From contig SVRD01000013.1 in assembly GCA_015064955.1 (NCBI GenBank), positions 1-48,856 on the forward strand: a stretch of 48,856 nucleotides of DNA, read 5' to 3'. The position numbers were made by a program, and so were the translations under genes. This stretch comes from Oscillospiraceae bacterium. GTDB lineage: Bacteria > Bacillota > Clostridia > Oscillospirales > CAG-382. Numbering within the stretch: the stretch's first letter is position 1; each line of letters starts with the position of its first letter. Under the pieces are notes generated by a model, which did not search any database, was not told where the DNA came from, and saw nothing but the letters and a program-made list of their open reading frames with translations. Positions 1-48,856 of this stretch are shown in pieces.

Positions 1-733
1 GTTTTGCGTATGAATTCGGACTCTTACTTTGTTTAGTGAAATCGTTCGCTTGCGCTCACGGTGAAATAATTTACTCCGTAAATTGTGAAATTTGATGCTA
101 TCGCATCAAGTGAAATTAAATCCACCCACTCGCCGTCGAGGCGAATTTCACACGCCGCAGGCGTATTTCACATTGCGAAGCAATATTTCACCCACCCATA
201 AGGGTGGATTTAGTTGAAAAACCGACAAGTCGAAACTTGTCGGTTTTGTGTATGAATTCGAACTCTTACTTTGTTTAGTGAAATCGTTCGCTTGCGCTCA
301 CGGTGAAATAATTTACTCCGTAAATTGTGAAATTTGATGCTATCGCATCAAGTGAAATTAAATCCACCCACTCGCTGCTCACAGCGAATTTCACACGCCG
401 CAGGCGTATTTCACATTGCGAAGCAATATTTCACCCACCCATAAGGGTGGATTTAGTTGAAAAACCGACAAGTCGAAACTTGTCGGTTTTGCGTATGAAT
501 TCGGACTCTTACTTTGTTTAGTGAAATCGTTCGCTTGCGCTCACGGTGAAATAATTTACTCCGTAAATTGTGAAATTTGATGCTATCGCATCAAGTGAAA
601 TTAAATCCACCCACTCGCCGTCGAGGCGAATTTCACACGCCGCAGGCGTATTTCACATTGCGAAGCAATATTTCACCCACCCATAAGGGTGGATTTAGTT
701 GAAAAACCGACAAGTCGAAACTTGTCGGTTTTT
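1..733. repeat. Three-copy tandem repeat (242-243 bp) of mini-palindromes
   Basis: Three head-to-tail copies start at 1, 243 and 486. Each is a chain of short perfect palindromes separated by the heptamer GTGAAAT in the left half and its complement ATTTCAC in the right half. In copy 1 the palindromes include AATTTAC/GTAAATT, TTGATGC/GCATCAA, TCGCC/GGCGA, ACGCC/GGCGT, ATTGC/GCAAT and CCACCC/GGGTGG, and an outer pair TAAATCCACCC/GGGTGGATTTA encloses the right half. Every copy ends in a long AAACCGACAAG/CTTGTCGG hairpin. Copies 1 and 3 are almost identical; copy 2 has a different but still self-complementary central hairpin (372-387). I see no gene here; short open frames are by-products of the repeat. 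The left edge may be cut by the window. Confidence 0.9.
702..733 (-). terminator. Rho-independent terminator of tRNA-Val
   Basis: A 13-bp perfect stem, AAAAACCGACAAG with CTTGTCGGTTTTT, has a six-base loop. Read on the minus strand it follows the tRNA directly and ends in a T-run. The same hairpin closes each of the three tandem repeat copies upstream, so the tRNA terminator and the repeat share this sequence. Confidence 0.75.
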
Positions 734-734
734 C

Positions 735-810
735 TGGTGGGGACTACAGGGCTCGAACCTGTGACCCTCTGCTTGTAAGGCAGATGCTCTCCCAGCTGAG
801 CTAAACCCCC
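735..810 (-). tRNA. tRNA-Val(TAC)
   Basis: Minus-strand cloverleaf beginning GGGGGTTTAGCTC, with anticodon stem and loop CTGCC-TTACAAG-CAGAG giving anticodon TAC, T-arm GGTTCGAGCC and an encoded 3' CCA (735-737). The acceptor stem pairs GGGGGTT with AGTCCCC including G-T wobbles. A consensus promoter lies just upstream. Confidence 0.95.
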
Positions 811-838
811 AAGGTGTTGCTCACTCGCAACGTGGATT

Positions 839-867
839 ATATTACCACAAGAAAAAGCAAATGTCAA
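839..867 (-). promoter_or_regulatory. Sigma-70 promoter of tRNA-Val
   Basis: On the minus strand TTGACA (862-867) and TAATAT (839-844) are separated by 17 bp, placing the start about 20 bp before the tRNA. Confidence 0.8.
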
Positions 868-901
868 TACCTTTTTTAAAAATTTTTAAAAGAGTTTTTT
901 G

Positions 902-1471
902 TTAATCGGCGAATTCAAAGCTGTCCTTGATAACAGTCATAGTGTCTGCCACCTTGTCGGCGCAATCGCTCGGAACGGTGAGGGTGATGATATAAACGGT
1001 TCCGTAGCGGCAGCAAAGGATCTGTTCGCAGGTATAGGCGTTGCCGTTGAGCTTGCCCTCGTATTTGACCTTGATCGCGGGGGCGTCGTCCAAAAGCTTG
1101 CCTTCTTCACTGTATTCCTTGGTGTCTAAAAGCTTGTAATCGGTGTAAATGCCCTGAACCTCTTCTTCGTACTGCGCCCAATACTGCTTTGCGGTCTGCT
1201 CGCTGTCCTTTAAGGTGAAGCAGAGAACTGCGATATTCGCATGTGTCGCTTTGGTTGCCGATTCGTCGCAGTCATACTGAATTTCGATAACGCCGTCGTT
1301 GCGAATGATCGACCATTCCTCAGGGTAGGAGAAATTGTAGTAAACAGCGTCGTTGCCGGCAGCGCGGCCCGCCGCCTTCATACCGTCGGCGGTGACGTAT
1401 TCATCGCTTCCGCAAGCGCAAAGCGAAAGAAGCATAATAGCAGAAAGTGCAATAAGTAAAAATCTTTTCAT
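902..1471 (-). CDS. Putative lipoprotein, PsbP/DUF1795-like
   Basis: A 189-residue exported protein. A short basic start and hydrophobic core end in a lipobox (LSLCAC, Cys about residue 20), so it should be a lipoprotein on the outer face of the membrane. The mature part (YNFSYPEEWSII early, then alternating strands and a final helix near TMTVIKDSFEF) resembles the PsbP/DUF1795 fold, in which a YPEEW-like motif opens the domain; this is a judgement by pattern only. GGAGAA precedes the ATG. It lies 15 bp after the small gene at 1487-1870 and is probably cotranscribed with it. No catalytic residues are evident and the function is unknown. Confidence 0.75.
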   Translation of the reverse strand: MKRFLLIALSAIMLLSLCACGSDEYVTADGMKAAGRAAGNDAVYYNFSYPEEWSIIRNDGVIEIQYDCDESATKATHANIAVLCFTLKDSEQTAKQYWAQYEEEVQGIYTDYKLLDTKEYSEEGKLLDDAPAIKVKYEGKLNGNAYTCEQILCCRYGTVYIITLTVPSDCADKVADTMTVIKDSFEFAD

Positions 1472-1486
1472 TGTTGTTCTCCGTAA

Positions 1487-1870
1487 CTATTTCCATTCGG
1501 TTTCGAGTAATCGGTCCTTGTCGCTATCGTCGCGGTAATAAACATGTTCGACATCGTCAAGTCCTTCGATTTTTATGCTTACATAACCCTCATCGTCGGT
1601 GGGGAGCGCTTTACTGCCGCCCGCAGTGACTTTTACGGTTATGTAAAGACAATCGTCCTCGATAACGTATTCATATCCCGAAATACTTCGGTTTTTAAGC
1701 TCGCAGCGAAATTTTCCCTCAAAGCTGCCGCTTGTATACATTATTCTTTCCTTGCACGACATACCCTCGAATTCGAGAATATCCTGGTCGTTTTCATAAG
1801 CGGTATAGGTAGCAAAAGCAATACCGCCGAATAACAAAAGCAATACCAGCACTATCAGTGTATAGCGCAT
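1487..1870 (-). CDS. Small membrane-anchored or secreted hypothetical protein
   Basis: A 127-residue protein with an N-terminal hydrophobic segment (residues 3-22, either a signal peptide or a single anchor) and a compact acidic outer domain. It has two cysteines, at about residues 39 and 56, that could form a disulfide. A perfect AGGAGG sits 7 bp before the ATG, and a consensus promoter lies upstream at 1898-1926. It is the first gene of a two-gene operon with the lipoprotein at 902-1471. I do not recognise the family. Confidence 0.7.
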   Translation of the reverse strand: MRYTLIVLVLLLLFGGIAFATYTAYENDQDILEFEGMSCKERIMYTSGSFEGKFRCELKNRSISGYEYVIEDDCLYITVKVTAGGSKALPTDDEGYVSIKIEGLDDVEHVYYRDDSDKDRLLETEWK

Positions 1871-1897
1871 TATACCGCCTCCTTTGCGATTTTCTTA

Positions 1898-1926
1898 ATT
1901 ATAACGCAGATTTTACAAAAAGGCAA
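1898..1926 (-). promoter_or_regulatory. Sigma-70 promoter for 1870-902 operon
   Basis: Minus strand TTGCCT (1921-1926), 17 bp, TATAAT (1898-1903). Confidence 0.7.
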
Positions 1927-2040
1927 TACCTGAATATGTAAAATTTCGTAACTATTTTATTGTCGTAATTTCTTTATTTTTGCCGTTTTTTGTGTTATAG
2001 TAAAAAAGTTAAGAATCTTAAATCTACGAGGTGTAATACA

Positions 2041-3429
2041 ATGCCCGAACAAACGAAAAACGCAAACCCGCTCGGGTTTGAAAGGGTATCGAAGCTTTTG
2101 GCACGCTTTGCAACTCCGAGTGTTGTTGCGATGCTTGTCAGCGCTCTTTATAATATCGTCGACCAGATATTTATCGGCAGATACGTCGGCACACTCGGCA
2201 ACGCCGCAACAAACGTTGCGTTCCCGATAACGACTATCTGTATCGCAATATCGGTGCTTTGCGGTGTCGGCGGTGCTTCCTGCTTCTCTATCGAGCTCGG
2301 CAGAGGACATAAGGACGAGGCAACCCGCTGTGTCGGTACCGCGTTGATAACCGCGGGCTCGCTCGGTGCGGTCTATGCGCTCTTGGCGTTCTTCTTCGCA
2401 AGAGGAATGCTGACCTTGTTCGGCGGAAGCGGCGCAACGCTTGATTATGCCGTTAATTACTGCACCTATCTTGCGCTCGGTATTCCGTTTCTGATACTCG
2501 GCAACGTAATGAGTAACTTCATCCGCGCCGACGGAAGCCCGAAGTTTTCGATGGTGTGTATGGTTACGGGCGGTGTTGTCAATATAATTCTCGACGCGAT
2601 ATTGGTACCCTACGGCGGTGTCGAATGGGGTATGCAGGGCGCGGCTCTCGCAACCGCTATTTCACAGATCGTTTCATTTGTTATTGCCGCGATCTATCTC
2701 AAGCACTTCAAAACAGTTCACTTTAAATTAAGAGATATCAGCTTCAGCCTCAAGCGCGCCTTTAAGATATGCTCGCTCGGTATGAGCAACTGTGTGAATC
2801 AGCTTGCTATCCTTGTCGTTCAGGTAACGATGAACAATCAGCTCAACGCATACGGACTTATCGAATACGGCGAGGAGCTCAAGCATATACCGCAGGCGGC
2901 GTTCGGTGTCGTTATCAAGGTCAATTCTGTCCTTATCTCGTTCTTTGTCGGTATGGCGCAGGGGTCCCAACCGATCGTCGGCTTCAACTACGGCGCAAAT
3001 CAATGGTACCGCTCGAAGAAAACCTTCAAGCTTTCGGCAACAGTCTGCCTTATCGTCGCAACAGTCGGATTTTTGTTCTTCCAATTCGCTCCGCACCTTG
3101 TTATTTCGATCTTCGGCTCGGGCGAGAGCGCTTATAACGAATTCGCCGAAAAGACAATGCGTATCTTCCTTTCGATGATAATGCTCAACGGCGTTCAGAT
3201 GACTATCTCGAACTACTTCTCGGCAATCGGCAAGCCGATAAAGGGTATAATCCTTTCGCTTATCCGTCAGGTTATAATCATTGTTCCGCTTATGATAATA
3301 CTTCCGCAATTTATGGGACTCGACGGCGTGCTCTATGCCGCACCGATAACCGACTTCATTTCGTTTGTTGTCGCTCTCGCGATGATTATTTATGAATTCA
3401 GATTAGAGGGATACAAGCAAAGTAAATAA
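2041..3429 (+). CDS. MATE family efflux transporter
   Basis: A 462-residue multidrug/toxin extrusion antiporter expected to span the membrane 12 times and export organic cations or drugs in exchange for Na+ or H+. It opens with the family's typical helix (LLARFATPSVVAMLVSALYNIVDQIFIG); the two pseudo-symmetric halves are visible, and the second contains GMAQGSQPIVGFNYGA, a MATE signature. Length is normal. The ATG at 2041 is preferred over an upstream TTG because ACGAGGTG lies 7 bp before it and the protein then begins as family members do. It is a single-gene unit with a strong terminator at 3440-3470. The substrate cannot be told from sequence. Confidence 0.93.
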   Translation: MPEQTKNANPLGFERVSKLLARFATPSVVAMLVSALYNIVDQIFIGRYVGTLGNAATNVAFPITTICIAISVLCGVGGASCFSIELGRGHKDEATRCVGTALITAGSLGAVYALLAFFFARGMLTLFGGSGATLDYAVNYCTYLALGIPFLILGNVMSNFIRADGSPKFSMVCMVTGGVVNIILDAILVPYGGVEWGMQGAALATAISQIVSFVIAAIYLKHFKTVHFKLRDISFSLKRAFKICSLGMSNCVNQLAILVVQVTMNNQLNAYGLIEYGEELKHIPQAAFGVVIKVNSVLISFFVGMAQGSQPIVGFNYGANQWYRSKKTFKLSATVCLIVATVGFLFFQFAPHLVISIFGSGESAYNEFAEKTMRIFLSMIMLNGVQMTISNYFSAIGKPIKGIILSLIRQVIIIVPLMIILPQFMGLDGVLYAAPITDFISFVVALAMIIYEFRLEGYKQSK

Positions 3430-3439
3430 GCAAAAACAA

Positions 3440-3470
3440 AAGAAGCCACGTTAAAACAACGTGGCTTTTT
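3440..3470 (+). terminator. Terminator after MATE gene
   Basis: Stem AGCCACGTT/AACGTGGCT (3444-3452 with 3458-3466) followed by a T-run. Confidence 0.85.
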
Positions 3471-3766
3471 GTCGCTTGCTTCGCTTCGCTCTCGATTAAA
3501 ATCTTGCGATTTTAAACGGTTTTTGTGAGCGCCGTTCATTCGCACGATATACCCCGAAAATCGCAAGATTTTTGGGGACCCCGTAACACGTGCGCGCCGC
3601 TTCGCGTCTTGTCCAAACACTCGGCGCTCTAAGGTATAAAAATCGAGGCACATGTCCTCGATTTTTATGGAGTTTTTATCGTATTATAATAAAAAATGTT
3701 TGTTTTCAAAGTTTTTGGGAGAGAGCACGAGAGAACCCTTTTGCAAAAGGGTTCTCTCGTAATATC
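3471..3766. repeat. Dispersed ~290-bp repeat, copy A
   Basis: Nearly identical, in reverse orientation, to 20814-21101. It contains four hairpins: ATTAAAATC/GATTTTAA, CCCC...GGGG around 3556-3573, ATAAAAATCGAGG/CCTCGATTTTTAT, and the GAGAGAACCCTTTT stem that acts as a terminator next to the dockerin gene. Both copies abut the 3' end of a dockerin gene. It fills the MATE-dockerin interval and I see no gene in it. The 18-base core 3556-3573 is inverted relative to copy B. Confidence 0.9.
3728..3759 (-). terminator. Conserved hairpin terminator downstream of dockerin gene
   Basis: Perfect 15-bp stem, CGAGAGAACCCTTTT with AAAAGGGTTCTCTCG, two-base loop. The same element follows the dockerin genes at 6388-8664 and 17023-20808. 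Confidence 0.7.
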
Positions 3767-3773
3767 GGGATAT

Positions 3774-6224
3774 TTAGCCTATTGTATAAGTTCCGAAATA
3801 ATGACGCTTGATCAAAATGTAGTCGTACTGATTTACTGCGCCGTCGGAGTTAACGTCTGCGGGGAGCATTTCGTTATCGGTGAGATAGCGGGTGCCGAAG
3901 TAGTGACGCTTAACAAGGAGGTAGTCGTACTGATTGATAGCTCCGTCGCTGTTAACGTCGCCGAGAGTGTATTCGGGCTTGGGAGGTTCGGGAGGAACGT
4001 CTGCGCCGTAAAGCTCAACCTCGCTGAACATTGCAAAGGTGCCGTTGAGGTCAACGAGGACCATCACGTAACGAGCCTTTGCGTTGATAACCGACGTGCC
4101 CCAAGCCGATTCGCCTTCATAGTCGCTGTATGTGACTTCTCCTGCCAATGTCCAGTCGTTCGCCGCCGCTGTGCAGGAGGTGAATACGTTAATAGAGGAG
4201 GGAGGATTGATGCCCCATTTGTTATTTACGAATGTGAGAAGCTTGAGCTCGGTAAGAAGCTTTTCTTCGCCGAGGTCGATGTACATCGTGCCCTCTCCGT
4301 CGGGAGCGTTGATATCGTCGGGATAGTTGGGATGATGGTAGAATGTGAACCACTGCGCGTTGTTGCCGTCGAGCACGGTGGGCTTGATTCCGTCGGTAAG
4401 ATCGCCGATATAGGGGGTGCCCGAAAGGGGAGCGATGTCCTTCATACCTGCGATGAGGTTGGTGGTTTCTTCGGGATCGATGAAATCGGGGTCGTCGGGA
4501 TCATCGGGCTCGATATCAATATCGGGCGGTGCGGCGGTTTCGTCGCCGAATACAGCGATTTCGCTTGTCCAAGCGTAGTTTGTGTCGGAGTAGTTAACCT
4601 TGATATAGCGAGCGGTAGCACCTTCGTTTACGGCGTGGAAATCCACGTGGTTCCAGTTGCCCGAGCCGGTACCTGCCGTTTTGACGGTTTCACCGAGCGC
4701 GGTGTAGCTCTTGCCGTCTGCCGAGTAGGAGAAGGTTACGGTTGCGCTGTTCGGGTCGCTGATACCCCAGGTGCCGCCCCAAAGGTCGGTTTTCACACCC
4801 TTGACACTGTAATATCCGCCAAGGTCGATGACAATGTTGATGCTCGCACCGGAGTATGCACCGATGTCGAGACCGTCGCCCGCTTCGGTAAATACACCGT
4901 CGGTGAGCTTGCCGATAGGCTTTAAATCGTCGCCGGTGTCGGTCCAGCGCTCGTCGTTGTAACGGTTACCGTCGGAGGAATATGACTTGGAGTATGCAAC
5001 GTTGGGAGAGTCGATGCCTTCAATGCCGTTGCCGCCGCCTGTAAGCAGACTTTCGTCGAATTCAAAGGGATAGCCGTCGTCAACTGCTAACTTTGCGCAT
5101 TCCTGAAGCTTTGCAACGGTAGCAGAGTCCATATCGGCGGTGTAGGCGTTGCCGACAGGATCGACTCCCAAATGCTTGTAAAGCCATGTCGCAGCGATGA
5201 GGTAGGAGCCCTCCTTGGAGTGATGTCCGCCGTCAATGGCGTAGAGCGGTACTTCGGGGTACTTTTCGTGGCAGTAGATGAATGCGTGCGCCGCGGGCGA
5301 GCATTCAAGGCCGAAATGGTTGGAGAGCTTGGTGTAGTTGATGTGGTGCTTTATCGCATTCAGCTTGTTCTGCTCGAGTGTGCTTGCCGCGGAATAACGC
5401 ATATAAAGTAGAGCTTCTGCGCCGTTTTCCTCGATGAGAGGGAGAATTTTTGCGATAGCGGGGCGCGAGGTCGAATAGGTCGCCTTTGCCGCGTCCTGAA
5501 GCACGACGTAGTCGTAATCGTTGTTTTTGAGCTTGTTGCGGAGCGCGATTCCGCGTTCGTGGTCCTCGTCGGCAAATTCATATAGATATGCACTGCCAAA
5601 GGTACAGTAGTCAACGTCGATCTCGATTCCTGCCGCCTTTGCCATACCTTTGAACTTTATAGGAGTGCCGTTGAAATAGGTCGAGCTGTTGCCGACAAAG
5701 AGGAAACGTACAGCATCGTCGGAGGGAGCAACGGGATCGTTGTATTTTAAGGTGAACTTGTTGGTGGCGGTGTCATAGCTGCCCTTCATATCGTAAATAA
5801 CCGACATGGTGGAGTTGTAGAGCATCGCGTCTTCCATCGCAACGTTGAAAGCGTCGAAAAGCGTTTCTTCGTTGTAGGGGTTAAAGCCGATCATAAATCC
5901 GCCTGCGGGAATGGTGACAGTGTCCTGCGGCGAGCCTGTGACAGTGCTCGAGTTTTCGTACATATCACCGCCGGCTTCCATAAGTCTGCCGTCAGCGGTA
6001 AAGATCATAAGCTTGGTGTGTCTGAAATAATAGGTGTTTGCGGAAACGTCGCGCGGGGAAGCGGTATCATTAGTATATATAACGATATCCTTTCCGTCTG
6101 TGTGACAGTCATAGCCGTCTATGTCCAGAACGAGTACGTTCTCGTAGTCCTCTGCAAGAGAAACAAAGGGAATCGCAGTGAAAACGAGCAACGCGGTCAT
6201 GAAAATCGAAAAAAATCTTTTCAT
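3774..6224 (-). CDS. Secreted SGNH-hydrolase with two discoidin (F5/8C) modules and a type I dockerin
   Basis: An 816-residue secreted enzyme with a signal peptide (residues 1-24, cleavage near SLA-ED). Residues 28-160 form a beta domain with an IPAGGF motif. Residues 172-355 are an SGNH/GDSL-type hydrolase: nucleophile block FVGNSSTYF (Ser180), YVVLQD block and the DGGHHS block with Asp331 and His334. Two F5/8 type C carbohydrate-binding-like modules follow (about 406-558 and 585-741). The C-terminus is a dockerin with two calcium-loop repeats (DVNSDGAINQYDY and DVNSDGAVNQYDY). The likely role is a cell-surface or cellulosome-attached carbohydrate esterase; the substrate is unknown. AAGGAGAAGG precedes the ATG and the gene has its own promoter (6259-6287). 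It is a paralogue of 8680-10536. Confidence 0.92.
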   Translation of the reverse strand: MKRFFSIFMTALLVFTAIPFVSLAEDYENVLVLDIDGYDCHTDGKDIVIYTNDTASPRDVSANTYYFRHTKLMIFTADGRLMEAGGDMYENSSTVTGSPQDTVTIPAGGFMIGFNPYNEETLFDAFNVAMEDAMLYNSTMSVIYDMKGSYDTATNKFTLKYNDPVAPSDDAVRFLFVGNSSTYFNGTPIKFKGMAKAAGIEIDVDYCTFGSAYLYEFADEDHERGIALRNKLKNNDYDYVVLQDAAKATYSTSRPAIAKILPLIEENGAEALLYMRYSAASTLEQNKLNAIKHHINYTKLSNHFGLECSPAAHAFIYCHEKYPEVPLYAIDGGHHSKEGSYLIAATWLYKHLGVDPVGNAYTADMDSATVAKLQECAKLAVDDGYPFEFDESLLTGGGNGIEGIDSPNVAYSKSYSSDGNRYNDERWTDTGDDLKPIGKLTDGVFTEAGDGLDIGAYSGASINIVIDLGGYYSVKGVKTDLWGGTWGISDPNSATVTFSYSADGKSYTALGETVKTAGTGSGNWNHVDFHAVNEGATARYIKVNYSDTNYAWTSEIAVFGDETAAPPDIDIEPDDPDDPDFIDPEETTNLIAGMKDIAPLSGTPYIGDLTDGIKPTVLDGNNAQWFTFYHHPNYPDDINAPDGEGTMYIDLGEEKLLTELKLLTFVNNKWGINPPSSINVFTSCTAAANDWTLAGEVTYSDYEGESAWGTSVINAKARYVMVLVDLNGTFAMFSEVELYGADVPPEPPKPEYTLGDVNSDGAINQYDYLLVKRHYFGTRYLTDNEMLPADVNSDGAVNQYDYILIKRHYFGTYTIG

Positions 6225-6258
6225 AGCCTTCTCCTTTTACTTTTTAGTATGCTAACTT

Positions 6259-6287
6259 ATTATAACATACAGTTTAGAAAAAATCAA
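6259..6287 (-). promoter_or_regulatory. Sigma-70 promoter of SGNH-dockerin gene
   Basis: Minus strand TTGATT (6282-6287), 17 bp, perfect TATAAT (6259-6264), about 28 bp before the ATG at 6224. It shows that this gene is transcribed separately from the two genes upstream. Confidence 0.75.
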
Positions 6288-6341
6288 CAAGATAGTGTTG
6301 TATTAAATAATGTCTGTTTTGAAATTTTTTGGGAAAGAGCA

Positions 6342-6373
6342 CGAGAGAACCCTTTTGCAAAAGGGTTCTCTCG
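6342..6373 (-). terminator. Hairpin terminator downstream of 6388-8664
   Basis: The same CGAGAGAACCCTTTT/AAAAGGGTTCTCTCG stem as at 3728-3759, with the flanking AAAGAGCA and TAATATC sequences also kept. Confidence 0.7.
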
Positions 6374-6387
6374 TAATATCGTGATAT

Positions 6388-8664
6388 TTAGCCTATAACG
6401 TAAGTGCCGAAGTAGTGACGTTTGATGAGAATGTAGTCGTACTGATTTACTGCGCCGTCGGAGTTAACGTCTGCGGGGAGCATTTCGTTATCGGTGAGAT
6501 AGCGGGTGCCGAAGTAGTGACGCTTTACGAGCAGATAGTCGTACTGGTTGATAGCTCCGTCGGAGTTAACGTCGCCGAGAGTGTATTCGGGTGCTTCACT
6601 GCCGAAAACCTCGATCTCGTTGATAAATGCCAGAACGCCGTTGAGGGTAACCTCGACCTTAACGTAGCGAGCGTTGCCCTTGACCTTGCCCTCGTAATAG
6701 TAAGCAACGTTCTTTTCGGGCACGGGCGAGGTGAGAGCGGTTGCTTCGCTCCAGCTTTCGCCGTCATCGGAGAGATATACCTTCATTCCCGCGGGAGCTT
6801 TGATACCCGAATCACCCTTGAGGTCGAGCGTGTTGACGCGCACGCTGTCGATTGAATAGTAGCCGCCGAGGTCGATGACGATGCTTCCGATTCCGTTGGG
6901 CGCGCTGATAACCGAATTGTCGCTTCCGTTGTTGTAGAATGCGAACCAGTTGTCGTCGTAGGTAATAGAGGTCGTAGCCTTACCGTCGGTGAGGTTTGCA
7001 GAAAATTGACCGTAGGGCGCGCCGCAGCCCGAAACGGTGTATTCCTTGCCGAGCGCGATGTTATCGGGTGAGTTGGGGTCTTCACCGTGGATCTCAATCT
7101 CGTTTAAGTACATAAACGCGCCGTCGAGGGTGAACTTGAAGATGACCTTGTCGGTAACGATGCTGTCGCTTTCTGCACTTATCCAATAAGCAATGGCGTC
7201 GTCGGAGGGGATGCTTTCAAAATCGCAAAGCTTTACTTCTTTTCCGTCGACAATGCCGTATGCCGAAACCGATTTCGGCGGCTTAACGCCCATACCCGCT
7301 ACGTTGTTGAAGAGATGCGCGCGGAGCTTTGTGATCTTGTACTGTCCGCCGAGGTCAACGGTGACCGTGCCGACGCCGTTTACGATATTGGGCTTGTAGG
7401 CGGAGAAGGCAAACCAGCTGTTGTTGCTTGCATTGAATTCGGTAGCGGCGATACCGTCGGTGAGGTCAGCCGCGTAGTAGGTGTTGTATTCGGGTGCGCC
7501 GGGATCGTCGTTGGTGACAGAGATAATATAGTCTCTGCCTCTTGCGAGGTTGTCCTGCGGGCCTTCGTTATCGGGCTTGTCGGGAGCTTCGGTCGGGGTT
7601 CTGCCGTCTGCGTCGTAAAGGAATCTCCAAACACATTCGGTGTGAACCTCCTTGCCCTTGGGATATTTAACAAGCGTGCTGTTGTCGCACTTCGAGAAAT
7701 AAAGCTTGTTTTGGGTGGTGTTCATATCCCAGAACGCTGTGAGGAAGCTGTTTTTCTGGCTTTCGAGCGAATCCTCGTAGGTGTTGATGTGAACATCAAA
7801 CTGATACTGCGAGAAGTTCTTGCCGTAGAGGATCGCGCGGGTCGCCTTGTTGCCGCTGTTCATCGGGCCCGAATAGTCCGCCTTGCCGACGTCTGCGGTA
7901 ACGACCGTTTTGACAAGATTGCCGTCCTTGTCGATCATATCGGCATAAAGACCGTATTTTTTGGCAATGGGGAACATACAGGTATAGGAAACGCCGTGGT
8001 AAACGTCCATAACGTATTTGTAGTCGACGTTCAATCTCACCTGCGGACCGGTTATTGTGTATTTACGGGTCACGTTTGCGAAAATATCCGATTCGGTGTA
8101 GGTCTGGTTTTTGTTGATATAGTCGCCGATACTGTCGGCGGGGTTAACGTCGGGGAAGTAGAGAAGATTTGTCTTCTCGATAATGTGCAATACGTTTACA
8201 TTGATGCTTTCGCCCTTTGCGAGCTCGATCTTTTCGCCGGTCTCGCCGTTGTAGAATTCGAGCGATACGAGCGCTTCGTTGCCGTGGTTGCCGCCGGTGA
8301 AGTACATCGGGCCGCCTGCGTTCTTGCTTGTGCGGTAGACGTATTCAAGGTCGGTTCCGCCGGTGAGGAATACGTGGTTGGTGCCGCTCTTGTCCTTCAA
8401 GCTCCATTCCCAAAGATTGTAGGTGCCCCAAGCCATTTCCTTGAAGGTTATTGTCATCGTGCCCGAATCGAGCTCGCTGACAAAGCTGTATTTTGCGTCC
8501 TCGGTTCTTTTGACAGTTGTGGGGTAGGATGTGAGCTCGTCGGTTTCGGGATTTTCAAATACTTCGTAATCGTCAAATCCCCAATAATCGCTTGCCGCGA
8601 ATACCATCGGCATCGCCGTGAAAAGCATTACGAGGCAAAGGAGAGTGGTGAGTGTTCTTTTCAT
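6388..8664 (-). CDS. Secreted protein: unrecognised N-terminal region, two discoidin (F5/8C) modules and a dockerin
   Basis: A 758-residue exported protein with a signal peptide (residues 1-23, ending VFAA). Residues 24-365 form a large domain with no motif I recognise; it is rich in aromatic residues and Gly and reads as beta-rich (TFKEMAWGTYNLWEW, FTGGNHGNEALVSLEFYNG). Two F5/8 type C modules follow (about 373-525 and 535-690, each opening with a NLARGRDY- or NIALGKEY-like start), then a dockerin (694-758) almost identical at DNA level to that of 3774-6224. AAAGAGGT lies 8 bp before the ATG. Only 15 bp separate it from the upstream SGNH gene, so the two are one operon. It may bind or cleave a glycan; this is inference. 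Confidence 0.88.
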   Translation of the reverse strand: MKRTLTTLLCLVMLFTAMPMVFAASDYWGFDDYEVFENPETDELTSYPTTVKRTEDAKYSFVSELDSGTMTITFKEMAWGTYNLWEWSLKDKSGTNHVFLTGGTDLEYVYRTSKNAGGPMYFTGGNHGNEALVSLEFYNGETGEKIELAKGESINVNVLHIIEKTNLLYFPDVNPADSIGDYINKNQTYTESDIFANVTRKYTITGPQVRLNVDYKYVMDVYHGVSYTCMFPIAKKYGLYADMIDKDGNLVKTVVTADVGKADYSGPMNSGNKATRAILYGKNFSQYQFDVHINTYEDSLESQKNSFLTAFWDMNTTQNKLYFSKCDNSTLVKYPKGKEVHTECVWRFLYDADGRTPTEAPDKPDNEGPQDNLARGRDYIISVTNDDPGAPEYNTYYAADLTDGIAATEFNASNNSWFAFSAYKPNIVNGVGTVTVDLGGQYKITKLRAHLFNNVAGMGVKPPKSVSAYGIVDGKEVKLCDFESIPSDDAIAYWISAESDSIVTDKVIFKFTLDGAFMYLNEIEIHGEDPNSPDNIALGKEYTVSGCGAPYGQFSANLTDGKATTSITYDDNWFAFYNNGSDNSVISAPNGIGSIVIDLGGYYSIDSVRVNTLDLKGDSGIKAPAGMKVYLSDDGESWSEATALTSPVPEKNVAYYYEGKVKGNARYVKVEVTLNGVLAFINEIEVFGSEAPEYTLGDVNSDGAINQYDYLLVKRHYFGTRYLTDNEMLPADVNSDGAVNQYDYILIKRHYFGTYVIG

Positions 8665-8679
8665 GCTGTACCTCTTTCT

Positions 8680-10536
8680 TTATTTTTTCTTTTTCTTGAA
8701 GAATATAAGATATGCCGCCGCACCGACACCTATAACTGCCGCCGCGCCGAGTGTCCAATAAAGCCAAGCGAGCTTTTTGTTCTTCGGCTCCTCGTAGTCG
8801 CCCGTGTCTTCGCCGCTTTGCTCGTTCTGAGAGGGTGCTTGGGGGTCGTCGTTTTCAAATACCTTGCCGTATGCGCTGATCTCGCTCGACCATATAAAGT
8901 TCGGACCGGTGTAGGTCACCTTGATATATCTTGCGTTGATCGGACTTTCGAGCTCGAGCAGAAAATCGCGCTTTATCCAGCTGCCGTCTGCCGATTCCTC
9001 GGACATAGTTGCGTCGGAAGGATCGAAATAGTTTGTTCCGTCGTTCGAGAATTCAATACTGACGCACGCATTTGCGGGGTTGGCGATTCCCCAGCCCTCG
9101 TTGCCCCAAAGGTCTGTTTTGACAGCGCGGAGGTTGGTTATCGTGCCGAGGTCGATGATGATACTGTGTCCCGAGCCGGTGTAACAGCCGATTGCGTGAT
9201 CGTCACCGGCGTTTGCGTATTTACCGTCGGTCAGCTTGCCCATCGGCTTGCCGTCTGCGCCGGTGTCGGTCCAATCGCCCGTGTAAGCATTGCCGGTGGG
9301 GGTATAGGGTTTGCCGACTGCCACGTTTTCATAGGTGTTTCCGTCATTTGCAACGAAAACGTCCTCGGTGCTCGGGTATTTGTAACCCTCGTCGATCGCG
9401 AGATTTGCACATTCCTGAAGCTTTCTTGCCGTTTCCTCGTCCATATCTGCGGTGTAGCTGTTGCCGAGCGGGTCTTTGCCGAGATAGCTTCTGAGCATAC
9501 AGCAGGCGATAAGATAAGAGCCCTCTTTCGAGTGATGCGAATTATCGTCGGCATAGAGATTTATTTCGGGGTACTTTTCGGTGCAGATAAGGAATGCGTC
9601 CGCCGCGGGCGAACAAACAAGTCCGTAATCCTCTGCAAGCTGAGTGTAGTTGTCATAGTGCCTTTTCGCACTCTGAACTCTTTGTGCGGGGTCGGAATTC
9701 GAGGAGTAGCGCATATAAAGCAGTGCTTCCGCGCCGTTTTCTTTGATAAAGGGCATTATCGTGTCGACTGCGGGCTTGGAATCGTAATAATCGGCACTGC
9801 CGCCGTCCTGAAGCACAACGTAATCGTATTTGCAGGACTTGAGCATATTGCGCATCTTGATTCCGCGCTCGTGGTTTGCATCGGCAAATTCATAAAGAAA
9901 CGCACTGCCGAACGTGCAGTAATCGACAACAACGTCAATTCCCGCCGCTTTTGCCAATCCCTTGAATTTTATCGGCGTGCCGTTGAAATAGGTCGAGCTG
10001 TTGCCGATAAACATAAATTTCTTTGCGTCTGTCGCGTCGGGGGAGGGGTTGTCGTATTTGATCGTGAGCTTGTTGCCGTCGATGCTTCCGTACATTTCAT
10101 AAATAACCGACATCGTCGCGTTGTAGAGCATCGCGCCCTCCATCGCGGTGGTGAATGCGGTCTGAAGCTCCTTGACGTTGTAGGGGTTGAAGCCTATCAA
10201 AAATCCGTGCGGGGGAATATTTACACTTTCCTGCGGCGAGCCTGTTACGGTGTCGCTGTTTTCAAACATATCGCCGCCCGCCTCTATAAGTCTGCCGTCG
10301 GCGTTGAATACCATAACCTTTGTGTATCTGAATCCGTATTCGTTCGCACCGACGACACGTATATCGTCGCTGTCGTTTTTGTAAACGATCAGATTGCCTT
10401 CGCTCGTTTTGCAATCGAATCCGTCGATATCGAGCGTGATGACGTTGTCATATTCGTCAGCGGAAACCGGCACTGCCGTTCCCAACGTTGCCGCCAGCGT
10501 GAGCAGGGCAACCGTTCGTAGAATTAATCTCTTCAT
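8680..10536 (-). CDS. Membrane-anchored SGNH-hydrolase with one discoidin module
   Basis: A 618-residue paralogue of the enzyme at 3774-6224. It has a signal peptide (1-26, ending VSADE), an IPxxGF beta domain (about 33-165) and an SGNH hydrolase with FIGNSSTYF (Ser180), YVVLQD and DNSHHS (Asp331, His334), at the same residue numbers as in the paralogue. One F5/8 type C module follows (about 400-559). Instead of a dockerin it ends in an acidic linker, one transmembrane helix (about 586-612) and a Lys-rich cytoplasmic tail. It should therefore sit on the cell's own membrane facing outwards. AAGGAGGC precedes the ATG. First gene of the operon with 6388-8664. Confidence 0.92.
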   Translation of the reverse strand: MKRLILRTVALLTLAATLGTAVPVSADEYDNVITLDIDGFDCKTSEGNLIVYKNDSDDIRVVGANEYGFRYTKVMVFNADGRLIEAGGDMFENSDTVTGSPQESVNIPPHGFLIGFNPYNVKELQTAFTTAMEGAMLYNATMSVIYEMYGSIDGNKLTIKYDNPSPDATDAKKFMFIGNSSTYFNGTPIKFKGLAKAAGIDVVVDYCTFGSAFLYEFADANHERGIKMRNMLKSCKYDYVVLQDGGSADYYDSKPAVDTIMPFIKENGAEALLYMRYSSNSDPAQRVQSAKRHYDNYTQLAEDYGLVCSPAADAFLICTEKYPEINLYADDNSHHSKEGSYLIACCMLRSYLGKDPLGNSYTADMDEETARKLQECANLAIDEGYKYPSTEDVFVANDGNTYENVAVGKPYTPTGNAYTGDWTDTGADGKPMGKLTDGKYANAGDDHAIGCYTGSGHSIIIDLGTITNLRAVKTDLWGNEGWGIANPANACVSIEFSNDGTNYFDPSDATMSEESADGSWIKRDFLLELESPINARYIKVTYTGPNFIWSSEISAYGKVFENDDPQAPSQNEQSGEDTGDYEEPKNKKLAWLYWTLGAAAVIGVGAAAYLIFFKKKKK

Positions 10537-10556
10537 AATATTGCCTCCTTTTTAAT

Positions 10557-10586
10557 AATATAACATATCGCATCGGCTCGCGTCAA
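10557..10586 (-). promoter_or_regulatory. Candidate promoter of the SGNH/discoidin operon
   Basis: Minus strand TTGACG (10581-10586), 18 bp, TATATT (10557-10562). The predicted start falls just before the ribosome binding site, giving an unusually short leader. Confidence 0.45.
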
Positions 10587-10638
10587 TCTGCTATTTAAGC
10601 GAAGTTAAAGCAAACGCTTTGTGGAAGTTGCACAAAGT

Positions 10639-10658
10639 GAGTTAGCTTTTGCTAACTC
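10639..10658. promoter_or_regulatory. Candidate metalloregulator operator 1
   Basis: Perfect palindrome GAGTTAGC-tttt-GCTAACTC between the divergent SGNH operon and feoA. It has the same six-base core and four-base spacer as two further sites at 10753 and 11063. Confidence 0.55.
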
Positions 10659-10715
10659 GCGCGTTGTGATAACGCCGAAATGATAAAAATTCGACACGAA
10701 ATTGCAAAAAAACTG

Positions 10716-10744
10716 TTGACAAATCAAGCGTTTGAGCGTATTAT
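10716..10744 (+). promoter_or_regulatory. Sigma-70 promoter of feo operon
   Basis: Consensus TTGACA (10716-10721), 17-bp spacer, TATTAT (10739-10744). Operator 2 begins 8 bp after the -10 box, covering the expected start site. Confidence 0.85.
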
Positions 10745-10752
10745 TATCACGA

Positions 10753-10770
10753 AGTTAGCCACCGCTAACT
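10753..10770. promoter_or_regulatory. Candidate metalloregulator operator 2
   Basis: Palindrome AGTTAGC-cacc-GCTAACT directly downstream of the feoA -10 box, where a bound repressor would block initiation. A DtxR/IdeR-type iron repressor is a plausible reader because its half-sites are TTAG/CTAA-like; this is inference. Confidence 0.6.
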
Positions 10771-10796
10771 CGAAAATCGCAAAGCGAGGCAGAGAT

Positions 10797-11018
10797 ATGA
10801 AAACAATGCGTGAAGCAAAGGTAGGCGACACCGTAACCGTTGTCCGTGTTCACGGAGAGGGTGCACTGCGCCGTCGTATTATGGATATGGGAATCACCAA
10901 AGGCGTCGAGATCTATATCCGCAAGGTAGCTCCGCTCGGAGATCCGTTTGAGGTCTACGTCCGCGGCTATGAGCTTTCGCTTCGAAAAGCGGATTGCGAG
11001 CTTATCGAGATAGAATAA
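10797..11018 (+). CDS. feoA: Ferrous iron transport protein A
   Basis: A 73-residue cytoplasmic SH3-like protein that works with FeoB in Fe(II) uptake. Family features seen: the opening REAKVGDTVTVVRVHGEGALRRR, the MDMGITKGVEI turn typical of FeoA, and the closing YELSLRKADCELIEIE strand. Length is normal. The ATG at 10797 is chosen because homologues start here and GCGAGGC lies upstream; the longer open frame would run back through the promoter. It is followed by feoB after 89 bp that contain a third operator-like palindrome. Confidence 0.93.
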   Translation: MKTMREAKVGDTVTVVRVHGEGALRRRIMDMGITKGVEIYIRKVAPLGDPFEVYVRGYELSLRKADCELIEIE

Positions 11019-11062
11019 AACAAATCATCATGGGGCAAAGCCCCTGATTTTTCCGCAAATGA

Positions 11063-11078
11063 GTTAGCCTCGGCTAAC
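11063..11078. promoter_or_regulatory. Candidate metalloregulator operator 3
   Basis: GTTAGC-ctcg-GCTAAC in the feoA-feoB gap, 30 bp before feoB. It could also act as an RNA hairpin. Identical core geometry to operators 1 and 2. Confidence 0.5.
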
Positions 11079-11107
11079 CGAACGGAACGAAAGGAACGTT
11101 TTTGAAT

Positions 11108-13495
11108 ATGGAGATCAAAATTGCGTTGGCGGGCAACCCCAACAGCGGCAAAACGACACTCTTCAACGCCCTCACGGGCTCGAACCAATTCGTCGGCAAC
11201 TGGCCCGGCGTTACGGTCGAAAAGAAGGAAGGACATTTAAAGGACAGGGAAGACGTTATCGTTGTCGACCTGCCCGGTGTTTATTCTCTTTCGCCCTATA
11301 CGATGGAGGAGGTTATCGCAAGAAACTTTCTTGTAAACGAGCGCCCCGATGCGATACTGAATATCGTCGACGGCACGAATCTCGAGCGTAACCTTTATCT
11401 CACCACTCAGCTCATCGACCTGGGTATCCCGGTTGTCGTTGCCGTCAATATGGTCGACGTTATCCGCAAAAAAGGCGATAATATAGATTTTGATGCTCTC
11501 TCCCGCGCACTCGGCTGTAAGATAGTCGAGATATCGGCGCTCAAGGAGGAGGGCATCGGCGAGGCGGTCGAGGCGGCTATCGCCATCGCGGGCGAAAAGA
11601 AGGTAAGCGTTCCGCTCCATTCCTTCTCGGGTGCTGTCGAGCACGCACTCGCACATATCGAGGAGGCAACCGTTCACGGTCTCCCCGCAGAGCAGCAGCG
11701 TTGGTATGCGATAAAGATATTCGAGCGCGACGAAAGGGTTCTTTCCGAGCTCGATATCGACAAAGAAACTCTTGCACATATCGAAGAGGATATCAAGGCG
11801 GCAGAACGCGAGCTCGATGACGATGCCGAAAGCATTATCATCAACGACAGATACGAATTTATCACAAAGCTTGTGAGAAAATACGTTAAAAAGAAGGATA
11901 CGGGCAGACTTTCGACCTCGGATAAGATCGACAAGGTCGTTACCAACCGATTCCTCGCGCTCCCCATTTTTGCGGCAATAATGTTCCTTGTTTATTATAT
12001 TTCGGTTTCCACCGTCGGCACCTGGGTGACCGATTGGACAAACGACGGCTTGTTCGGCGACGGCTGGCATCTTTTCGGCTCGGGCGAATATGAAGAAGCG
12101 GTCGATTCCTACGGAAACGAAACGCTGTTTTCAAACACCGAGCTTTCAGAGATTATCGCTAATGCCGAAAACTCGGGTATCACCGGCGCGGACGAATTGA
12201 AGGGCGCGTTTGACGAAAAGGATTATTTCGCGTTCGAGGAAGCCTATGGAAGCTACGGCGAAAAGCTTTCCGAAACGGGATTTGATATTTCTGCATCGGT
12301 AGACCCTGTTCTCGAGGGCACACCCGACCCGTCGGAATACGGAGTCTGGGTTCCCGGTGTTCCGGTTCTTGCCGATAAGCTTTTGCTTGATGAAAACGGC
12401 GAGCCGGTAGTTGCCGAATGGCTCTATTCGCTCATTCAGGAGGGTATCATCGGCGGTGTCGGCGCGGTACTCGGATTCGTGCCTCAGATGATAGTTCTCT
12501 TTATTCTGCTTGCCTTCCTCGAAAGCTGCGGCTATATGGCAAGAATTGCCTTTATGATGGACAGAATATTCAGAAACTTCGGTCTTTCGGGCAAATCCTT
12601 TATTCCGATACTTATCGGTACCGGCTGCGGCGTTCCGGGTATTATGGCATCGCGTACTATCGAAAACGAAAAAGACCGCCGTATGACGATAATCACGACA
12701 ACCTTTATCCCCTGCGGCGCAAAGCTTCCGATAATCGCGCTTATCACCGCGGCGCTCTTCGACGGCGCGTGGTGGGTTGCACCGAGTGCATACTTTATCG
12801 GTATCGCGGCAATACTCATTTCGGGCATTATGCTCAAAAAGACAAAGCCCTTTGCGAGCGATCCGACTCCGTTTGTTATGGAGCTCCCCGCTTACCATAT
12901 GCCGACGTTCACCTCGTTGATTCGCTCGATGTGGGAGCGTGCAAGCTCGTTTATCAAAAAGGCGGGCACTGTAATTCTCCTCTCGTCGATCATCATCTGG
13001 CTCGGCTCGAAGCTCGGATTTGTCGAAAGCTCCTTCTGCTTCTCGACCGAAATGGCGCTCGAAAATTCGCTCCTCGGCTATCTCGGAAGCGGCTTGAAGT
13101 GGCTCTTTGCACCTCTCGGCTTCAATAATATCAAGGCGACTATCGCAACGCTTATGGGCTTGATAGCAAAGGAAGAAGTCGTCGGCGTGTTCGGCGTGCT
13201 CGACTTCGAGGGTATGGGCGCATTGGCGGGCTATTCCTTCCTTGTGTTCAACCTTCTCTGCGCTCCCTGCTTTGCCGCTATGGGCGCGATCAGACGCGAA
13301 ATGAACTCGGCAAAATGGACTGCGTTTGCAATCACCTATCAGTGCGTATTTGCATATGCGGTATCGCTCGTTATCTATCAGTTCGGCAACGCATTCGGCG
13401 GAAATATGAATATAATCGGCTTTATCGCCGCACTTCTTGCGATCGCTTTTGTGGTGTTTATGCTTGTAAAGAAGCCCTATACTGAGAAAAAATAA
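11108..13495 (+). CDS. feoB: Ferrous iron transport protein B
   Basis: A 795-residue GTPase-permease that imports Fe(II) across the cytoplasmic membrane. The N-terminal G domain shows G1 GNPNSGKT (9-16), G3 DLPGVYS (about 55), G4 NMVD (about 114) and G5 SA. A helical domain follows (about 170-265), then two GATE/nucleoside-recognition membrane cores with FeoB signatures GYMARIAF, IGTGCGVPGIMASRTIENE and PCGAKLPIIAL. Between the first membrane helix and the core is an acidic outward loop of about 100 residues (NDGLFGDGW to VWVPGVPVL), a variable region in the family. A TTG at 11102, closer to the AAGGA site, is an alternative start. Confidence 0.97.
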   Translation: MEIKIALAGNPNSGKTTLFNALTGSNQFVGNWPGVTVEKKEGHLKDREDVIVVDLPGVYSLSPYTMEEVIARNFLVNERPDAILNIVDGTNLERNLYLTTQLIDLGIPVVVAVNMVDVIRKKGDNIDFDALSRALGCKIVEISALKEEGIGEAVEAAIAIAGEKKVSVPLHSFSGAVEHALAHIEEATVHGLPAEQQRWYAIKIFERDERVLSELDIDKETLAHIEEDIKAAERELDDDAESIIINDRYEFITKLVRKYVKKKDTGRLSTSDKIDKVVTNRFLALPIFAAIMFLVYYISVSTVGTWVTDWTNDGLFGDGWHLFGSGEYEEAVDSYGNETLFSNTELSEIIANAENSGITGADELKGAFDEKDYFAFEEAYGSYGEKLSETGFDISASVDPVLEGTPDPSEYGVWVPGVPVLADKLLLDENGEPVVAEWLYSLIQEGIIGGVGAVLGFVPQMIVLFILLAFLESCGYMARIAFMMDRIFRNFGLSGKSFIPILIGTGCGVPGIMASRTIENEKDRRMTIITTTFIPCGAKLPIIALITAALFDGAWWVAPSAYFIGIAAILISGIMLKKTKPFASDPTPFVMELPAYHMPTFTSLIRSMWERASSFIKKAGTVILLSSIIIWLGSKLGFVESSFCFSTEMALENSLLGYLGSGLKWLFAPLGFNNIKATIATLMGLIAKEEVVGVFGVLDFEGMGALAGYSFLVFNLLCAPCFAAMGAIRREMNSAKWTAFAITYQCVFAYAVSLVIYQFGNAFGGNMNIIGFIAALLAIAFVVFMLVKKPYTEKK

Positions 13496-13515
13496 TTCAT
13501 ACGGAGAGATAAAAT

Positions 13516-13692
13516 ATGCTTGATTGGATCATTGAAAATAGCGCAACGATCGCTGTTTCGGCAGTGTTGATCGCCGTTGTCGGAATAATCGTTTTCAAGA
13601 TGATAAAGGATAAAAAGGCGGGAAAATCGGGCTGTAGCTGCGGTTGCGGCGGCTGCGCGATGAAGGACGTCTGCCATTCCGACAAAAAATAA
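13516..13692 (+). CDS. FeoB-associated Cys-rich membrane protein
   Basis: A 58-residue peptide: a single membrane helix (about residues 10-28), a Lys-rich stretch, then a Cys cluster GCSCGCGGCAMKDVCH. This is the FeoB-associated Cys-rich membrane protein family, found downstream of feoB in Firmicutes and thought to take the place of FeoC. The cysteines may bind iron or an Fe-S cluster. GGAGAG precedes the ATG. It lies 20 bp after feoB, and the operon terminator follows directly. Confidence 0.93.
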   Translation: MLDWIIENSATIAVSAVLIAVVGIIVFKMIKDKKAGKSGCSCGCGGCAMKDVCHSDKK

Positions 13693-13702
13693 TCGAAAAA
13701 AG

Positions 13703-13735
13703 AGAGCCGTAGACTTGTTTTTACGGCTCTTTTGC
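13703..13735 (+). terminator. Terminator of feo operon
   Basis: AGAGCCGTA (13703-13711) pairs with TACGGCTCT (13722-13730), followed by TTTT. It separates the iron and copper units. Confidence 0.8.
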
Positions 13736-13774
13736 GTTAAAATATATAAAGATAAATAACGGAGGATAATTGTT

Positions 13775-13999
13775 ATGTTTGAAAAAAAGCTTGAAGCAGT
13801 ATTGAATATCGAGGGTATGCACTGCAACCATTGTAAAGCAAAGGTCGAAGCAACGATAAAGGCATTGAAGGGTGTTAAGTCTGTCGAAGTTTCGCTCGAA
13901 AGCGCAAGCGCAAAGGTACTTTACGCCGAGGGCAAGATAACCCCCGAAAAAATTGCCGCTTCTGTTACCGAATCGGGCTTTAATGCAAGCGTAAAATGA
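13775..13999 (+). CDS. copZ: Heavy-metal-associated copper chaperone (CopZ-like)
   Basis: A 74-residue ferredoxin-like HMA domain that binds Cu(I) through GMHCNHC (Cys near residues 18 and 21) and passes it to the P-type ATPase encoded next. The rest fits the family: helix VEATIKALKGVKSVEVSLES and the terminal ESGFNASVK. CGGAGG lies 11 bp before the ATG. The stop overlaps the copA start by four bases (ATGA), indicating translational coupling. No CsoR or CopY regulator gene is adjacent. Confidence 0.92.
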   Translation: MFEKKLEAVLNIEGMHCNHCKAKVEATIKALKGVKSVEVSLESASAKVLYAEGKITPEKIAASVTESGFNASVK

Positions 14000-16122
14000 A
14001 AAACGAGGTAATCAAGGTCGGCGGAATGTCCTGTGTGCGATGCTCCGCCGCGGTCGAAAATTCGCTCAAGTCGGTAAACGGTGTCGAAAGCTGCGAGGTT
14101 TCCTATGCCAACGGCAAGGCGTTCGTTTGCTACGACGAAGAAAAAACCGATATAAAGATTCTCGAAAAGGCAATAAAACGTGCGGGATACGAGGTTATCG
14201 AGGACGTGAGAAAGGCGCGCAAGCGCGAATTCAGACAAACGCTGTACACCTTTATCTTTGCGCTCGTCTTTGCACTTCCGTTTTTTGTAATGATGGGCTG
14301 TATGATGTTCGGTCTGCATTTAAAGCTGATGCACAACGGGGTTTTACAGCTTATCCTTGCCGCTCCGATACAGTTTGTTGCGGGCTTCCGCTTTTACAAG
14401 GGCGCGGTCAGCGGACTCAAGAATAAAAGTCCGAGTATGGACCTTCTCGTCGCACTCGGCACAACGGCGTCGTTCGCATACAGTGTTTACAGTATTATCA
14501 TCGGCTCGGACGTTTTTTATTTTGAAAGCTCGGCGATGATAATCACTCTTGTCCTTCTCGGCAAGCTGCTCGAATCCCGCGCGAGAGCAAAAACAAGCGA
14601 GGCTATCGAAAAATTAATGGACCTCGCCCCGAAAAGCGCAACCGTTTTGCGTGACGGCAGGGAAGAAGTGATCCCCGCAAGTCAGATAGTAAAGGGCGAC
14701 ACGGTTATCGTTCACCCCGGCGAAGCGATCGCCGCCGACGGCTATATCGTTTCGGGCAGTGCGAGCATCGACGAATCTATGCTCACCGGTGAAAGTATGC
14801 CTGCTTCAAAGGGAATCGGTGACAGTGTTTTCGGCGGTACCGTAAACGGCAACCGCTCCTTTTCGTTCGTTGCCGAGGGTATCGGCGAGGAAACCGTGCT
14901 TTCGGGAATAATCCGTCTTGTCGAGGACGCACAATCCTCAAAAGCGCATATACAGAGCATCGCCGACAAGGTTGCGGCTGTATTCGTTCCGACTGTTGCC
15001 TCTATTTCGGCAATAACCTTTTTTGCAACCTGGCTTATCACAAACAGCGTTTCCGATTCGCTCGACAGCGCGGTTGCTGTGCTCGTTATCGCCTGCCCCT
15101 GCTCGCTCGGGCTTGCGACTCCGACAGCGCTTATGGTCGGGCTCGGCAGAGGCGCATCAATGGGTGTTCTTATAAAAAACGCCGATTCGCTCGAGCTTGC
15201 CTGCAAAATAAAGGCGATCGTGCTCGATAAGACGGGAACACTCACCGAGGGCAAGCCCAAGGCAGTCGAGATCAGAGAGCTTGACAATATTCCCGACGCG
15301 CTGATGTATGCCGCTTGCGCCGAATCGCGCTCGGAGCATCCCTTGGCTTCGGTCATCTGCGAATTATACAGCGGCGAATTGCCCGAATGCGAGGAATTTG
15401 AATCGGTCACCGGCAACGGCGTGACGGCAAGCGTCAACGGCAAAAAAATCGCCGTCGGAAAGCCCGAATGGGTCTATTCGCTTTGCGGAAGCGATATTCC
15501 CGACGATCTTGCTTCGCTTGCAAACGGCGGAAATACCGTTGTTGCCGCATCGGTCGACGGTATCCCTGCGATCGCTTTTGCGATAACCGATCCCGTGCGG
15601 AGCGATTCGCGCGCGGCGATAGAAAAGCTCCATTCCTTCGGAATACGCACTCTTTTGGTCACGGGCGACAACGAATCTACTGCGAAAAGCGTTTGTGAGC
15701 AGGTCGGTATCGACGAATATGTTGCAAACGCGCTTCCCGCCACAAAGGTCGAAAGCATAAATAAGCTCAAATCGGTCTACGGGATAACCGCAATGGTCGG
15801 CGACGGTATCAACGATGCACCCGCGCTCACCGCGGCAGACGTCGGCTTTGCGGTCGAAAGCGGAACCGATATTGCCATGGAATCGGGTGATATCGTGCTT
15901 GTCGGCGGCGGTATAAGCGCGGTCAGCGGTGCGATATCGCTTTCAAAGGCGACGATGCGGAAAATAAAGCAAAATCTGTTCTGGGCATTCTTCTACAATA
16001 CTATCGGAATACCGCTCGCGGCGTTTGGCTTGCTCAATCCGATAATCGCGGGCGCGGCTATGGCGTTTTCATCGGTTTCGGTGGTGACAAATTCGCTCCT
16101 TTTGAAAAAAGTAAAGCTTTAA
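13996..16122 (+). CDS. copA: Copper-exporting P-type ATPase
   Basis: A 708-residue P1B-type ATPase that pumps Cu(I) out of the cytoplasm. In order: one N-terminal HMA domain with GMSCVRC (residues 9-15), membrane helices 1-4, the actuator with LTGESMP, the CPC metal site (residues 367-369 in IACPCSLGLATP), phosphorylation Asp411 in DKTGTLTEGKP, a nucleotide-binding domain with SEHPLA, hinge MVGDGINDAPAL, and the final helix pair NTIGIPLAAFG. CPC together with the NTIGIP and MAFSSVSVV helices marks Cu(I) specificity. It overlaps copZ by four bases. Only one HMA domain is fused, consistent with a separate CopZ. Confidence 0.96.
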   Translation: MKNEVIKVGGMSCVRCSAAVENSLKSVNGVESCEVSYANGKAFVCYDEEKTDIKILEKAIKRAGYEVIEDVRKARKREFRQTLYTFIFALVFALPFFVMMGCMMFGLHLKLMHNGVLQLILAAPIQFVAGFRFYKGAVSGLKNKSPSMDLLVALGTTASFAYSVYSIIIGSDVFYFESSAMIITLVLLGKLLESRARAKTSEAIEKLMDLAPKSATVLRDGREEVIPASQIVKGDTVIVHPGEAIAADGYIVSGSASIDESMLTGESMPASKGIGDSVFGGTVNGNRSFSFVAEGIGEETVLSGIIRLVEDAQSSKAHIQSIADKVAAVFVPTVASISAITFFATWLITNSVSDSLDSAVAVLVIACPCSLGLATPTALMVGLGRGASMGVLIKNADSLELACKIKAIVLDKTGTLTEGKPKAVEIRELDNIPDALMYAACAESRSEHPLASVICELYSGELPECEEFESVTGNGVTASVNGKKIAVGKPEWVYSLCGSDIPDDLASLANGGNTVVAASVDGIPAIAFAITDPVRSDSRAAIEKLHSFGIRTLLVTGDNESTAKSVCEQVGIDEYVANALPATKVESINKLKSVYGITAMVGDGINDAPALTAADVGFAVESGTDIAMESGDIVLVGGGISAVSGAISLSKATMRKIKQNLFWAFFYNTIGIPLAAFGLLNPIIAGAAMAFSSVSVVTNSLLLKKVKL

Positions 16123-16135
16123 AAGCGGATTTGGC

Positions 16136-16164
16136 TTGATATTTCGGAAAAGAATTGATATAAT
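16136..16164 (+). promoter_or_regulatory. Sigma-70 promoter of small protein gene
   Basis: TTGATA (16136-16141), 17 bp, perfect TATAAT (16159-16164). Confidence 0.8.
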
Positions 16165-16194
16165 ATAGTAAACTAACCGAAAGGAACTGCATTT

Positions 16195-16407
16195 ATGGAT
16201 ATCAAAGCAAAGATCAACGAGCTCGTTGACAAAATCAAGAACGACGACGCTATCGCAGAAAAATTCAAGAACGATCCTATCGCAACTGTCGAGGGACTTA
16301 TCGGTGTGGACCTTCCCAACGATCAGGTACAGAGTATCGTAGACGGCATCAAGGCGAAGATCAATCTCGGCTCTATCGGCGATAAGCTCGGCGGACTCTT
16401 CGGATAA
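16195..16407 (+). CDS. Small conserved-looking protein, Nif11-leader-like in pattern
   Basis: A 70-residue soluble protein with repeated helical pattern and a Gly-rich end. It contains EKFKNDPIATVEGLIGVDLP, similar in style to the N-terminal helix of Nif11-type leader peptides and to small proteins common in gut Clostridia, and ends IGDKLGGLFG. A near-consensus promoter and an AAGGA site 9 bp before the ATG indicate it is expressed on its own. No radical SAM, cyclodehydratase or lanthionine enzyme is nearby, so a RiPP role is not supported locally. The function is unknown. Confidence 0.75.
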   Translation: MDIKAKINELVDKIKNDDAIAEKFKNDPIATVEGLIGVDLPNDQVQSIVDGIKAKINLGSIGDKLGGLFG

Positions 16408-16429
16408 TAAAATAAGTAAGGCGGTGAGC

Positions 16430-16655
16430 GTGATACTCCAAAGCGGAGTATCACGCAACTCTATTCGCCTGACGGCGAGTTATATTGCTTCGCAGTGATA
16501 TTCGGCTTACACCGAGTGATATTTGCTTCGCAAGTTTATGGGCGAATAGAATATCACTGAAGCCGAATGGCTTCAATATCACTTTTTTGAAAATATCTCG
16601 CCATCGGCGAGGAATTTCCAAAAAAATATCACGCTGACGATAGTCAGCATATCAC
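16430..16655. repeat. Mini-palindrome array 2 (GTGATAT hinge)
   Basis: A chain of short palindromes separated by GTGATA(T) or its complement ATATCAC. It begins with a perfect 10-bp hairpin GTGATACTCC/GGAGTATCAC (16430-16439 with 16445-16454), then TCGCC/GGCGA, CGG/CCG, TTGC/GCAA, GAAGCC/GGCTTC, CTCGCC/GGCGAG and GCTGAC/GTCAGC. CTATTCGCC pairs at distance with GGCGAATAG. The architecture matches array 1. Beyond it, 16725-16790 has two more hairpins (TTGGGC/GCCCAA and GCATTTGT/ACAAATGC). From there to the promoter at 16958 I see no gene. Confidence 0.8.
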
Positions 16656-16670
16656 TTAACAGACAAAAAG

Positions 16671-16709
16671 AAAGAGAAGACTCGTTAATATACGAATCTT
16701 CTCTTTTCT
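16671..16709. terminator. Terminator-like hairpin
   Basis: AAAGAGAAGACTCGT pairs with ACGAATCTTCTCTTT with one mismatch; T-runs occur on both strands, so it could act in either direction. It closes array 2. Confidence 0.6.
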
Positions 16710-16957
16710 GTTGCTAATGGGTTTGGGCTACTGCCCAAGTGCATTTGTACTTACAAATGCGATGCCGGTTCTTCTTCTTAGCTGAATTTAAAAGAATTCT
16801 ATTTTCTCCGATAAGAACAACGCACTTTACTCACCGCTTTCTTTTTTTGAAAAACACAGTCGATTATATGTATTGCATAAAAATCAGCTTTGCAAATTGA
16901 ATCATATACAACTGAATTGTATACATTGACCAAAATGGCGTTATATATGCAAAAGCC

Positions 16958-16987
16958 TTGACAAGCGGTGACAATCTTTAGTATAAT
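16958..16987 (+). promoter_or_regulatory. Consensus promoter of CHAP/GH25 gene
   Basis: TTGACA (16958-16963), 18 bp, TATAAT (16982-16987). Both hexamers are perfect. Confidence 0.85.
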
Positions 16988-17022
16988 TTAAGGTAAGAAA
17001 TTATTATGGGGTGATATTACCA

Positions 17023-20000
17023 ATGAAAAGAGTAATCAGCAGTATCCTTTCGATGTGTCTGATTCTGGCGATCGCCGTTTCAGCACTCGTTCTTCCTGCT
17101 TCTGCGTTTTCGTGGGATAACGTTCAAGGCTCCTATGCCTACTACCGCGATCCGTACGGAGCAAATTCGTCTTACCAAAACGGTAAATTCTACAAAAATC
17201 TCAACCGCGTTCCCCTCACGGGCGACGGCGCGCGAGATGCCGTTGCAATAGCGCTTTCGCAAATGGGCTATCTTGAAGGCGACTATGAATTCAGCGGCGA
17301 AGTCGGCGGTTCCGGCAACGTTACCGAGTACGGCGACTATATGGGCATTTCGGGCTACGCTTGGTGCGCGGCTTTCTGCTCGTGGGTCTACTACAACGCA
17401 CAGGTAACCAATCTTTACGGTGCTTCCGATTCCTGCGGTAACAATTCGGGCGTTTCCGGCTATATCTGGTCGGATACCTACGTTCCCAACTGGTCGAATC
17501 AGCTTTATAACTTCGGATACTACCGCTTCAGCGATTATTACAGATACAGCTATGCTCCCTCGCAGGCAAGCTACAAGCCTCAACCCGGCGACCTTATCTT
17601 CTTCACCGCGGGATATTATCCTCTCGGCGAGGGTCATATCGGTATGGTCGTTTATTCCGATGATAATTACGTTTACACCGCAGAGGGCAACACCTCGAGT
17701 CAGGACGGTGTTGATGCCGAAGGCGGCGGCGCGTTCTTCAAGAGATACGATCTCTCCTCCTCCGCTATCGCAGGCTACGGCGCGATGCCCTTCAAGACCG
17801 TTTCGGGTCTTGCACCTATTGATTACAGCGGCTTGAATCCCACTGCCGGTCTTTACGTCAACGTTTCGCTCCCCGCGAGCGTTTATCTCAACCGCGATGA
17901 CGATACTCCTTCCTGGACTCTTCCGACCTCGTCTATCTTCGAGGTATCGAGAATCGAAGAGGATAAATACGGCTACACGATGCTTTACTCCAAGTGCGAG
18001 ATCAACGGCGAAACCGTTTACGGCTGGATCCCGCTCGGCAACTCCGAAAATACCTGGTCGAGAACGGTTCAGATCTATGCCGCACCCGTTATTATGGAGG
18101 ATATCGACGTAGTCGGAACACCCTTCTGGGTAACCCATTACAACAATATCGAAACCGAGGGCAGCGGCTCGATCATGACGAGCACATACACCGGCGGCGC
18201 TTGGAATCTGCACGTCGCTTTCGCTCCCGATACAAAGGCAAACACCTATAAGATCACCGCTATTTCCGACGGTATCACAGCGGGCGGTGCTTCGGCACTT
18301 GCGATTCCCGCGGGCGGCTTTGTTTACACCTTGAACAGAGGTAACGACTGGCCCTCCCTCTATGCGTCCGACCCCACGACCTATTCCTATGCGGCAAGCT
18401 ATCCCGATTATACCAGCGCCTCCTGCGATGCTATGATCGAAAGAGCAAGCGAATGGAAGGTTGGCGATACTTTTGAATTCACCAATCTCGATATTTCCAC
18501 CCGCACAGTCCCCACAACCACACCCTATACCAAGTGGTATGAGGACGCATATAAATGCTATTCGGGATATAAGCTCAACGGCGCAACCGTTCCCGATCCC
18601 ACTCCCGATCCCGATCCCACACCCGATCCCGAAATTCCCTCGTTCAATCTTCCCATCGTTCCCGATGAACCCGATGCCCCCGGCGCTTCCACCTTCCCCG
18701 ATGAGCTTCAGGGCGCGGGTATCCCCGGCAGTGCAGGCAATATCGCGTTCGGCTGTGACCTTTCCTTCTACAACGTCGGCTCCTCGGGCTATTCCGAATC
18801 CGATGCCGATTATTCGCTTGTCGACTTCAAGAAAATGAAGGCGGACGGCTGTGATTTCGCTATCCTTCGACTCGGCAGCGAGGATTCGAGCGGACGTTAC
18901 TATGATCCTCACTTCGTGACCTATTACAATATGGCGCGTGAGGCGGGTATGGCACTCGGCGTTTACTATTATTCCTATGCGCTCACCTATGACGAAGCGG
19001 TTGCAGATGCCGAATTCGTTATGGACGTTATCGAAGACCACGGAATGTATTTTGAATATCCCATCTATATTGACATTGAAGAATCCGACCAGCTCGCACT
19101 CAGTTCGAGTTCGCTCGGCAATCTCTGCCTCGGCTGGTGCGAGACACTCGTAGAAAACGGATATTTCCCCGGTATCTACGGCAACTACGCGCTTTACGAC
19201 AACCTTCCCACAAGTGTTATCAATACCTATGACACCTGGATCGCTTGGGTATCCTCGGCAGATTCGATAAGCGAATATACTCCTTGGGCATATAACCTCA
19301 GCGACGAATGCGGTATGTGGCAGTATTCCTTCTACGGCTATGAATACGACGGGATCGGACTTGATATGCTCGACGTTAACGTTGCATACAAGGATTACCC
19401 CGCACTTATGGCGGAATACGGCTACAACAATATGAAGAAGACCTCGGCAGACGTTGTATCCAAGGACAAGAACTACTATCCCGACGCAAATACCCGTACC
19501 GATGATTACAAGGACGACCAGATCAAGCTTACCAACGGCATCAAGGGCAGTATCCACGGCGGCGAGATCGGTCGCTATTCGGGCTGGTTTACCGAAAAGC
19601 TCGATATTATTGTAGACCTCGGCGGCAGTGCAAGCTATAACTGCTTCAACATCTACGCGGCGACGAATTCCTCTTGGGGCATCAACAATCCCCCTGCAGG
19701 ACTAATCGTTTCTGTATCCGACAGCCGCAACGGCGAATATACCGAGGTCGGCTCTGCCGAAAAGATCTTCCTTGTCGAAACCGACAGCACAAACGGCTGG
19801 ACAACCTACCGCTTGAACGTGCTTTCGGATACTCTCTTCAAGAAGAGATACGTTAAGTTCACCATCTACGCAAAGGCAAGCGACCCCGCTGTTTCAAATG
19901 CAGGCCACATCTGGCTCGACGAGATCGAGGTCTCCTATTCCGAGACCGACGGCGAAAAGCCTGTTGACCCCGATGATAAAAACGGCGACGGTATTCCCGA

Positions 20001-20808
20001 CAGATACAATCCCTCGCTCGATGAAGAGAATAACTACGTCTTTGAAAACGCATACGGATATGTATTTGATATCGACGACGTAAACGGCGTTATCGACGGT
20101 GAGGACGCAACTCTTATCACCAATCAGAGCGCATTTGAATCCTGCAATCCCAACTGGGCGGTATGCGTTCAGCTCAAACCTACCGGCAACGCAAACGAGT
20201 ATTCGGTAGTCAAGGTCGTATCTTCTCCCGGCTCTGCCGCAGGCGCAGGAATCACTCTCGCAAACGGCGAAGCTATCCTTGTCGTTCACTCGGCTGCGTC
20301 CAAGCCCGGCGCTTACGCAAACTGGATGAGCAAGGTTGCGGCTATGGCACTCAAGGAAGGCGATACTATAAGTATTTCCGCATCAATGACTGAGGCTACC
20401 GTTGAGTATCCCGCAGGCTCGGCTCCTCACGTTCACACTCCCGGCACAGCGGCAACCTGCACAAGCGCACAGACCTGCACCACCTGCGGAGAAGTGCTCG
20501 AATCGGCAAAGGGTCACACCGCTGGCGAATGGGTAACTCTCGAAGACGGAAGTAAGGAACAGCGTTGCTCTGTTTGTAACTTCCTCCTCAATACTCAATC
20601 CGTACCTGTCGGTTCTGTCGGCGACATTAACAACGACGGAGCAATCAACCAGTATGACTACATTCTCGTAAAGCGTCACTACTTCGAAACCCGTTATCTC
20701 ACCGCTGACGAAATGACCAGAGCTGACGTTAACGGCGACGGAAATATCAACCAGTACGACTATATCCTCATCAAGCGTCACTACTTCGGCACTTATGTGA
20801 TCGGCTAA
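17023..20808 (+). CDS. Secreted bifunctional peptidoglycan hydrolase: CHAP + GH25 lysozyme + discoidin + dockerin
   Basis: A 1261-residue secreted protein with a signal peptide ending PASA (about residue 27). Residues 65-265 form a CHAP amidase/endopeptidase with catalytic Cys115 (GYAWCAAFCSW) and His205 (GEGHIGMVV). After an SH3-like stretch, an IPAGGF beta domain and a PDPTPDPDP linker comes a GH25 muramidase (about 572-800; GCDLSFYN, YIDIEE active-site strand). A discoidin-like module (806-975), a second IPAGGF-type domain (about 1006-1130), a Cys-pair module (HVHTPGTAATC, TTCGEV, CSVC) and a dockerin (1199-1261) follow. It should cut both the peptide and glycan parts of peptidoglycan. ATG 17023 is chosen because GGGGTGAT lies 8 bp upstream and the signal peptide then starts properly. 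Confidence 0.93.
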   Translation: MKRVISSILSMCLILAIAVSALVLPASAFSWDNVQGSYAYYRDPYGANSSYQNGKFYKNLNRVPLTGDGARDAVAIALSQMGYLEGDYEFSGEVGGSGNVTEYGDYMGISGYAWCAAFCSWVYYNAQVTNLYGASDSCGNNSGVSGYIWSDTYVPNWSNQLYNFGYYRFSDYYRYSYAPSQASYKPQPGDLIFFTAGYYPLGEGHIGMVVYSDDNYVYTAEGNTSSQDGVDAEGGGAFFKRYDLSSSAIAGYGAMPFKTVSGLAPIDYSGLNPTAGLYVNVSLPASVYLNRDDDTPSWTLPTSSIFEVSRIEEDKYGYTMLYSKCEINGETVYGWIPLGNSENTWSRTVQIYAAPVIMEDIDVVGTPFWVTHYNNIETEGSGSIMTSTYTGGAWNLHVAFAPDTKANTYKITAISDGITAGGASALAIPAGGFVYTLNRGNDWPSLYASDPTTYSYAASYPDYTSASCDAMIERASEWKVGDTFEFTNLDISTRTVPTTTPYTKWYEDAYKCYSGYKLNGATVPDPTPDPDPTPDPEIPSFNLPIVPDEPDAPGASTFPDELQGAGIPGSAGNIAFGCDLSFYNVGSSGYSESDADYSLVDFKKMKADGCDFAILRLGSEDSSGRYYDPHFVTYYNMAREAGMALGVYYYSYALTYDEAVADAEFVMDVIEDHGMYFEYPIYIDIEESDQLALSSSSLGNLCLGWCETLVENGYFPGIYGNYALYDNLPTSVINTYDTWIAWVSSADSISEYTPWAYNLSDECGMWQYSFYGYEYDGIGLDMLDVNVAYKDYPALMAEYGYNNMKKTSADVVSKDKNYYPDANTRTDDYKDDQIKLTNGIKGSIHGGEIGRYSGWFTEKLDIIVDLGGSASYNCFNIYAATNSSWGINNPPAGLIVSVSDSRNGEYTEVGSAEKIFLVETDSTNGWTTYRLNVLSDTLFKKRYVKFTIYAKASDPAVSNAGHIWLDEIEVSYSETDGEKPVDPDDKNGDGIPDRYNPSLDEENNYVFENAYGYVFDIDDVNGVIDGEDATLITNQSAFESCNPNWAVCVQLKPTGNANEYSVVKVVSSPGSAAGAGITLANGEAILVVHSAASKPGAYANWMSKVAAMALKEGDTISISASMTEATVEYPAGSAPHVHTPGTAATCTSAQTCTTCGEVLESAKGHTAGEWVTLEDGSKEQRCSVCNFLLNTQSVPVGSVGDINNDGAINQYDYILVKRHYFETRYLTADEMTRADVNGDGNINQYDYILIKRHYFGTYVIG

Positions 20809-20813
20809 TTTAT

Positions 20814-21101
20814 GATATTACGAGAGAACCCTTTTACAAAAGGGTTCTCTCGTGCTCTCTCCCAAAAACTTTAAAAACAAACATTTTTTATCATAATACG
20901 ATAAAAACTCCATAAAAATCGAGGACATGTGCCTCGATTTTTATACCTTAGAGCGCCGAGGATTCGGACAAGGAGCAGAGCGAGGCGCACGTGTTACGGG
21001 GTCCCCGAAAATCGCAAGATTTTTGGGGTATATCGTGCGAATGAACGGCGCTCACAAAAACCGATTAAAATCGCAAGATTTTAATCGAGAGCGTCAGCGA
21101 C
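20814..21101. repeat. Dispersed ~290-bp repeat, copy B (inverted relative to copy A)
   Basis: Reverse complement of 3471-3766 with few differences, except that the 18 bases inside CCCC/GGGG (21007-21024) lie in the opposite orientation relative to the flanks. It occupies most of the 407-bp gap before the next gene. No gene is seen here. Confidence 0.9.
20821..20852 (+). terminator. Conserved hairpin terminator downstream of dockerin gene
   Basis: CGAGAGAACCCTTTT/AAAAGGGTTCTCTCG, 12 bp after the stop. Third copy of the element at 3728 and 6342. Confidence 0.7.
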
Positions 21102-21215
21102 ACCTCTCTCCCAAAAACTTTAAAAAAACAGAAAGTTTTTATTGGTGTTTCGGTGCTTAAAGACATTATATATATGTAAGGCAGAATCTATATCCGATTT
21201 TGGAGGTGCAATTTT

Positions 21216-22463
21216 ATGTTGTTCAAGCGTATTTTCGCGTTATGTATTGCTTTTGTTGCGGCAGCTTCGCTGCTTGCATCGTGCGGAAAGCAAGATATTG
21301 TTGAAGAGGCAAATAAGCTTCTCGCAGAGGGCAAAAACGAGGAGGCATATTGTTTGCTTATAACGGCAGAGGATAGCGATGATAGAATTTCCGATATGCT
21401 TGCGAAATTCAAGGTGGTATTCGCTGTAAGAGAGAATATTTATATGTCTGCCGACGAATTGCAAGTGACCAGGTATGAAGACATCTATGATTCAAACGGC
21501 AACAAGTTAAAAACGCTTCATACCGATTATAACGGAACACAAACCACTCCCTTTCAAGCGGAATACGATGAAAACGGAAGGATTATCAGCGAGGTTTATC
21601 GACAAAACGGCGAAATTAAATGGGAAAATAGCTACGAATACGATGAAAACGGAAGGATTATCAGCGAGGGTTATCGACATAACGGCGAAATTAAATGGAA
21701 ATATAGCTACGAATACGATGAAAACGGTAACAATATCAAGACTGTCCTAATAAGAGATAATAAATATACAACATACGAATACAACTACGATGAAAATGGG
21801 AATCTTATAAATGAACTGCGCTTGGATCCCGCTGATAAAATTGTGGAAAAAACAGTATATACCTACGACAAAAACGGAAACAGAATAAGAAGTCTGAACA
21901 TTGTGAACGGGAATGAAAGTCATTCGTACGACTTTGTATACGGAAATAACGGGAAAATTGTCAAGAATACTTATACAACCTATGACGATGATCCGGACGG
22001 AATTGTTAATTGGAGTATAGAATACACCTATGATGAAAACGGCAACGAAATAAAACGCAAGACAGCTTATTCAGGCGGAAAAGTCAGAGTTATCGAAAGC
22101 AAATTCAACGAAAACGGTAAAAGGACAGAGCAGACCGAAACCGTATCGGGTGATATAGAAACTCGTTTGTTAATGAGTTATGATGAAAACGGAAACGTAA
22201 TAAGAAGCGAACGAAGTACTTCCGGGGGAATAACTGAAATTTATGAATATACGTATAATTCCGATGGAATCAATACAAAAACGATAAGGAAAGTGAAAGA
22301 AGCCGATAACGCTGCAGTTATTACGAGTGTTGTGATATACAGATATGACGAAAACCGCAACAATGTCAAAGAAATACATTTGAAAACCGGCGGAGGAATA
22401 GTAGTATATAAGAAGTCAAATTATCAGTATTTTTATTATCCCGACGGAGTCCCCGAAGAATAA
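21216..22463 (+). CDS. Lipoprotein with YDENGN (YD/RHS-like) repeats
   Basis: A 415-residue lipoprotein: signal peptide with lipobox LLASC (Cys about residue 23), a short helical section with a TPR-like flavour (EEANKLLAEGKNEEAYCLL), then about a dozen copies of a beta-repeat of the form YEYDENGNxI. This is the YD repeat seen in RHS and wall-associated proteins, which binds or encloses ligands; here there is no toxin tail or protease motif, so it is not a full RHS toxin. A GGAGGTG site precedes the ATG. Inside the gene a 75-bp unit is duplicated exactly in phase (21561-21710). The role is probably surface binding; this is inference. Confidence 0.85.
   Translation: MLFKRIFALCIAFVAAASLLASCGKQDIVEEANKLLAEGKNEEAYCLLITAEDSDDRISDMLAKFKVVFAVRENIYMSADELQVTRYEDIYDSNGNKLKTLHTDYNGTQTTPFQAEYDENGRIISEVYRQNGEIKWENSYEYDENGRIISEGYRHNGEIKWKYSYEYDENGNNIKTVLIRDNKYTTYEYNYDENGNLINELRLDPADKIVEKTVYTYDKNGNRIRSLNIVNGNESHSYDFVYGNNGKIVKNTYTTYDDDPDGIVNWSIEYTYDENGNEIKRKTAYSGGKVRVIESKFNENGKRTEQTETVSGDIETRLLMSYDENGNVIRSERSTSGGITEIYEYTYNSDGINTKTIRKVKEADNAAVITSVVIYRYDENRNNVKEIHLKTGGGIVVYKKSNYQYFYYPDGVPEE
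21561..21710 (+). repeat. In-frame 75-bp tandem duplication
   Basis: Two consecutive 75-bp units (21561-21635, 21636-21710) differ at only a few bases and encode two near-identical 25-residue YD repeats, a recent repeat expansion. Confidence 0.9.
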
Positions 22464-22472
22464 ACCGAATAC

Positions 22473-22506
22473 AAAAAAGCAGTGCCGCCAAAAGCACTGC
22501 TTTTTT
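22473..22506. terminator. Bidirectional terminator between convergent genes
   Basis: AAAAAAGCAGTGC/GCACTGCTTTTTT, a 13-bp perfect stem with A- and T-runs on the two sides, suits both the plus-strand lipoprotein and the minus-strand gene ending at 22519. Confidence 0.9.
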
Positions 22507-22518
22507 GTTATTTATACT

Positions 22519-23406
22519 TTATTTCTTCTTTTTAACGATAAGGATAACAACTACCGCGATTACAACAACTGCTGCCGCGATGATAGCGATGAGTGCGCCG
22601 GTGGAAAGACCGCCCTCTTCCTCTTCAGCTGCGGTGGACTCGGTTGCGGAAGCGTCTGCCGATTCGGTTTTGGATTCGGTCTTGGATTCTTCCTTGGATT
22701 CGGTCTTGGATTCTTCCTCGGAAACTGCTTCGGATTCTTCCTCGGAAACTGCTTCGGATTCTTCTTCCGAAACGTCCTCGGAGCCGCCGGAGTCGGTGGG
22801 ATCGCCTGCTTCTTCATTGGGAACGAGATCGAGCTTGTTGATAGTAACGGTCGCCCCGTTTACCGAGTAAATCTGAATACCGCTGAAGATAAGCTCGTTG
22901 TTCTCGGTGATGATACCCGAGGGGAATGCTTCGTTTTTGTAGAACTTGTTGGAGTTGACAAAGTCGGTAAGTCTGATAACACCGGTATAGGTGCCTGCGT
23001 GAAGGTCGCCGCTGCCTGCATCGTAGCCGACGTTGCCGAGGGTGTTGTTACAGATGGTGTAGCTTGCGCTCGAGCCGAAGCCGTCGGTGAGGTAGAAGTT
23101 GATATTGGTCTGACCTACTTCAACGGTGAAATCGTAAACGAGGGAGTAATCGTCGATGCTGACGGTGATGATCTCTTCATCGGAATACATTCTGTCTGCG
23201 CAGGGCCAGTAAGCGTCTGCTTTGAAAACAGCTTCGTTTTCGGTCACGTTAACGGTGATATCAAAGCCTTCGTAGGGGGTGGTGGTCCATTCGCCGCCTT
23301 GGGGAATAAGCTTGTAGGAAACAAGAGCTTCTTCCGCAAATGCAGGGATCACGCAAGCAGAAAGAACAAACACGATTGCAAGAGCTGCAAAAAGGATACG
23401 TTTCAT
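22519..23406 (-). CDS. Membrane-anchored surface protein with Ser/Glu-rich stalk
   Basis: A 295-residue protein: signal peptide (1-24, ending PAFAEE), a beta-rich outer domain of about 170 residues (two cysteines, at about 70 and 119), a long repetitive stalk of ESEAVSEEE and ESKTESKEE blocks (about 208-255), one transmembrane helix (about 265-290) and a Lys tail. The layout matches other anchored proteins of this window (8680-10536, 37440-38387), which share the G-x-x-hydrophobic-KKKK ending. The outer domain is unrecognised and may bind a glycan. GGAGGC precedes the ATG, with a consensus promoter at 23440-23468. Confidence 0.8.
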   Translation of the reverse strand: MKRILFAALAIVFVLSACVIPAFAEEALVSYKLIPQGGEWTTTPYEGFDITVNVTENEAVFKADAYWPCADRMYSDEEIITVSIDDYSLVYDFTVEVGQTNINFYLTDGFGSSASYTICNNTLGNVGYDAGSGDLHAGTYTGVIRLTDFVNSNKFYKNEAFPSGIITENNELIFSGIQIYSVNGATVTINKLDLVPNEEAGDPTDSGGSEDVSEEESEAVSEEESEAVSEEESKTESKEESKTESKTESADASATESTAAEEEEGGLSTGALIAIIAAAVVVIAVVVILIVKKKK

Positions 23407-23439
23407 AATATAGCCTCCGAAATATTAATTTACGAGATG

Positions 23440-23468
23440 ATTTTAGCACACAACGATTAAATAGTCAA
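23440..23468 (-). promoter_or_regulatory. Sigma-70 promoter of 22519-23406
   Basis: Minus strand TTGACT (23463-23468), 17 bp, TAAAAT (23440-23445). Confidence 0.8.
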
Positions 23469-23480
23469 GTGGAATTGCTG

Positions 23481-23509
23481 TTGACTATTTTTTTGATATA
23501 TGGTATAAA
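23481..23509 (+). promoter_or_regulatory. Sigma-70 promoter of GH3 gene
   Basis: TTGACT (23481-23486), 17 bp, TATAAA (23504-23509). It lies back to back with the minus-strand promoter, the two -35 boxes being 12 bp apart. Confidence 0.8.
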
Positions 23510-23543
23510 TAAATCAATAATTAAGCACTGTGAGGTGTTGTGT

Positions 23544-26219
23544 ATGAACACAAAAAACGCATTTGATTATCTCACCGGCAAAAAGAAACCCGACCGCGAA
23601 AAAGCCTTTGCACTCTCCCGCAAGGGCGCGTCGGACGGTATCGTTTTGCTTGAAAATAAAAACCGCACCCTCCCCTTGAAAAAGGGCGACGGCGCGGTGT
23701 TCTTCGGCAGAATGCAAAAGCTTTACGTTATGAGCGGCACAGGCTCGGGCGGCAAGGTTATTCCGCTTGTCAGAACGAATATTTTTACCTCGCTTGCCGA
23801 AAACGGACTTCTGCTCGATAAAACAGCCGAGGAATTTTATGACAGATTCGTCGAATCCCACCCATTTGACGACGGCGGCGGCTGGATCGAGCCCGATTGC
23901 CAGATCGAGCCCGAGCTTTGCGAGGAATTTGTGAAATCGGCGTCGGAACGCAGTGAAAACGCCCTCTTTCTCATCACCCGCACCGCAGGCGAGGACAAAG
24001 ACCTTATCTCGACAAGAGGCGGTTATTATCTCACCGAAACCGAGCTCAATAATTTAAAGCTCGTCCGCAAGCATTTCAACCGCGTAATCGTTATTCTGAA
24101 TACCTGCTCGGTTATCGACTGCAGTGAGATCAATTCGGTCTCGCCCGATGCATTGATAATGCTCTGGAACGGCGGTATGCTCGGCGGCAACGCCGCGGCA
24201 GACGTGATAATGGGTATCGTCAACCCCTCGGGCAGACTTCCCGACACAATGGCAGTCTCGCACGAGTCGTATCCCGCATTTGAAAACTACGGCAAGCCCG
24301 CAAGAAACCTTTATAAAGAGGATATTTTTGTCGGCTACCGCTATTTCAATACCTTCGCGCCCGAGGATATTATCTATCCCTTCGGCTACGGTCTTTCCTA
24401 TACCGAATTCGACAGCTTCTTTATCGACATTCACCGCAAGGAAGGCAAAACTCTCATTCGTGCGGTCGTGAGCAATTTGGGTACAGTCGAGGGCAGGGAG
24501 GTTCTCCAATGCTATGTTTCCGCCCCCTGCGGTAAGCTCGGCAAGCCGAGAAAGGTTCTCGCCGCGTTTGCAAAAACACCGCTTCTCAAGGGCGGCGAAA
24601 GCTGTACAGTAAGCCTTGAATTTTCGGATTATATGATCTCGTCCTATGACGATTCGGGTATCACCGGCAACAAATTCTGCTACGTTCTCGAGGAGGGCGA
24701 ATATATCGTCGAGCTCGGCAGCAACTCGCGCGATGCCGTCGAGGCGTGCAGCTTCACGCTTCAAAGCACTGTTATTACCAAATCGGTGTCGAGTGCGCTC
24801 GCTCCCGTTACCCCGTTCGACAGAATGGTAAACAAGAGCGGTATAAAGACCTTTGAGCCCGCTCCGCTCCGTATCAAGCGCGACGAGCCGATCCCCGCAA
24901 CGCTTGCAAGGATCGAAAAGGACGGTATGACGCTTGACGACGTGTATGACGGTAAGATCACCGTTGAGGAGTTTGTTGCAAGACTCGACGACAAGGACCT
25001 TGTCCATATCGTTCGTGCAGAGGGTATGTCCTCTCCCAAGGTAACCCCCGGCACAGGCGCGGCGTTTGTCGGCGTAACACCCTCGCTCAAGGCGATGGGT
25101 ATTCCTATCCTTTGCTGTACCGACGGCCCCTCGGGTATTCGTCTCGAGGGCGGCGGAAAATGCGTTTCCTATCCCTCGGCAACCTGCCTTGCGGCGACTT
25201 GGGACACCGAGCTTGTAAAGGAAATGTATTTTGAATGCGGCAACGAGCTCGCATCGCTCCATATCGATATCCTTCTCGGCCCCGGCACGAATATCCACCG
25301 CGATCCCGTCTGCGGCAGAAACTTCGAGTATTTCTCGGAGGACCCCTATCTTGCGGGTAAAATGGCGGCGGCGATCTGCAGCGGTCTTGACGAGGCAGGC
25401 GTGAGCGGCGCTGTAAAGCATTTTCTTGCAAACAACCAAGAGGTCGACCGCCACGGCGCAGATTCGGTTATAAGCGAGCGTGCCGTGCGCGAGATATATG
25501 CCCGTCCCTTTGAAATTTGTGTAAAGGAAAGCGGCATTCGCTCGGTTATGACCTCCTATAACCCCGTCAACGGACTTTGGGCGGCATCGAATTACGATCT
25601 CACCACCCGCTTGCTCCGAAACGAATTCGGCTTCGACGGCTTTGTTATGTCGGACTGGTGGGCAAGAGTCAGCGCAGACGACGGAAGCGCATCGGTCACC
25701 AATTTAAAGGCGATGGCACACGCACAGAACGACGTTTATATGGTCTGCCCCGATGCGTCAATGCGTGAGGACAATCTCCCCGAATCGCTCGAAAACGGAA
25801 GCCTAACCCGCGGCGAGCTTCAGAAATGTGCGATAAACCTGCTTAATTTTGCGCTTATCAGCCTTTCCTATATGGCACAGCGCTCGGGCTACGGTATGCG
25901 CGATCTGAGAGCTGAAACCGATGGCAAAACACCGTTTGCATCTGTTGCTGTCAAGGACGGCAAGGCAAGCTTCAAATCGGATATTGCCAGAAAGGCGATC
26001 CTCCGCGCAAGCTTTGTTTCGGATACTCCCGTTCTTACTCAAACGAGCGTTTCGCTCACTATTTCCACCAAAAACGCCGCAGGCTTTATTGTCGGCGGAA
26101 CAGAGGGCAGGGTATTTACCGACTACCGCGAAATTTCGCTTATCGAGGGCGACAACGAGTTTATCTTCAATTCCGACGATAAGCTCTGCAAAGCAACTCT
26201 TATCGAAATATTCGACTAA
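23544..26219 (+). CDS. Domain-swapped glycoside hydrolase family 3 (beta-glucosidase-like)
   Basis: An 891-residue cytoplasmic enzyme (no signal peptide) with GH3 domains in reversed order. The alpha/beta sandwich normally found C-terminal comes first (SRKGASDGIVLLENKNRTLPL at 25-45, then SGRLPDTM and YPFGYGLSY), followed by a fibronectin III-like domain (about 300-395) and then the TIM barrel (about 495-800) with GPGTNIHRDPVCGRNFEYFSEDP, GAVKHFLANNQ and nucleophile Asp704 in GFVMSDWW. Reversed order is known from Ruminococcus and related beta-glucosidases. It probably hydrolyses imported oligosaccharides, such as cellodextrins or other beta-glucosides. The ATG at 23544 follows GAGGTG by 6 bp. 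Confidence 0.93.
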   Translation: MNTKNAFDYLTGKKKPDREKAFALSRKGASDGIVLLENKNRTLPLKKGDGAVFFGRMQKLYVMSGTGSGGKVIPLVRTNIFTSLAENGLLLDKTAEEFYDRFVESHPFDDGGGWIEPDCQIEPELCEEFVKSASERSENALFLITRTAGEDKDLISTRGGYYLTETELNNLKLVRKHFNRVIVILNTCSVIDCSEINSVSPDALIMLWNGGMLGGNAAADVIMGIVNPSGRLPDTMAVSHESYPAFENYGKPARNLYKEDIFVGYRYFNTFAPEDIIYPFGYGLSYTEFDSFFIDIHRKEGKTLIRAVVSNLGTVEGREVLQCYVSAPCGKLGKPRKVLAAFAKTPLLKGGESCTVSLEFSDYMISSYDDSGITGNKFCYVLEEGEYIVELGSNSRDAVEACSFTLQSTVITKSVSSALAPVTPFDRMVNKSGIKTFEPAPLRIKRDEPIPATLARIEKDGMTLDDVYDGKITVEEFVARLDDKDLVHIVRAEGMSSPKVTPGTGAAFVGVTPSLKAMGIPILCCTDGPSGIRLEGGGKCVSYPSATCLAATWDTELVKEMYFECGNELASLHIDILLGPGTNIHRDPVCGRNFEYFSEDPYLAGKMAAAICSGLDEAGVSGAVKHFLANNQEVDRHGADSVISERAVREIYARPFEICVKESGIRSVMTSYNPVNGLWAASNYDLTTRLLRNEFGFDGFVMSDWWARVSADDGSASVTNLKAMAHAQNDVYMVCPDASMREDNLPESLENGSLTRGELQKCAINLLNFALISLSYMAQRSGYGMRDLRAETDGKTPFASVAVKDGKASFKSDIARKAILRASFVSDTPVLTQTSVSLTISTKNAAGFIVGGTEGRVFTDYREISLIEGDNEFIFNSDDKLCKATLIEIFD

Positions 26220-26228
26220 AAAATAAAT

Positions 26229-26260
26229 CGAGCTTCAGATCAAAATGAAGCTCGGTTTTT
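26229..26260. terminator. Terminator between convergent GH3 and vanY-like genes
   Basis: CGAGCTTCA/TGAAGCTCG (26229-26237 with 26246-26254), followed by GTTTTTG and preceded by an A-run; usable from both strands. Confidence 0.8.
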
Positions 26261-26263
26261 GTT

Positions 26264-27463
26264 TTATTCGCAGTATTCGTCAAGCGTGATTCCTTTTTGG
26301 AAGATTTCGGTCGCGGCGGTTCTGCCGACGTAACGGAAATGCCAGGATTCGTGCTTGATGCCGGTTATATGCTGAGTGTTGGGGGGATAACGCAGAATAA
26401 ATCCGAATCTGTGCGCGTTCTGTGCAAGCCAGATAGCCTCGGGTGTGTTGTCAAATGCACTCGTAGTGTAGAGAAGATTGTGCATATCACAGCATAATCC
26501 CGATTGATGCTCGCTCGTGCCGGGCTTTGTCGAATAGGTAAGCACGTGCGCCTCGGTCTCTGCCTCGGTGGGACGTCGAACCTCGCCTCCGCATTTCGCA
26601 CAGACTGCTTTTTTGCCCTCGTCTGCTACCGACATACAGCTTTCGCAAAACTTCTCGCCGTCTATCTCGGTCAGCTCGCCCTTGCAGGCATTACAGCAGA
26701 CAACTTTGGTGACCTTTTCGGGAAAATAAGAAATATCAAAGTATTCGTTGCAGGTGTCGCAAACGTAATCCTGCTTGATATCGTTGTCGAAATAACGCTT
26801 GTATATGCTCGCCTGTGAATTATATGAGCGGTATGCACTTGTTACGGTGATATCGTCAAATCCGTAGTATGCCGCCTCTGCCAAAAATGCCTCGAGTGCC
26901 TTGTTTGCCGTCGCGTCCATATAAGACCAGCCCTCAGGTCTGCCCTCGCGCATGCTTGTGCACCAAACGAGGTTTTTCGGCTTAAAATCGGAAGAAAGCG
27001 GGTGGGAGGGGTTTACGAGGAAAACGAATTCCTTTTCGTTTTCGGGGCAAACGTATTGCTCGTACTCGGTCATATCAATAGCATATTCAACACCGATAAG
27101 CTTTTCGTAATCGGCAACCGATTGGAGCTTGCCGTCGGTTGTTTCCGAGCTTTCCGAGGGAATCGAAGAATCCTCGGCAACGCTGCCGCTACTGCTTTCC
27201 GCGGTGCTCGATTCGGATTCGCTGATAATAACGCTTGTCAATTCGCTCTCACTGCTTTCCGCTTCGCTTTGCGTTTCCTCGTCACAGCCGACCATAATAC
27301 ATATCAAAACGGTCGCAAGCGCCATAAAAACGAATATAAGGCTGATTGCGATATAAAGATAATTGTTGGGGTTCTTGCGCTTTCTGCGCCGTTTCGCACC
27401 GCTTTTCGATGCCGTATTGGCGGGGCGGGGTCTTGGCGCGCGTTGATTGTTGGTTTGTGCCAT
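26264..27463 (-). CDS. Membrane-anchored D-alanyl-D-alanine carboxypeptidase (M15B, VanY-like) with zinc-knuckle insertion
   Basis: A 399-residue protein: basic cytoplasmic N-terminus, one membrane helix (about 35-58), a Ser/Glu-rich stalk (66-110), then an M15B peptidase that trims the terminal D-Ala of peptidoglycan stems. Zinc ligands are seen as His319 and Asp326 (SEHQSGLCCDMH) and Glu372-x-x-His375 (HESWHFRYVG); SAYRSYNSQ (209-217) is the substrate-loop motif. Between SAYRSY and SEHQ, where family members have a short loop, lie about 75 extra residues with four CxxC pairs (235/238, 257/260, 273/276, 288/291), probably two zinc ribbons. It follows rpe by 7 bp. Confidence 0.9.
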   Translation of the reverse strand: MAQTNNQRAPRPRPANTASKSGAKRRRKRKNPNNYLYIAISLIFVFMALATVLICIMVGCDEETQSEAESSESELTSVIISESESSTAESSSGSVAEDSSIPSESSETTDGKLQSVADYEKLIGVEYAIDMTEYEQYVCPENEKEFVFLVNPSHPLSSDFKPKNLVWCTSMREGRPEGWSYMDATANKALEAFLAEAAYYGFDDITVTSAYRSYNSQASIYKRYFDNDIKQDYVCDTCNEYFDISYFPEKVTKVVCCNACKGELTEIDGEKFCESCMSVADEGKKAVCAKCGGEVRRPTEAETEAHVLTYSTKPGTSEHQSGLCCDMHNLLYTTSAFDNTPEAIWLAQNAHRFGFILRYPPNTQHITGIKHESWHFRYVGRTAATEIFQKGITLDEYCE

Positions 27464-27470
27464 TTATGTA

Positions 27471-28139
27471 TCAGTCTCCGTTGTTGGCTGCGGCAAGAAG
27501 CTCTATCGCCGCGCTCTTGATATCTTCCTTGCCCAAAACACTGCTTCCCGCGACAAGCACGTTTGCGCCCGCATTCACGCAAAGGCGCGCGTTTTCTGCG
27601 CTCACACCGCCGTCGACGCTGATTTCGTAATCGAGATTGTGCAAGGCCGCATAATCGCGCAGGAATTCACATTTCGGGAGCATATCGCCCATAAATTTCT
27701 GTCCGCCGAATCCCGGCTCGACAGTCATAACAAGCACGAGGTCCAAAAGGGGAAGGTATTCGGTTATCGTGGTGATATCGGTCTTCGGCTTCACCGAAAG
27801 TCCTGCCTTTACACCGGCTTCCTTTATCTTCATAATCGTCGCCTTGATGTCGTCGCAGGCTTCTGCGTGAACGGTAATAATATCAGCACCCGATTTCACA
27901 AAATCGTCGATATAGCGTATCGGCTCGTCGATCATCAAGTGCACGTCGAGCACGAGGTCGGTGCATTTCGAGAGCGATTTTACAACCGGCTGACCGAAGG
28001 AGATATTGGGAACAAAGATTCCGTCCATAACGTCCAGATGCAGATATTCGGCACCGCCTGCCTTTGCCTGCTCGATCTGGATGCCCGCGTTTGCGAAGTT
28101 ACATGCGAGCGCCGAGGGTGAAAGCTTTATTTTTTTCAT
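27471..28139 (-). CDS. rpe: Ribulose-phosphate 3-epimerase
   Basis: A 222-residue TIM-barrel enzyme that interconverts ribulose 5-phosphate and xylulose 5-phosphate in the pentose phosphate pathway. Motifs: LSPSALACNF, HLDVMDGIFVPNISFG (metal and catalytic Asp), DVHLMI, VHAEA, MTVEPGFGGQKF (phosphate and active-site loop) and ISVDGGV. Length is normal. It is the first gene of an operon with the VanY-like gene 7 bp downstream. The usual Clostridia neighbours (prkC, rsgA) are absent. The leader between promoter and start is about 120 nt and overlaps the candidate structured RNA at 28188-28260. Confidence 0.96.
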   Translation of the reverse strand: MKKIKLSPSALACNFANAGIQIEQAKAGGAEYLHLDVMDGIFVPNISFGQPVVKSLSKCTDLVLDVHLMIDEPIRYIDDFVKSGADIITVHAEACDDIKATIMKIKEAGVKAGLSVKPKTDITTITEYLPLLDLVLVMTVEPGFGGQKFMGDMLPKCEFLRDYAALHNLDYEISVDGGVSAENARLCVNAGANVLVAGSSVLGKEDIKSAAIELLAAANNGD

Positions 28140-28187
28140 TTTCTGTTTCCTTTTCGACAGTAAACGTCATATTATTATAGTATAAAC

Positions 28188-28260
28188 AACGGCGGGTGCG
28201 CTTTGCGTCGGAGGTGAAAGATAAAGGACCCGAAAGCATAAACGCAGAGTGTCCACCTTC
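28188..28260 (+). ncRNA. Candidate pseudoknotted RNA
   Basis: Two helices cross: CTTTGCGT (28201-28208) with ACGCAGAG (28242-28249), and GGAGGTG (28210-28216) with CACCTTC (28254-28260), making an H-type pseudoknot. Both helices contain one wobble that is G-U on the plus strand but A-C on the minus strand, so the plus strand is favoured as the RNA. A plus-strand TCGACA/TATAGT pair with a 16-bp spacer (28154-28181) could start it. It matches no RNA class I know. An alternative nested pairing uses GGTG at 28195-28198. It may equally be part of the rpe leader. Confidence 0.3.
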
Positions 28261-28266
28261 AAATAT

Positions 28267-28295
28267 ATAATATACCTTTTTACTGTGTCTGTCAA
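28267..28295 (-). promoter_or_regulatory. Sigma-70 promoter of rpe
   Basis: Minus strand TTGACA (28290-28295), 17 bp, TATTAT (28267-28272). Confidence 0.75.
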
Positions 28296-28302
28296 TGAAA
28301 TG

Positions 28303-28638
28303 TCAGAAAATATCAGATAAATTCACTTTCTCGCTGTCGAGTATCTCGTTTATCGCATCGCGCAGACCTGATTCTACCTCGGCAGTATTGCCGTCGCCGT
28401 TTGCAGTCGAGGCACGCTGCTTTTCGATTTCTGCGGAAACCGAATCTATCTCGGCATCGCGCACAAACAGCGAAAAATACCCCTTGTTTTCCTCCCAAAC
28501 AGCTATCGCACCGTCGATATCGCCGCGCTCGACAAGCGATAACATTTCGTCACAGAGCGAGCAGAGGATAGATGAATTCACCGCGGTGAATATGCCTATT
28601 GCGAGCAGTAATATCAGCGCTGTTATAAAGTTTCCCAT
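28303..28638 (-). CDS. DUF4363 family membrane-anchored protein
   Basis: A 111-residue protein with one N-terminal membrane helix (about 5-25) and a helical outer domain; the pattern CDEMLSLVERGDIDGAIAVWEENKGYFSLFVRDAEIDSV is typical of DUF4363, in which the aromatic W-x-x-x-x-x-Y-F segment is conserved. It lies 3 bp after the DUF421 gene, its usual partner in Firmicutes, so the two are translationally linked. Function unknown; the pair is often present in spore-formers. Confidence 0.85.
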   Translation of the reverse strand: MGNFITALILLLAIGIFTAVNSSILCSLCDEMLSLVERGDIDGAIAVWEENKGYFSLFVRDAEIDSVSAEIEKQRASTANGDGNTAEVESGLRDAINEILDSEKVNLSDIF

Positions 28639-28641
28639 AAA

Positions 28642-29112
28642 TCATTCTCCCGATTGGTTCGGTGCCGCGCTTTGCTTCGGCAAAACGCTCATTTTCCCCG
28701 TGCGCTCGAGTATCACCTTGTCGACCTCGCTCGCGCTGTGAAACCCGTTAATGCGTATCTGCGCCTCGACGTCCTCGGCGGAGATTCTCGCTTTTGTCAG
28801 ATTCTTTCCGATAAAGCTCCCGTTTTCATAAAGAGTTATCGGGTTGCCGTTTATCAATATCCGAAAGAATCGGCTTTTCCGCGAGGCGAACGAGATAACC
28901 ACCTCGATCGAGGATATCATTATCAAGGGCATCAAGCCGTGGAGCAGGGGAATGTCGGTGTCGGTGACAGGTAAAACCGCAAGCTCGGAGAGCAATACAG
29001 TTGTCACAAGCTCGCTCAACTGCATTTCGCCGATCTGACGCTTTCCCATCAGCTTCATCATCAGCATAAGTAAAATATAAAATATCAGCGCTCGTATTAT
29101 AATTATCGTCAT
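28642..29112 (-). CDS. DUF421 (YetF-like) membrane protein, short form
   Basis: A 156-residue protein with N-terminal membrane helices and the DUF421 signatures MGKRQIGEMQLSELVTTVLLSELA and INGNPITLYENGSFIGKNL. The cytoplasmic domain follows (ISAEDVEAQIRINGFHSASEVDKVILERTGKMSVLPK). Members usually run past 200 residues, so this one lacks the usual C-terminal tail. It is immediately followed by its partner DUF4363 gene. The biochemical role is unknown. Confidence 0.88.
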   Translation of the reverse strand: MTIIIIRALIFYILLMLMMKLMGKRQIGEMQLSELVTTVLLSELAVLPVTDTDIPLLHGLMPLIMISSIEVVISFASRKSRFFRILINGNPITLYENGSFIGKNLTKARISAEDVEAQIRINGFHSASEVDKVILERTGKMSVLPKQSAAPNQSGE

Positions 29113-29164
29113 CGAATTTCACCGCCCAACTGTTATTATTGCCGCATTATCTCGCCGTATTCGC

Positions 29165-29193
29165 TTGACTATTAAGCTTTTTGGGTGTAGAAT
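29165..29193 (+). promoter_or_regulatory. Sigma-70 promoter of 29218-29667
   Basis: TTGACT (29165-29170), 17 bp, TAGAAT (29188-29193). Confidence 0.75.
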
Positions 29194-29217
29194 ACTAAAA
29201 AAATCACGAGGTCCGGT

Positions 29218-29667
29218 ATGAATCATAACGAAAAAGCGGTACATCTTTTTAATTCGGGATATAATTGCGCGCAGGCGGTTTTTTGTGCTTATTGCGACGT
29301 TACGGGAATCGAGGAAGATATCGCAAAGCGCATTGCATCGTCGTTCGGCGGCGGTATGGGTAAGCTCCGCGAGGCTTGCGGTGCGGTTACCGGCGCTTTT
29401 GCCGTGCTCGGTATGCTGTACGGTGATTACGACGTCAACGACAATCAGGCAAAGTCAAATCACTATGCCCGCATAAGAGCGGTTGCAGATGAGTTCAAAG
29501 CGATTCACGGCACGATAAATTGCGAATTGCTGCTGAAGGATATCGCCGATACAAAGGGAAGTGATCCGGCACCGCGCACGGCTGAATATTATGCTGTCCG
29601 CCCCTGCGCACGCTTTGTAAACGATATCTGTGTTATTCTCGATAAATATATCGAAAGCAATAAATAA
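29218..29667 (+). CDS. C_GCAxxG_C_C family redox-type protein
   Basis: A 149-residue soluble protein of the C_GCAxxG_C_C family, named for its conserved cysteines. They are seen here in GYNCAQAVFCAYC, the EACGAVTGAFAVLG segment, the INCELLL segment and the RPCARFV segment near the end. The SSFGGGMGKLREACGA signature is intact. Members are thought to be redox-active or metal-binding; no reaction is established. GAGGT precedes the ATG, and it has its own promoter. It stands alone between DUF421 and the tRNA operon; the 139 bp after it hold only the tRNA promoter. Confidence 0.93.
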   Translation: MNHNEKAVHLFNSGYNCAQAVFCAYCDVTGIEEDIAKRIASSFGGGMGKLREACGAVTGAFAVLGMLYGDYDVNDNQAKSNHYARIRAVADEFKAIHGTINCELLLKDIADTKGSDPAPRTAEYYAVRPCARFVNDICVILDKYIESNK

Positions 29668-29750
29668 TCAAGCAAAATGGCTGTTGATTACGCACTCTGA
29701 ATAATAGGTAATAAAAAAACAAAAAAAATGAAATTTTTTTCAAAAAGGTA

Positions 29751-29779
29751 TTGCATTTTGGAAAAAGATATGCTATTAT
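29751..29779 (+). promoter_or_regulatory. Promoter of the tRNA operon
   Basis: TTGCAT (29751-29756), 17 bp, TATTAT (29774-29779), followed by GC-rich GCGCGC at the expected start region. Confidence 0.8.
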
Positions 29780-29806
29780 AATCAAGCGCGCTGACGCAAG
29801 CCATAC

Positions 29807-29883
29807 GGTTCGGTAGTTCAGTTGGTTAGAATGCCGCCCTGTCACGGCGGAGGTCGTGGGTTCGAGTCCCATCCGAATCGCCA
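29807..29883 (+). tRNA. tRNA-Asp(GTC), copy 1
   Basis: Starts GGTTCGGTAGTTCAG; anticodon arm CCGCC-CTGTCAC-GGCGG gives GTC; T-arm GGGTTCGAGTCCC; CCA encoded at 29881-29883. Identical to the copy at 30300. Confidence 0.96.
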
Positions 29884-29922
29884 ATTCTTCCTCCTCTGTT
29901 ACAGAGCTTAAAGCGCAGATGT

Positions 29923-29998
29923 GCGGATTTAGCTCATTTGGTAGAGCGCCACCTTGCCAAGGTGGAGGTAGCGGGTTCGAACCCCGTAATCCGCTCCA
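29923..29998 (+). tRNA. tRNA-Gly(GCC), copy 1
   Basis: GCGGATTTAGCTCATTTGG start, anticodon arm CACCT-TGCCAA-GGTGG with anticodon GCC, acceptor GCGGATT/AATCCGC, CCA encoded. Identical to the copy at 30219. Confidence 0.96.
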
Positions 29999-30030
29999 AC
30001 CAAAACTTACCGCTTTCAATGCGGTGATAC

Positions 30031-30104
30031 GGCGCCATAGCCAAGCGGTAAGGCAGAGGTCTGCAACACCTTTACCCCCAGTTCGATTCTGGGTGGCGCC
30101 TCCA
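30031..30104 (+). tRNA. tRNA-Cys(GCA)
   Basis: GGCGCCATAGCCAAGCGG start, anticodon loop CTGCAAC giving GCA, T-arm CCAGTTCGATTCTGG, acceptor GGCGCCA/TGGCGCC, CCA encoded. Confidence 0.96.
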
Positions 30105-30142
30105 AACAAAAACAACTTAATATATATATCCTTTTTTGAGAT

Positions 30143-30218
30143 GCTGATGTGGCACAGGTGGTAGCGCACATCCTTGGTAAGGATGAGGTCATGAGTTCGA
30201 GTCTCATCATCAGCTCCA
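30143..30218 (+). tRNA. tRNA-Thr(GGT)
   Basis: GCTGATGTGGCACAGG start, anticodon stem CATCC/GGATG with loop TTGGTAA giving GGT, acceptor GCTGATG/CATCAGC, CCA encoded. It abuts the next tRNA without a spacer. Confidence 0.93.
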
Positions 30219-30294
30219 GCGGATTTAGCTCATTTGGTAGAGCGCCACCTTGCCAAGGTGGAGGTAGCGGGTTCGAACCCCGTAATCCGCTCCA
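30219..30294 (+). tRNA. tRNA-Gly(GCC), copy 2
   Basis: Identical to 29923-29998; begins at the base directly after the CCA of tRNA-Thr. Confidence 0.96.
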
Positions 30295-30299
30295 AAAAC

Positions 30300-30376
30300 G
30301 GTTCGGTAGTTCAGTTGGTTAGAATGCCGCCCTGTCACGGCGGAGGTCGTGGGTTCGAGTCCCATCCGAATCGCCA
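30300..30376 (+). tRNA. tRNA-Asp(GTC), copy 2
   Basis: Identical to 29807-29883. Confidence 0.96.
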
Positions 30377-30406
30377 AGCTTTCCTGCAACAGCGGGGAAG
30401 CGAAAC

Positions 30407-30482
30407 GCCTCTGTAGCTCAGTTGGTAGAGCAGGAGACTGAAAATCTCCGTGTCATTGGTTCAATTCCGATCGGAGGCACCA
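30407..30482 (+). tRNA. tRNA-Phe(GAA)
   Basis: GCCTCTGTAGCTCAG start, anticodon stem GGAGA/TCTCC with loop CTGAAAA giving GAA, acceptor GCCTCTG/CGGAGGC, CCA encoded. Last tRNA of the operon. Confidence 0.96.
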
Positions 30483-30520
30483 AAACAAAACGCACTTCGC
30501 AAGAAGTGCGTTTTGTTTTG
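30481..30520 (+). terminator. Terminator of the tRNA operon
   Basis: A perfect 18-bp stem, 30481-30498 with 30503-30520 (core AACGCACTTC/GAAGTGCGTT), GCAA loop and T-rich 3' arm; it starts inside the tRNA-Phe CCA. Confidence 0.85.
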
Positions 30521-30521
30521 G

Positions 30522-30715
30522 AACGATGTTTGCCCTTTCGGGCAAGAGATGTGACTTCGTCAGTGATGCTCACTGCGTCAGTGATGTTTCGCCTTGCGGC
30601 GAAGCCATAAAACATCACATCACTTTGCAAAGAATTTGCAAAGCATCACTGTGCGTAAGCACTACATCAATATGGCGAAGCCATAACATCATTTCGGCGC
30701 AGCCGATACACTACC
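30522..30715. repeat. Mini-palindrome array 3 (GTGATG/CATCAC hinge)
   Basis: Palindromes TTGCCC/GGGCAA, TTCGCC/GGCGAA, TTTGCAAA, GTGC/GCAC, TATGGC/GCCATA and TCGGC/GCCGA are separated by GTGATG, AACATCAC or ACATCA. The build is the same as arrays 1 and 2 with a third hinge variant. It fills most of the 315 bp between tRNA-Phe and the next gene; there is no gene in it. Confidence 0.75.
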
Positions 30716-30716
30716 C

Positions 30717-30745
30717 TTTACAAACGATTATAATTATGCTATAAT
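30717..30745 (+). promoter_or_regulatory. Sigma-70 promoter of 30798-31181
   Basis: TTTACA (30717-30722), 17 bp, TATAAT (30740-30745). Confidence 0.75.
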
Positions 30746-30797
30746 AGCACGAATAATATTGATGCACAGCAACAGATAATTAAGGAGATTTAATTTT

Positions 30798-31181
30798 ATG
30801 AAAAATTTTCTCGATAAACTTTACGGCAATACAAGACCGGCGATGGCGTTTCCGCTGTTTACCGCGTTGGTTTTTTATCTGCTGTTCGCAATTTTCGGTG
30901 TTACCAACAATACAATGAATTTGCTGTTTGCCGCACCTATCGTCAGCGTGATTTTATTCTTTATGTTGTTTCTTGTGATTTATATTCAAATCAAAAACAC
31001 CTCTTGCCCCGAGTGGTTTTTAAATCTTTGTGAGTTACTGTTTACGATTTTTTCGTTTTTGATGTTTGTTAGAGGAATATTCCCGTTTTTCTTCAGCGGA
31101 TTTGAGGATTTTTTAACCGTCTGCTTCGGATGTGTCGCATTCAGCGCGATTGCTTGGGCACACAGTAAAAGAAAGCAGTAA
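30798..31181 (+). CDS. Small polytopic membrane protein, unknown
   Basis: A 127-residue protein that is almost entirely hydrophobic, with four likely membrane helices (about 16-35, 42-62, 72-93 and 97-121) and short charged loops; it ends in SKRKQ. AAGGAG lies upstream of the ATG and a consensus promoter at 30717. No family is recognised and there is no operon partner. Length and layout fit a small integral protein rather than a transporter. Confidence 0.7.
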   Translation: MKNFLDKLYGNTRPAMAFPLFTALVFYLLFAIFGVTNNTMNLLFAAPIVSVILFFMLFLVIYIQIKNTSCPEWFLNLCELLFTIFSFLMFVRGIFPFFFSGFEDFLTVCFGCVAFSAIAWAHSKRKQ

Positions 31182-31197
31182 AATATTAATACAAAAA

Positions 31198-31228
31198 GAA
31201 AACCGTCCGATAATTTCGGGCGGTTTTC
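31198..31228. terminator. Bidirectional terminator
   Basis: AAAACCGTCCGA/TCGGGCGGTTTT with one G-T pair and A/T runs on both sides, between convergent genes. Confidence 0.85.
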
Positions 31229-31241
31229 CTCATTTTACCTC

Positions 31242-32423
31242 TCAATCAGCAATATAAGTGCCGAAGTAGATGCGCTTGATCAGAATATAGTCGTATTGGT
31301 CAACAATGCCGTCGCGGTTTATGTCGGCGCGGGTAAATTGCTCGCCTTCGAGTATAAGCGTGCCGAAGTAGTGGCGCTTCGCGTAGAGATAATCGTATAC
31401 CTCGATATTTCCGCTTCCGTCAACGTCGCCGCGGCGTACACTCGGCGTCATATATAGTTTGAAGCTGTCAACCGACGAGGATAATTCCTTTTCGAGAATG
31501 ACCGCGATAAGCGTGTACTGCGTGGCAAGGTCAAATGCGGTCGAATTGTCGTAGGTTGCGAAAACCGACATTATTCTTTCGCTGCCGTTGTCGGTCAGAT
31601 AAGTATGAGTAACATCATATTTAACGGTTTGGGCAGGGGAGTATGCAGTAAAGAGGAGAATGTCGTAGTAATCGAAAAACAACTTGTAGTCACTTATCAA
31701 ATAGTCAAACGTGTCTTTGTCAACCCCCGCGATATCCAAGTCATCAAGCTCTTCGGGCGAGGTTACAAGGCTCGGGGTTGCGTCCTTGCCGTAATAGTTT
31801 TTCGGGTCGATGTCGATAATTATGTTTTCGGTAGAAAGCTCGATTATCTCAAACGGAGGTGTTTGGCTGTTTTCGTATTCAAAATTGACCGAAAGCTTGA
31901 TATTTTCGATATCCTCGGGTGCATTTTCGCGCAGAAGCGTTATTTCGATAAGGTCGAATCCGAGTATTGTGGGAAATCCGCCGTCGGGTTCTGTGCAGGT
32001 GTATTCGATATATGTCGTATCGTTATCGTAATTCACTTTGTCAACTCTGTATTTGTAGCCCGGCGTGGGAGAATATGCATAGATAAAAACAATATAGTAT
32101 TCATCAAAGAAAGAGGGGTTGCGGGCTCCCGGGGGAATCAGATCGTCTTCCGGGTAATCGGGCTCGTAATAGGGCAAAACCTTGTCCAATTCCTCGTATG
32201 ATTCGATAACCAAAGGAATACACCCCGCACCGTATTTCGAGGGATAACAGCCGACGCTTTCAAGGTATTCTCTATTGATCAAAAATCCGTCCTCTGTATT
32301 GCTGAAAACGCAATAATCGAACCAATAGCTGTCGGGCAGAGGAACAGAGAGCGAAAGCGCTATGCTCGGAATAAGCGAAAAAGCAAGGGTTATTGCAAGA
32401 ATCAATGCAAAACAACGTTTCAT
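31242..32423 (-). CDS. Secreted dockerin protein with an internally duplicated domain
   Basis: A 393-residue exported protein: signal peptide (1-24), then two related domains of about 120 residues that share an ELD start, a YYIVFIYAYSP or YDILLFTAYSP strand and a closing ITLL/IAVIL strand. A dockerin follows (about 330-393, DVDGSGNIEVYDY and DINRDGIVDQYDY). The first calcium loop differs from the NSDGAINQYDY of the other dockerins here, and the ending is FGTYIAD. The ATG at 32423 is chosen because GGAGGAAAC lies just before it; the longer frame starts upstream of that site. Function of the duplicated domain is unknown. It lies next to the anti-sigma gene and is separated from it by a terminator. 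Confidence 0.85.
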   Translation of the reverse strand: MKRCFALILAITLAFSLIPSIALSLSVPLPDSYWFDYCVFSNTEDGFLINREYLESVGCYPSKYGAGCIPLVIESYEELDKVLPYYEPDYPEDDLIPPGARNPSFFDEYYIVFIYAYSPTPGYKYRVDKVNYDNDTTYIEYTCTEPDGGFPTILGFDLIEITLLRENAPEDIENIKLSVNFEYENSQTPPFEIIELSTENIIIDIDPKNYYGKDATPSLVTSPEELDDLDIAGVDKDTFDYLISDYKLFFDYYDILLFTAYSPAQTVKYDVTHTYLTDNGSERIMSVFATYDNSTAFDLATQYTLIAVILEKELSSSVDSFKLYMTPSVRRGDVDGSGNIEVYDYLYAKRHYFGTLILEGEQFTRADINRDGIVDQYDYILIKRIYFGTYIAD

Positions 32424-32471
32424 TTTTGTTTCCTCCATTTCGTCTTCTGTCTATTATACGTCCGAAGAAGG

Positions 32472-32499
32472 AAAAACACTCACCAAAATGAGTGTTTTT
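32472..32499 (-). terminator. Terminator of the sigma/anti-sigma operon
   Basis: AAAAACACTCA/TGAGTGTTTTT, an 11-bp perfect stem with a six-base loop, following the stop at 32524 on the minus strand. Confidence 0.85.
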
Positions 32500-32523
32500 A
32501 ATTAGAGTTCAAACAGACGGCAA

Positions 32524-33834
32524 TCATTCGTAAACTATAATATCGCCGTCGGATATGTGGCCGCGCGCAATATCGTTTACGCCGTAAACTGTGTTTTGGT
32601 TTTCTTCGTCGATATATCCGTAATAATTTACAAAAACCACCAAAAGCGAGCCTTCTTTAAGGTTTTCGTATTTAATTGCGCGTTTAACAACGTTGCAATC
32701 TATATTAACCCTATAGATCACTCCTTCTTCGCCTTCGCGAATAAGCCTTGTGTCGTCAAAAAGAATATATTCATCTGTAATTTCGGTAATATATCCGTAA
32801 AGCCAATAGGTGTTGAATATATGCTTTGCGGGTGAACGGTTGTTTTCGGCGTAATCGATTATCTCGTTCGCCTTGACTTTGCCGATATTAAAGGTTGTTC
32901 CGTCGGAAAATCGCAAATATCCGTCGTTGCTTACAAAAACCGTGCCCCAAATGCCAAGCGGCATAGATCTTACCTTAAATGAGATGCTCGAATGCTTGTT
33001 GCTCCAGTCCCAAGTGCTTTCGACAGACATTTCTTCGACGTACGGGGCATTCAGACATTCGAAAAGCCTTTTCCACACAAATTCCTCGTCGTGAATTTTA
33101 TATGTGCGCAATTCCAGCGAATCGTTTTCGAGCTCGTATCTCGAAAAGCGTGAAATGGGCATATTCTCGTTAAGATTCAATGCGTTTATATATTCGCCGA
33201 GCGTGGAATTCGGGACCTTTGACGTTGAAACGAAGCAATAATAATTATTGCCGAGCTTTGCGGCTACGCGGTATTTGCTCGAAACGCCCTTGATTTCGAA
33301 AATTTCGAATTCGGTTGAAGCATCTAACCCCGTAATATAGTCCCAACCGTAAAAGCTGTGTGTGCCGAGCGTGGCGCCGATATAGCTTTCTACAATACCT
33401 CTTCTTATGTTGTTGTATTGAACGCCGTTGTATACGAGCCTTTCGTATTGCTCGTACAGCTCGCGCTCGTCCCAGGAATATTCGTATGCCACTTCTGATC
33501 TATACAGCTCTTCGTCGCCATATCGCGAGGAATAAAGCGAAATGTTGGTGGAATCAGAGCCTTCGGTTGCGATATTTTCGGGATACGAATAGTCGTAGCT
33601 TGCTTCTTCGCTTGGATTATTGCTTTCCGGCGGTTGTTCGCCGCTTTCGGCTTTATTGGGATAAAGCGTGTGCAGCGAAATGGGGATAACTATGCAGACG
33701 CACAAAAGGCAGGCGGCTGCGATTAATATTATTCTTTTTTTGCTATAGCGCTTTGCTTGCTTGTAATTAACAGCCTCTTCTATATATTTATCGCAAATAG
33801 AGTCTGTCAATATTTCGATATCCTCTTTTTTCAA
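32524..33834 (-). CDS. Putative membrane anti-sigma factor with large outer domain
   Basis: A 436-residue protein: a cytoplasmic N-terminus of about 30 residues, one membrane helix (about 33-54, RIILIAAACLLCVCIVIPISL), a Pro/Ser/Glu linker and a 340-residue outer domain. Its four-base overlap (ATGA) with the ECF sigma gene and its topology are those of anti-sigma factors that hold the sigma until an outside signal arrives. The cytoplasmic part is short and shows no zinc (ZAS) motif. The outer domain is unrecognised; a repeated YGYITEITDEYILFDD-type segment near the end looks OB-like. The signal is unknown. Confidence 0.8.
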   Translation of the reverse strand: MKKEDIEILTDSICDKYIEEAVNYKQAKRYSKKRIILIAAACLLCVCIVIPISLHTLYPNKAESGEQPPESNNPSEEASYDYSYPENIATEGSDSTNISLYSSRYGDEELYRSEVAYEYSWDERELYEQYERLVYNGVQYNNIRRGIVESYIGATLGTHSFYGWDYITGLDASTEFEIFEIKGVSSKYRVAAKLGNNYYCFVSTSKVPNSTLGEYINALNLNENMPISRFSRYELENDSLELRTYKIHDEEFVWKRLFECLNAPYVEEMSVESTWDWSNKHSSISFKVRSMPLGIWGTVFVSNDGYLRFSDGTTFNIGKVKANEIIDYAENNRSPAKHIFNTYWLYGYITEITDEYILFDDTRLIREGEEGVIYRVNIDCNVVKRAIKYENLKEGSLLVVFVNYYGYIDEENQNTVYGVNDIARGHISDGDIIVYE

Positions 33835-34394
33835 AGAATAAAGCCCTCCTTTGTAAGACGTTTTTTTAGCCTTTCGCGCAGTCTTGAAAGCTTTACCGAA
33901 ACGGCGTGATTGCTTATTCCAAGCAAGAGCGCAATATCGCTTATGCTTTCCGAAAAATAATATCTGCGGACGAATATTATTCGGTTTTCCTTGTCGAGCG
34001 ACTCTAAAAAGCTGTTTATAGCTGCGGAGAGGCGCTTTTCTTCAAGCTCGGTTTCGATATTTTCTTTGCTTTTCAGCGCTTCGCACAGCTCGTCAAACGC
34101 TATATCGTAATGCGAGTTGCGCTTTTTCGCCGTGTTTGCGCGATAACGCTTAATAGCAAGGTTGCGCACTATCTTACATAAATAGGTCAAAAGCGGATTC
34201 GGTTTTTCGGGCGGAACACTGTTCCAAACGGCAAGGTAGGCGTCGTTAACGCATTCCTCGGCATCGCGCAGATCGTTTAGTATATTGCTCGCAATCGCGG
34301 TGCAACGCTTTCCGTATTTATCCGATAGCTCGATTATAGCCTGCTCCGAGCGCTCGAAGAACAATTCGATTATCTTGCTATCCTCCAAATCCAT
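33831..34394 (-). CDS. ECF RNA polymerase sigma factor
   Basis: A 187-residue sigma-70 family member with region 2 (about 10-75: DLRDAEECVNDAYLAVWNSVPP, then LCKIVRNLAIKRYR for -10 recognition) and region 4 (about 120-180: LDKENRIIFVRRYYF, SISDIALLLGISNHAVSVKLSRLRERLKKRL, a helix-turn-helix for the -35 box). There is no region 3, as expected for an ECF sigma. GGAGGAAG precedes the ATG. The stop overlaps the anti-sigma start. It probably switches on cell-surface genes; whether the dockerin or esterase genes here are targets cannot be told. Confidence 0.94.
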   Translation of the reverse strand: MDLEDSKIIELFFERSEQAIIELSDKYGKRCTAIASNILNDLRDAEECVNDAYLAVWNSVPPEKPNPLLTYLCKIVRNLAIKRYRANTAKKRNSHYDIAFDELCEALKSKENIETELEEKRLSAAINSFLESLDKENRIIFVRRYYFSESISDIALLLGISNHAVSVKLSRLRERLKKRLTKEGFIL

Positions 34395-34480
34395 CTTCCT
34401 CCTTTTGTAAAAGTGTGCTTACTTGCTTTGCCTTCATACATATACTACCCGAAGGCATTTGAATATCTCACAAGGGTTAC

Positions 34481-34508
34481 AAAAAACGCCAAGAAATTTA
34501 CTTGGCGT
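34481..34508 (-). terminator. Terminator of 34515-35081
   Basis: ACGCCAAG/CTTGGCGT followed on the minus strand by TTTTT. Confidence 0.8.
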
Positions 34509-34514
34509 TAATTG

Positions 34515-35081
34515 TTAATCGTAGCCGATACAGTTGTTTTTCTTGTTTTTGCTTTTCAAAAGCTCGGGACGGCGGTATTTAAGATGCTGCAAAAACAGAT
34601 CGTTATCTGCCGCGATCGTGTGAAACGACCAAGCGATAGGCGAGCTGTCGCAGTTAATCTTGTAGCGCTTGCCTTGGGGTGATTTGTTGCGAAGCTTGCC
34701 GCGCATATTAAATACCGGTGTAATAGTGTGGGTTGCGGTATAGGCAATACAGAAAGCCGCCGACGGCTGTTGCAGAGAGGATTCGGACGGTTTAAGGCAA
34801 GAATATCCGATTTCGGTAATATCCTTCCACGCCAAAGTGCCAATCTTGCGCCAATTCTTGTAAAATGTTATCTCCTCGGTTCCGAAAATTACCTTTTCAA
34901 ACGAAATAAAACGAATCACGCAAAACGGAAGGACGACGAAAACGAAAAGGCATGCCGCTGTGATTTCGAACGTATCGTTTTTACTCGGAGTAAAGGCGTT
35001 AATCAGGTGGCAAACCAATAAAACCAGAAGAATCAACAGCAAAACCAAGTTGGGAATATAGTTTGTTTTTTGTGTTCTCAT
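34515..35081 (-). CDS. Two-helix membrane protein, bacterial PH-like
   Basis: A 188-residue protein with two N-terminal membrane helices (about 10-30 and 42-62) and a cytoplasmic beta-rich domain that starts FEKVIFGTEEITFYKNWRKIGTLAWKDI. That pattern, a strand followed by a tryptophan-containing strand and W-x-D-I, is common to bacterial PH (bPH) domains; the call is tentative. GGAG lies 7 bp before the ATG at 35081, which is preferred to a TTG 18 bp upstream. It is separated from the lipoprotein upstream by a terminator-like hairpin and ends at its own terminator. Confidence 0.7.
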   Translation of the reverse strand: MRTQKTNYIPNLVLLLILLVLLVCHLINAFTPSKNDTFEITAACLFVFVVLPFCVIRFISFEKVIFGTEEITFYKNWRKIGTLAWKDITEIGYSCLKPSESSLQQPSAAFCIAYTATHTITPVFNMRGKLRNKSPQGKRYKINCDSSPIAWSFHTIAADNDLFLQHLKYRRPELLKSKNKKNNCIGYD

Positions 35082-35123
35082 ATATTTTCTCCAAAACAAT
35101 CAAAAAGTTTTTTGGAAAGAGCT

Positions 35124-35158
35124 CGAGAAAACCTTTTTATCAAAAAAAGGTTTTCTCG
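35124..35158 (-). terminator. Variant of the conserved hairpin terminator
   Basis: CGAGAAAACCTTTTT pairs with AAAAAGGTTTTCTCG. The left flank GGAAAGAGC matches the GAGAGAACCC elements at 3728, 6342 and 20821, but the stem carries paired changes. It follows the lipoprotein gene at 35186-36868. Confidence 0.7.
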
Positions 35159-35185
35159 TAACAAATCAAGTCAAAATCAAACCGT

Positions 35186-36868
35186 TTAATCAACCGTTAC
35201 CCAATGCGTTGTGCCGCCGTTGGAGTTGCCGAGAATAACGTAGTCGATGCTTATCCGCTTTACACTGTTTGCGGGAACGGTTATCTTGATAACCTCGCTT
35301 CTTTCGTCGACAACGTCGCAGTAGGGTCTGCCGTCGGCAACTCTGAACCACCATCTGCCGTTCTTCTGAACGAGAAGCGACGTGTTTACGCCTGCAAAGC
35401 ATTCCTCGAGACTGCCGAAGCTGTAAGGACCTGTGAGCGCCTTTGCGTCTAAGATGTTGCCGCAATCGTCACGAGTCATAACAAACAAAACACCGTTGTT
35501 GCCGCGCTTGAAGAAGCTGAAGGTGCGGTCCTCGCTGCCTGCGTTTACGAGAGTGAAGTTATCGGTGTACTGAACCATCCAGTTGCCGATGTTTGCGGGC
35601 TCGCCGCTCGAATCGGCGCGCTCGGTGTCGATAACGATCTCGTTGCCCTCGGTGTCGACGCATTGGAATATCATCATGTCGGTGCCGATAGCCTTGGCGA
35701 CGCCGTTGGGGTTCAATGCGGTAACCCATTCGGTCGATTTTATCGTCTTTGCCTCGAGGTCGTATTTCGCATAAGGGGTGTTCTTGCTTGCATAGGCGGG
35801 ATCGTGGTACTTGGTGTATTGTATCGGGAGCTTGCCCGCCTTTGTATCGTCGTCGACGACAAAGGTAATATTCGATTCGATCAATCCGGCAGTCGGGTCA
35901 ACACCCTTGTACTGCTTGGAGTAATCGGTCATTTTCTGGGTTTTGCTGTTGAAGCGCTCGGTGATAAATCCCTGCTCCTCGGGGTTCGCCTGAACCTGCT
36001 TTGCATCGGTGTAAACGTAGAACGTGCCGGTAACATTTCCGCCCGAAACGTTGAATTTTACAACCGCGTTCGAGCATTTACCGGGGAGAATAGGGGTGTT
36101 TGCGGAGTTGAAGACGTTTGCGTTGTTATATGCGTCTGCGCTCGTGCCGCCGAGCACGTAGATGTATTTGCCCGCGGGGACAGTGAAGCTCACAGGCTCA
36201 CGCGGGGTGGGGGTGTAGTCGATGTAATCACAGCCAACGTAGATCGGATTTACGCTTCCGTCAGCGCGGAAATAATCCTCGGGAAGCTCGAATCGGTAAT
36301 TGAAGTAATCGCTCCATGAGCGCTGACCGAGCCATTCGCCGTCGGGCTGGAAGCCGAGGTTGTTGACGGTGACGGTGACGTCGGTTTCGCCCTCGTTCAA
36401 AAGCTGATAACCGAAATAAACCGGCTTGCCCGTGTGGTTGGAATGCTCATAGGTGAAGATAACGTCGCCCGTGAGCGATTTTGTGCGGAGTATTGCTTGG
36501 CCGATATCCTCGGGTGCGAGCATTTCGGGATTGTTGGAATAGATATAAGTACCGCCGGCGCGCTTGGTGTATTCGATATTTGCGCGCTTGTCGCCCGCAC
36601 TGTCTATCTCGATCGTCTGCTTGCCGTAATAAAAGGAATTTTCAAAGGGTTGACCGTTTGCATTGTATTCTCTTTTTGCAAATTCGAGGTCTAAAGTATA
36701 GCCGTTTTCGGTAATCGTTTTGTTCATAGTGTAGCCGTCCTTGATTAATTGTTCGTTAACGCTTGTTTCGTCGCTTGTAATGCTTTCCTCGTTCCCGCCG
36801 CCGCAGGAGGCAAGCAACGTACAGACCGTAAGCAGTATGAGAAGCGATTTAAGAGCCCGCGTATGCAA
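35186..36868 (-). CDS. Large lipoprotein, unknown family
   Basis: A 560-residue lipoprotein: lipobox LLASC (Cys about residue 22) followed by GGGNEES. The mature part is beta-rich and secreted in style. It has a central segment with a VPAGKYIYVLGG motif, related in feel to the IPAGGF domains of other secreted proteins in this window, and ends in VPANSVKRISIDYVILGNSNGG, a strand pair often seen in sugar-binding or copper-oxidase-like domains. No catalytic motif is recognised. The start overlaps the end of the preceding gene by 20 bp. It is the last gene of the minus-strand operon that begins at 41475. Confidence 0.82.
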   Translation of the reverse strand: MHTRALKSLLILLTVCTLLASCGGGNEESITSDETSVNEQLIKDGYTMNKTITENGYTLDLEFAKREYNANGQPFENSFYYGKQTIEIDSAGDKRANIEYTKRAGGTYIYSNNPEMLAPEDIGQAILRTKSLTGDVIFTYEHSNHTGKPVYFGYQLLNEGETDVTVTVNNLGFQPDGEWLGQRSWSDYFNYRFELPEDYFRADGSVNPIYVGCDYIDYTPTPREPVSFTVPAGKYIYVLGGTSADAYNNANVFNSANTPILPGKCSNAVVKFNVSGGNVTGTFYVYTDAKQVQANPEEQGFITERFNSKTQKMTDYSKQYKGVDPTAGLIESNITFVVDDDTKAGKLPIQYTKYHDPAYASKNTPYAKYDLEAKTIKSTEWVTALNPNGVAKAIGTDMMIFQCVDTEGNEIVIDTERADSSGEPANIGNWMVQYTDNFTLVNAGSEDRTFSFFKRGNNGVLFVMTRDDCGNILDAKALTGPYSFGSLEECFAGVNTSLLVQKNGRWWFRVADGRPYCDVVDERSEVIKITVPANSVKRISIDYVILGNSNGGTTHWVTVD

Positions 36869-37430
36869 AGAACCACCTGCTTCCCGATTTTACCGCGATG
36901 TAGTTGCGTGTGGTGTCGTCGCCGCCCTTTATGATACGCATTTTCACGATAGCGACGGTGTCGATATTATCGCGGCCGTTTTCGATCTTCTGGCAGTATT
37001 TGTCCATTATCTCCTCGTATTTCTTCGAGCCCTTTTCGTACTCGAGCGAGGAGATGAGCTGAAATGATATTTCGTCTGCCTTGTATTGCGGCTCGTTGTC
37101 GGCATACGCCTTGTTCAGATAGGATTCGAGCAGTCTGTCGCTCGTTTCGCGGTTGCCGTAAAGCACGATCTTGTTGTAGTCCGACGAATATTCGATCATA
37201 TTGTCGGCATCGTAAAGTATCGCCGCCTTTTCGTATTCGGCGATAGCCTCGGGCGCGGTCGGCGCACCGATAACCATCAGGTCTACCGCATAGATGATCA
37301 AAAACGCGATAACGATACCGACGATTGCACAGCCCGAATAGATAAGAAGCTTTTTGAGCTTGGGGCTGAGCTGGGTTTTTTGAGGGAGCTTGTCCTCGAT
37401 CGGATCATAAATATCAATTTCTCTTCTCAT
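36849..37430 (-). CDS. Single-pass membrane protein, unknown
   Basis: A protein of about 193 residues: a short cytoplasmic part (REIDIYDPIEDKLPQKTQLSPKLKK), one membrane helix (about 30-52) and an outer domain of about 140 residues. The outer part (YEKAAILYDADNMIEYSSDYNKI to NYIAVKSGSRWFFAYAGS) has the alpha-plus-beta look and terminal W-F-F strand of small NTF2-like or lipoprotein domains; this is only a pattern. A GTG at 37439 abutting the esterase stop is an alternative start; neither start has a strong ribosome binding site, which suggests coupling to the upstream gene. It overlaps the downstream lipoprotein gene by 20 bp. Confidence 0.72.
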   Translation of the reverse strand: MRREIDIYDPIEDKLPQKTQLSPKLKKLLIYSGCAIVGIVIAFLIIYAVDLMVIGAPTAPEAIAEYEKAAILYDADNMIEYSSDYNKIVLYGNRETSDRLLESYLNKAYADNEPQYKADEISFQLISSLEYEKGSKKYEEIMDKYCQKIENGRDNIDTVAIVKMRIIKGGDDTTRNYIAVKSGSRWFFAYAGS

Positions 37431-37439
37431 CAAAGACAC

Positions 37440-38387
37440 TCATTTCTTCTTTTTCTTCTTTACAACGTATGCAACCGTCATCACAACGGCGGCGATAAGA
37501 ACAGATGCCGCGAGTGTGATCGTTCTTGCATTGATGAATCCCGATTTCTTTTCCTCGGGCTTGGATTCCTCCTCGGAAGCAACCGCTTCGGAGGATTCCT
37601 CCTTCAATTCGGGGTAACGGTCGGAAAGACGGCATTCAAGCAGCTTGTCGAGCAAGCCCTCGGTCGCAAACGCCTGATTCCAGATACCGTGGCCGCCGGT
37701 GGTGTATTCGGTGTATTCGACAAGTGTTCCGCCCGCATTCTGAATCGCCTTGACGCTCTCGCGGGAGCCGCTTACCGGAACCGCGGTGTCGTCGACCGCG
37801 TGGAATACAAACATCGGGGTATCCTTCAAAAGCTCGCCCTTGCTGATATCGCCTCCGCCGCAAACCGCGATAGCCGCGGCGAAGATATCGTTGTGGCGCA
37901 TCATAACGTCCCAGGTGGCGAATCCGCCCATCGAAATTCCCGAAGCGTAGATTCTGTCGGTATCAATGGAATAGAGCTCGCAAAGCGATTGGATATATTC
38001 GACGACTGCCTTCAATTCATTCGATTCGGGGATGTTGTCGACAGAATATGCACCGTTTGCCCAAGGTGTGTCTACCCACTGATTGTTGAGCGGGCATTGC
38101 GGCACGAGAATAAAGCATTCGGGGAGATTGTCGGCAAGATACTGAATACAGTGAAAAAGCGAAAGCTCGTTGTCGTTTCCGCGCTCGCCTGCGCCGTGGA
38201 AGAATACGAGCATCGGATAGCTCTTGCTTTCGTCGTAGTTCTGCGGAACGACGATACGGAAGGGAATAGTGGTATCTTCGTTGGTGTATACCGTCTTGCG
38301 CGAATCGGTCTTGACGTCGATCGCGTTTGCGGTGAGAGGGATTGTAAATAACAGCATAGCAATCACCAAAGCGATAAATCTTTTCAT
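37440..38387 (-). CDS. Membrane-anchored alpha/beta-hydrolase esterase (CE1/PHB-depolymerase-like)
   Basis: A 315-residue exported enzyme: signal peptide (1-22, ending ANA), then an alpha/beta hydrolase with oxyanion motif VFFHGAGERG, nucleophile elbow GISMGG (Ser about 151), acid VDDTAVP and His in TTGGHGIW. This is the esterase group containing feruloyl and acetyl-xylan esterases and PHB depolymerases. A Glu/Ser-rich stalk, one membrane helix (about 284-306) and a tail of lysines anchor it outwards. AGGAGAT precedes the ATG at 38387; the longer open frame reads back into the neighbour. It lies 11 bp after the DUF4855 gene. It may deacylate plant polysaccharides at the cell surface. Confidence 0.9.
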   Translation of the reverse strand: MKRFIALVIAMLLFTIPLTANAIDVKTDSRKTVYTNEDTTIPFRIVVPQNYDESKSYPMLVFFHGAGERGNDNELSLFHCIQYLADNLPECFILVPQCPLNNQWVDTPWANGAYSVDNIPESNELKAVVEYIQSLCELYSIDTDRIYASGISMGGFATWDVMMRHNDIFAAAIAVCGGGDISKGELLKDTPMFVFHAVDDTAVPVSGSRESVKAIQNAGGTLVEYTEYTTGGHGIWNQAFATEGLLDKLLECRLSDRYPELKEESSEAVASEEESKPEEKKSGFINARTITLAASVLIAAVVMTVAYVVKKKKKK

Positions 38388-38398
38388 AATCTTATCTC

Positions 38399-39508
38399 CT
38401 ATTCGACAGTGATCTCGATATAGCAGATCTCGGAATCGCCCATACCCTCGTTGTAGGTATAGCCGACTGTAACGGTGCCGACAAAGTCTTTTTCGGGGAA
38501 GAACAAGAGCTTGCCGTCCTTCGAGACAGATGCCGAGCCTGCTTCGGGTTGAACGACACAATCATAGCTGCACAAAATTTCGGAATCCTGCGCGATGACT
38601 GCATCGAGCACTGTGTTTTTCTCTGCGGTAAGCTTGATAGTTTCGAGCTTTTCGGGCGCAGTGCTCAAAGTGCCCTTGATGAATTCATAGGTGATGTCGT
38701 AGATATAACGGGTTTTTGCGTCCTTCGAGAGCGCCGCCTTGCCGTAACAGTCGATTTCCTGATAATACATATGAATACAATTCTTCATATAGCCGAATTC
38801 ACTGCCGCCTGCAAGATATTCGACGTAACGGCGGTAGAGAGTGTCGTTGCTGAGCGCAGAGCCGCCGATTTCGATTTCAATACCCATTCCGTAGTTTAAA
38901 ATAGTGTTGACCGCGTTCTTGATTCGGTCGTCGGGAACGGTTTCGTCAAATACGTAGTTGGGCTGCATACAAGCCGAGTCAAATCCGACCTCGTCCCAGA
39001 TATTGACACCGGGAGCGTTGTACCAGGGAATCCAGAAGAAGTCAACGCCTCTGCTGTGAACCTCCTTGCTGACCTCCTTCAAAACGTCAACGTCGCCGTT
39101 TTCGGGGTAGATTCCTTCGCTGTACCAATAGTAACCGATAAAGTCAATGTTCTTGAAATCGTATTCGGCATATTTTGCCTCGAACTGATCCATATACCAT
39201 TTAATAATAGCAACCTTGTCCTGCGGAGTAACGGTGCTTTCGGACTTGCCGTCGCCGTTGATATCGCCGAAGTCAGTGTTCATCTTGCTCAGCTGATAAA
39301 GAGTAACGGTGAGTCCGTATTTGAAGTCTTCGGGGAGACCGAGCTTCTGCTTTGCAATTCCTGCCGCTTCTTCGAGCGCAAGAATGTTCTTGCCCTCTGC
39401 AAAGAGGTCGTTGAGTGTCCATTCAAGGTCGGACTTGGTGCAGTCTGCGTGACCGCTCAGTCCGGAGGGGAAGGTGCCGGTGAGGAGGAAGAGGAAGCTG
39501 TCGAACAT
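38399..39508 (-). CDS. DUF4855 protein, 3' portion of a frameshifted gene
   Basis: This frame carries most of a DUF4855 domain (FLFLLTGTFPSG, IGYYWYSEGIYPENGD, SRGVDFFWIPWYNAPGVN) and a closing beta domain. In-frame sequence homologous to the family continues upstream of the ATG at 39508 to about 39543 (AYLDEDGNYKDT), where it meets the other frame. It therefore belongs to one original gene with 39457-41475. The domain's active site is unknown; it has the TIM-barrel flavour of glycosidase-like proteins. A methionine here is not a natural start: there is no ribosome binding site before it. The stop lies 11 bp before the esterase start. Confidence 0.8.
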   Translation of the reverse strand: MFDSFLFLLTGTFPSGLSGHADCTKSDLEWTLNDLFAEGKNILALEEAAGIAKQKLGLPEDFKYGLTVTLYQLSKMNTDFGDINGDGKSESTVTPQDKVAIIKWYMDQFEAKYAEYDFKNIDFIGYYWYSEGIYPENGDVDVLKEVSKEVHSRGVDFFWIPWYNAPGVNIWDEVGFDSACMQPNYVFDETVPDDRIKNAVNTILNYGMGIEIEIGGSALSNDTLYRRYVEYLAGGSEFGYMKNCIHMYYQEIDCYGKAALSKDAKTRYIYDITYEFIKGTLSTAPEKLETIKLTAEKNTVLDAVIAQDSEILCSYDCVVQPEAGSASVSKDGKLLFFPEKDFVGTVTVGYTYNEGMGDSEICYIEITVE

Positions 39509-41475
39509 AGTGTCCTTGTAGTTGCCGTCCTCGTCAAGATATGCACGTAGGGAATGAAGTCGTCGGCGTCGAAATTATCGCGGTTGTAGCCGTGGTAGAT
39601 AAGACAAAGGTCTTTGATACCGCTTAGAATATCCTCATCGGGTGCGAGATAGCCGAGCGAAGCGTCCTTGCGGTTGATAAGTCCTGCCTCCTCGGGAGTC
39701 TTTGCGCCCGAAACGCTTGTTGTGCCGTATGCCTCGATCTCGGAGCAGCCGAACCAGTTTGAAGTCATTACTCTGAAGCAGATATATCTTGCCTTTATCG
39801 ACTTGTTGAGCTTAAGCTCTGCCTTGACTATCTCGTTGTCGCTGTTGGGCTTGATATCGCCTTCCCCTGCGAGATACCATTCGTTCGCATCGTTGGAGAG
39901 ATAAACGGTAAACGAGTTCGGAGCGGCAATACCCCATGAAACGAGGTGGGTGAGCTCCATAGTGAACGAGCTGAGCGCGCCCTGAGTTCCGAGGTCAAAG
40001 TAGAATTCGATCGGTGCGGCGGTGCTGAAGAATTTATAGAACTGACCGTTGTGTATATCGTTTACAGAGGCAAATCTGCCGTCGGTGAGCACGTTTACGT
40101 CGTGGCTCGAAATATTGCTGCCGACACTGCTTGTATCTGCGGGAATAAATATCTGCTGCTTAAGTCCATTTAAAAGATTCTGCTTTTTGCTGCTTACCGA
40201 TTCCCAAGGAGTTTCTTTGCTGTCAAAAACGACCTTCGGGAAGAGCGAGTTGCCCGCAACGTTTGCAGAGCGTGCATAGACCGCCGCTTCTTCGATAAGG
40301 AGCTTGTCGGTCTCTGCGAGCTTCAGAGTAAATCTGACGTATCTGCCCGATGCGCATTTTGCAAGCGAAAGGGGATAGTCATAGCTGTATGCACGTGTCG
40401 AAACACCGAAAATTCTGCCGATATCGGTGAAGCTTTCGCCGTCGTCGCTCACCGCATAGGTGACCGAGGTGGGAAGCTTGGTGCCGGTGACAAAGTTGGT
40501 GAAGCAGGGGATACGGAAGAAGGAAAGGTCGTCGCGCTTTTCGCCGAGGTCGACAACAATGCTCACGTCGCCGCTATCGTCAAATCCGACCCATTCGCCG
40601 CTTTCGAGAAGACCGGTAATCTTGCCGTCGGTAAGAATGCTTCCGTTGTCCTTGAAGCTGTCGAGAGTATTTCGCGAGAGGGTGTATTTACAGCCGGTGC
40701 TGATGAGCGCTAAGGGCAGACTTTCATCGGGTGTATTGCCGCCTGCAAAATCGACAGTACCGAGCGTTTCGTAATCCTTCATTACGGTTTCGGTATAAAC
40801 GTCAACGTCGCCGCTTGCATCAATGTCTGCAAATATCTCGACCTCGTCGGCAAAGAACCACCCGTTTTTCGAGATCGCAAAGCGGATATAACGCGCGTTT
40901 ACGTATTTTTCGGAAACAAAGGTTGCTTCCTGACGTGTGTCCTCGACAAATTCGGGAATCTCCATATTGCCGAGCTTCTCGAACTTCTTGCCGTCGTTCG
41001 ATGCCATAACTCGAATCGAGGTGGGGATACGCACGCCCGCGCTGTTTGTTGCGAGATAGCCGACCGAGAAGGAATACATATTTTCATAAACCTTGCCCAA
41101 ATCGACGGTAACGCTCATAACAGTGTTGCCGTGATAGCCGGCATATGCGCTTGCATTGTAATCGCCGCTTTCGGCTGCTCCCTTTTTGCCGTCGGTGAGC
41201 TCGGCGTTATATATATCGGGATACTGTGCGCTGGGAGCTTCGGAGGTCTTATAAACCTTTCCTGCGCTGATAAGTGTTTTGAATTCGGGTGTGCCTATCT
41301 CGGCGCCGAGATAGAGCGATTCTGCCTTTGACGATTCATCGCCCGATTCGGAAACGACCGATTCGGCGCTTGACGATTCGTCGACAGCTACGTCGTCCTT
41401 ACAGCCCGCAAGGGCGGTAAGCAAGAATGTAAGACAAAGCAAAAGGCTCAACGTCTTTTTTAAAAGGTTTATCAT
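39457..41475 (-). CDS. Discoidin-repeat lipoprotein, 5' portion of a frameshifted DUF4855 gene
   Basis: Begins at ATG 41475 after GGAGGG with a lipoprotein signal (LLTALAGC, Cys about residue 25) and a Ser/Glu linker. Three F5/8C-like modules follow (about 65-215, 240-395 and 430-590; each has an LTDGK or VDLG strand and ends RYIRF- or RYICF-like), then the start of DUF4855 (CLIYHGYNRDNFDADDFIPYV). After that the frame runs into Ser/Thr/Pro-rich nonsense and stops at 39457. The true continuation is in the -1 or +1 frame from about 39543, so a single-base loss near GTGCA (39543-39547) is likely. Whether it is a real mutation or an assembly error is open. Restored, the protein is about 1020 residues. 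Confidence 0.85.
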   Translation of the reverse strand: MINLLKKTLSLLLCLTFLLTALAGCKDDVAVDESSSAESVVSESGDESSKAESLYLGAEIGTPEFKTLISAGKVYKTSEAPSAQYPDIYNAELTDGKKGAAESGDYNASAYAGYHGNTVMSVTVDLGKVYENMYSFSVGYLATNSAGVRIPTSIRVMASNDGKKFEKLGNMEIPEFVEDTRQEATFVSEKYVNARYIRFAISKNGWFFADEVEIFADIDASGDVDVYTETVMKDYETLGTVDFAGGNTPDESLPLALISTGCKYTLSRNTLDSFKDNGSILTDGKITGLLESGEWVGFDDSGDVSIVVDLGEKRDDLSFFRIPCFTNFVTGTKLPTSVTYAVSDDGESFTDIGRIFGVSTRAYSYDYPLSLAKCASGRYVRFTLKLAETDKLLIEEAAVYARSANVAGNSLFPKVVFDSKETPWESVSSKKQNLLNGLKQQIFIPADTSSVGSNISSHDVNVLTDGRFASVNDIHNGQFYKFFSTAAPIEFYFDLGTQGALSSFTMELTHLVSWGIAAPNSFTVYLSNDANEWYLAGEGDIKPNSDNEIVKAELKLNKSIKARYICFRVMTSNWFGCSEIEAYGTTSVSGAKTPEEAGLINRKDASLGYLAPDEDILSGIKDLCLIYHGYNRDNFDADDFIPYVHILTRTATTRTLCSTASSSSSPAPSPPD

Positions 41476-41564
41476 AATAGCCCTCCGTTTATATAGAAAG
41501 TATACTATATGTGATTCTAACATAAACGCATCTTAAAATCAAGACGGCTTTATTACATATATAT

Positions 41565-41598
41565 AAAAAGCGGACAAAAGTTTTCACCTCTGTCCGCC
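41565..41598 (-). terminator. Terminator of the prophage late operon
   Basis: Minus strand GGCGGACA...TGTCCGC followed by TTTTT (stem 41570-41576 with 41591-41597). It marks the left end of the prophage genes. Confidence 0.75.
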
Positions 41599-41602
41599 TT
41601 GA

Positions 41603-41851
41603 TCAAAGCATTGTAATATTCCCGATTATTTCGTTTTTCAGCTTCTGGCTGTTTTCAAGATATTCGCTGTATGCGCGCTCCGCCTCGTCAAGCTCTCTTT
41701 CGTTCGCCTGACCGCGTGTGTGGCTTAGCAGGGCGAACAAAAGCTTTGTCATTCGCTCCTCGCCCTCAAGCCTCAGTATCTCGAGCCGCAACCGCTCCTC
41801 GCGCTTGATGTCGGCGTCCTTTTTCGCCTTTTTCACCGCAAGGCTTATCAC
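41603..41851 (-). CDS. Small phage protein, charged coiled coil (start uncertain)
   Basis: An 82-residue highly charged helical protein (KKAKKDADIKREERLRLEIL, then LDEAERAYSEYLENSQKLKN). The frame stays open upstream to the holin stop and there encodes a good membrane helix (LLSELLPIILSSAGLTGGLFAAVISLAV). No ATG, GTG or TTG exists in that extension, so the true N-terminus is unclear. A membrane helix followed by a charged helix would fit a second holin or an XhlA/spanin-like partner. GTG at 41851 is the only standard start codon at the 5' end. Confidence 0.55.
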   Translation of the reverse strand: MISLAVKKAKKDADIKREERLRLEILRLEGEERMTKLLFALLSHTRGQANERELDEAERAYSEYLENSQKLKNEIIGNITML

Positions 41852-41928
41852 CGCCGCGAAAAGACCGCCCGTCAGTCCCGCCGAGGAGAGTATTATCGGT
41901 AAAAGCTCGCTTAAAAGCTCGATACCGC

Positions 41929-42009
41929 TTATGGCTCGTATATCAGCAGATAAACGCAGTCGGATAACAGCCCGACTATCCTTTTAGCCGCTCTTATCAG
42001 CGCTTTCAC
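41929..42009 (-). CDS. Possible 26-residue peptide after the holin
   Basis: A GTG-start frame overlapping the holin 3' end encodes a peptide with a basic start (KALIRAAKRIV) and a hydrophobic tail ending LLIYEP. It bridges the gap before 41603-41851, whose membrane helix is encoded right after this stop. It may be chance. Confidence 0.25.
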   Translation of the reverse strand: MKALIRAAKRIVGLLSDCVYLLIYEP

Positions 42010-42295
42010 TGCCGTCCTTCTTCATTTGCTTGTAGATATTGTTTGCATAAACGCTTGCAGAAGCGCAAAGCAGACCTTGGGTCACAGCTGAAAATATCAT
42101 CTGTGCAAGCTCGGACCAACCGCTCGGTATACCGAGTGAGATTCGGTAGCAGGCGGCGAGCAGGATTCCGAAAATGCCCAAAAGCATCGGGATATATTTG
42201 TCGTTTACTGTGCTTTTCTTCAACGCAATACCGATAATATAGAGTATCGGCACGAGTATCAGAAGCTTTTGCTCGATCAGTTCGCTGAAGTTCAT
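41984..42295 (-). CDS. Phage holin (Hol44/phage_holin_5_2-like)
   Basis: A 103-residue protein with membrane helices at about 10-27, 38-52 and 62-90 (LLILVPILYIIGIALKK, YIPMLLGIFGILLAACY, GLLCASASVYANNIYKQMKK) and a charged C-terminal tail. The layout matches the Hol44-type holins of Firmicutes phages, which open the membrane at the end of infection. AGGAGG-like GAGGTAAT precedes the ATG. It lies 8 bp after the coiled-coil protein gene. No endolysin is next to it. Confidence 0.88.
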   Translation of the reverse strand: MNFSELIEQKLLILVPILYIIGIALKKSTVNDKYIPMLLGIFGILLAACYRISLGIPSGWSELAQMIFSAVTQGLLCASASVYANNIYKQMKKDGSESADKSG

Positions 42296-42303
42296 ATTAC
42301 CTC

Positions 42304-43575
42304 CTATTTGAGCAGGTTTTCGGTGAATTGCTTATCGGGTACGACAGGATCCTTTTTGTCGTCCTTTTCGCTTTCTTCCTTTTCCTTTTTGGCAAATGCC
42401 TTGGTCGCATAGTCGTTTGCCGTTTTGTCCTCAACCCCCGCTTTTTTGCAGGCGGCAAGGAAATCGGATTTGTTATCGACCCGCGAGAAGATATAATCAA
42501 GCTGTGCGACAGTCGAATACTGAAGCGCCGCCGCTCTCGCGCCCGCGGCATTCATGCCCGATTTCACGTATTGCTCCTGAAGCTCTGCGTATTTGTCCTG
42601 ACGGTAGGCTTTGGAATCATAGCCGACTACCAGCGCGAGTCTTTCGGCTTTGCTGATATCCTCATATCCGTATGCCTTCAGCATAAATACGAGCTCGTTG
42701 AAGTAATCCTTGTCGATTCCGTAGTTTTCGGTCATATCCAAAAGATAACGGTTTATAAGGTATTCGTCCTCGTCGCCGTAGATATATCCCGTTTTGCTGA
42801 TGTTGTTCACCATCAGCTTCGCAAGATCCTTGGGGTCGGTGCCGGGGATAAACGCCTTGAGCAGCTCGTCGAGACTTGTACTGCCGTTCGTACTTCCCGA
42901 GCCTATCACAGTGCTCGATGAGGAATTGCTTTGCGACCCCTGCGAGCTATTGGGGTATTTCGCCGCCAACTCCTCTCTCTGCATTTTTCTGTCGTTTGCA
43001 AGACGGGCTTCCTCGAGCAGTCTTTCCGCCTCGAGCTTCTTTTGAAGCAGCTCGCGCTCGCTTGCAAGCTCCTTGTCCTGCATCAGCTTTTCCGTCTCTA
43101 ATTGCTTATCCTTCATTTCACGGTCGCTTTCGGTCTTTGCAATATCAAAAAGCAGTCCCGCCTTTTTGTCGTTGAGTGCCGCTTGATTTGCTGCAAGCTC
43201 GCTTTCGAGCTTGTATCTCTGCTCGTTTGCCGTCTGCTCGAGTGTGCTTATTCCGTCTGCCAGCTTGCTATCGAGCGCGCCCAAGCGGTTTGATAGAAGA
43301 ATATTCGAGTTGAGCTTCTCCTGCGCCGCCTCGCCCGAAAAACCGAGCCCGCGTGACGCGAGCATATTCATCGCGTTGCGCTCCTCGCGCGCGGTGTCGG
43401 CATAAACAGTGTTTCTCGCGGCGGTGTTCTCCGCCAAAAGCCTGTTTTTGCTTTCGGTATATGCCTTTTCGGCGTTTGCAACCGCAGTCTTATAAAGGCT
43501 TTTCAGCTTTTCGGTGTCCGATGAATAGCCGTTCAATGCCTTTTTAAGCTCCTCTACGGTATCATAATATGCCAT
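42304..43575 (-). CDS. Phage virion-associated coiled-coil protein, unknown
   Basis: A 423-residue protein: a long Ala/Glu/Lys coiled coil (about 1-200, with a GLGFSGEAAQEKL break near 75), a Ser/Asn/Gly linker (about 206-228), a globular helical C-terminal domain and a Lys/Glu-rich end. In podoviruses the gene after the tail hub often encodes ejected or internal proteins of this kind, a role suggested here by position only. It overlaps the preceding gene by 14 bp. No enzymatic motif was seen. Confidence 0.75.
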   Translation of the reverse strand: MAYYDTVEELKKALNGYSSDTEKLKSLYKTAVANAEKAYTESKNRLLAENTAARNTVYADTAREERNAMNMLASRGLGFSGEAAQEKLNSNILLSNRLGALDSKLADGISTLEQTANEQRYKLESELAANQAALNDKKAGLLFDIAKTESDREMKDKQLETEKLMQDKELASERELLQKKLEAERLLEEARLANDRKMQREELAAKYPNSSQGSQSNSSSSTVIGSGSTNGSTSLDELLKAFIPGTDPKDLAKLMVNNISKTGYIYGDEDEYLINRYLLDMTENYGIDKDYFNELVFMLKAYGYEDISKAERLALVVGYDSKAYRQDKYAELQEQYVKSGMNAAGARAAALQYSTVAQLDYIFSRVDNKSDFLAACKKAGVEDKTANDYATKAFAKKEKEESEKDDKKDPVVPDKQFTENLLK

Positions 43576-45259
43576 TTCGTTCGCTCCTTTTTCTGTCTTT
43601 TGTTTTTATACTCAGCCCGTGAAGCGCGATCTCGCCTCCCGTCATTCTCACTGTAATTCGGTAGGGCATAGCACGCTTGAGCGACGGGCGGAAATTAATT
43701 CGTTTGTAGCCGATATCGTTTGCGCCGAACACAAATTCGCGGATTATCTCGTCACCGCCGTCCTTTTGTAGCGATATGCTCAGCTTGCTTACACCTCCGA
43801 CGTAAATATCGGCGGAAAGCATAACACAATCGCTTCTCCCGACAGACGCGCGGTTGATAAACGGGCTTTGCCAGAAGCAGTCACAGCTCTTGTTGTCGCT
43901 TTGCCCGAATCGGTAAAGCTCACAGCCGTTTGCGAAATAAAGTATTCCGTTGCCGACGGTATATCTGCTTCCACCGAATCCGTCGAAGCGGTAAAAGCTT
44001 CCGTTTCCGTAATTGTAGATATGGTTAATACCGTTTACGATAAAATAAAGCTCGTTCGTTTTCTGGTTGTCTGCGAGATATGCGTTTTCTGCCTCGGCGG
44101 GTGTGAGCGTTGCGACAGTGTCGCATATCGGCATCGAAATACAGCGCGCGTTCTTTTCGTTCACAACGCTTGTCGATTCCCATAAATTCAGTCCGTCGAT
44201 ACAAAGCGTTACGGGGGTGTTGTTAATAACACAGCCGTCGGTCTCTATCAAACAGCCCTTCTCGGAATTGAGCGAAAATACCGGAAACGACGAAACCGTG
44301 TTTCCCAGACTGTCGCTTTTGAGCTCACAGTATGAATAATACGCCGTGTCGCGCGTGAATATGAGCTGACGGTCATATTGCTGAACGATACAGTTTATCC
44401 TTGAGTTGCCGATAACCGTAAATGCGTTTATCGGGAAGTATTCGGCGCTCGGAATCCCGCTTGCAAGCTCGGAATGAAAGCGGTAATTCGGGTAGTCGTC
44501 GTTTCCGTACAAAAACACTCGCCCGTCGGAGTTGCCCCCGAAGAGCATCGCACGGCGGCAGCCCATAATCCGTGCACGGTCGGATTCGGATATATCCTTG
44601 CGGTAGACGATCTCGAGATTGTTAAGTCCCTTCGGTATCGGACTTTCAAAAACGACAGCGCCGTTTTCATTGTCGACCGTGTATCTGCCGCCGTAAAGAA
44701 TACCGTCGAGCAAAACATAAGAAATACCGCCTATCGCCTTTTCGGCGAGAGAATATTTCGTCGAGACACCATCTCCCGAGAAAAGCTGTCTTCGCTTGTC
44801 GGATATAAGGTTTATCTGCTCGAAAATCTCGCCCGAGCCGTCTGCCGAGCAGCTTATCGCAACCGTCGGGACATAGCCCGAAACGGTTTGCAGATTCAAT
44901 CCGTCGTATTTCTGATAGGTCGTGTCGGTCTTTATATAAAGCAAGCCATTGAATTTGAACATCAGACAAACGCCTGTCCCGATATCGCCGATAAGAGCGC
45001 GCTTTCCGTCGCTTACGTCGACTCTCCAAAGCCTGTTTCCCTCGGCGATCGCGATAAATTCCTGCTTGGCAATCTCACCGTGCCAGATGCCGTCGATGTC
45101 GCTGTCGAATACCGCAAACGATTCGATATTGCCCCGCTTCTCGAGCGAGCCGCTGTCGGTCACTCTCAGATTGAGCATACTTGTTGCGTGGGTAAAGCCC
45201 TCGGAAAGCCTTTTGCGCTCGTCGATACCGACAAACCCCTTTGCAGTGCTCAAAATCAT
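43562..45259 (-). CDS. Phage tail/stabilisation protein, beta-propeller (P22 gp10-like in position and style)
   Basis: A 565-residue protein opening with the HATSMLNLRVTDSGSLEKR motif seen in podovirus hub proteins that plug the portal after packaging. Repeated blades follow (IWHGEIAKQEFIAIAEGNRLWRV, GLLYIKTDTTYQKYDG, MGCRRAMLFGGNSDGRVFLYG), ending in a jelly-roll-like part. Its place directly after the adaptor gene (four-base overlap, ATGA) supports a tail-hub role. The name by analogy with P22 gp10 is inference. Confidence 0.8.
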   Translation of the reverse strand: MILSTAKGFVGIDERKRLSEGFTHATSMLNLRVTDSGSLEKRGNIESFAVFDSDIDGIWHGEIAKQEFIAIAEGNRLWRVDVSDGKRALIGDIGTGVCLMFKFNGLLYIKTDTTYQKYDGLNLQTVSGYVPTVAISCSADGSGEIFEQINLISDKRRQLFSGDGVSTKYSLAEKAIGGISYVLLDGILYGGRYTVDNENGAVVFESPIPKGLNNLEIVYRKDISESDRARIMGCRRAMLFGGNSDGRVFLYGNDDYPNYRFHSELASGIPSAEYFPINAFTVIGNSRINCIVQQYDRQLIFTRDTAYYSYCELKSDSLGNTVSSFPVFSLNSEKGCLIETDGCVINNTPVTLCIDGLNLWESTSVVNEKNARCISMPICDTVATLTPAEAENAYLADNQKTNELYFIVNGINHIYNYGNGSFYRFDGFGGSRYTVGNGILYFANGCELYRFGQSDNKSCDCFWQSPFINRASVGRSDCVMLSADIYVGGVSKLSISLQKDGGDEIIREFVFGANDIGYKRINFRPSLKRAMPYRITVRMTGGEIALHGLSIKTKDRKRSERNGIL

Positions 45260-45639
45260 TTATATACCTCCGTTATCGGATGTGTCATCGGCTTGCCGAA
45301 GCAGAGCAGGGTATTGCGCGAGGAAAGATAAAGCGAATTGAGATCGCCCGCCAATGCGTCGTCCTCGCCGATCATCAAAAGCCGCGCGAGCCCGTAAGGA
45401 AGCACACCGTATGCAACACTGTCCGAGCAGTCAAGCGTATCGTCGAGAGAGCTTATCGGCTCGATTTTGTGCTCGGAGTGCCTGATTCTGCCGTCGAGCA
45501 CCGAGTTTTCGGCGAGCAGAATGTTTATCATCGCGGTTGCACGTGCGCGCAGATCGTTCGTGTCGCTCGGGAGCGCGCCGTCGATATTGCGTAACCCGAG
45601 CAGGTCGAGCGAGATATCAAGTAATTCCTTTCCTGTCAT
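45256..45639 (-). CDS. Phage head-tail adaptor (gp4-like)
   Basis: A 127-residue helical protein starting TGKELLDISLDLLGL, with a long helix (RARATAMINILLAENSVL) and an LPYGLARLLMIGEDD turn typical of the small adaptor ring that sits under the portal in podoviruses and siphoviruses. The start has GGAGGTAA upstream. Its stop overlaps the tail protein start by four bases. Confidence 0.75.
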   Translation of the reverse strand: MTGKELLDISLDLLGLRNIDGALPSDTNDLRARATAMINILLAENSVLDGRIRHSEHKIEPISSLDDTLDCSDSVAYGVLPYGLARLLMIGEDDALAGDLNSLYLSSRNTLLCFGKPMTHPITEVYK

Positions 45640-45684
45640 ATTACCTCCTTGATTAAAATAGGGCGGCGGAGTGCCGCCCTTGCG

Positions 45685-46065
45685 TTATTTTGTCTTTACG
45701 GGGACATATCCAAGCAATCCGGCGCGGATCTGGAAGTCGTTCAGCGTGCCGTCTCCCTCGGTCGAATAGATAAATTTGAATCGGTTGAATTTGTGTCTGT
45801 ATCCGTATTCATCGAGAGGGATGATATTTATACGGCTCGAGTTGATCTCCACCTCGTAATTGGGATAGCCGTTTTCGGACACGATAGTGAGCTTGTGGGT
45901 GTGAGTAGTCGGAACGTCGGCGAAATCGACCAGCAAAAAGATCATGCCGTTGTTTTTCACTTCGGCACCGAATTCGACAGTACCCTCGGTGCTGACAAGC
46001 CTTGTAAGCGCAACACTTTTTCCTTTGAAAACACCGGTTGCGTTACACACGGTGATAGTTTTCAT
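45685..46065 (-). CDS. Small phage virion protein, unknown
   Basis: A 126-residue beta-rich protein (KLTIVSENGYPNYEVEINSSRINIIPLDEYGYRHKFNRFKFIYS) lying between coat and adaptor genes. Head-decoration or coat-stabilising proteins commonly occupy this place, but the family is not recognised. GGAGGTTTTC precedes the ATG. It is 15 bp after the coat gene and 45 bp before the adaptor. Confidence 0.72.
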   Translation of the reverse strand: MKTITVCNATGVFKGKSVALTRLVSTEGTVEFGAEVKNNGMIFLLVDFADVPTTHTHKLTIVSENGYPNYEVEINSSRINIIPLDEYGYRHKFNRFKFIYSTEGDGTLNDFQIRAGLLGYVPVKTK

Positions 46066-46080
46066 CGAAAACCTCCTTTA

Positions 46081-46908
46081 TCAGATCTCATTTCCGCCGT
46101 CGGTGACGGGGCAGTAGGTGAGCTCAAAGGGGCGGATAACCTTTGCACCGAACACAAGTCTGCCGCGCACTGCCTTGTCAAATGAGCTTTCGAGATGCTC
46201 TATAACCTGTGTTTCGAGCACCTGCTCGGCATAAGCGATTGCCGAATAAGAGCCGGCAAGCATGATCGTCGCGCCGTTTTCGTCCTTTGCGAGCTGGTTG
46301 GAAACGTAGATATCACAGCCGAGCTCGTCGGTGAATGCGACCGCGCCGGTGCCGTTAACACCGTTGTTGATCTGGAACTTGATTCCGGCGAGCATAAGCT
46401 TGGTTTTGATAAACGGGGGAACAACGATCCATGTTCTGCCGTCGGGTACGTTTGCCTCCTCGAGCTGCTGCTTCATAGCGGCGATCGTCTGAAGCACGTT
46501 CGCAGGGGTTACGGTAACGGGATCGAGCGAGAAAAACGCTTCGTTGTAAAGACCGAATACGTAGCTGTCGACCTCGTTTTTGAGAAGATAGCAGGCACGC
46601 TTTGTCTGGTTGTCCTCGAGGCCGATAGTGGAACGAAGCTCCTCGAGATCCTTTACCTTAAAGGAAAAAGCCTTGTCCTGATCGATAAGAAGCGTGATAG
46701 CGCCGTCGTTGATATCATCGTATTGGATATTGCCGTCGTAATCGTAAACGCTGGGGTCGATGAGACCGACAAAGGTCACGCTGTCGCCGCGGTTCTTGAT
46801 CTCACCGATGCATTCGGTGTTGCATATTGTGTTTGCGAGGAGATTATCCTCGTTCATTCGGATTAATTCGGTCGAAATGACCTTTTCAATGCTGTTGTAG
46901 TTAGACAA
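46081..46908 (-). CDS. Phage major capsid protein, HK97-fold (P22-type)
   Basis: A 275-residue coat protein. It has the N-terminal arm (STELIRMNEDNLLANTICNTECIGEIKNRGDSVTFVGL), the elongated E-loop, a long spine helix (NVLQTIAAMKQQLEEANVPDGRTWIVVPPFIKTKLML) and the A-domain strands (DIYVSNQLAKDENG, IMLAGSYSAIAYAEQV), ending RLVFGAKVIRPFEL, the layout of podovirus coat proteins. The PDGRTWIVVPP segment is a common coat motif. GGAGGTAT precedes the ATG. It follows the scaffold gene by 33 bp. Confidence 0.9.
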   Translation of the reverse strand: MSNYNSIEKVISTELIRMNEDNLLANTICNTECIGEIKNRGDSVTFVGLIDPSVYDYDGNIQYDDINDGAITLLIDQDKAFSFKVKDLEELRSTIGLEDNQTKRACYLLKNEVDSYVFGLYNEAFFSLDPVTVTPANVLQTIAAMKQQLEEANVPDGRTWIVVPPFIKTKLMLAGIKFQINNGVNGTGAVAFTDELGCDIYVSNQLAKDENGATIMLAGSYSAIAYAEQVLETQVIEHLESSFDKAVRGRLVFGAKVIRPFELTYCPVTDGGNEI

Positions 46909-46941
46909 TTTTTATACCTCCGTAGAATTATAAAGTCGTTT

Positions 46942-47481
46942 TTAAAGCTTCCAGCTTTTCATCGCGCGGATAATGCTTTTGTAGTTTCGTTTGATGTCGT
47001 TGCTTGTCATTTTTTCGACCTGCTCCTTTGTGAATACAGGCTCGGTCGAGCCGTCGTTCTTGACTCCCGCGCCGAGATCGGCGTTTCTTAAGTTGACCTT
47101 GTCGGCAATACTGTCGAGCGCCTTTTCGCGCACAAGCATAAGCGCATAGGCGTGCACAAGCGTTGCACCGCCTGCAACGTCCTCCCAGACCGAATCGGGA
47201 ATGCTTTCGGGGGTTACGTCGGGGAAAAGCTCGCAAAATGCGCTTATCTCCGTTGTCATCTTTTCCTCGTCTGCTTCCATTCTCGCTCTCTTGCGCTTCT
47301 CCTTTTTCAGATCGCGCGCTTCGTTGAGCTCGTTGATTATCTCCTCGGGAAGCCCATAGGCAAGAGGGACATTTGCGAATTCCTCCTCGACTCTGTCGAG
47401 AAACACGTCGACTCTCAAGCCGAGCGAGTCGGCAAGGTCGTAGATCGTGTCGAGAATGATCTCGTTATTGATCGTTTTCAT
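46942..47481 (-). CDS. Phage scaffolding protein
   Basis: A 179-residue acidic helical protein with a Lys/Arg/Glu-rich middle (ARDLKKEKRKRARMEADEEK) and a C-terminal helix-loop-helix rich in basic residues (SNDIKRNYKSIIRAMKSWKL) that would bind the coat. It sits between portal and coat, the usual place of the scaffold. FTKEQVEKMTSNDIK is a motif seen in Firmicutes phage scaffolds. Its start overlaps the portal stop by 17 bp. Confidence 0.8.
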   Translation of the reverse strand: MKTINNEIILDTIYDLADSLGLRVDVFLDRVEEEFANVPLAYGLPEEIINELNEARDLKKEKRKRARMEADEEKMTTEISAFCELFPDVTPESIPDSVWEDVAGGATLVHAYALMLVREKALDSIADKVNLRNADLGAGVKNDGSTEPVFTKEQVEKMTSNDIKRNYKSIIRAMKSWKL

Positions 47482-48856
47482 CTGCGTTTACTCCTTTCTG
47501 CTCCGTTGAGCGTATTTCCTCGATAAGCTTGTCCTTTTCGGGAATAAGCCCGTCGGGGATTCTTTCAAGATACTGTATTGTGCTGATTCTGCCGAGCTTG
47601 AGCAGCGAATCGAGAGTGTTGAGCGCGCCGATCTCGCTCCAATAGCTGCTCGCGCCGACGTCTACCTTGCAGCCGAACAGACAGTCACCGAATTTCTTCA
47701 GCCCGAAGCCGAGGTATTCCTCGCTTCCGTTTTCGATAACCCCGACAAGACGGCGGTCGTCGTAATATGCAAGCATAAAGTCGAGCCAGATAAGCCCGAT
47801 GTCCTCGACAAATCGGTAAAGCGCGCGCTTTACGTTCTCGAGCGGAACCGCCGACGTGCTCTGAAGCGCAAGTATCGCGCTGGTGTTGTTCGGAGCGACC
47901 GAGCCGAGCGCGGCGTCGGTTGCACCCATAAATTCCTTCGTGTCGGATATCGCCATCGAAAGCACCTCGAGCATACCCGATTGCATCTGACCGGGGCTTA
48001 TTACCTTTGCGACGTTCTCGACGGGTCCGTTCACCGCGATAGCCTCGCCCACTCTGTCCGACCAACCGTCAAGCAACGTGGAGTCATAGACAACCTTTGA
48101 AAACGCGGTGTCCATCATATGCTTCATCACCATCGCATAGCCCTTGTTGATAAAGCGCTGATTGTCGATAAGTCCCGTACCGACCGCCTGACCGTGCCAG
48201 GAATTCTTTATCGGGTACCAATTAAAGAATGAAATCGGGTAACGTGTGAGCAGGGTATCGGTGGTGTCCTTGATAATGGCGTTTTTCACCGATTTGCGAT
48301 AAAGCACGTGACCGTTTTCGTCCTTCCAGAGCTTGATAAGCGAAATACATTTCGTGCCCTCGAGCTCGTAGTGCGCCATATCGCCCGATTGCTTTGCGGT
48401 GTCGTTGTCGGGGCAGATCCTGTCGATCTCCTCCTGCCTTCTGCCGTTCCTTTTCGCCTGGAGTGCAAGCTCCTCTACCGTTTCGCGCTGTGCGATGAGA
48501 ATATAGGGCTGGTCCTGCACGCTTTTTGAGTTCGGATCGCCGAAAAAGACATTGGTGTTGTCAATAAGCAGACTCACAAAATCGCCCTTGAAGGCTTGGC
48601 CGGTCTTTATATCGGAATCCCAATAGGTGTAGCAGACCGCATCGCCCGAAACGGCGGCATCGGTGAGCGCATCGGCAAGAAGGTCGTTCATCTTGTTCTT
48701 TTCCCAACGCATATCGGCTATTGCGTTCAAACGCTTGCCCGCGTCGGCAAGCTCCTCCTTTGTGAACCCGCGCAACACGGGGGCAGAGAAGGAATAACGC
48801 ATCTTTATCGGCGTCTGCATAATACTGCTTGTGAAATAGTAACTCATGCGTCTGAA
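47465..48856 (-). CDS. Phage portal protein (5' end outside the window)
   Basis: At least 460 residues of a podovirus-type portal, the ring through which DNA enters the head. Recognisable parts: KNKMNDLLADALTDAAVSGDAVCYTYWD, SFFNWYPIKNSWHGQAVGTGLIDNQRFINKGYAMVMKHM (P22-type crown and stem region) and the long helix ATDAALGSVAPNNTSAILAL. The frame is open through the window edge, so the ATG at 48847 may not be the start; family members are usually longer at the N-terminus. Confidence 0.88.
   Translation of the reverse strand, partial: FRRMSYYFTSSIMQTPIKMRYSFSAPVLRGFTKEELADAGKRLNAIADMRWEKNKMNDLLADALTDAAVSGDAVCYTYWDSDIKTGQAFKGDFVSLLIDNTNVFFGDPNSKSVQDQPYILIAQRETVEELALQAKRNGRRQEEIDRICPDNDTAKQSGDMAHYELEGTKCISLIKLWKDENGHVLYRKSVKNAIIKDTTDTLLTRYPISFFNWYPIKNSWHGQAVGTGLIDNQRFINKGYAMVMKHMMDTAFSKVVYDSTLLDGWSDRVGEAIAVNGPVENVAKVISPGQMQSGMLEVLSMAISDTKEFMGATDAALGSVAPNNTSAILALQSTSAVPLENVKRALYRFVEDIGLIWLDFMLAYYDDRRLVGVIENGSEEYLGFGLKKFGDCLFGCKVDVGASSYWSEIGALNTLDSLLKLGRISTIQYLERIPDGLIPEKDKLIEEIRSTEQKGVNADENDQ

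Follow-up and report, generated by a model that had tools for sequence, protein, structure and literature searches.

Inverted repeats beside a structural RNA gene characterise 23S intervening sequences, while RAYT systems pair dispersed palindromic repeats with a solitary cognate gene and occur in several specificities. PF05635 is a large protein family whose biochemical role is, to our knowledge, not settled. A member of it, the 23S rRNA IVP, is named in a figure legend of a 2023 study among the associations of CRISPR adaptation modules (PMC10910872), and a passage of another report likens PF05635 to Avd, the accessory protein of diversity-generating retroelements (DGR; PMC10053308). The short tandemly repeated repetitive (STRR) heptamers of cyanobacteria appear in an excerpt of PMC5088731 as a tool for fingerprinting. 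Gut-1 (RF01706) was first reported by Weinberg in 2010 as a noncoding RNA candidate, in the passage concerned from environmental/human gut sequence only (PMC2864571). No paper linking Gut-1 with an IVP was found in the open-access literature.

Here we analyse a 48,856-nucleotide stretch of DNA (the window) from an Oscillospiraceae bacterium whose own genome assembly measures 1.76 Mb and is 82% complete. The window opens with a repeat array that overlaps the Gut-1 model, and related arrays elsewhere stand directly ahead of IVP genes.

Results

Three tandem copies adjoin a tRNA-Val gene

Positions 1–733 hold three copies of about 242 bp in tandem (starts 1, 243 and 486, spacing 242 and 243, end at about 732); copies 1 and 3 are identical over 247 nt and copy 2 is different (Table 1). 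On the plus strand, the left half of a copy runs through three GTGAAAT-palindrome units to a fourth GTGAAAT, the arm TAAATCCACCC and a central hairpin, and the right half through two ATTTCAC-palindrome units to a third ATTTCAC, the hairpin CCACCC-ATAA-GGGTGG, the word ATTTA and a long palindrome. This closing palindrome is of the terminator type in every copy. The arms X and X' form a long-range pair, likewise in copies 2 and 3, and in the 75 of 114 seed loci (see below) where they were compared they co-vary (TAAATCCACCC or GAAATAAATCC), with a mean match of 10.9 against 8.3 for mixed pairs. The array adjoins tRNA-Val.

The initial annotation had described this stretch as a modular chain of perfect mini-palindromes joined by a constant GTGAAAT/ATTTCAC hinge. 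The chain and its constant joint are real: hinge positions map in all three copies, and a search of the own genome for GTGAAAT-N8..30-GTGAAAT finds 69 matches, of which 15 fall within the window, whereas the reversed pattern yields one. The word "perfect" was slightly too strong, as by eye it fits all palindromes but the first of each copy (CGTTCGC..); the loops, also read by eye, are 3–5 nt long. The array had further been distinguished from CRISPR, and rightly so, since the inter-hinge segments, unlike spacers, are self-complementary: 140 of the 197 unique ones have a stem of at least 4 bp, 129 spanning the whole segment.

Two further elements built in the same way lie in the window, one with the hinge GTGATAT/ATATCAC and a degenerate one, with the hinge GTGATG/CATCAC, directly behind tRNA-Phe, the last of seven clustered tRNA genes.

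Table 1. Coordinates of array features, Gut-1 matches and adjoining tRNA genes in the window.
Feature	Position	Strand	Details
Array copy 1	1–247	.	GTGAAAT at 36, 61, 85, 110; ATTTCAC at 145, 165, 185
X' arm	114–127	.	Long-range pairing with X arm, 202–215, of the first hairpin
Gut-1 match, right half of copy 1	140–216	-	89.6 bits
Closing palindrome, copy 1	218–247		
Array copy 2	243–489	.	GTGAAAT at 278, 303, 327, 352; ATTTCAC at 388, 408, 428
Gut-1 match, right half of copy 2	383–459	-	90.2 bits
Closing palindrome, copy 2	461–490		
Array copy 3	486–734	.	GTGAAAT at 521, 546, 570, 595; ATTTCAC at 630, 650, 670
Gut-1 match, right half of copy 3	625–701	-	89.6 bits
Closing palindrome, copy 3	701–734		Read as tRNA-Val terminator and lead hairpin of the element
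tRNA-Val(tac)	735–810	-	Host site; element starts right behind its CCA end
Second element, hinge GTGATAT/ATATCAC	16428–16708	+	Limits by eye; without a tRNA upstream
Second element, lead hairpin	16428–16456		
Second element, array	16456 to ~16655		
Gut-1 match, second element	16456–16527		49.8 bits
Second element, terminator-like hairpin	~16667–16708		
Cluster of seven tRNA genes	29807–30482		Third element behind the last
tRNA-Phe	30407–30482		Third element directly behind it
Third element, degenerate, hinge GTGATG/CATCAC	30481–30715	+	Limits by eye
Third element, palindrome	30481–30520		Followed by array
Gut-1 match, third element	30521–30592		23.8 bits, under the cut-off

Half of each copy corresponds to Gut-1

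The right halves of the window array match Gut-1 on the minus strand above its gathering score of 50 bits; the left half, scored on the plus strand, reaches 47.8 bits, just under the cut-off. The view that the element is unlike known ones must be qualified to this extent, as Rfam already covered one half of every copy; the remaining parts fall outside that model. Across the own genome there are 53 Gut-1 matches at E≤10, 23 of them over the cut-off, and several joint families coexist (GTGAAAT, GTGATAT, GTTATGA, GCTAAAT, ATGAAAT(C) and GTGATG), in which the second half carries the reverse complement of its own joint. Gut-1 is matched at E≤1e-5 in 19 of 24 genomes of the genus, the own genome included. 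One 27-mer scan of named genomes, which samples the GTGAAAT family only, returned at least 114 stretches, hereafter the seed loci, in metagenome-assembled genomes labelled mostly Oscillospiraceae, Clostridia or its families and relatives; the hinge thus recurs outside the window.

One-sided chains occur in loci L078, L085, L104, L142 and L144, where GTGAAAT stands alone and the ATTTCAC half is absent. In the own genome the GTGATAT-like family has a common lead hairpin, GCGAGACTTC..GAAGTCTCG, at C2, C16 and C20, and the ATGAAAT(C) family another, CGTGTTATCC..GGAGAACACG, at C4, C20 and C26; both are without a T run and at non-tRNA sites.

The hairpins follow an oriented loop rule

C-GNA-G sequences form unusually stable DNA mini-hairpins, and RNA UNCG loops demand a C as the next base. 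GCGAAGC is used as such a DNA mini-hairpin in published works. When the GTGAAAT-joined hairpins are read on the joint strand, C-G is the closing pair in 122 of 140, and their triloops are C-TNC-G in 43 of 74 cases and C-GNA-G in none of the 74. For 15 other, partly overlapping, joint words the corresponding counts are 84/99 for C-G closure, 44/74 for C-TNC-G and 1/74 for C-GNA-G. On the opposite strand these loops read C-GNA-G or, in many tetraloops, C-GNNA-G, which would suggest DNA that is extruded or single-stranded. The base outward of C-TNC-G (n=43) is C in 21, G in 11, A in 10 and T in one.

This rule contradicts the earlier idea that hairpins are free cargo held by the hinge. The conserved information is rather the heptamer, which is family-specific and tracks a protein gene located beside it.

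An IVP gene lies behind some of the arrays

Behind the array, several seed loci contain an open frame starting MAESKLRELS, which profile searches place in the S23 or IVP family of four-helix bundles (PF05635/TIGR02436). The protein at L089 scores 91.4 against PF05635 (cut-off 33.8) and 101 against TIGR02436 (cut-off 24), and the sole solved chain found by sequence for IVP is 2RLD. Profile searches of IVP gave no nuclease, recombinase or transposase domain. All three IVP genes over the cut-off in the own genome lie just downstream of an array (joints GCTAAAT, GTGAAAT and GTTATGA); an IVP with a GTGATAT or ATGAAAT array was not found in that 82%-complete assembly. The initial annotation had separated the array from REP/BIME elements and had proposed looking for a Y1/RAYT partner. 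PF01797 (Y1/HUH) has no match in the 82%-complete own genome and is found in 5 of 14 control genomes, which agrees with the separation; the partner gene that was found is that of IVP.

The 400 nt upstream of IVP genes hold at least five direct plus inverted copies of one 7-mer in 40 of 94 windows, against 2 of 940 dinucleotide shuffles and 7 of 96 downstream windows (94 and 96 of 100 windows counted, owing to length). After nine short loci were set aside from 140, 79 of 131 IVP loci had at least one of two arrangements, hairpin arrays in 55 and inverted heptamers on the flanks in 25 (both at one locus), and 52 had neither; other windows of the same loci passed the array criterion in 2 of 131. 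A motif search placed an intact IVP directly behind the array in 7 of the 114 seed loci; most copies are therefore without the gene.

At L093 the array looks intact and the IVP frame behind it is interrupted by stop codons, and at L224, L227, L228 and L305 (N-termini MHYELNGEF.. and MQNAECRMQNEE..) the heptamer repeats extend into the start of the chosen IVP frame. A promoter between array and IVP was considered and set aside, a -10-like box before the IVP start being a weak signal only (24/49 against 31% in shuffles). Elsewhere in the own genome, L360 (115–2238; C6) encodes a reverse transcriptase (RT; RVT_1) whose nearest models, group II/maturase and DRT, lie below their cut-offs; a 193-aa frame before it was rejected as an Avd-like candidate, its last 133 aa being without a match in two profile libraries.

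Heptamer and protein vary together

Mapped on an IVP tree, the joint types comprise 14 states and require 15 changes, where the minimum in 200 shuffles was 33. Three protein columns vary with individual bases of the heptamer, and the tree was built with these columns dropped, which was verified. We used 49 of the 52 IVPs with a hinge score of at least 4, leaving out L199 and L201 (not yet framed) and L229 (spurious); we assigned the hinge frames ourselves, by similarity for hinges without TG, and base 7 is uncertain in L289, L296, L306 and L308. Residue 4 is S in 29 of 29 IVPs whose heptamer begins with G and N or D in 20 of 20 where base 1 is A, with seven changes of each on the tree, and among joints for which TG fixes the frame, 40 of 40 conform. 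Column 75 (A/S) predicts base 2 (T/C) in 49 of 49, with two origins, and column 89 (Q/E) predicts base 5 (A/T) in 48 of 49, L220 being the exception. For residue 4, all five phylogenetically independent pairs on well-supported branches agree (p 0.0625).

Because there were only five independent base 1 pairs, we took another 40 IVP loci and fixed the rule in writing ahead of reading them. Sixteen of the 40 had a readable array; the other 24 had no array at a score of at least 5 and were unscored, and the word at L388 (score 4) was unreadable. With framing and tallies by us, base 1 was correct in 15 of the 15 resolved, and bases 2 and 5 were each as predicted in 15 of 15, including a C at base 2 from S, although many of these proteins are close relatives of the first set and the test was therefore easier than it looks. 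On the phage scaffold MT835590 base 1 also fits, by eye. This covariation suggests that IVP is a putative sequence-specific heptamer binder, with residues that vary with the heptamer. The three residues might lie at one end of the bundle, if we assume an antiparallel topology, and could then form a single reading surface.

Many copies lie behind CCA ends, and those at tRNAs turn over

Of the 101 seed loci with enough room (13 of the 114 were set aside), 52 have a same-strand tRNA whose end lies no more than 200 nt ahead of the seed; 16 isotypes are represented, and the five bases behind the tRNA are GAAAA in 45 of these 52. A GAAAA..TTTTC palindrome was read in 82 of the 114 seed loci, the rest being without the lead motif, a readable palindrome or room, and CCA directly precedes it in 70 of the 82. 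Upstream of the element in L113 and L172 lies tmRNA; other loci are behind apparent duplicated tRNA 3' ends or sites merely ending in CCA. Identical palindrome cores are found beside different tRNAs, which suggests that the palindrome moves together with its element. A 23S rRNA intervening sequence was considered as an identity for the array and rejected on these positions, the window copy adjoining tRNA-Val and a tRNA standing just upstream in so many seed loci.

Among 28 arrays examined in the own genome, a subset of its Gut-1 matches, 10 lie behind a tRNA and 18 are without an ARAGORN tRNA upstream. Copies with GTGATAT and ATGAAAT(C) joints are mostly away from tRNAs and have lead hairpins common to several sites. 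In tandems, the second copy lies within the tail of the one before it. Many GTGAAAT elements have at their far end a word like GAGTTCGAATTCATACGC, resembling a tRNA T-arm (L250 near 2100–2200, L088, L091, L101 and L126), which may serve as the landing site for the next copy in tandems such as C11b, C32b and that of the window.

We compared the same tRNA genes among congeners by BLAST, followed by reading of about 420 nt by eye. Behind tRNA-Ser, the own genome has a GTGAAAT array and G008 an ATGAAG array; G013 has a tRNA-end duplication and then an ATGAAGC array with IVP, and G005 and G014 have an IVP behind short repeats. Within the ~420 nt read, G003, G007 and G012 showed no array; G006, G011 and G017 have tRNA-end duplications without a heptamer array, and in G016 the contig ends. 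Behind tRNA-Glu, where the own genome has GTGAAAT with IVP, there is ATGAAAT in G003, ATGAAGT in G004, bare heptamers in G005, tRNA-end duplications in G011 and G013, and nothing in G006, G007, G008 and G012. With one genome per species and congener flanks mostly 65–85% identical, it is hot-spot turnover alone that these comparisons show for hairpin arrays.

The duplications downstream of tRNA-Ser (L340, L343, L347, L348 and L349) repeat the final ~20 nt of that gene, accompanied by an inverted segment resembling a T-arm and by an intervening hairpin; in G006 (L349) they are in tandem.

A sister architecture brackets the gene with heptamers

Inverted heptamers with at least two copies on each side of IVP occur in 31 of 144 loci, against 4 of 720 shuffles, and with at least three copies on each side in 16 of 144, against 0 of 720; only 2 of 49 hairpin-array IVPs also have this arrangement. 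Five of seven plasmid IVPs pass the flank criterion (three from Nostoc, one from Dolichospermum and one from Bernardetia), and those of Treponema (L401) and Monoglobus (L407) have related repeats, by eye only.

Two pairs of sites, which come from the heptamer-flanked Nostoc architecture and not from hairpin arrays, compare one position with and without an IVP element. In Nostoc C052 a 422-nt segment in pC052_A faces 188 other nt in pC052_D of the same strain, between collinear flanks (right 99.9%, left 91%). In Nostoc ATCC 53789, a cytosine methyltransferase gene is the site, with 466 nt in pNsp_c in place of 328 nt. The target sequence at each left junction includes AATT or AATTCG, part of the heptamer, and by eye the replacement of 188 and 328 nt shows no target duplication of the kind made by DDE-type insertion sequences. 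These pairs imply that the elements are mobile or are exchanged, at the cost of target sequence. A comparison of L404 with L414 was too divergent for reading.

Discussion

The initial interpretation is partly supported. In our judgement the window array is probably a non-autonomous copy of a group of very small mobile elements in which IVP reads a cognate heptamer. A full element would consist, in order, of a lead palindrome, an inverted heptamer array with hairpin spacers, and a gene for an IVP of about 115 aa (PF05635/TIGR02436). Each IVP would recognise its own heptamer, GTGAAAT in the window, through residue 4, the A/S of H-E-[A/S] and the Q/E of K-L-[Q/E]-I. The inversion of the heptamers may let an IVP oligomer gather both half-arrays, with the hairpins setting the spacing of the sites. 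Copies of the GTGAAAT type would be placed immediately 3' of a CCA, most often that of a tRNA, and would bring their own terminator, the lead palindrome presumably doubling as such behind tRNAs. Joining would be left to host or other enzymes. The CCA junction is compatible with targeting of DNA as well as with priming by the 3' end of the tRNA.

An unlikely alternative keeps the protein and moves the action to RNA, with an IVP oligomer seated on the single-stranded GUGAAAU joints of a tRNA read-through transcript and the hairpins looped out. TRAP and the CsrA sponges offer the analogy; heptamers between hairpins would suit a ring protein on RNA, a tRNA promoter lies upstream, and Gut-1 scores as a structured RNA. 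The loop rule, however, fits DNA GNA triloops and not RNA UNCG, the outward base being C in only 21 of 43, and the inverted tandem heptamers of Nostoc, which have no hairpins, resemble transposon ends. We regard DNA as the probable substrate.

Gut-1 might also be a free-standing structured noncoding RNA, with the IVP gene a mere neighbour or its mRNA a partner, which we consider quite improbable. The Rfam match and the listing as a noncoding RNA in the passage of 2010 (PMC2864571) favour it, and an array ahead of the IVP gene could be that gene's leader. Yet the second half has the same oriented modules on the other strand (both strands entered the loop counts), 15 of 38 C-TNNC-G tetraloops are not GNRA on the opposite strand, and the IVP residues track the heptamer.

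Retro-insertion, in which element cDNA would be primed from the tRNA CCA-OH with IVP as an Avd-like helper and an RT acting in trans, we judge very improbable. It would explain the junction directly behind CCA in tRNA, tmRNA and other CCA-ending sites, and it could draw on the resemblance of PF05635 to Avd noted in a passage of PMC10053308 and on the one RT in the own genome. RVT_1, however, is present in no more than 6 of the 24 genomes from the genus, the own one included; G003, G006 and G015, which are 97–99% complete and hold 20, 9 and 3 Gut-1 matches, are without it, and its absence from near-complete congeners that bear arrays argues against tRNA-end priming. Conversely, G019 and G023 have an RT but no Gut-1 match, and copies of the GTGATAT type lie mostly away from tRNAs.

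A terminator or insulator owned by the host, kept behind tRNA genes by selection and grown in tandem by slippage, is highly improbable: the lead palindrome does resemble a tRNA terminator and copies are in tandem, but the same tRNA gene is empty or occupied by another family in congeners, and the lead palindrome recurs beside different isotypes. A REP/BIME element moved by a RAYT (Y1) transposase, which dispersed palindromes with a solitary cognate gene might recall, is scarcely credible given that PF01797 has no match in the 82%-complete own genome and that the cognate gene is that of IVP.

Returning to the reading of the array as a mobile-element copy whose heptamer is read by IVP, we tentatively entertain a broader version, somewhat less likely than not, in which IVPs are specificity factors of a bacteria-wide class of minimal mobile elements that encode no enzyme. 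One branch would space its heptamers with DNA mini-hairpins, its GTGAAAT family landing on tRNA CCA ends, and the other would bracket the gene with tandem heptamers (Nostoc, Dolichospermum, Bernardetia and many Clostridia), a residue-to-base code linking protein and heptamer. Such a class could explain Gut-1, the 23S intervening sequences that carry IVP and at least part of the cyanobacterial heptamer repeats; in its boldest form, the copies would be cDNA whose synthesis starts from the CCA-OH of a tRNA.

Gut-1 entered the literature in 2010 and is still an orphan among RNA candidates, and our data offer both it and PF05635 a testable role, that of a small protein reading a seven-base joint with three named residues. 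If binding is confirmed, this would be a new type of mobile element whose sole gene encodes a binding protein. It would also explain the joint recurrence of tRNA 3' ends with heptamer repeats in gut Clostridia, and that of heptamers in cyanobacteria. Four-helix proteins specific for a heptamer could become simple programmable binders of DNA or RNA.

Compared with known systems, the elements share with DGR a related four-helix bundle, that of Avd as described in a passage of PMC10053308, but the loci that were read show neither a template/variable repeat nor an RT. With REP/BIME-RAYT they have in common dispersed palindromic repeats, a solitary cognate protein gene and several specificities side by side; they differ in that no Y1 transposase was found here and in that the recognition unit is the heptamer between the hairpins. 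The STRR of cyanobacteria, compared here by description, are likewise tandem heptamers in Nostoc, here inverted around IVP genes. The 23S rRNA intervening sequences with IVP/S23 (PF05635, TIGR02436) have the same protein family and an adjoining structural RNA gene, whereas the present elements lie at tRNA/tmRNA 3' ends or in intergenic DNA, not inside 23S rRNA, and have heptamer arrays of clade-specific sequence. The closest relation is to Gut-1, of which the minus strand of each right half in Table 1 is a full-length member above the gathering score; that model, however, describes one half of the element and misses the inverted second half and the lead palindrome, and the CCA junction and partner gene lie outside it.
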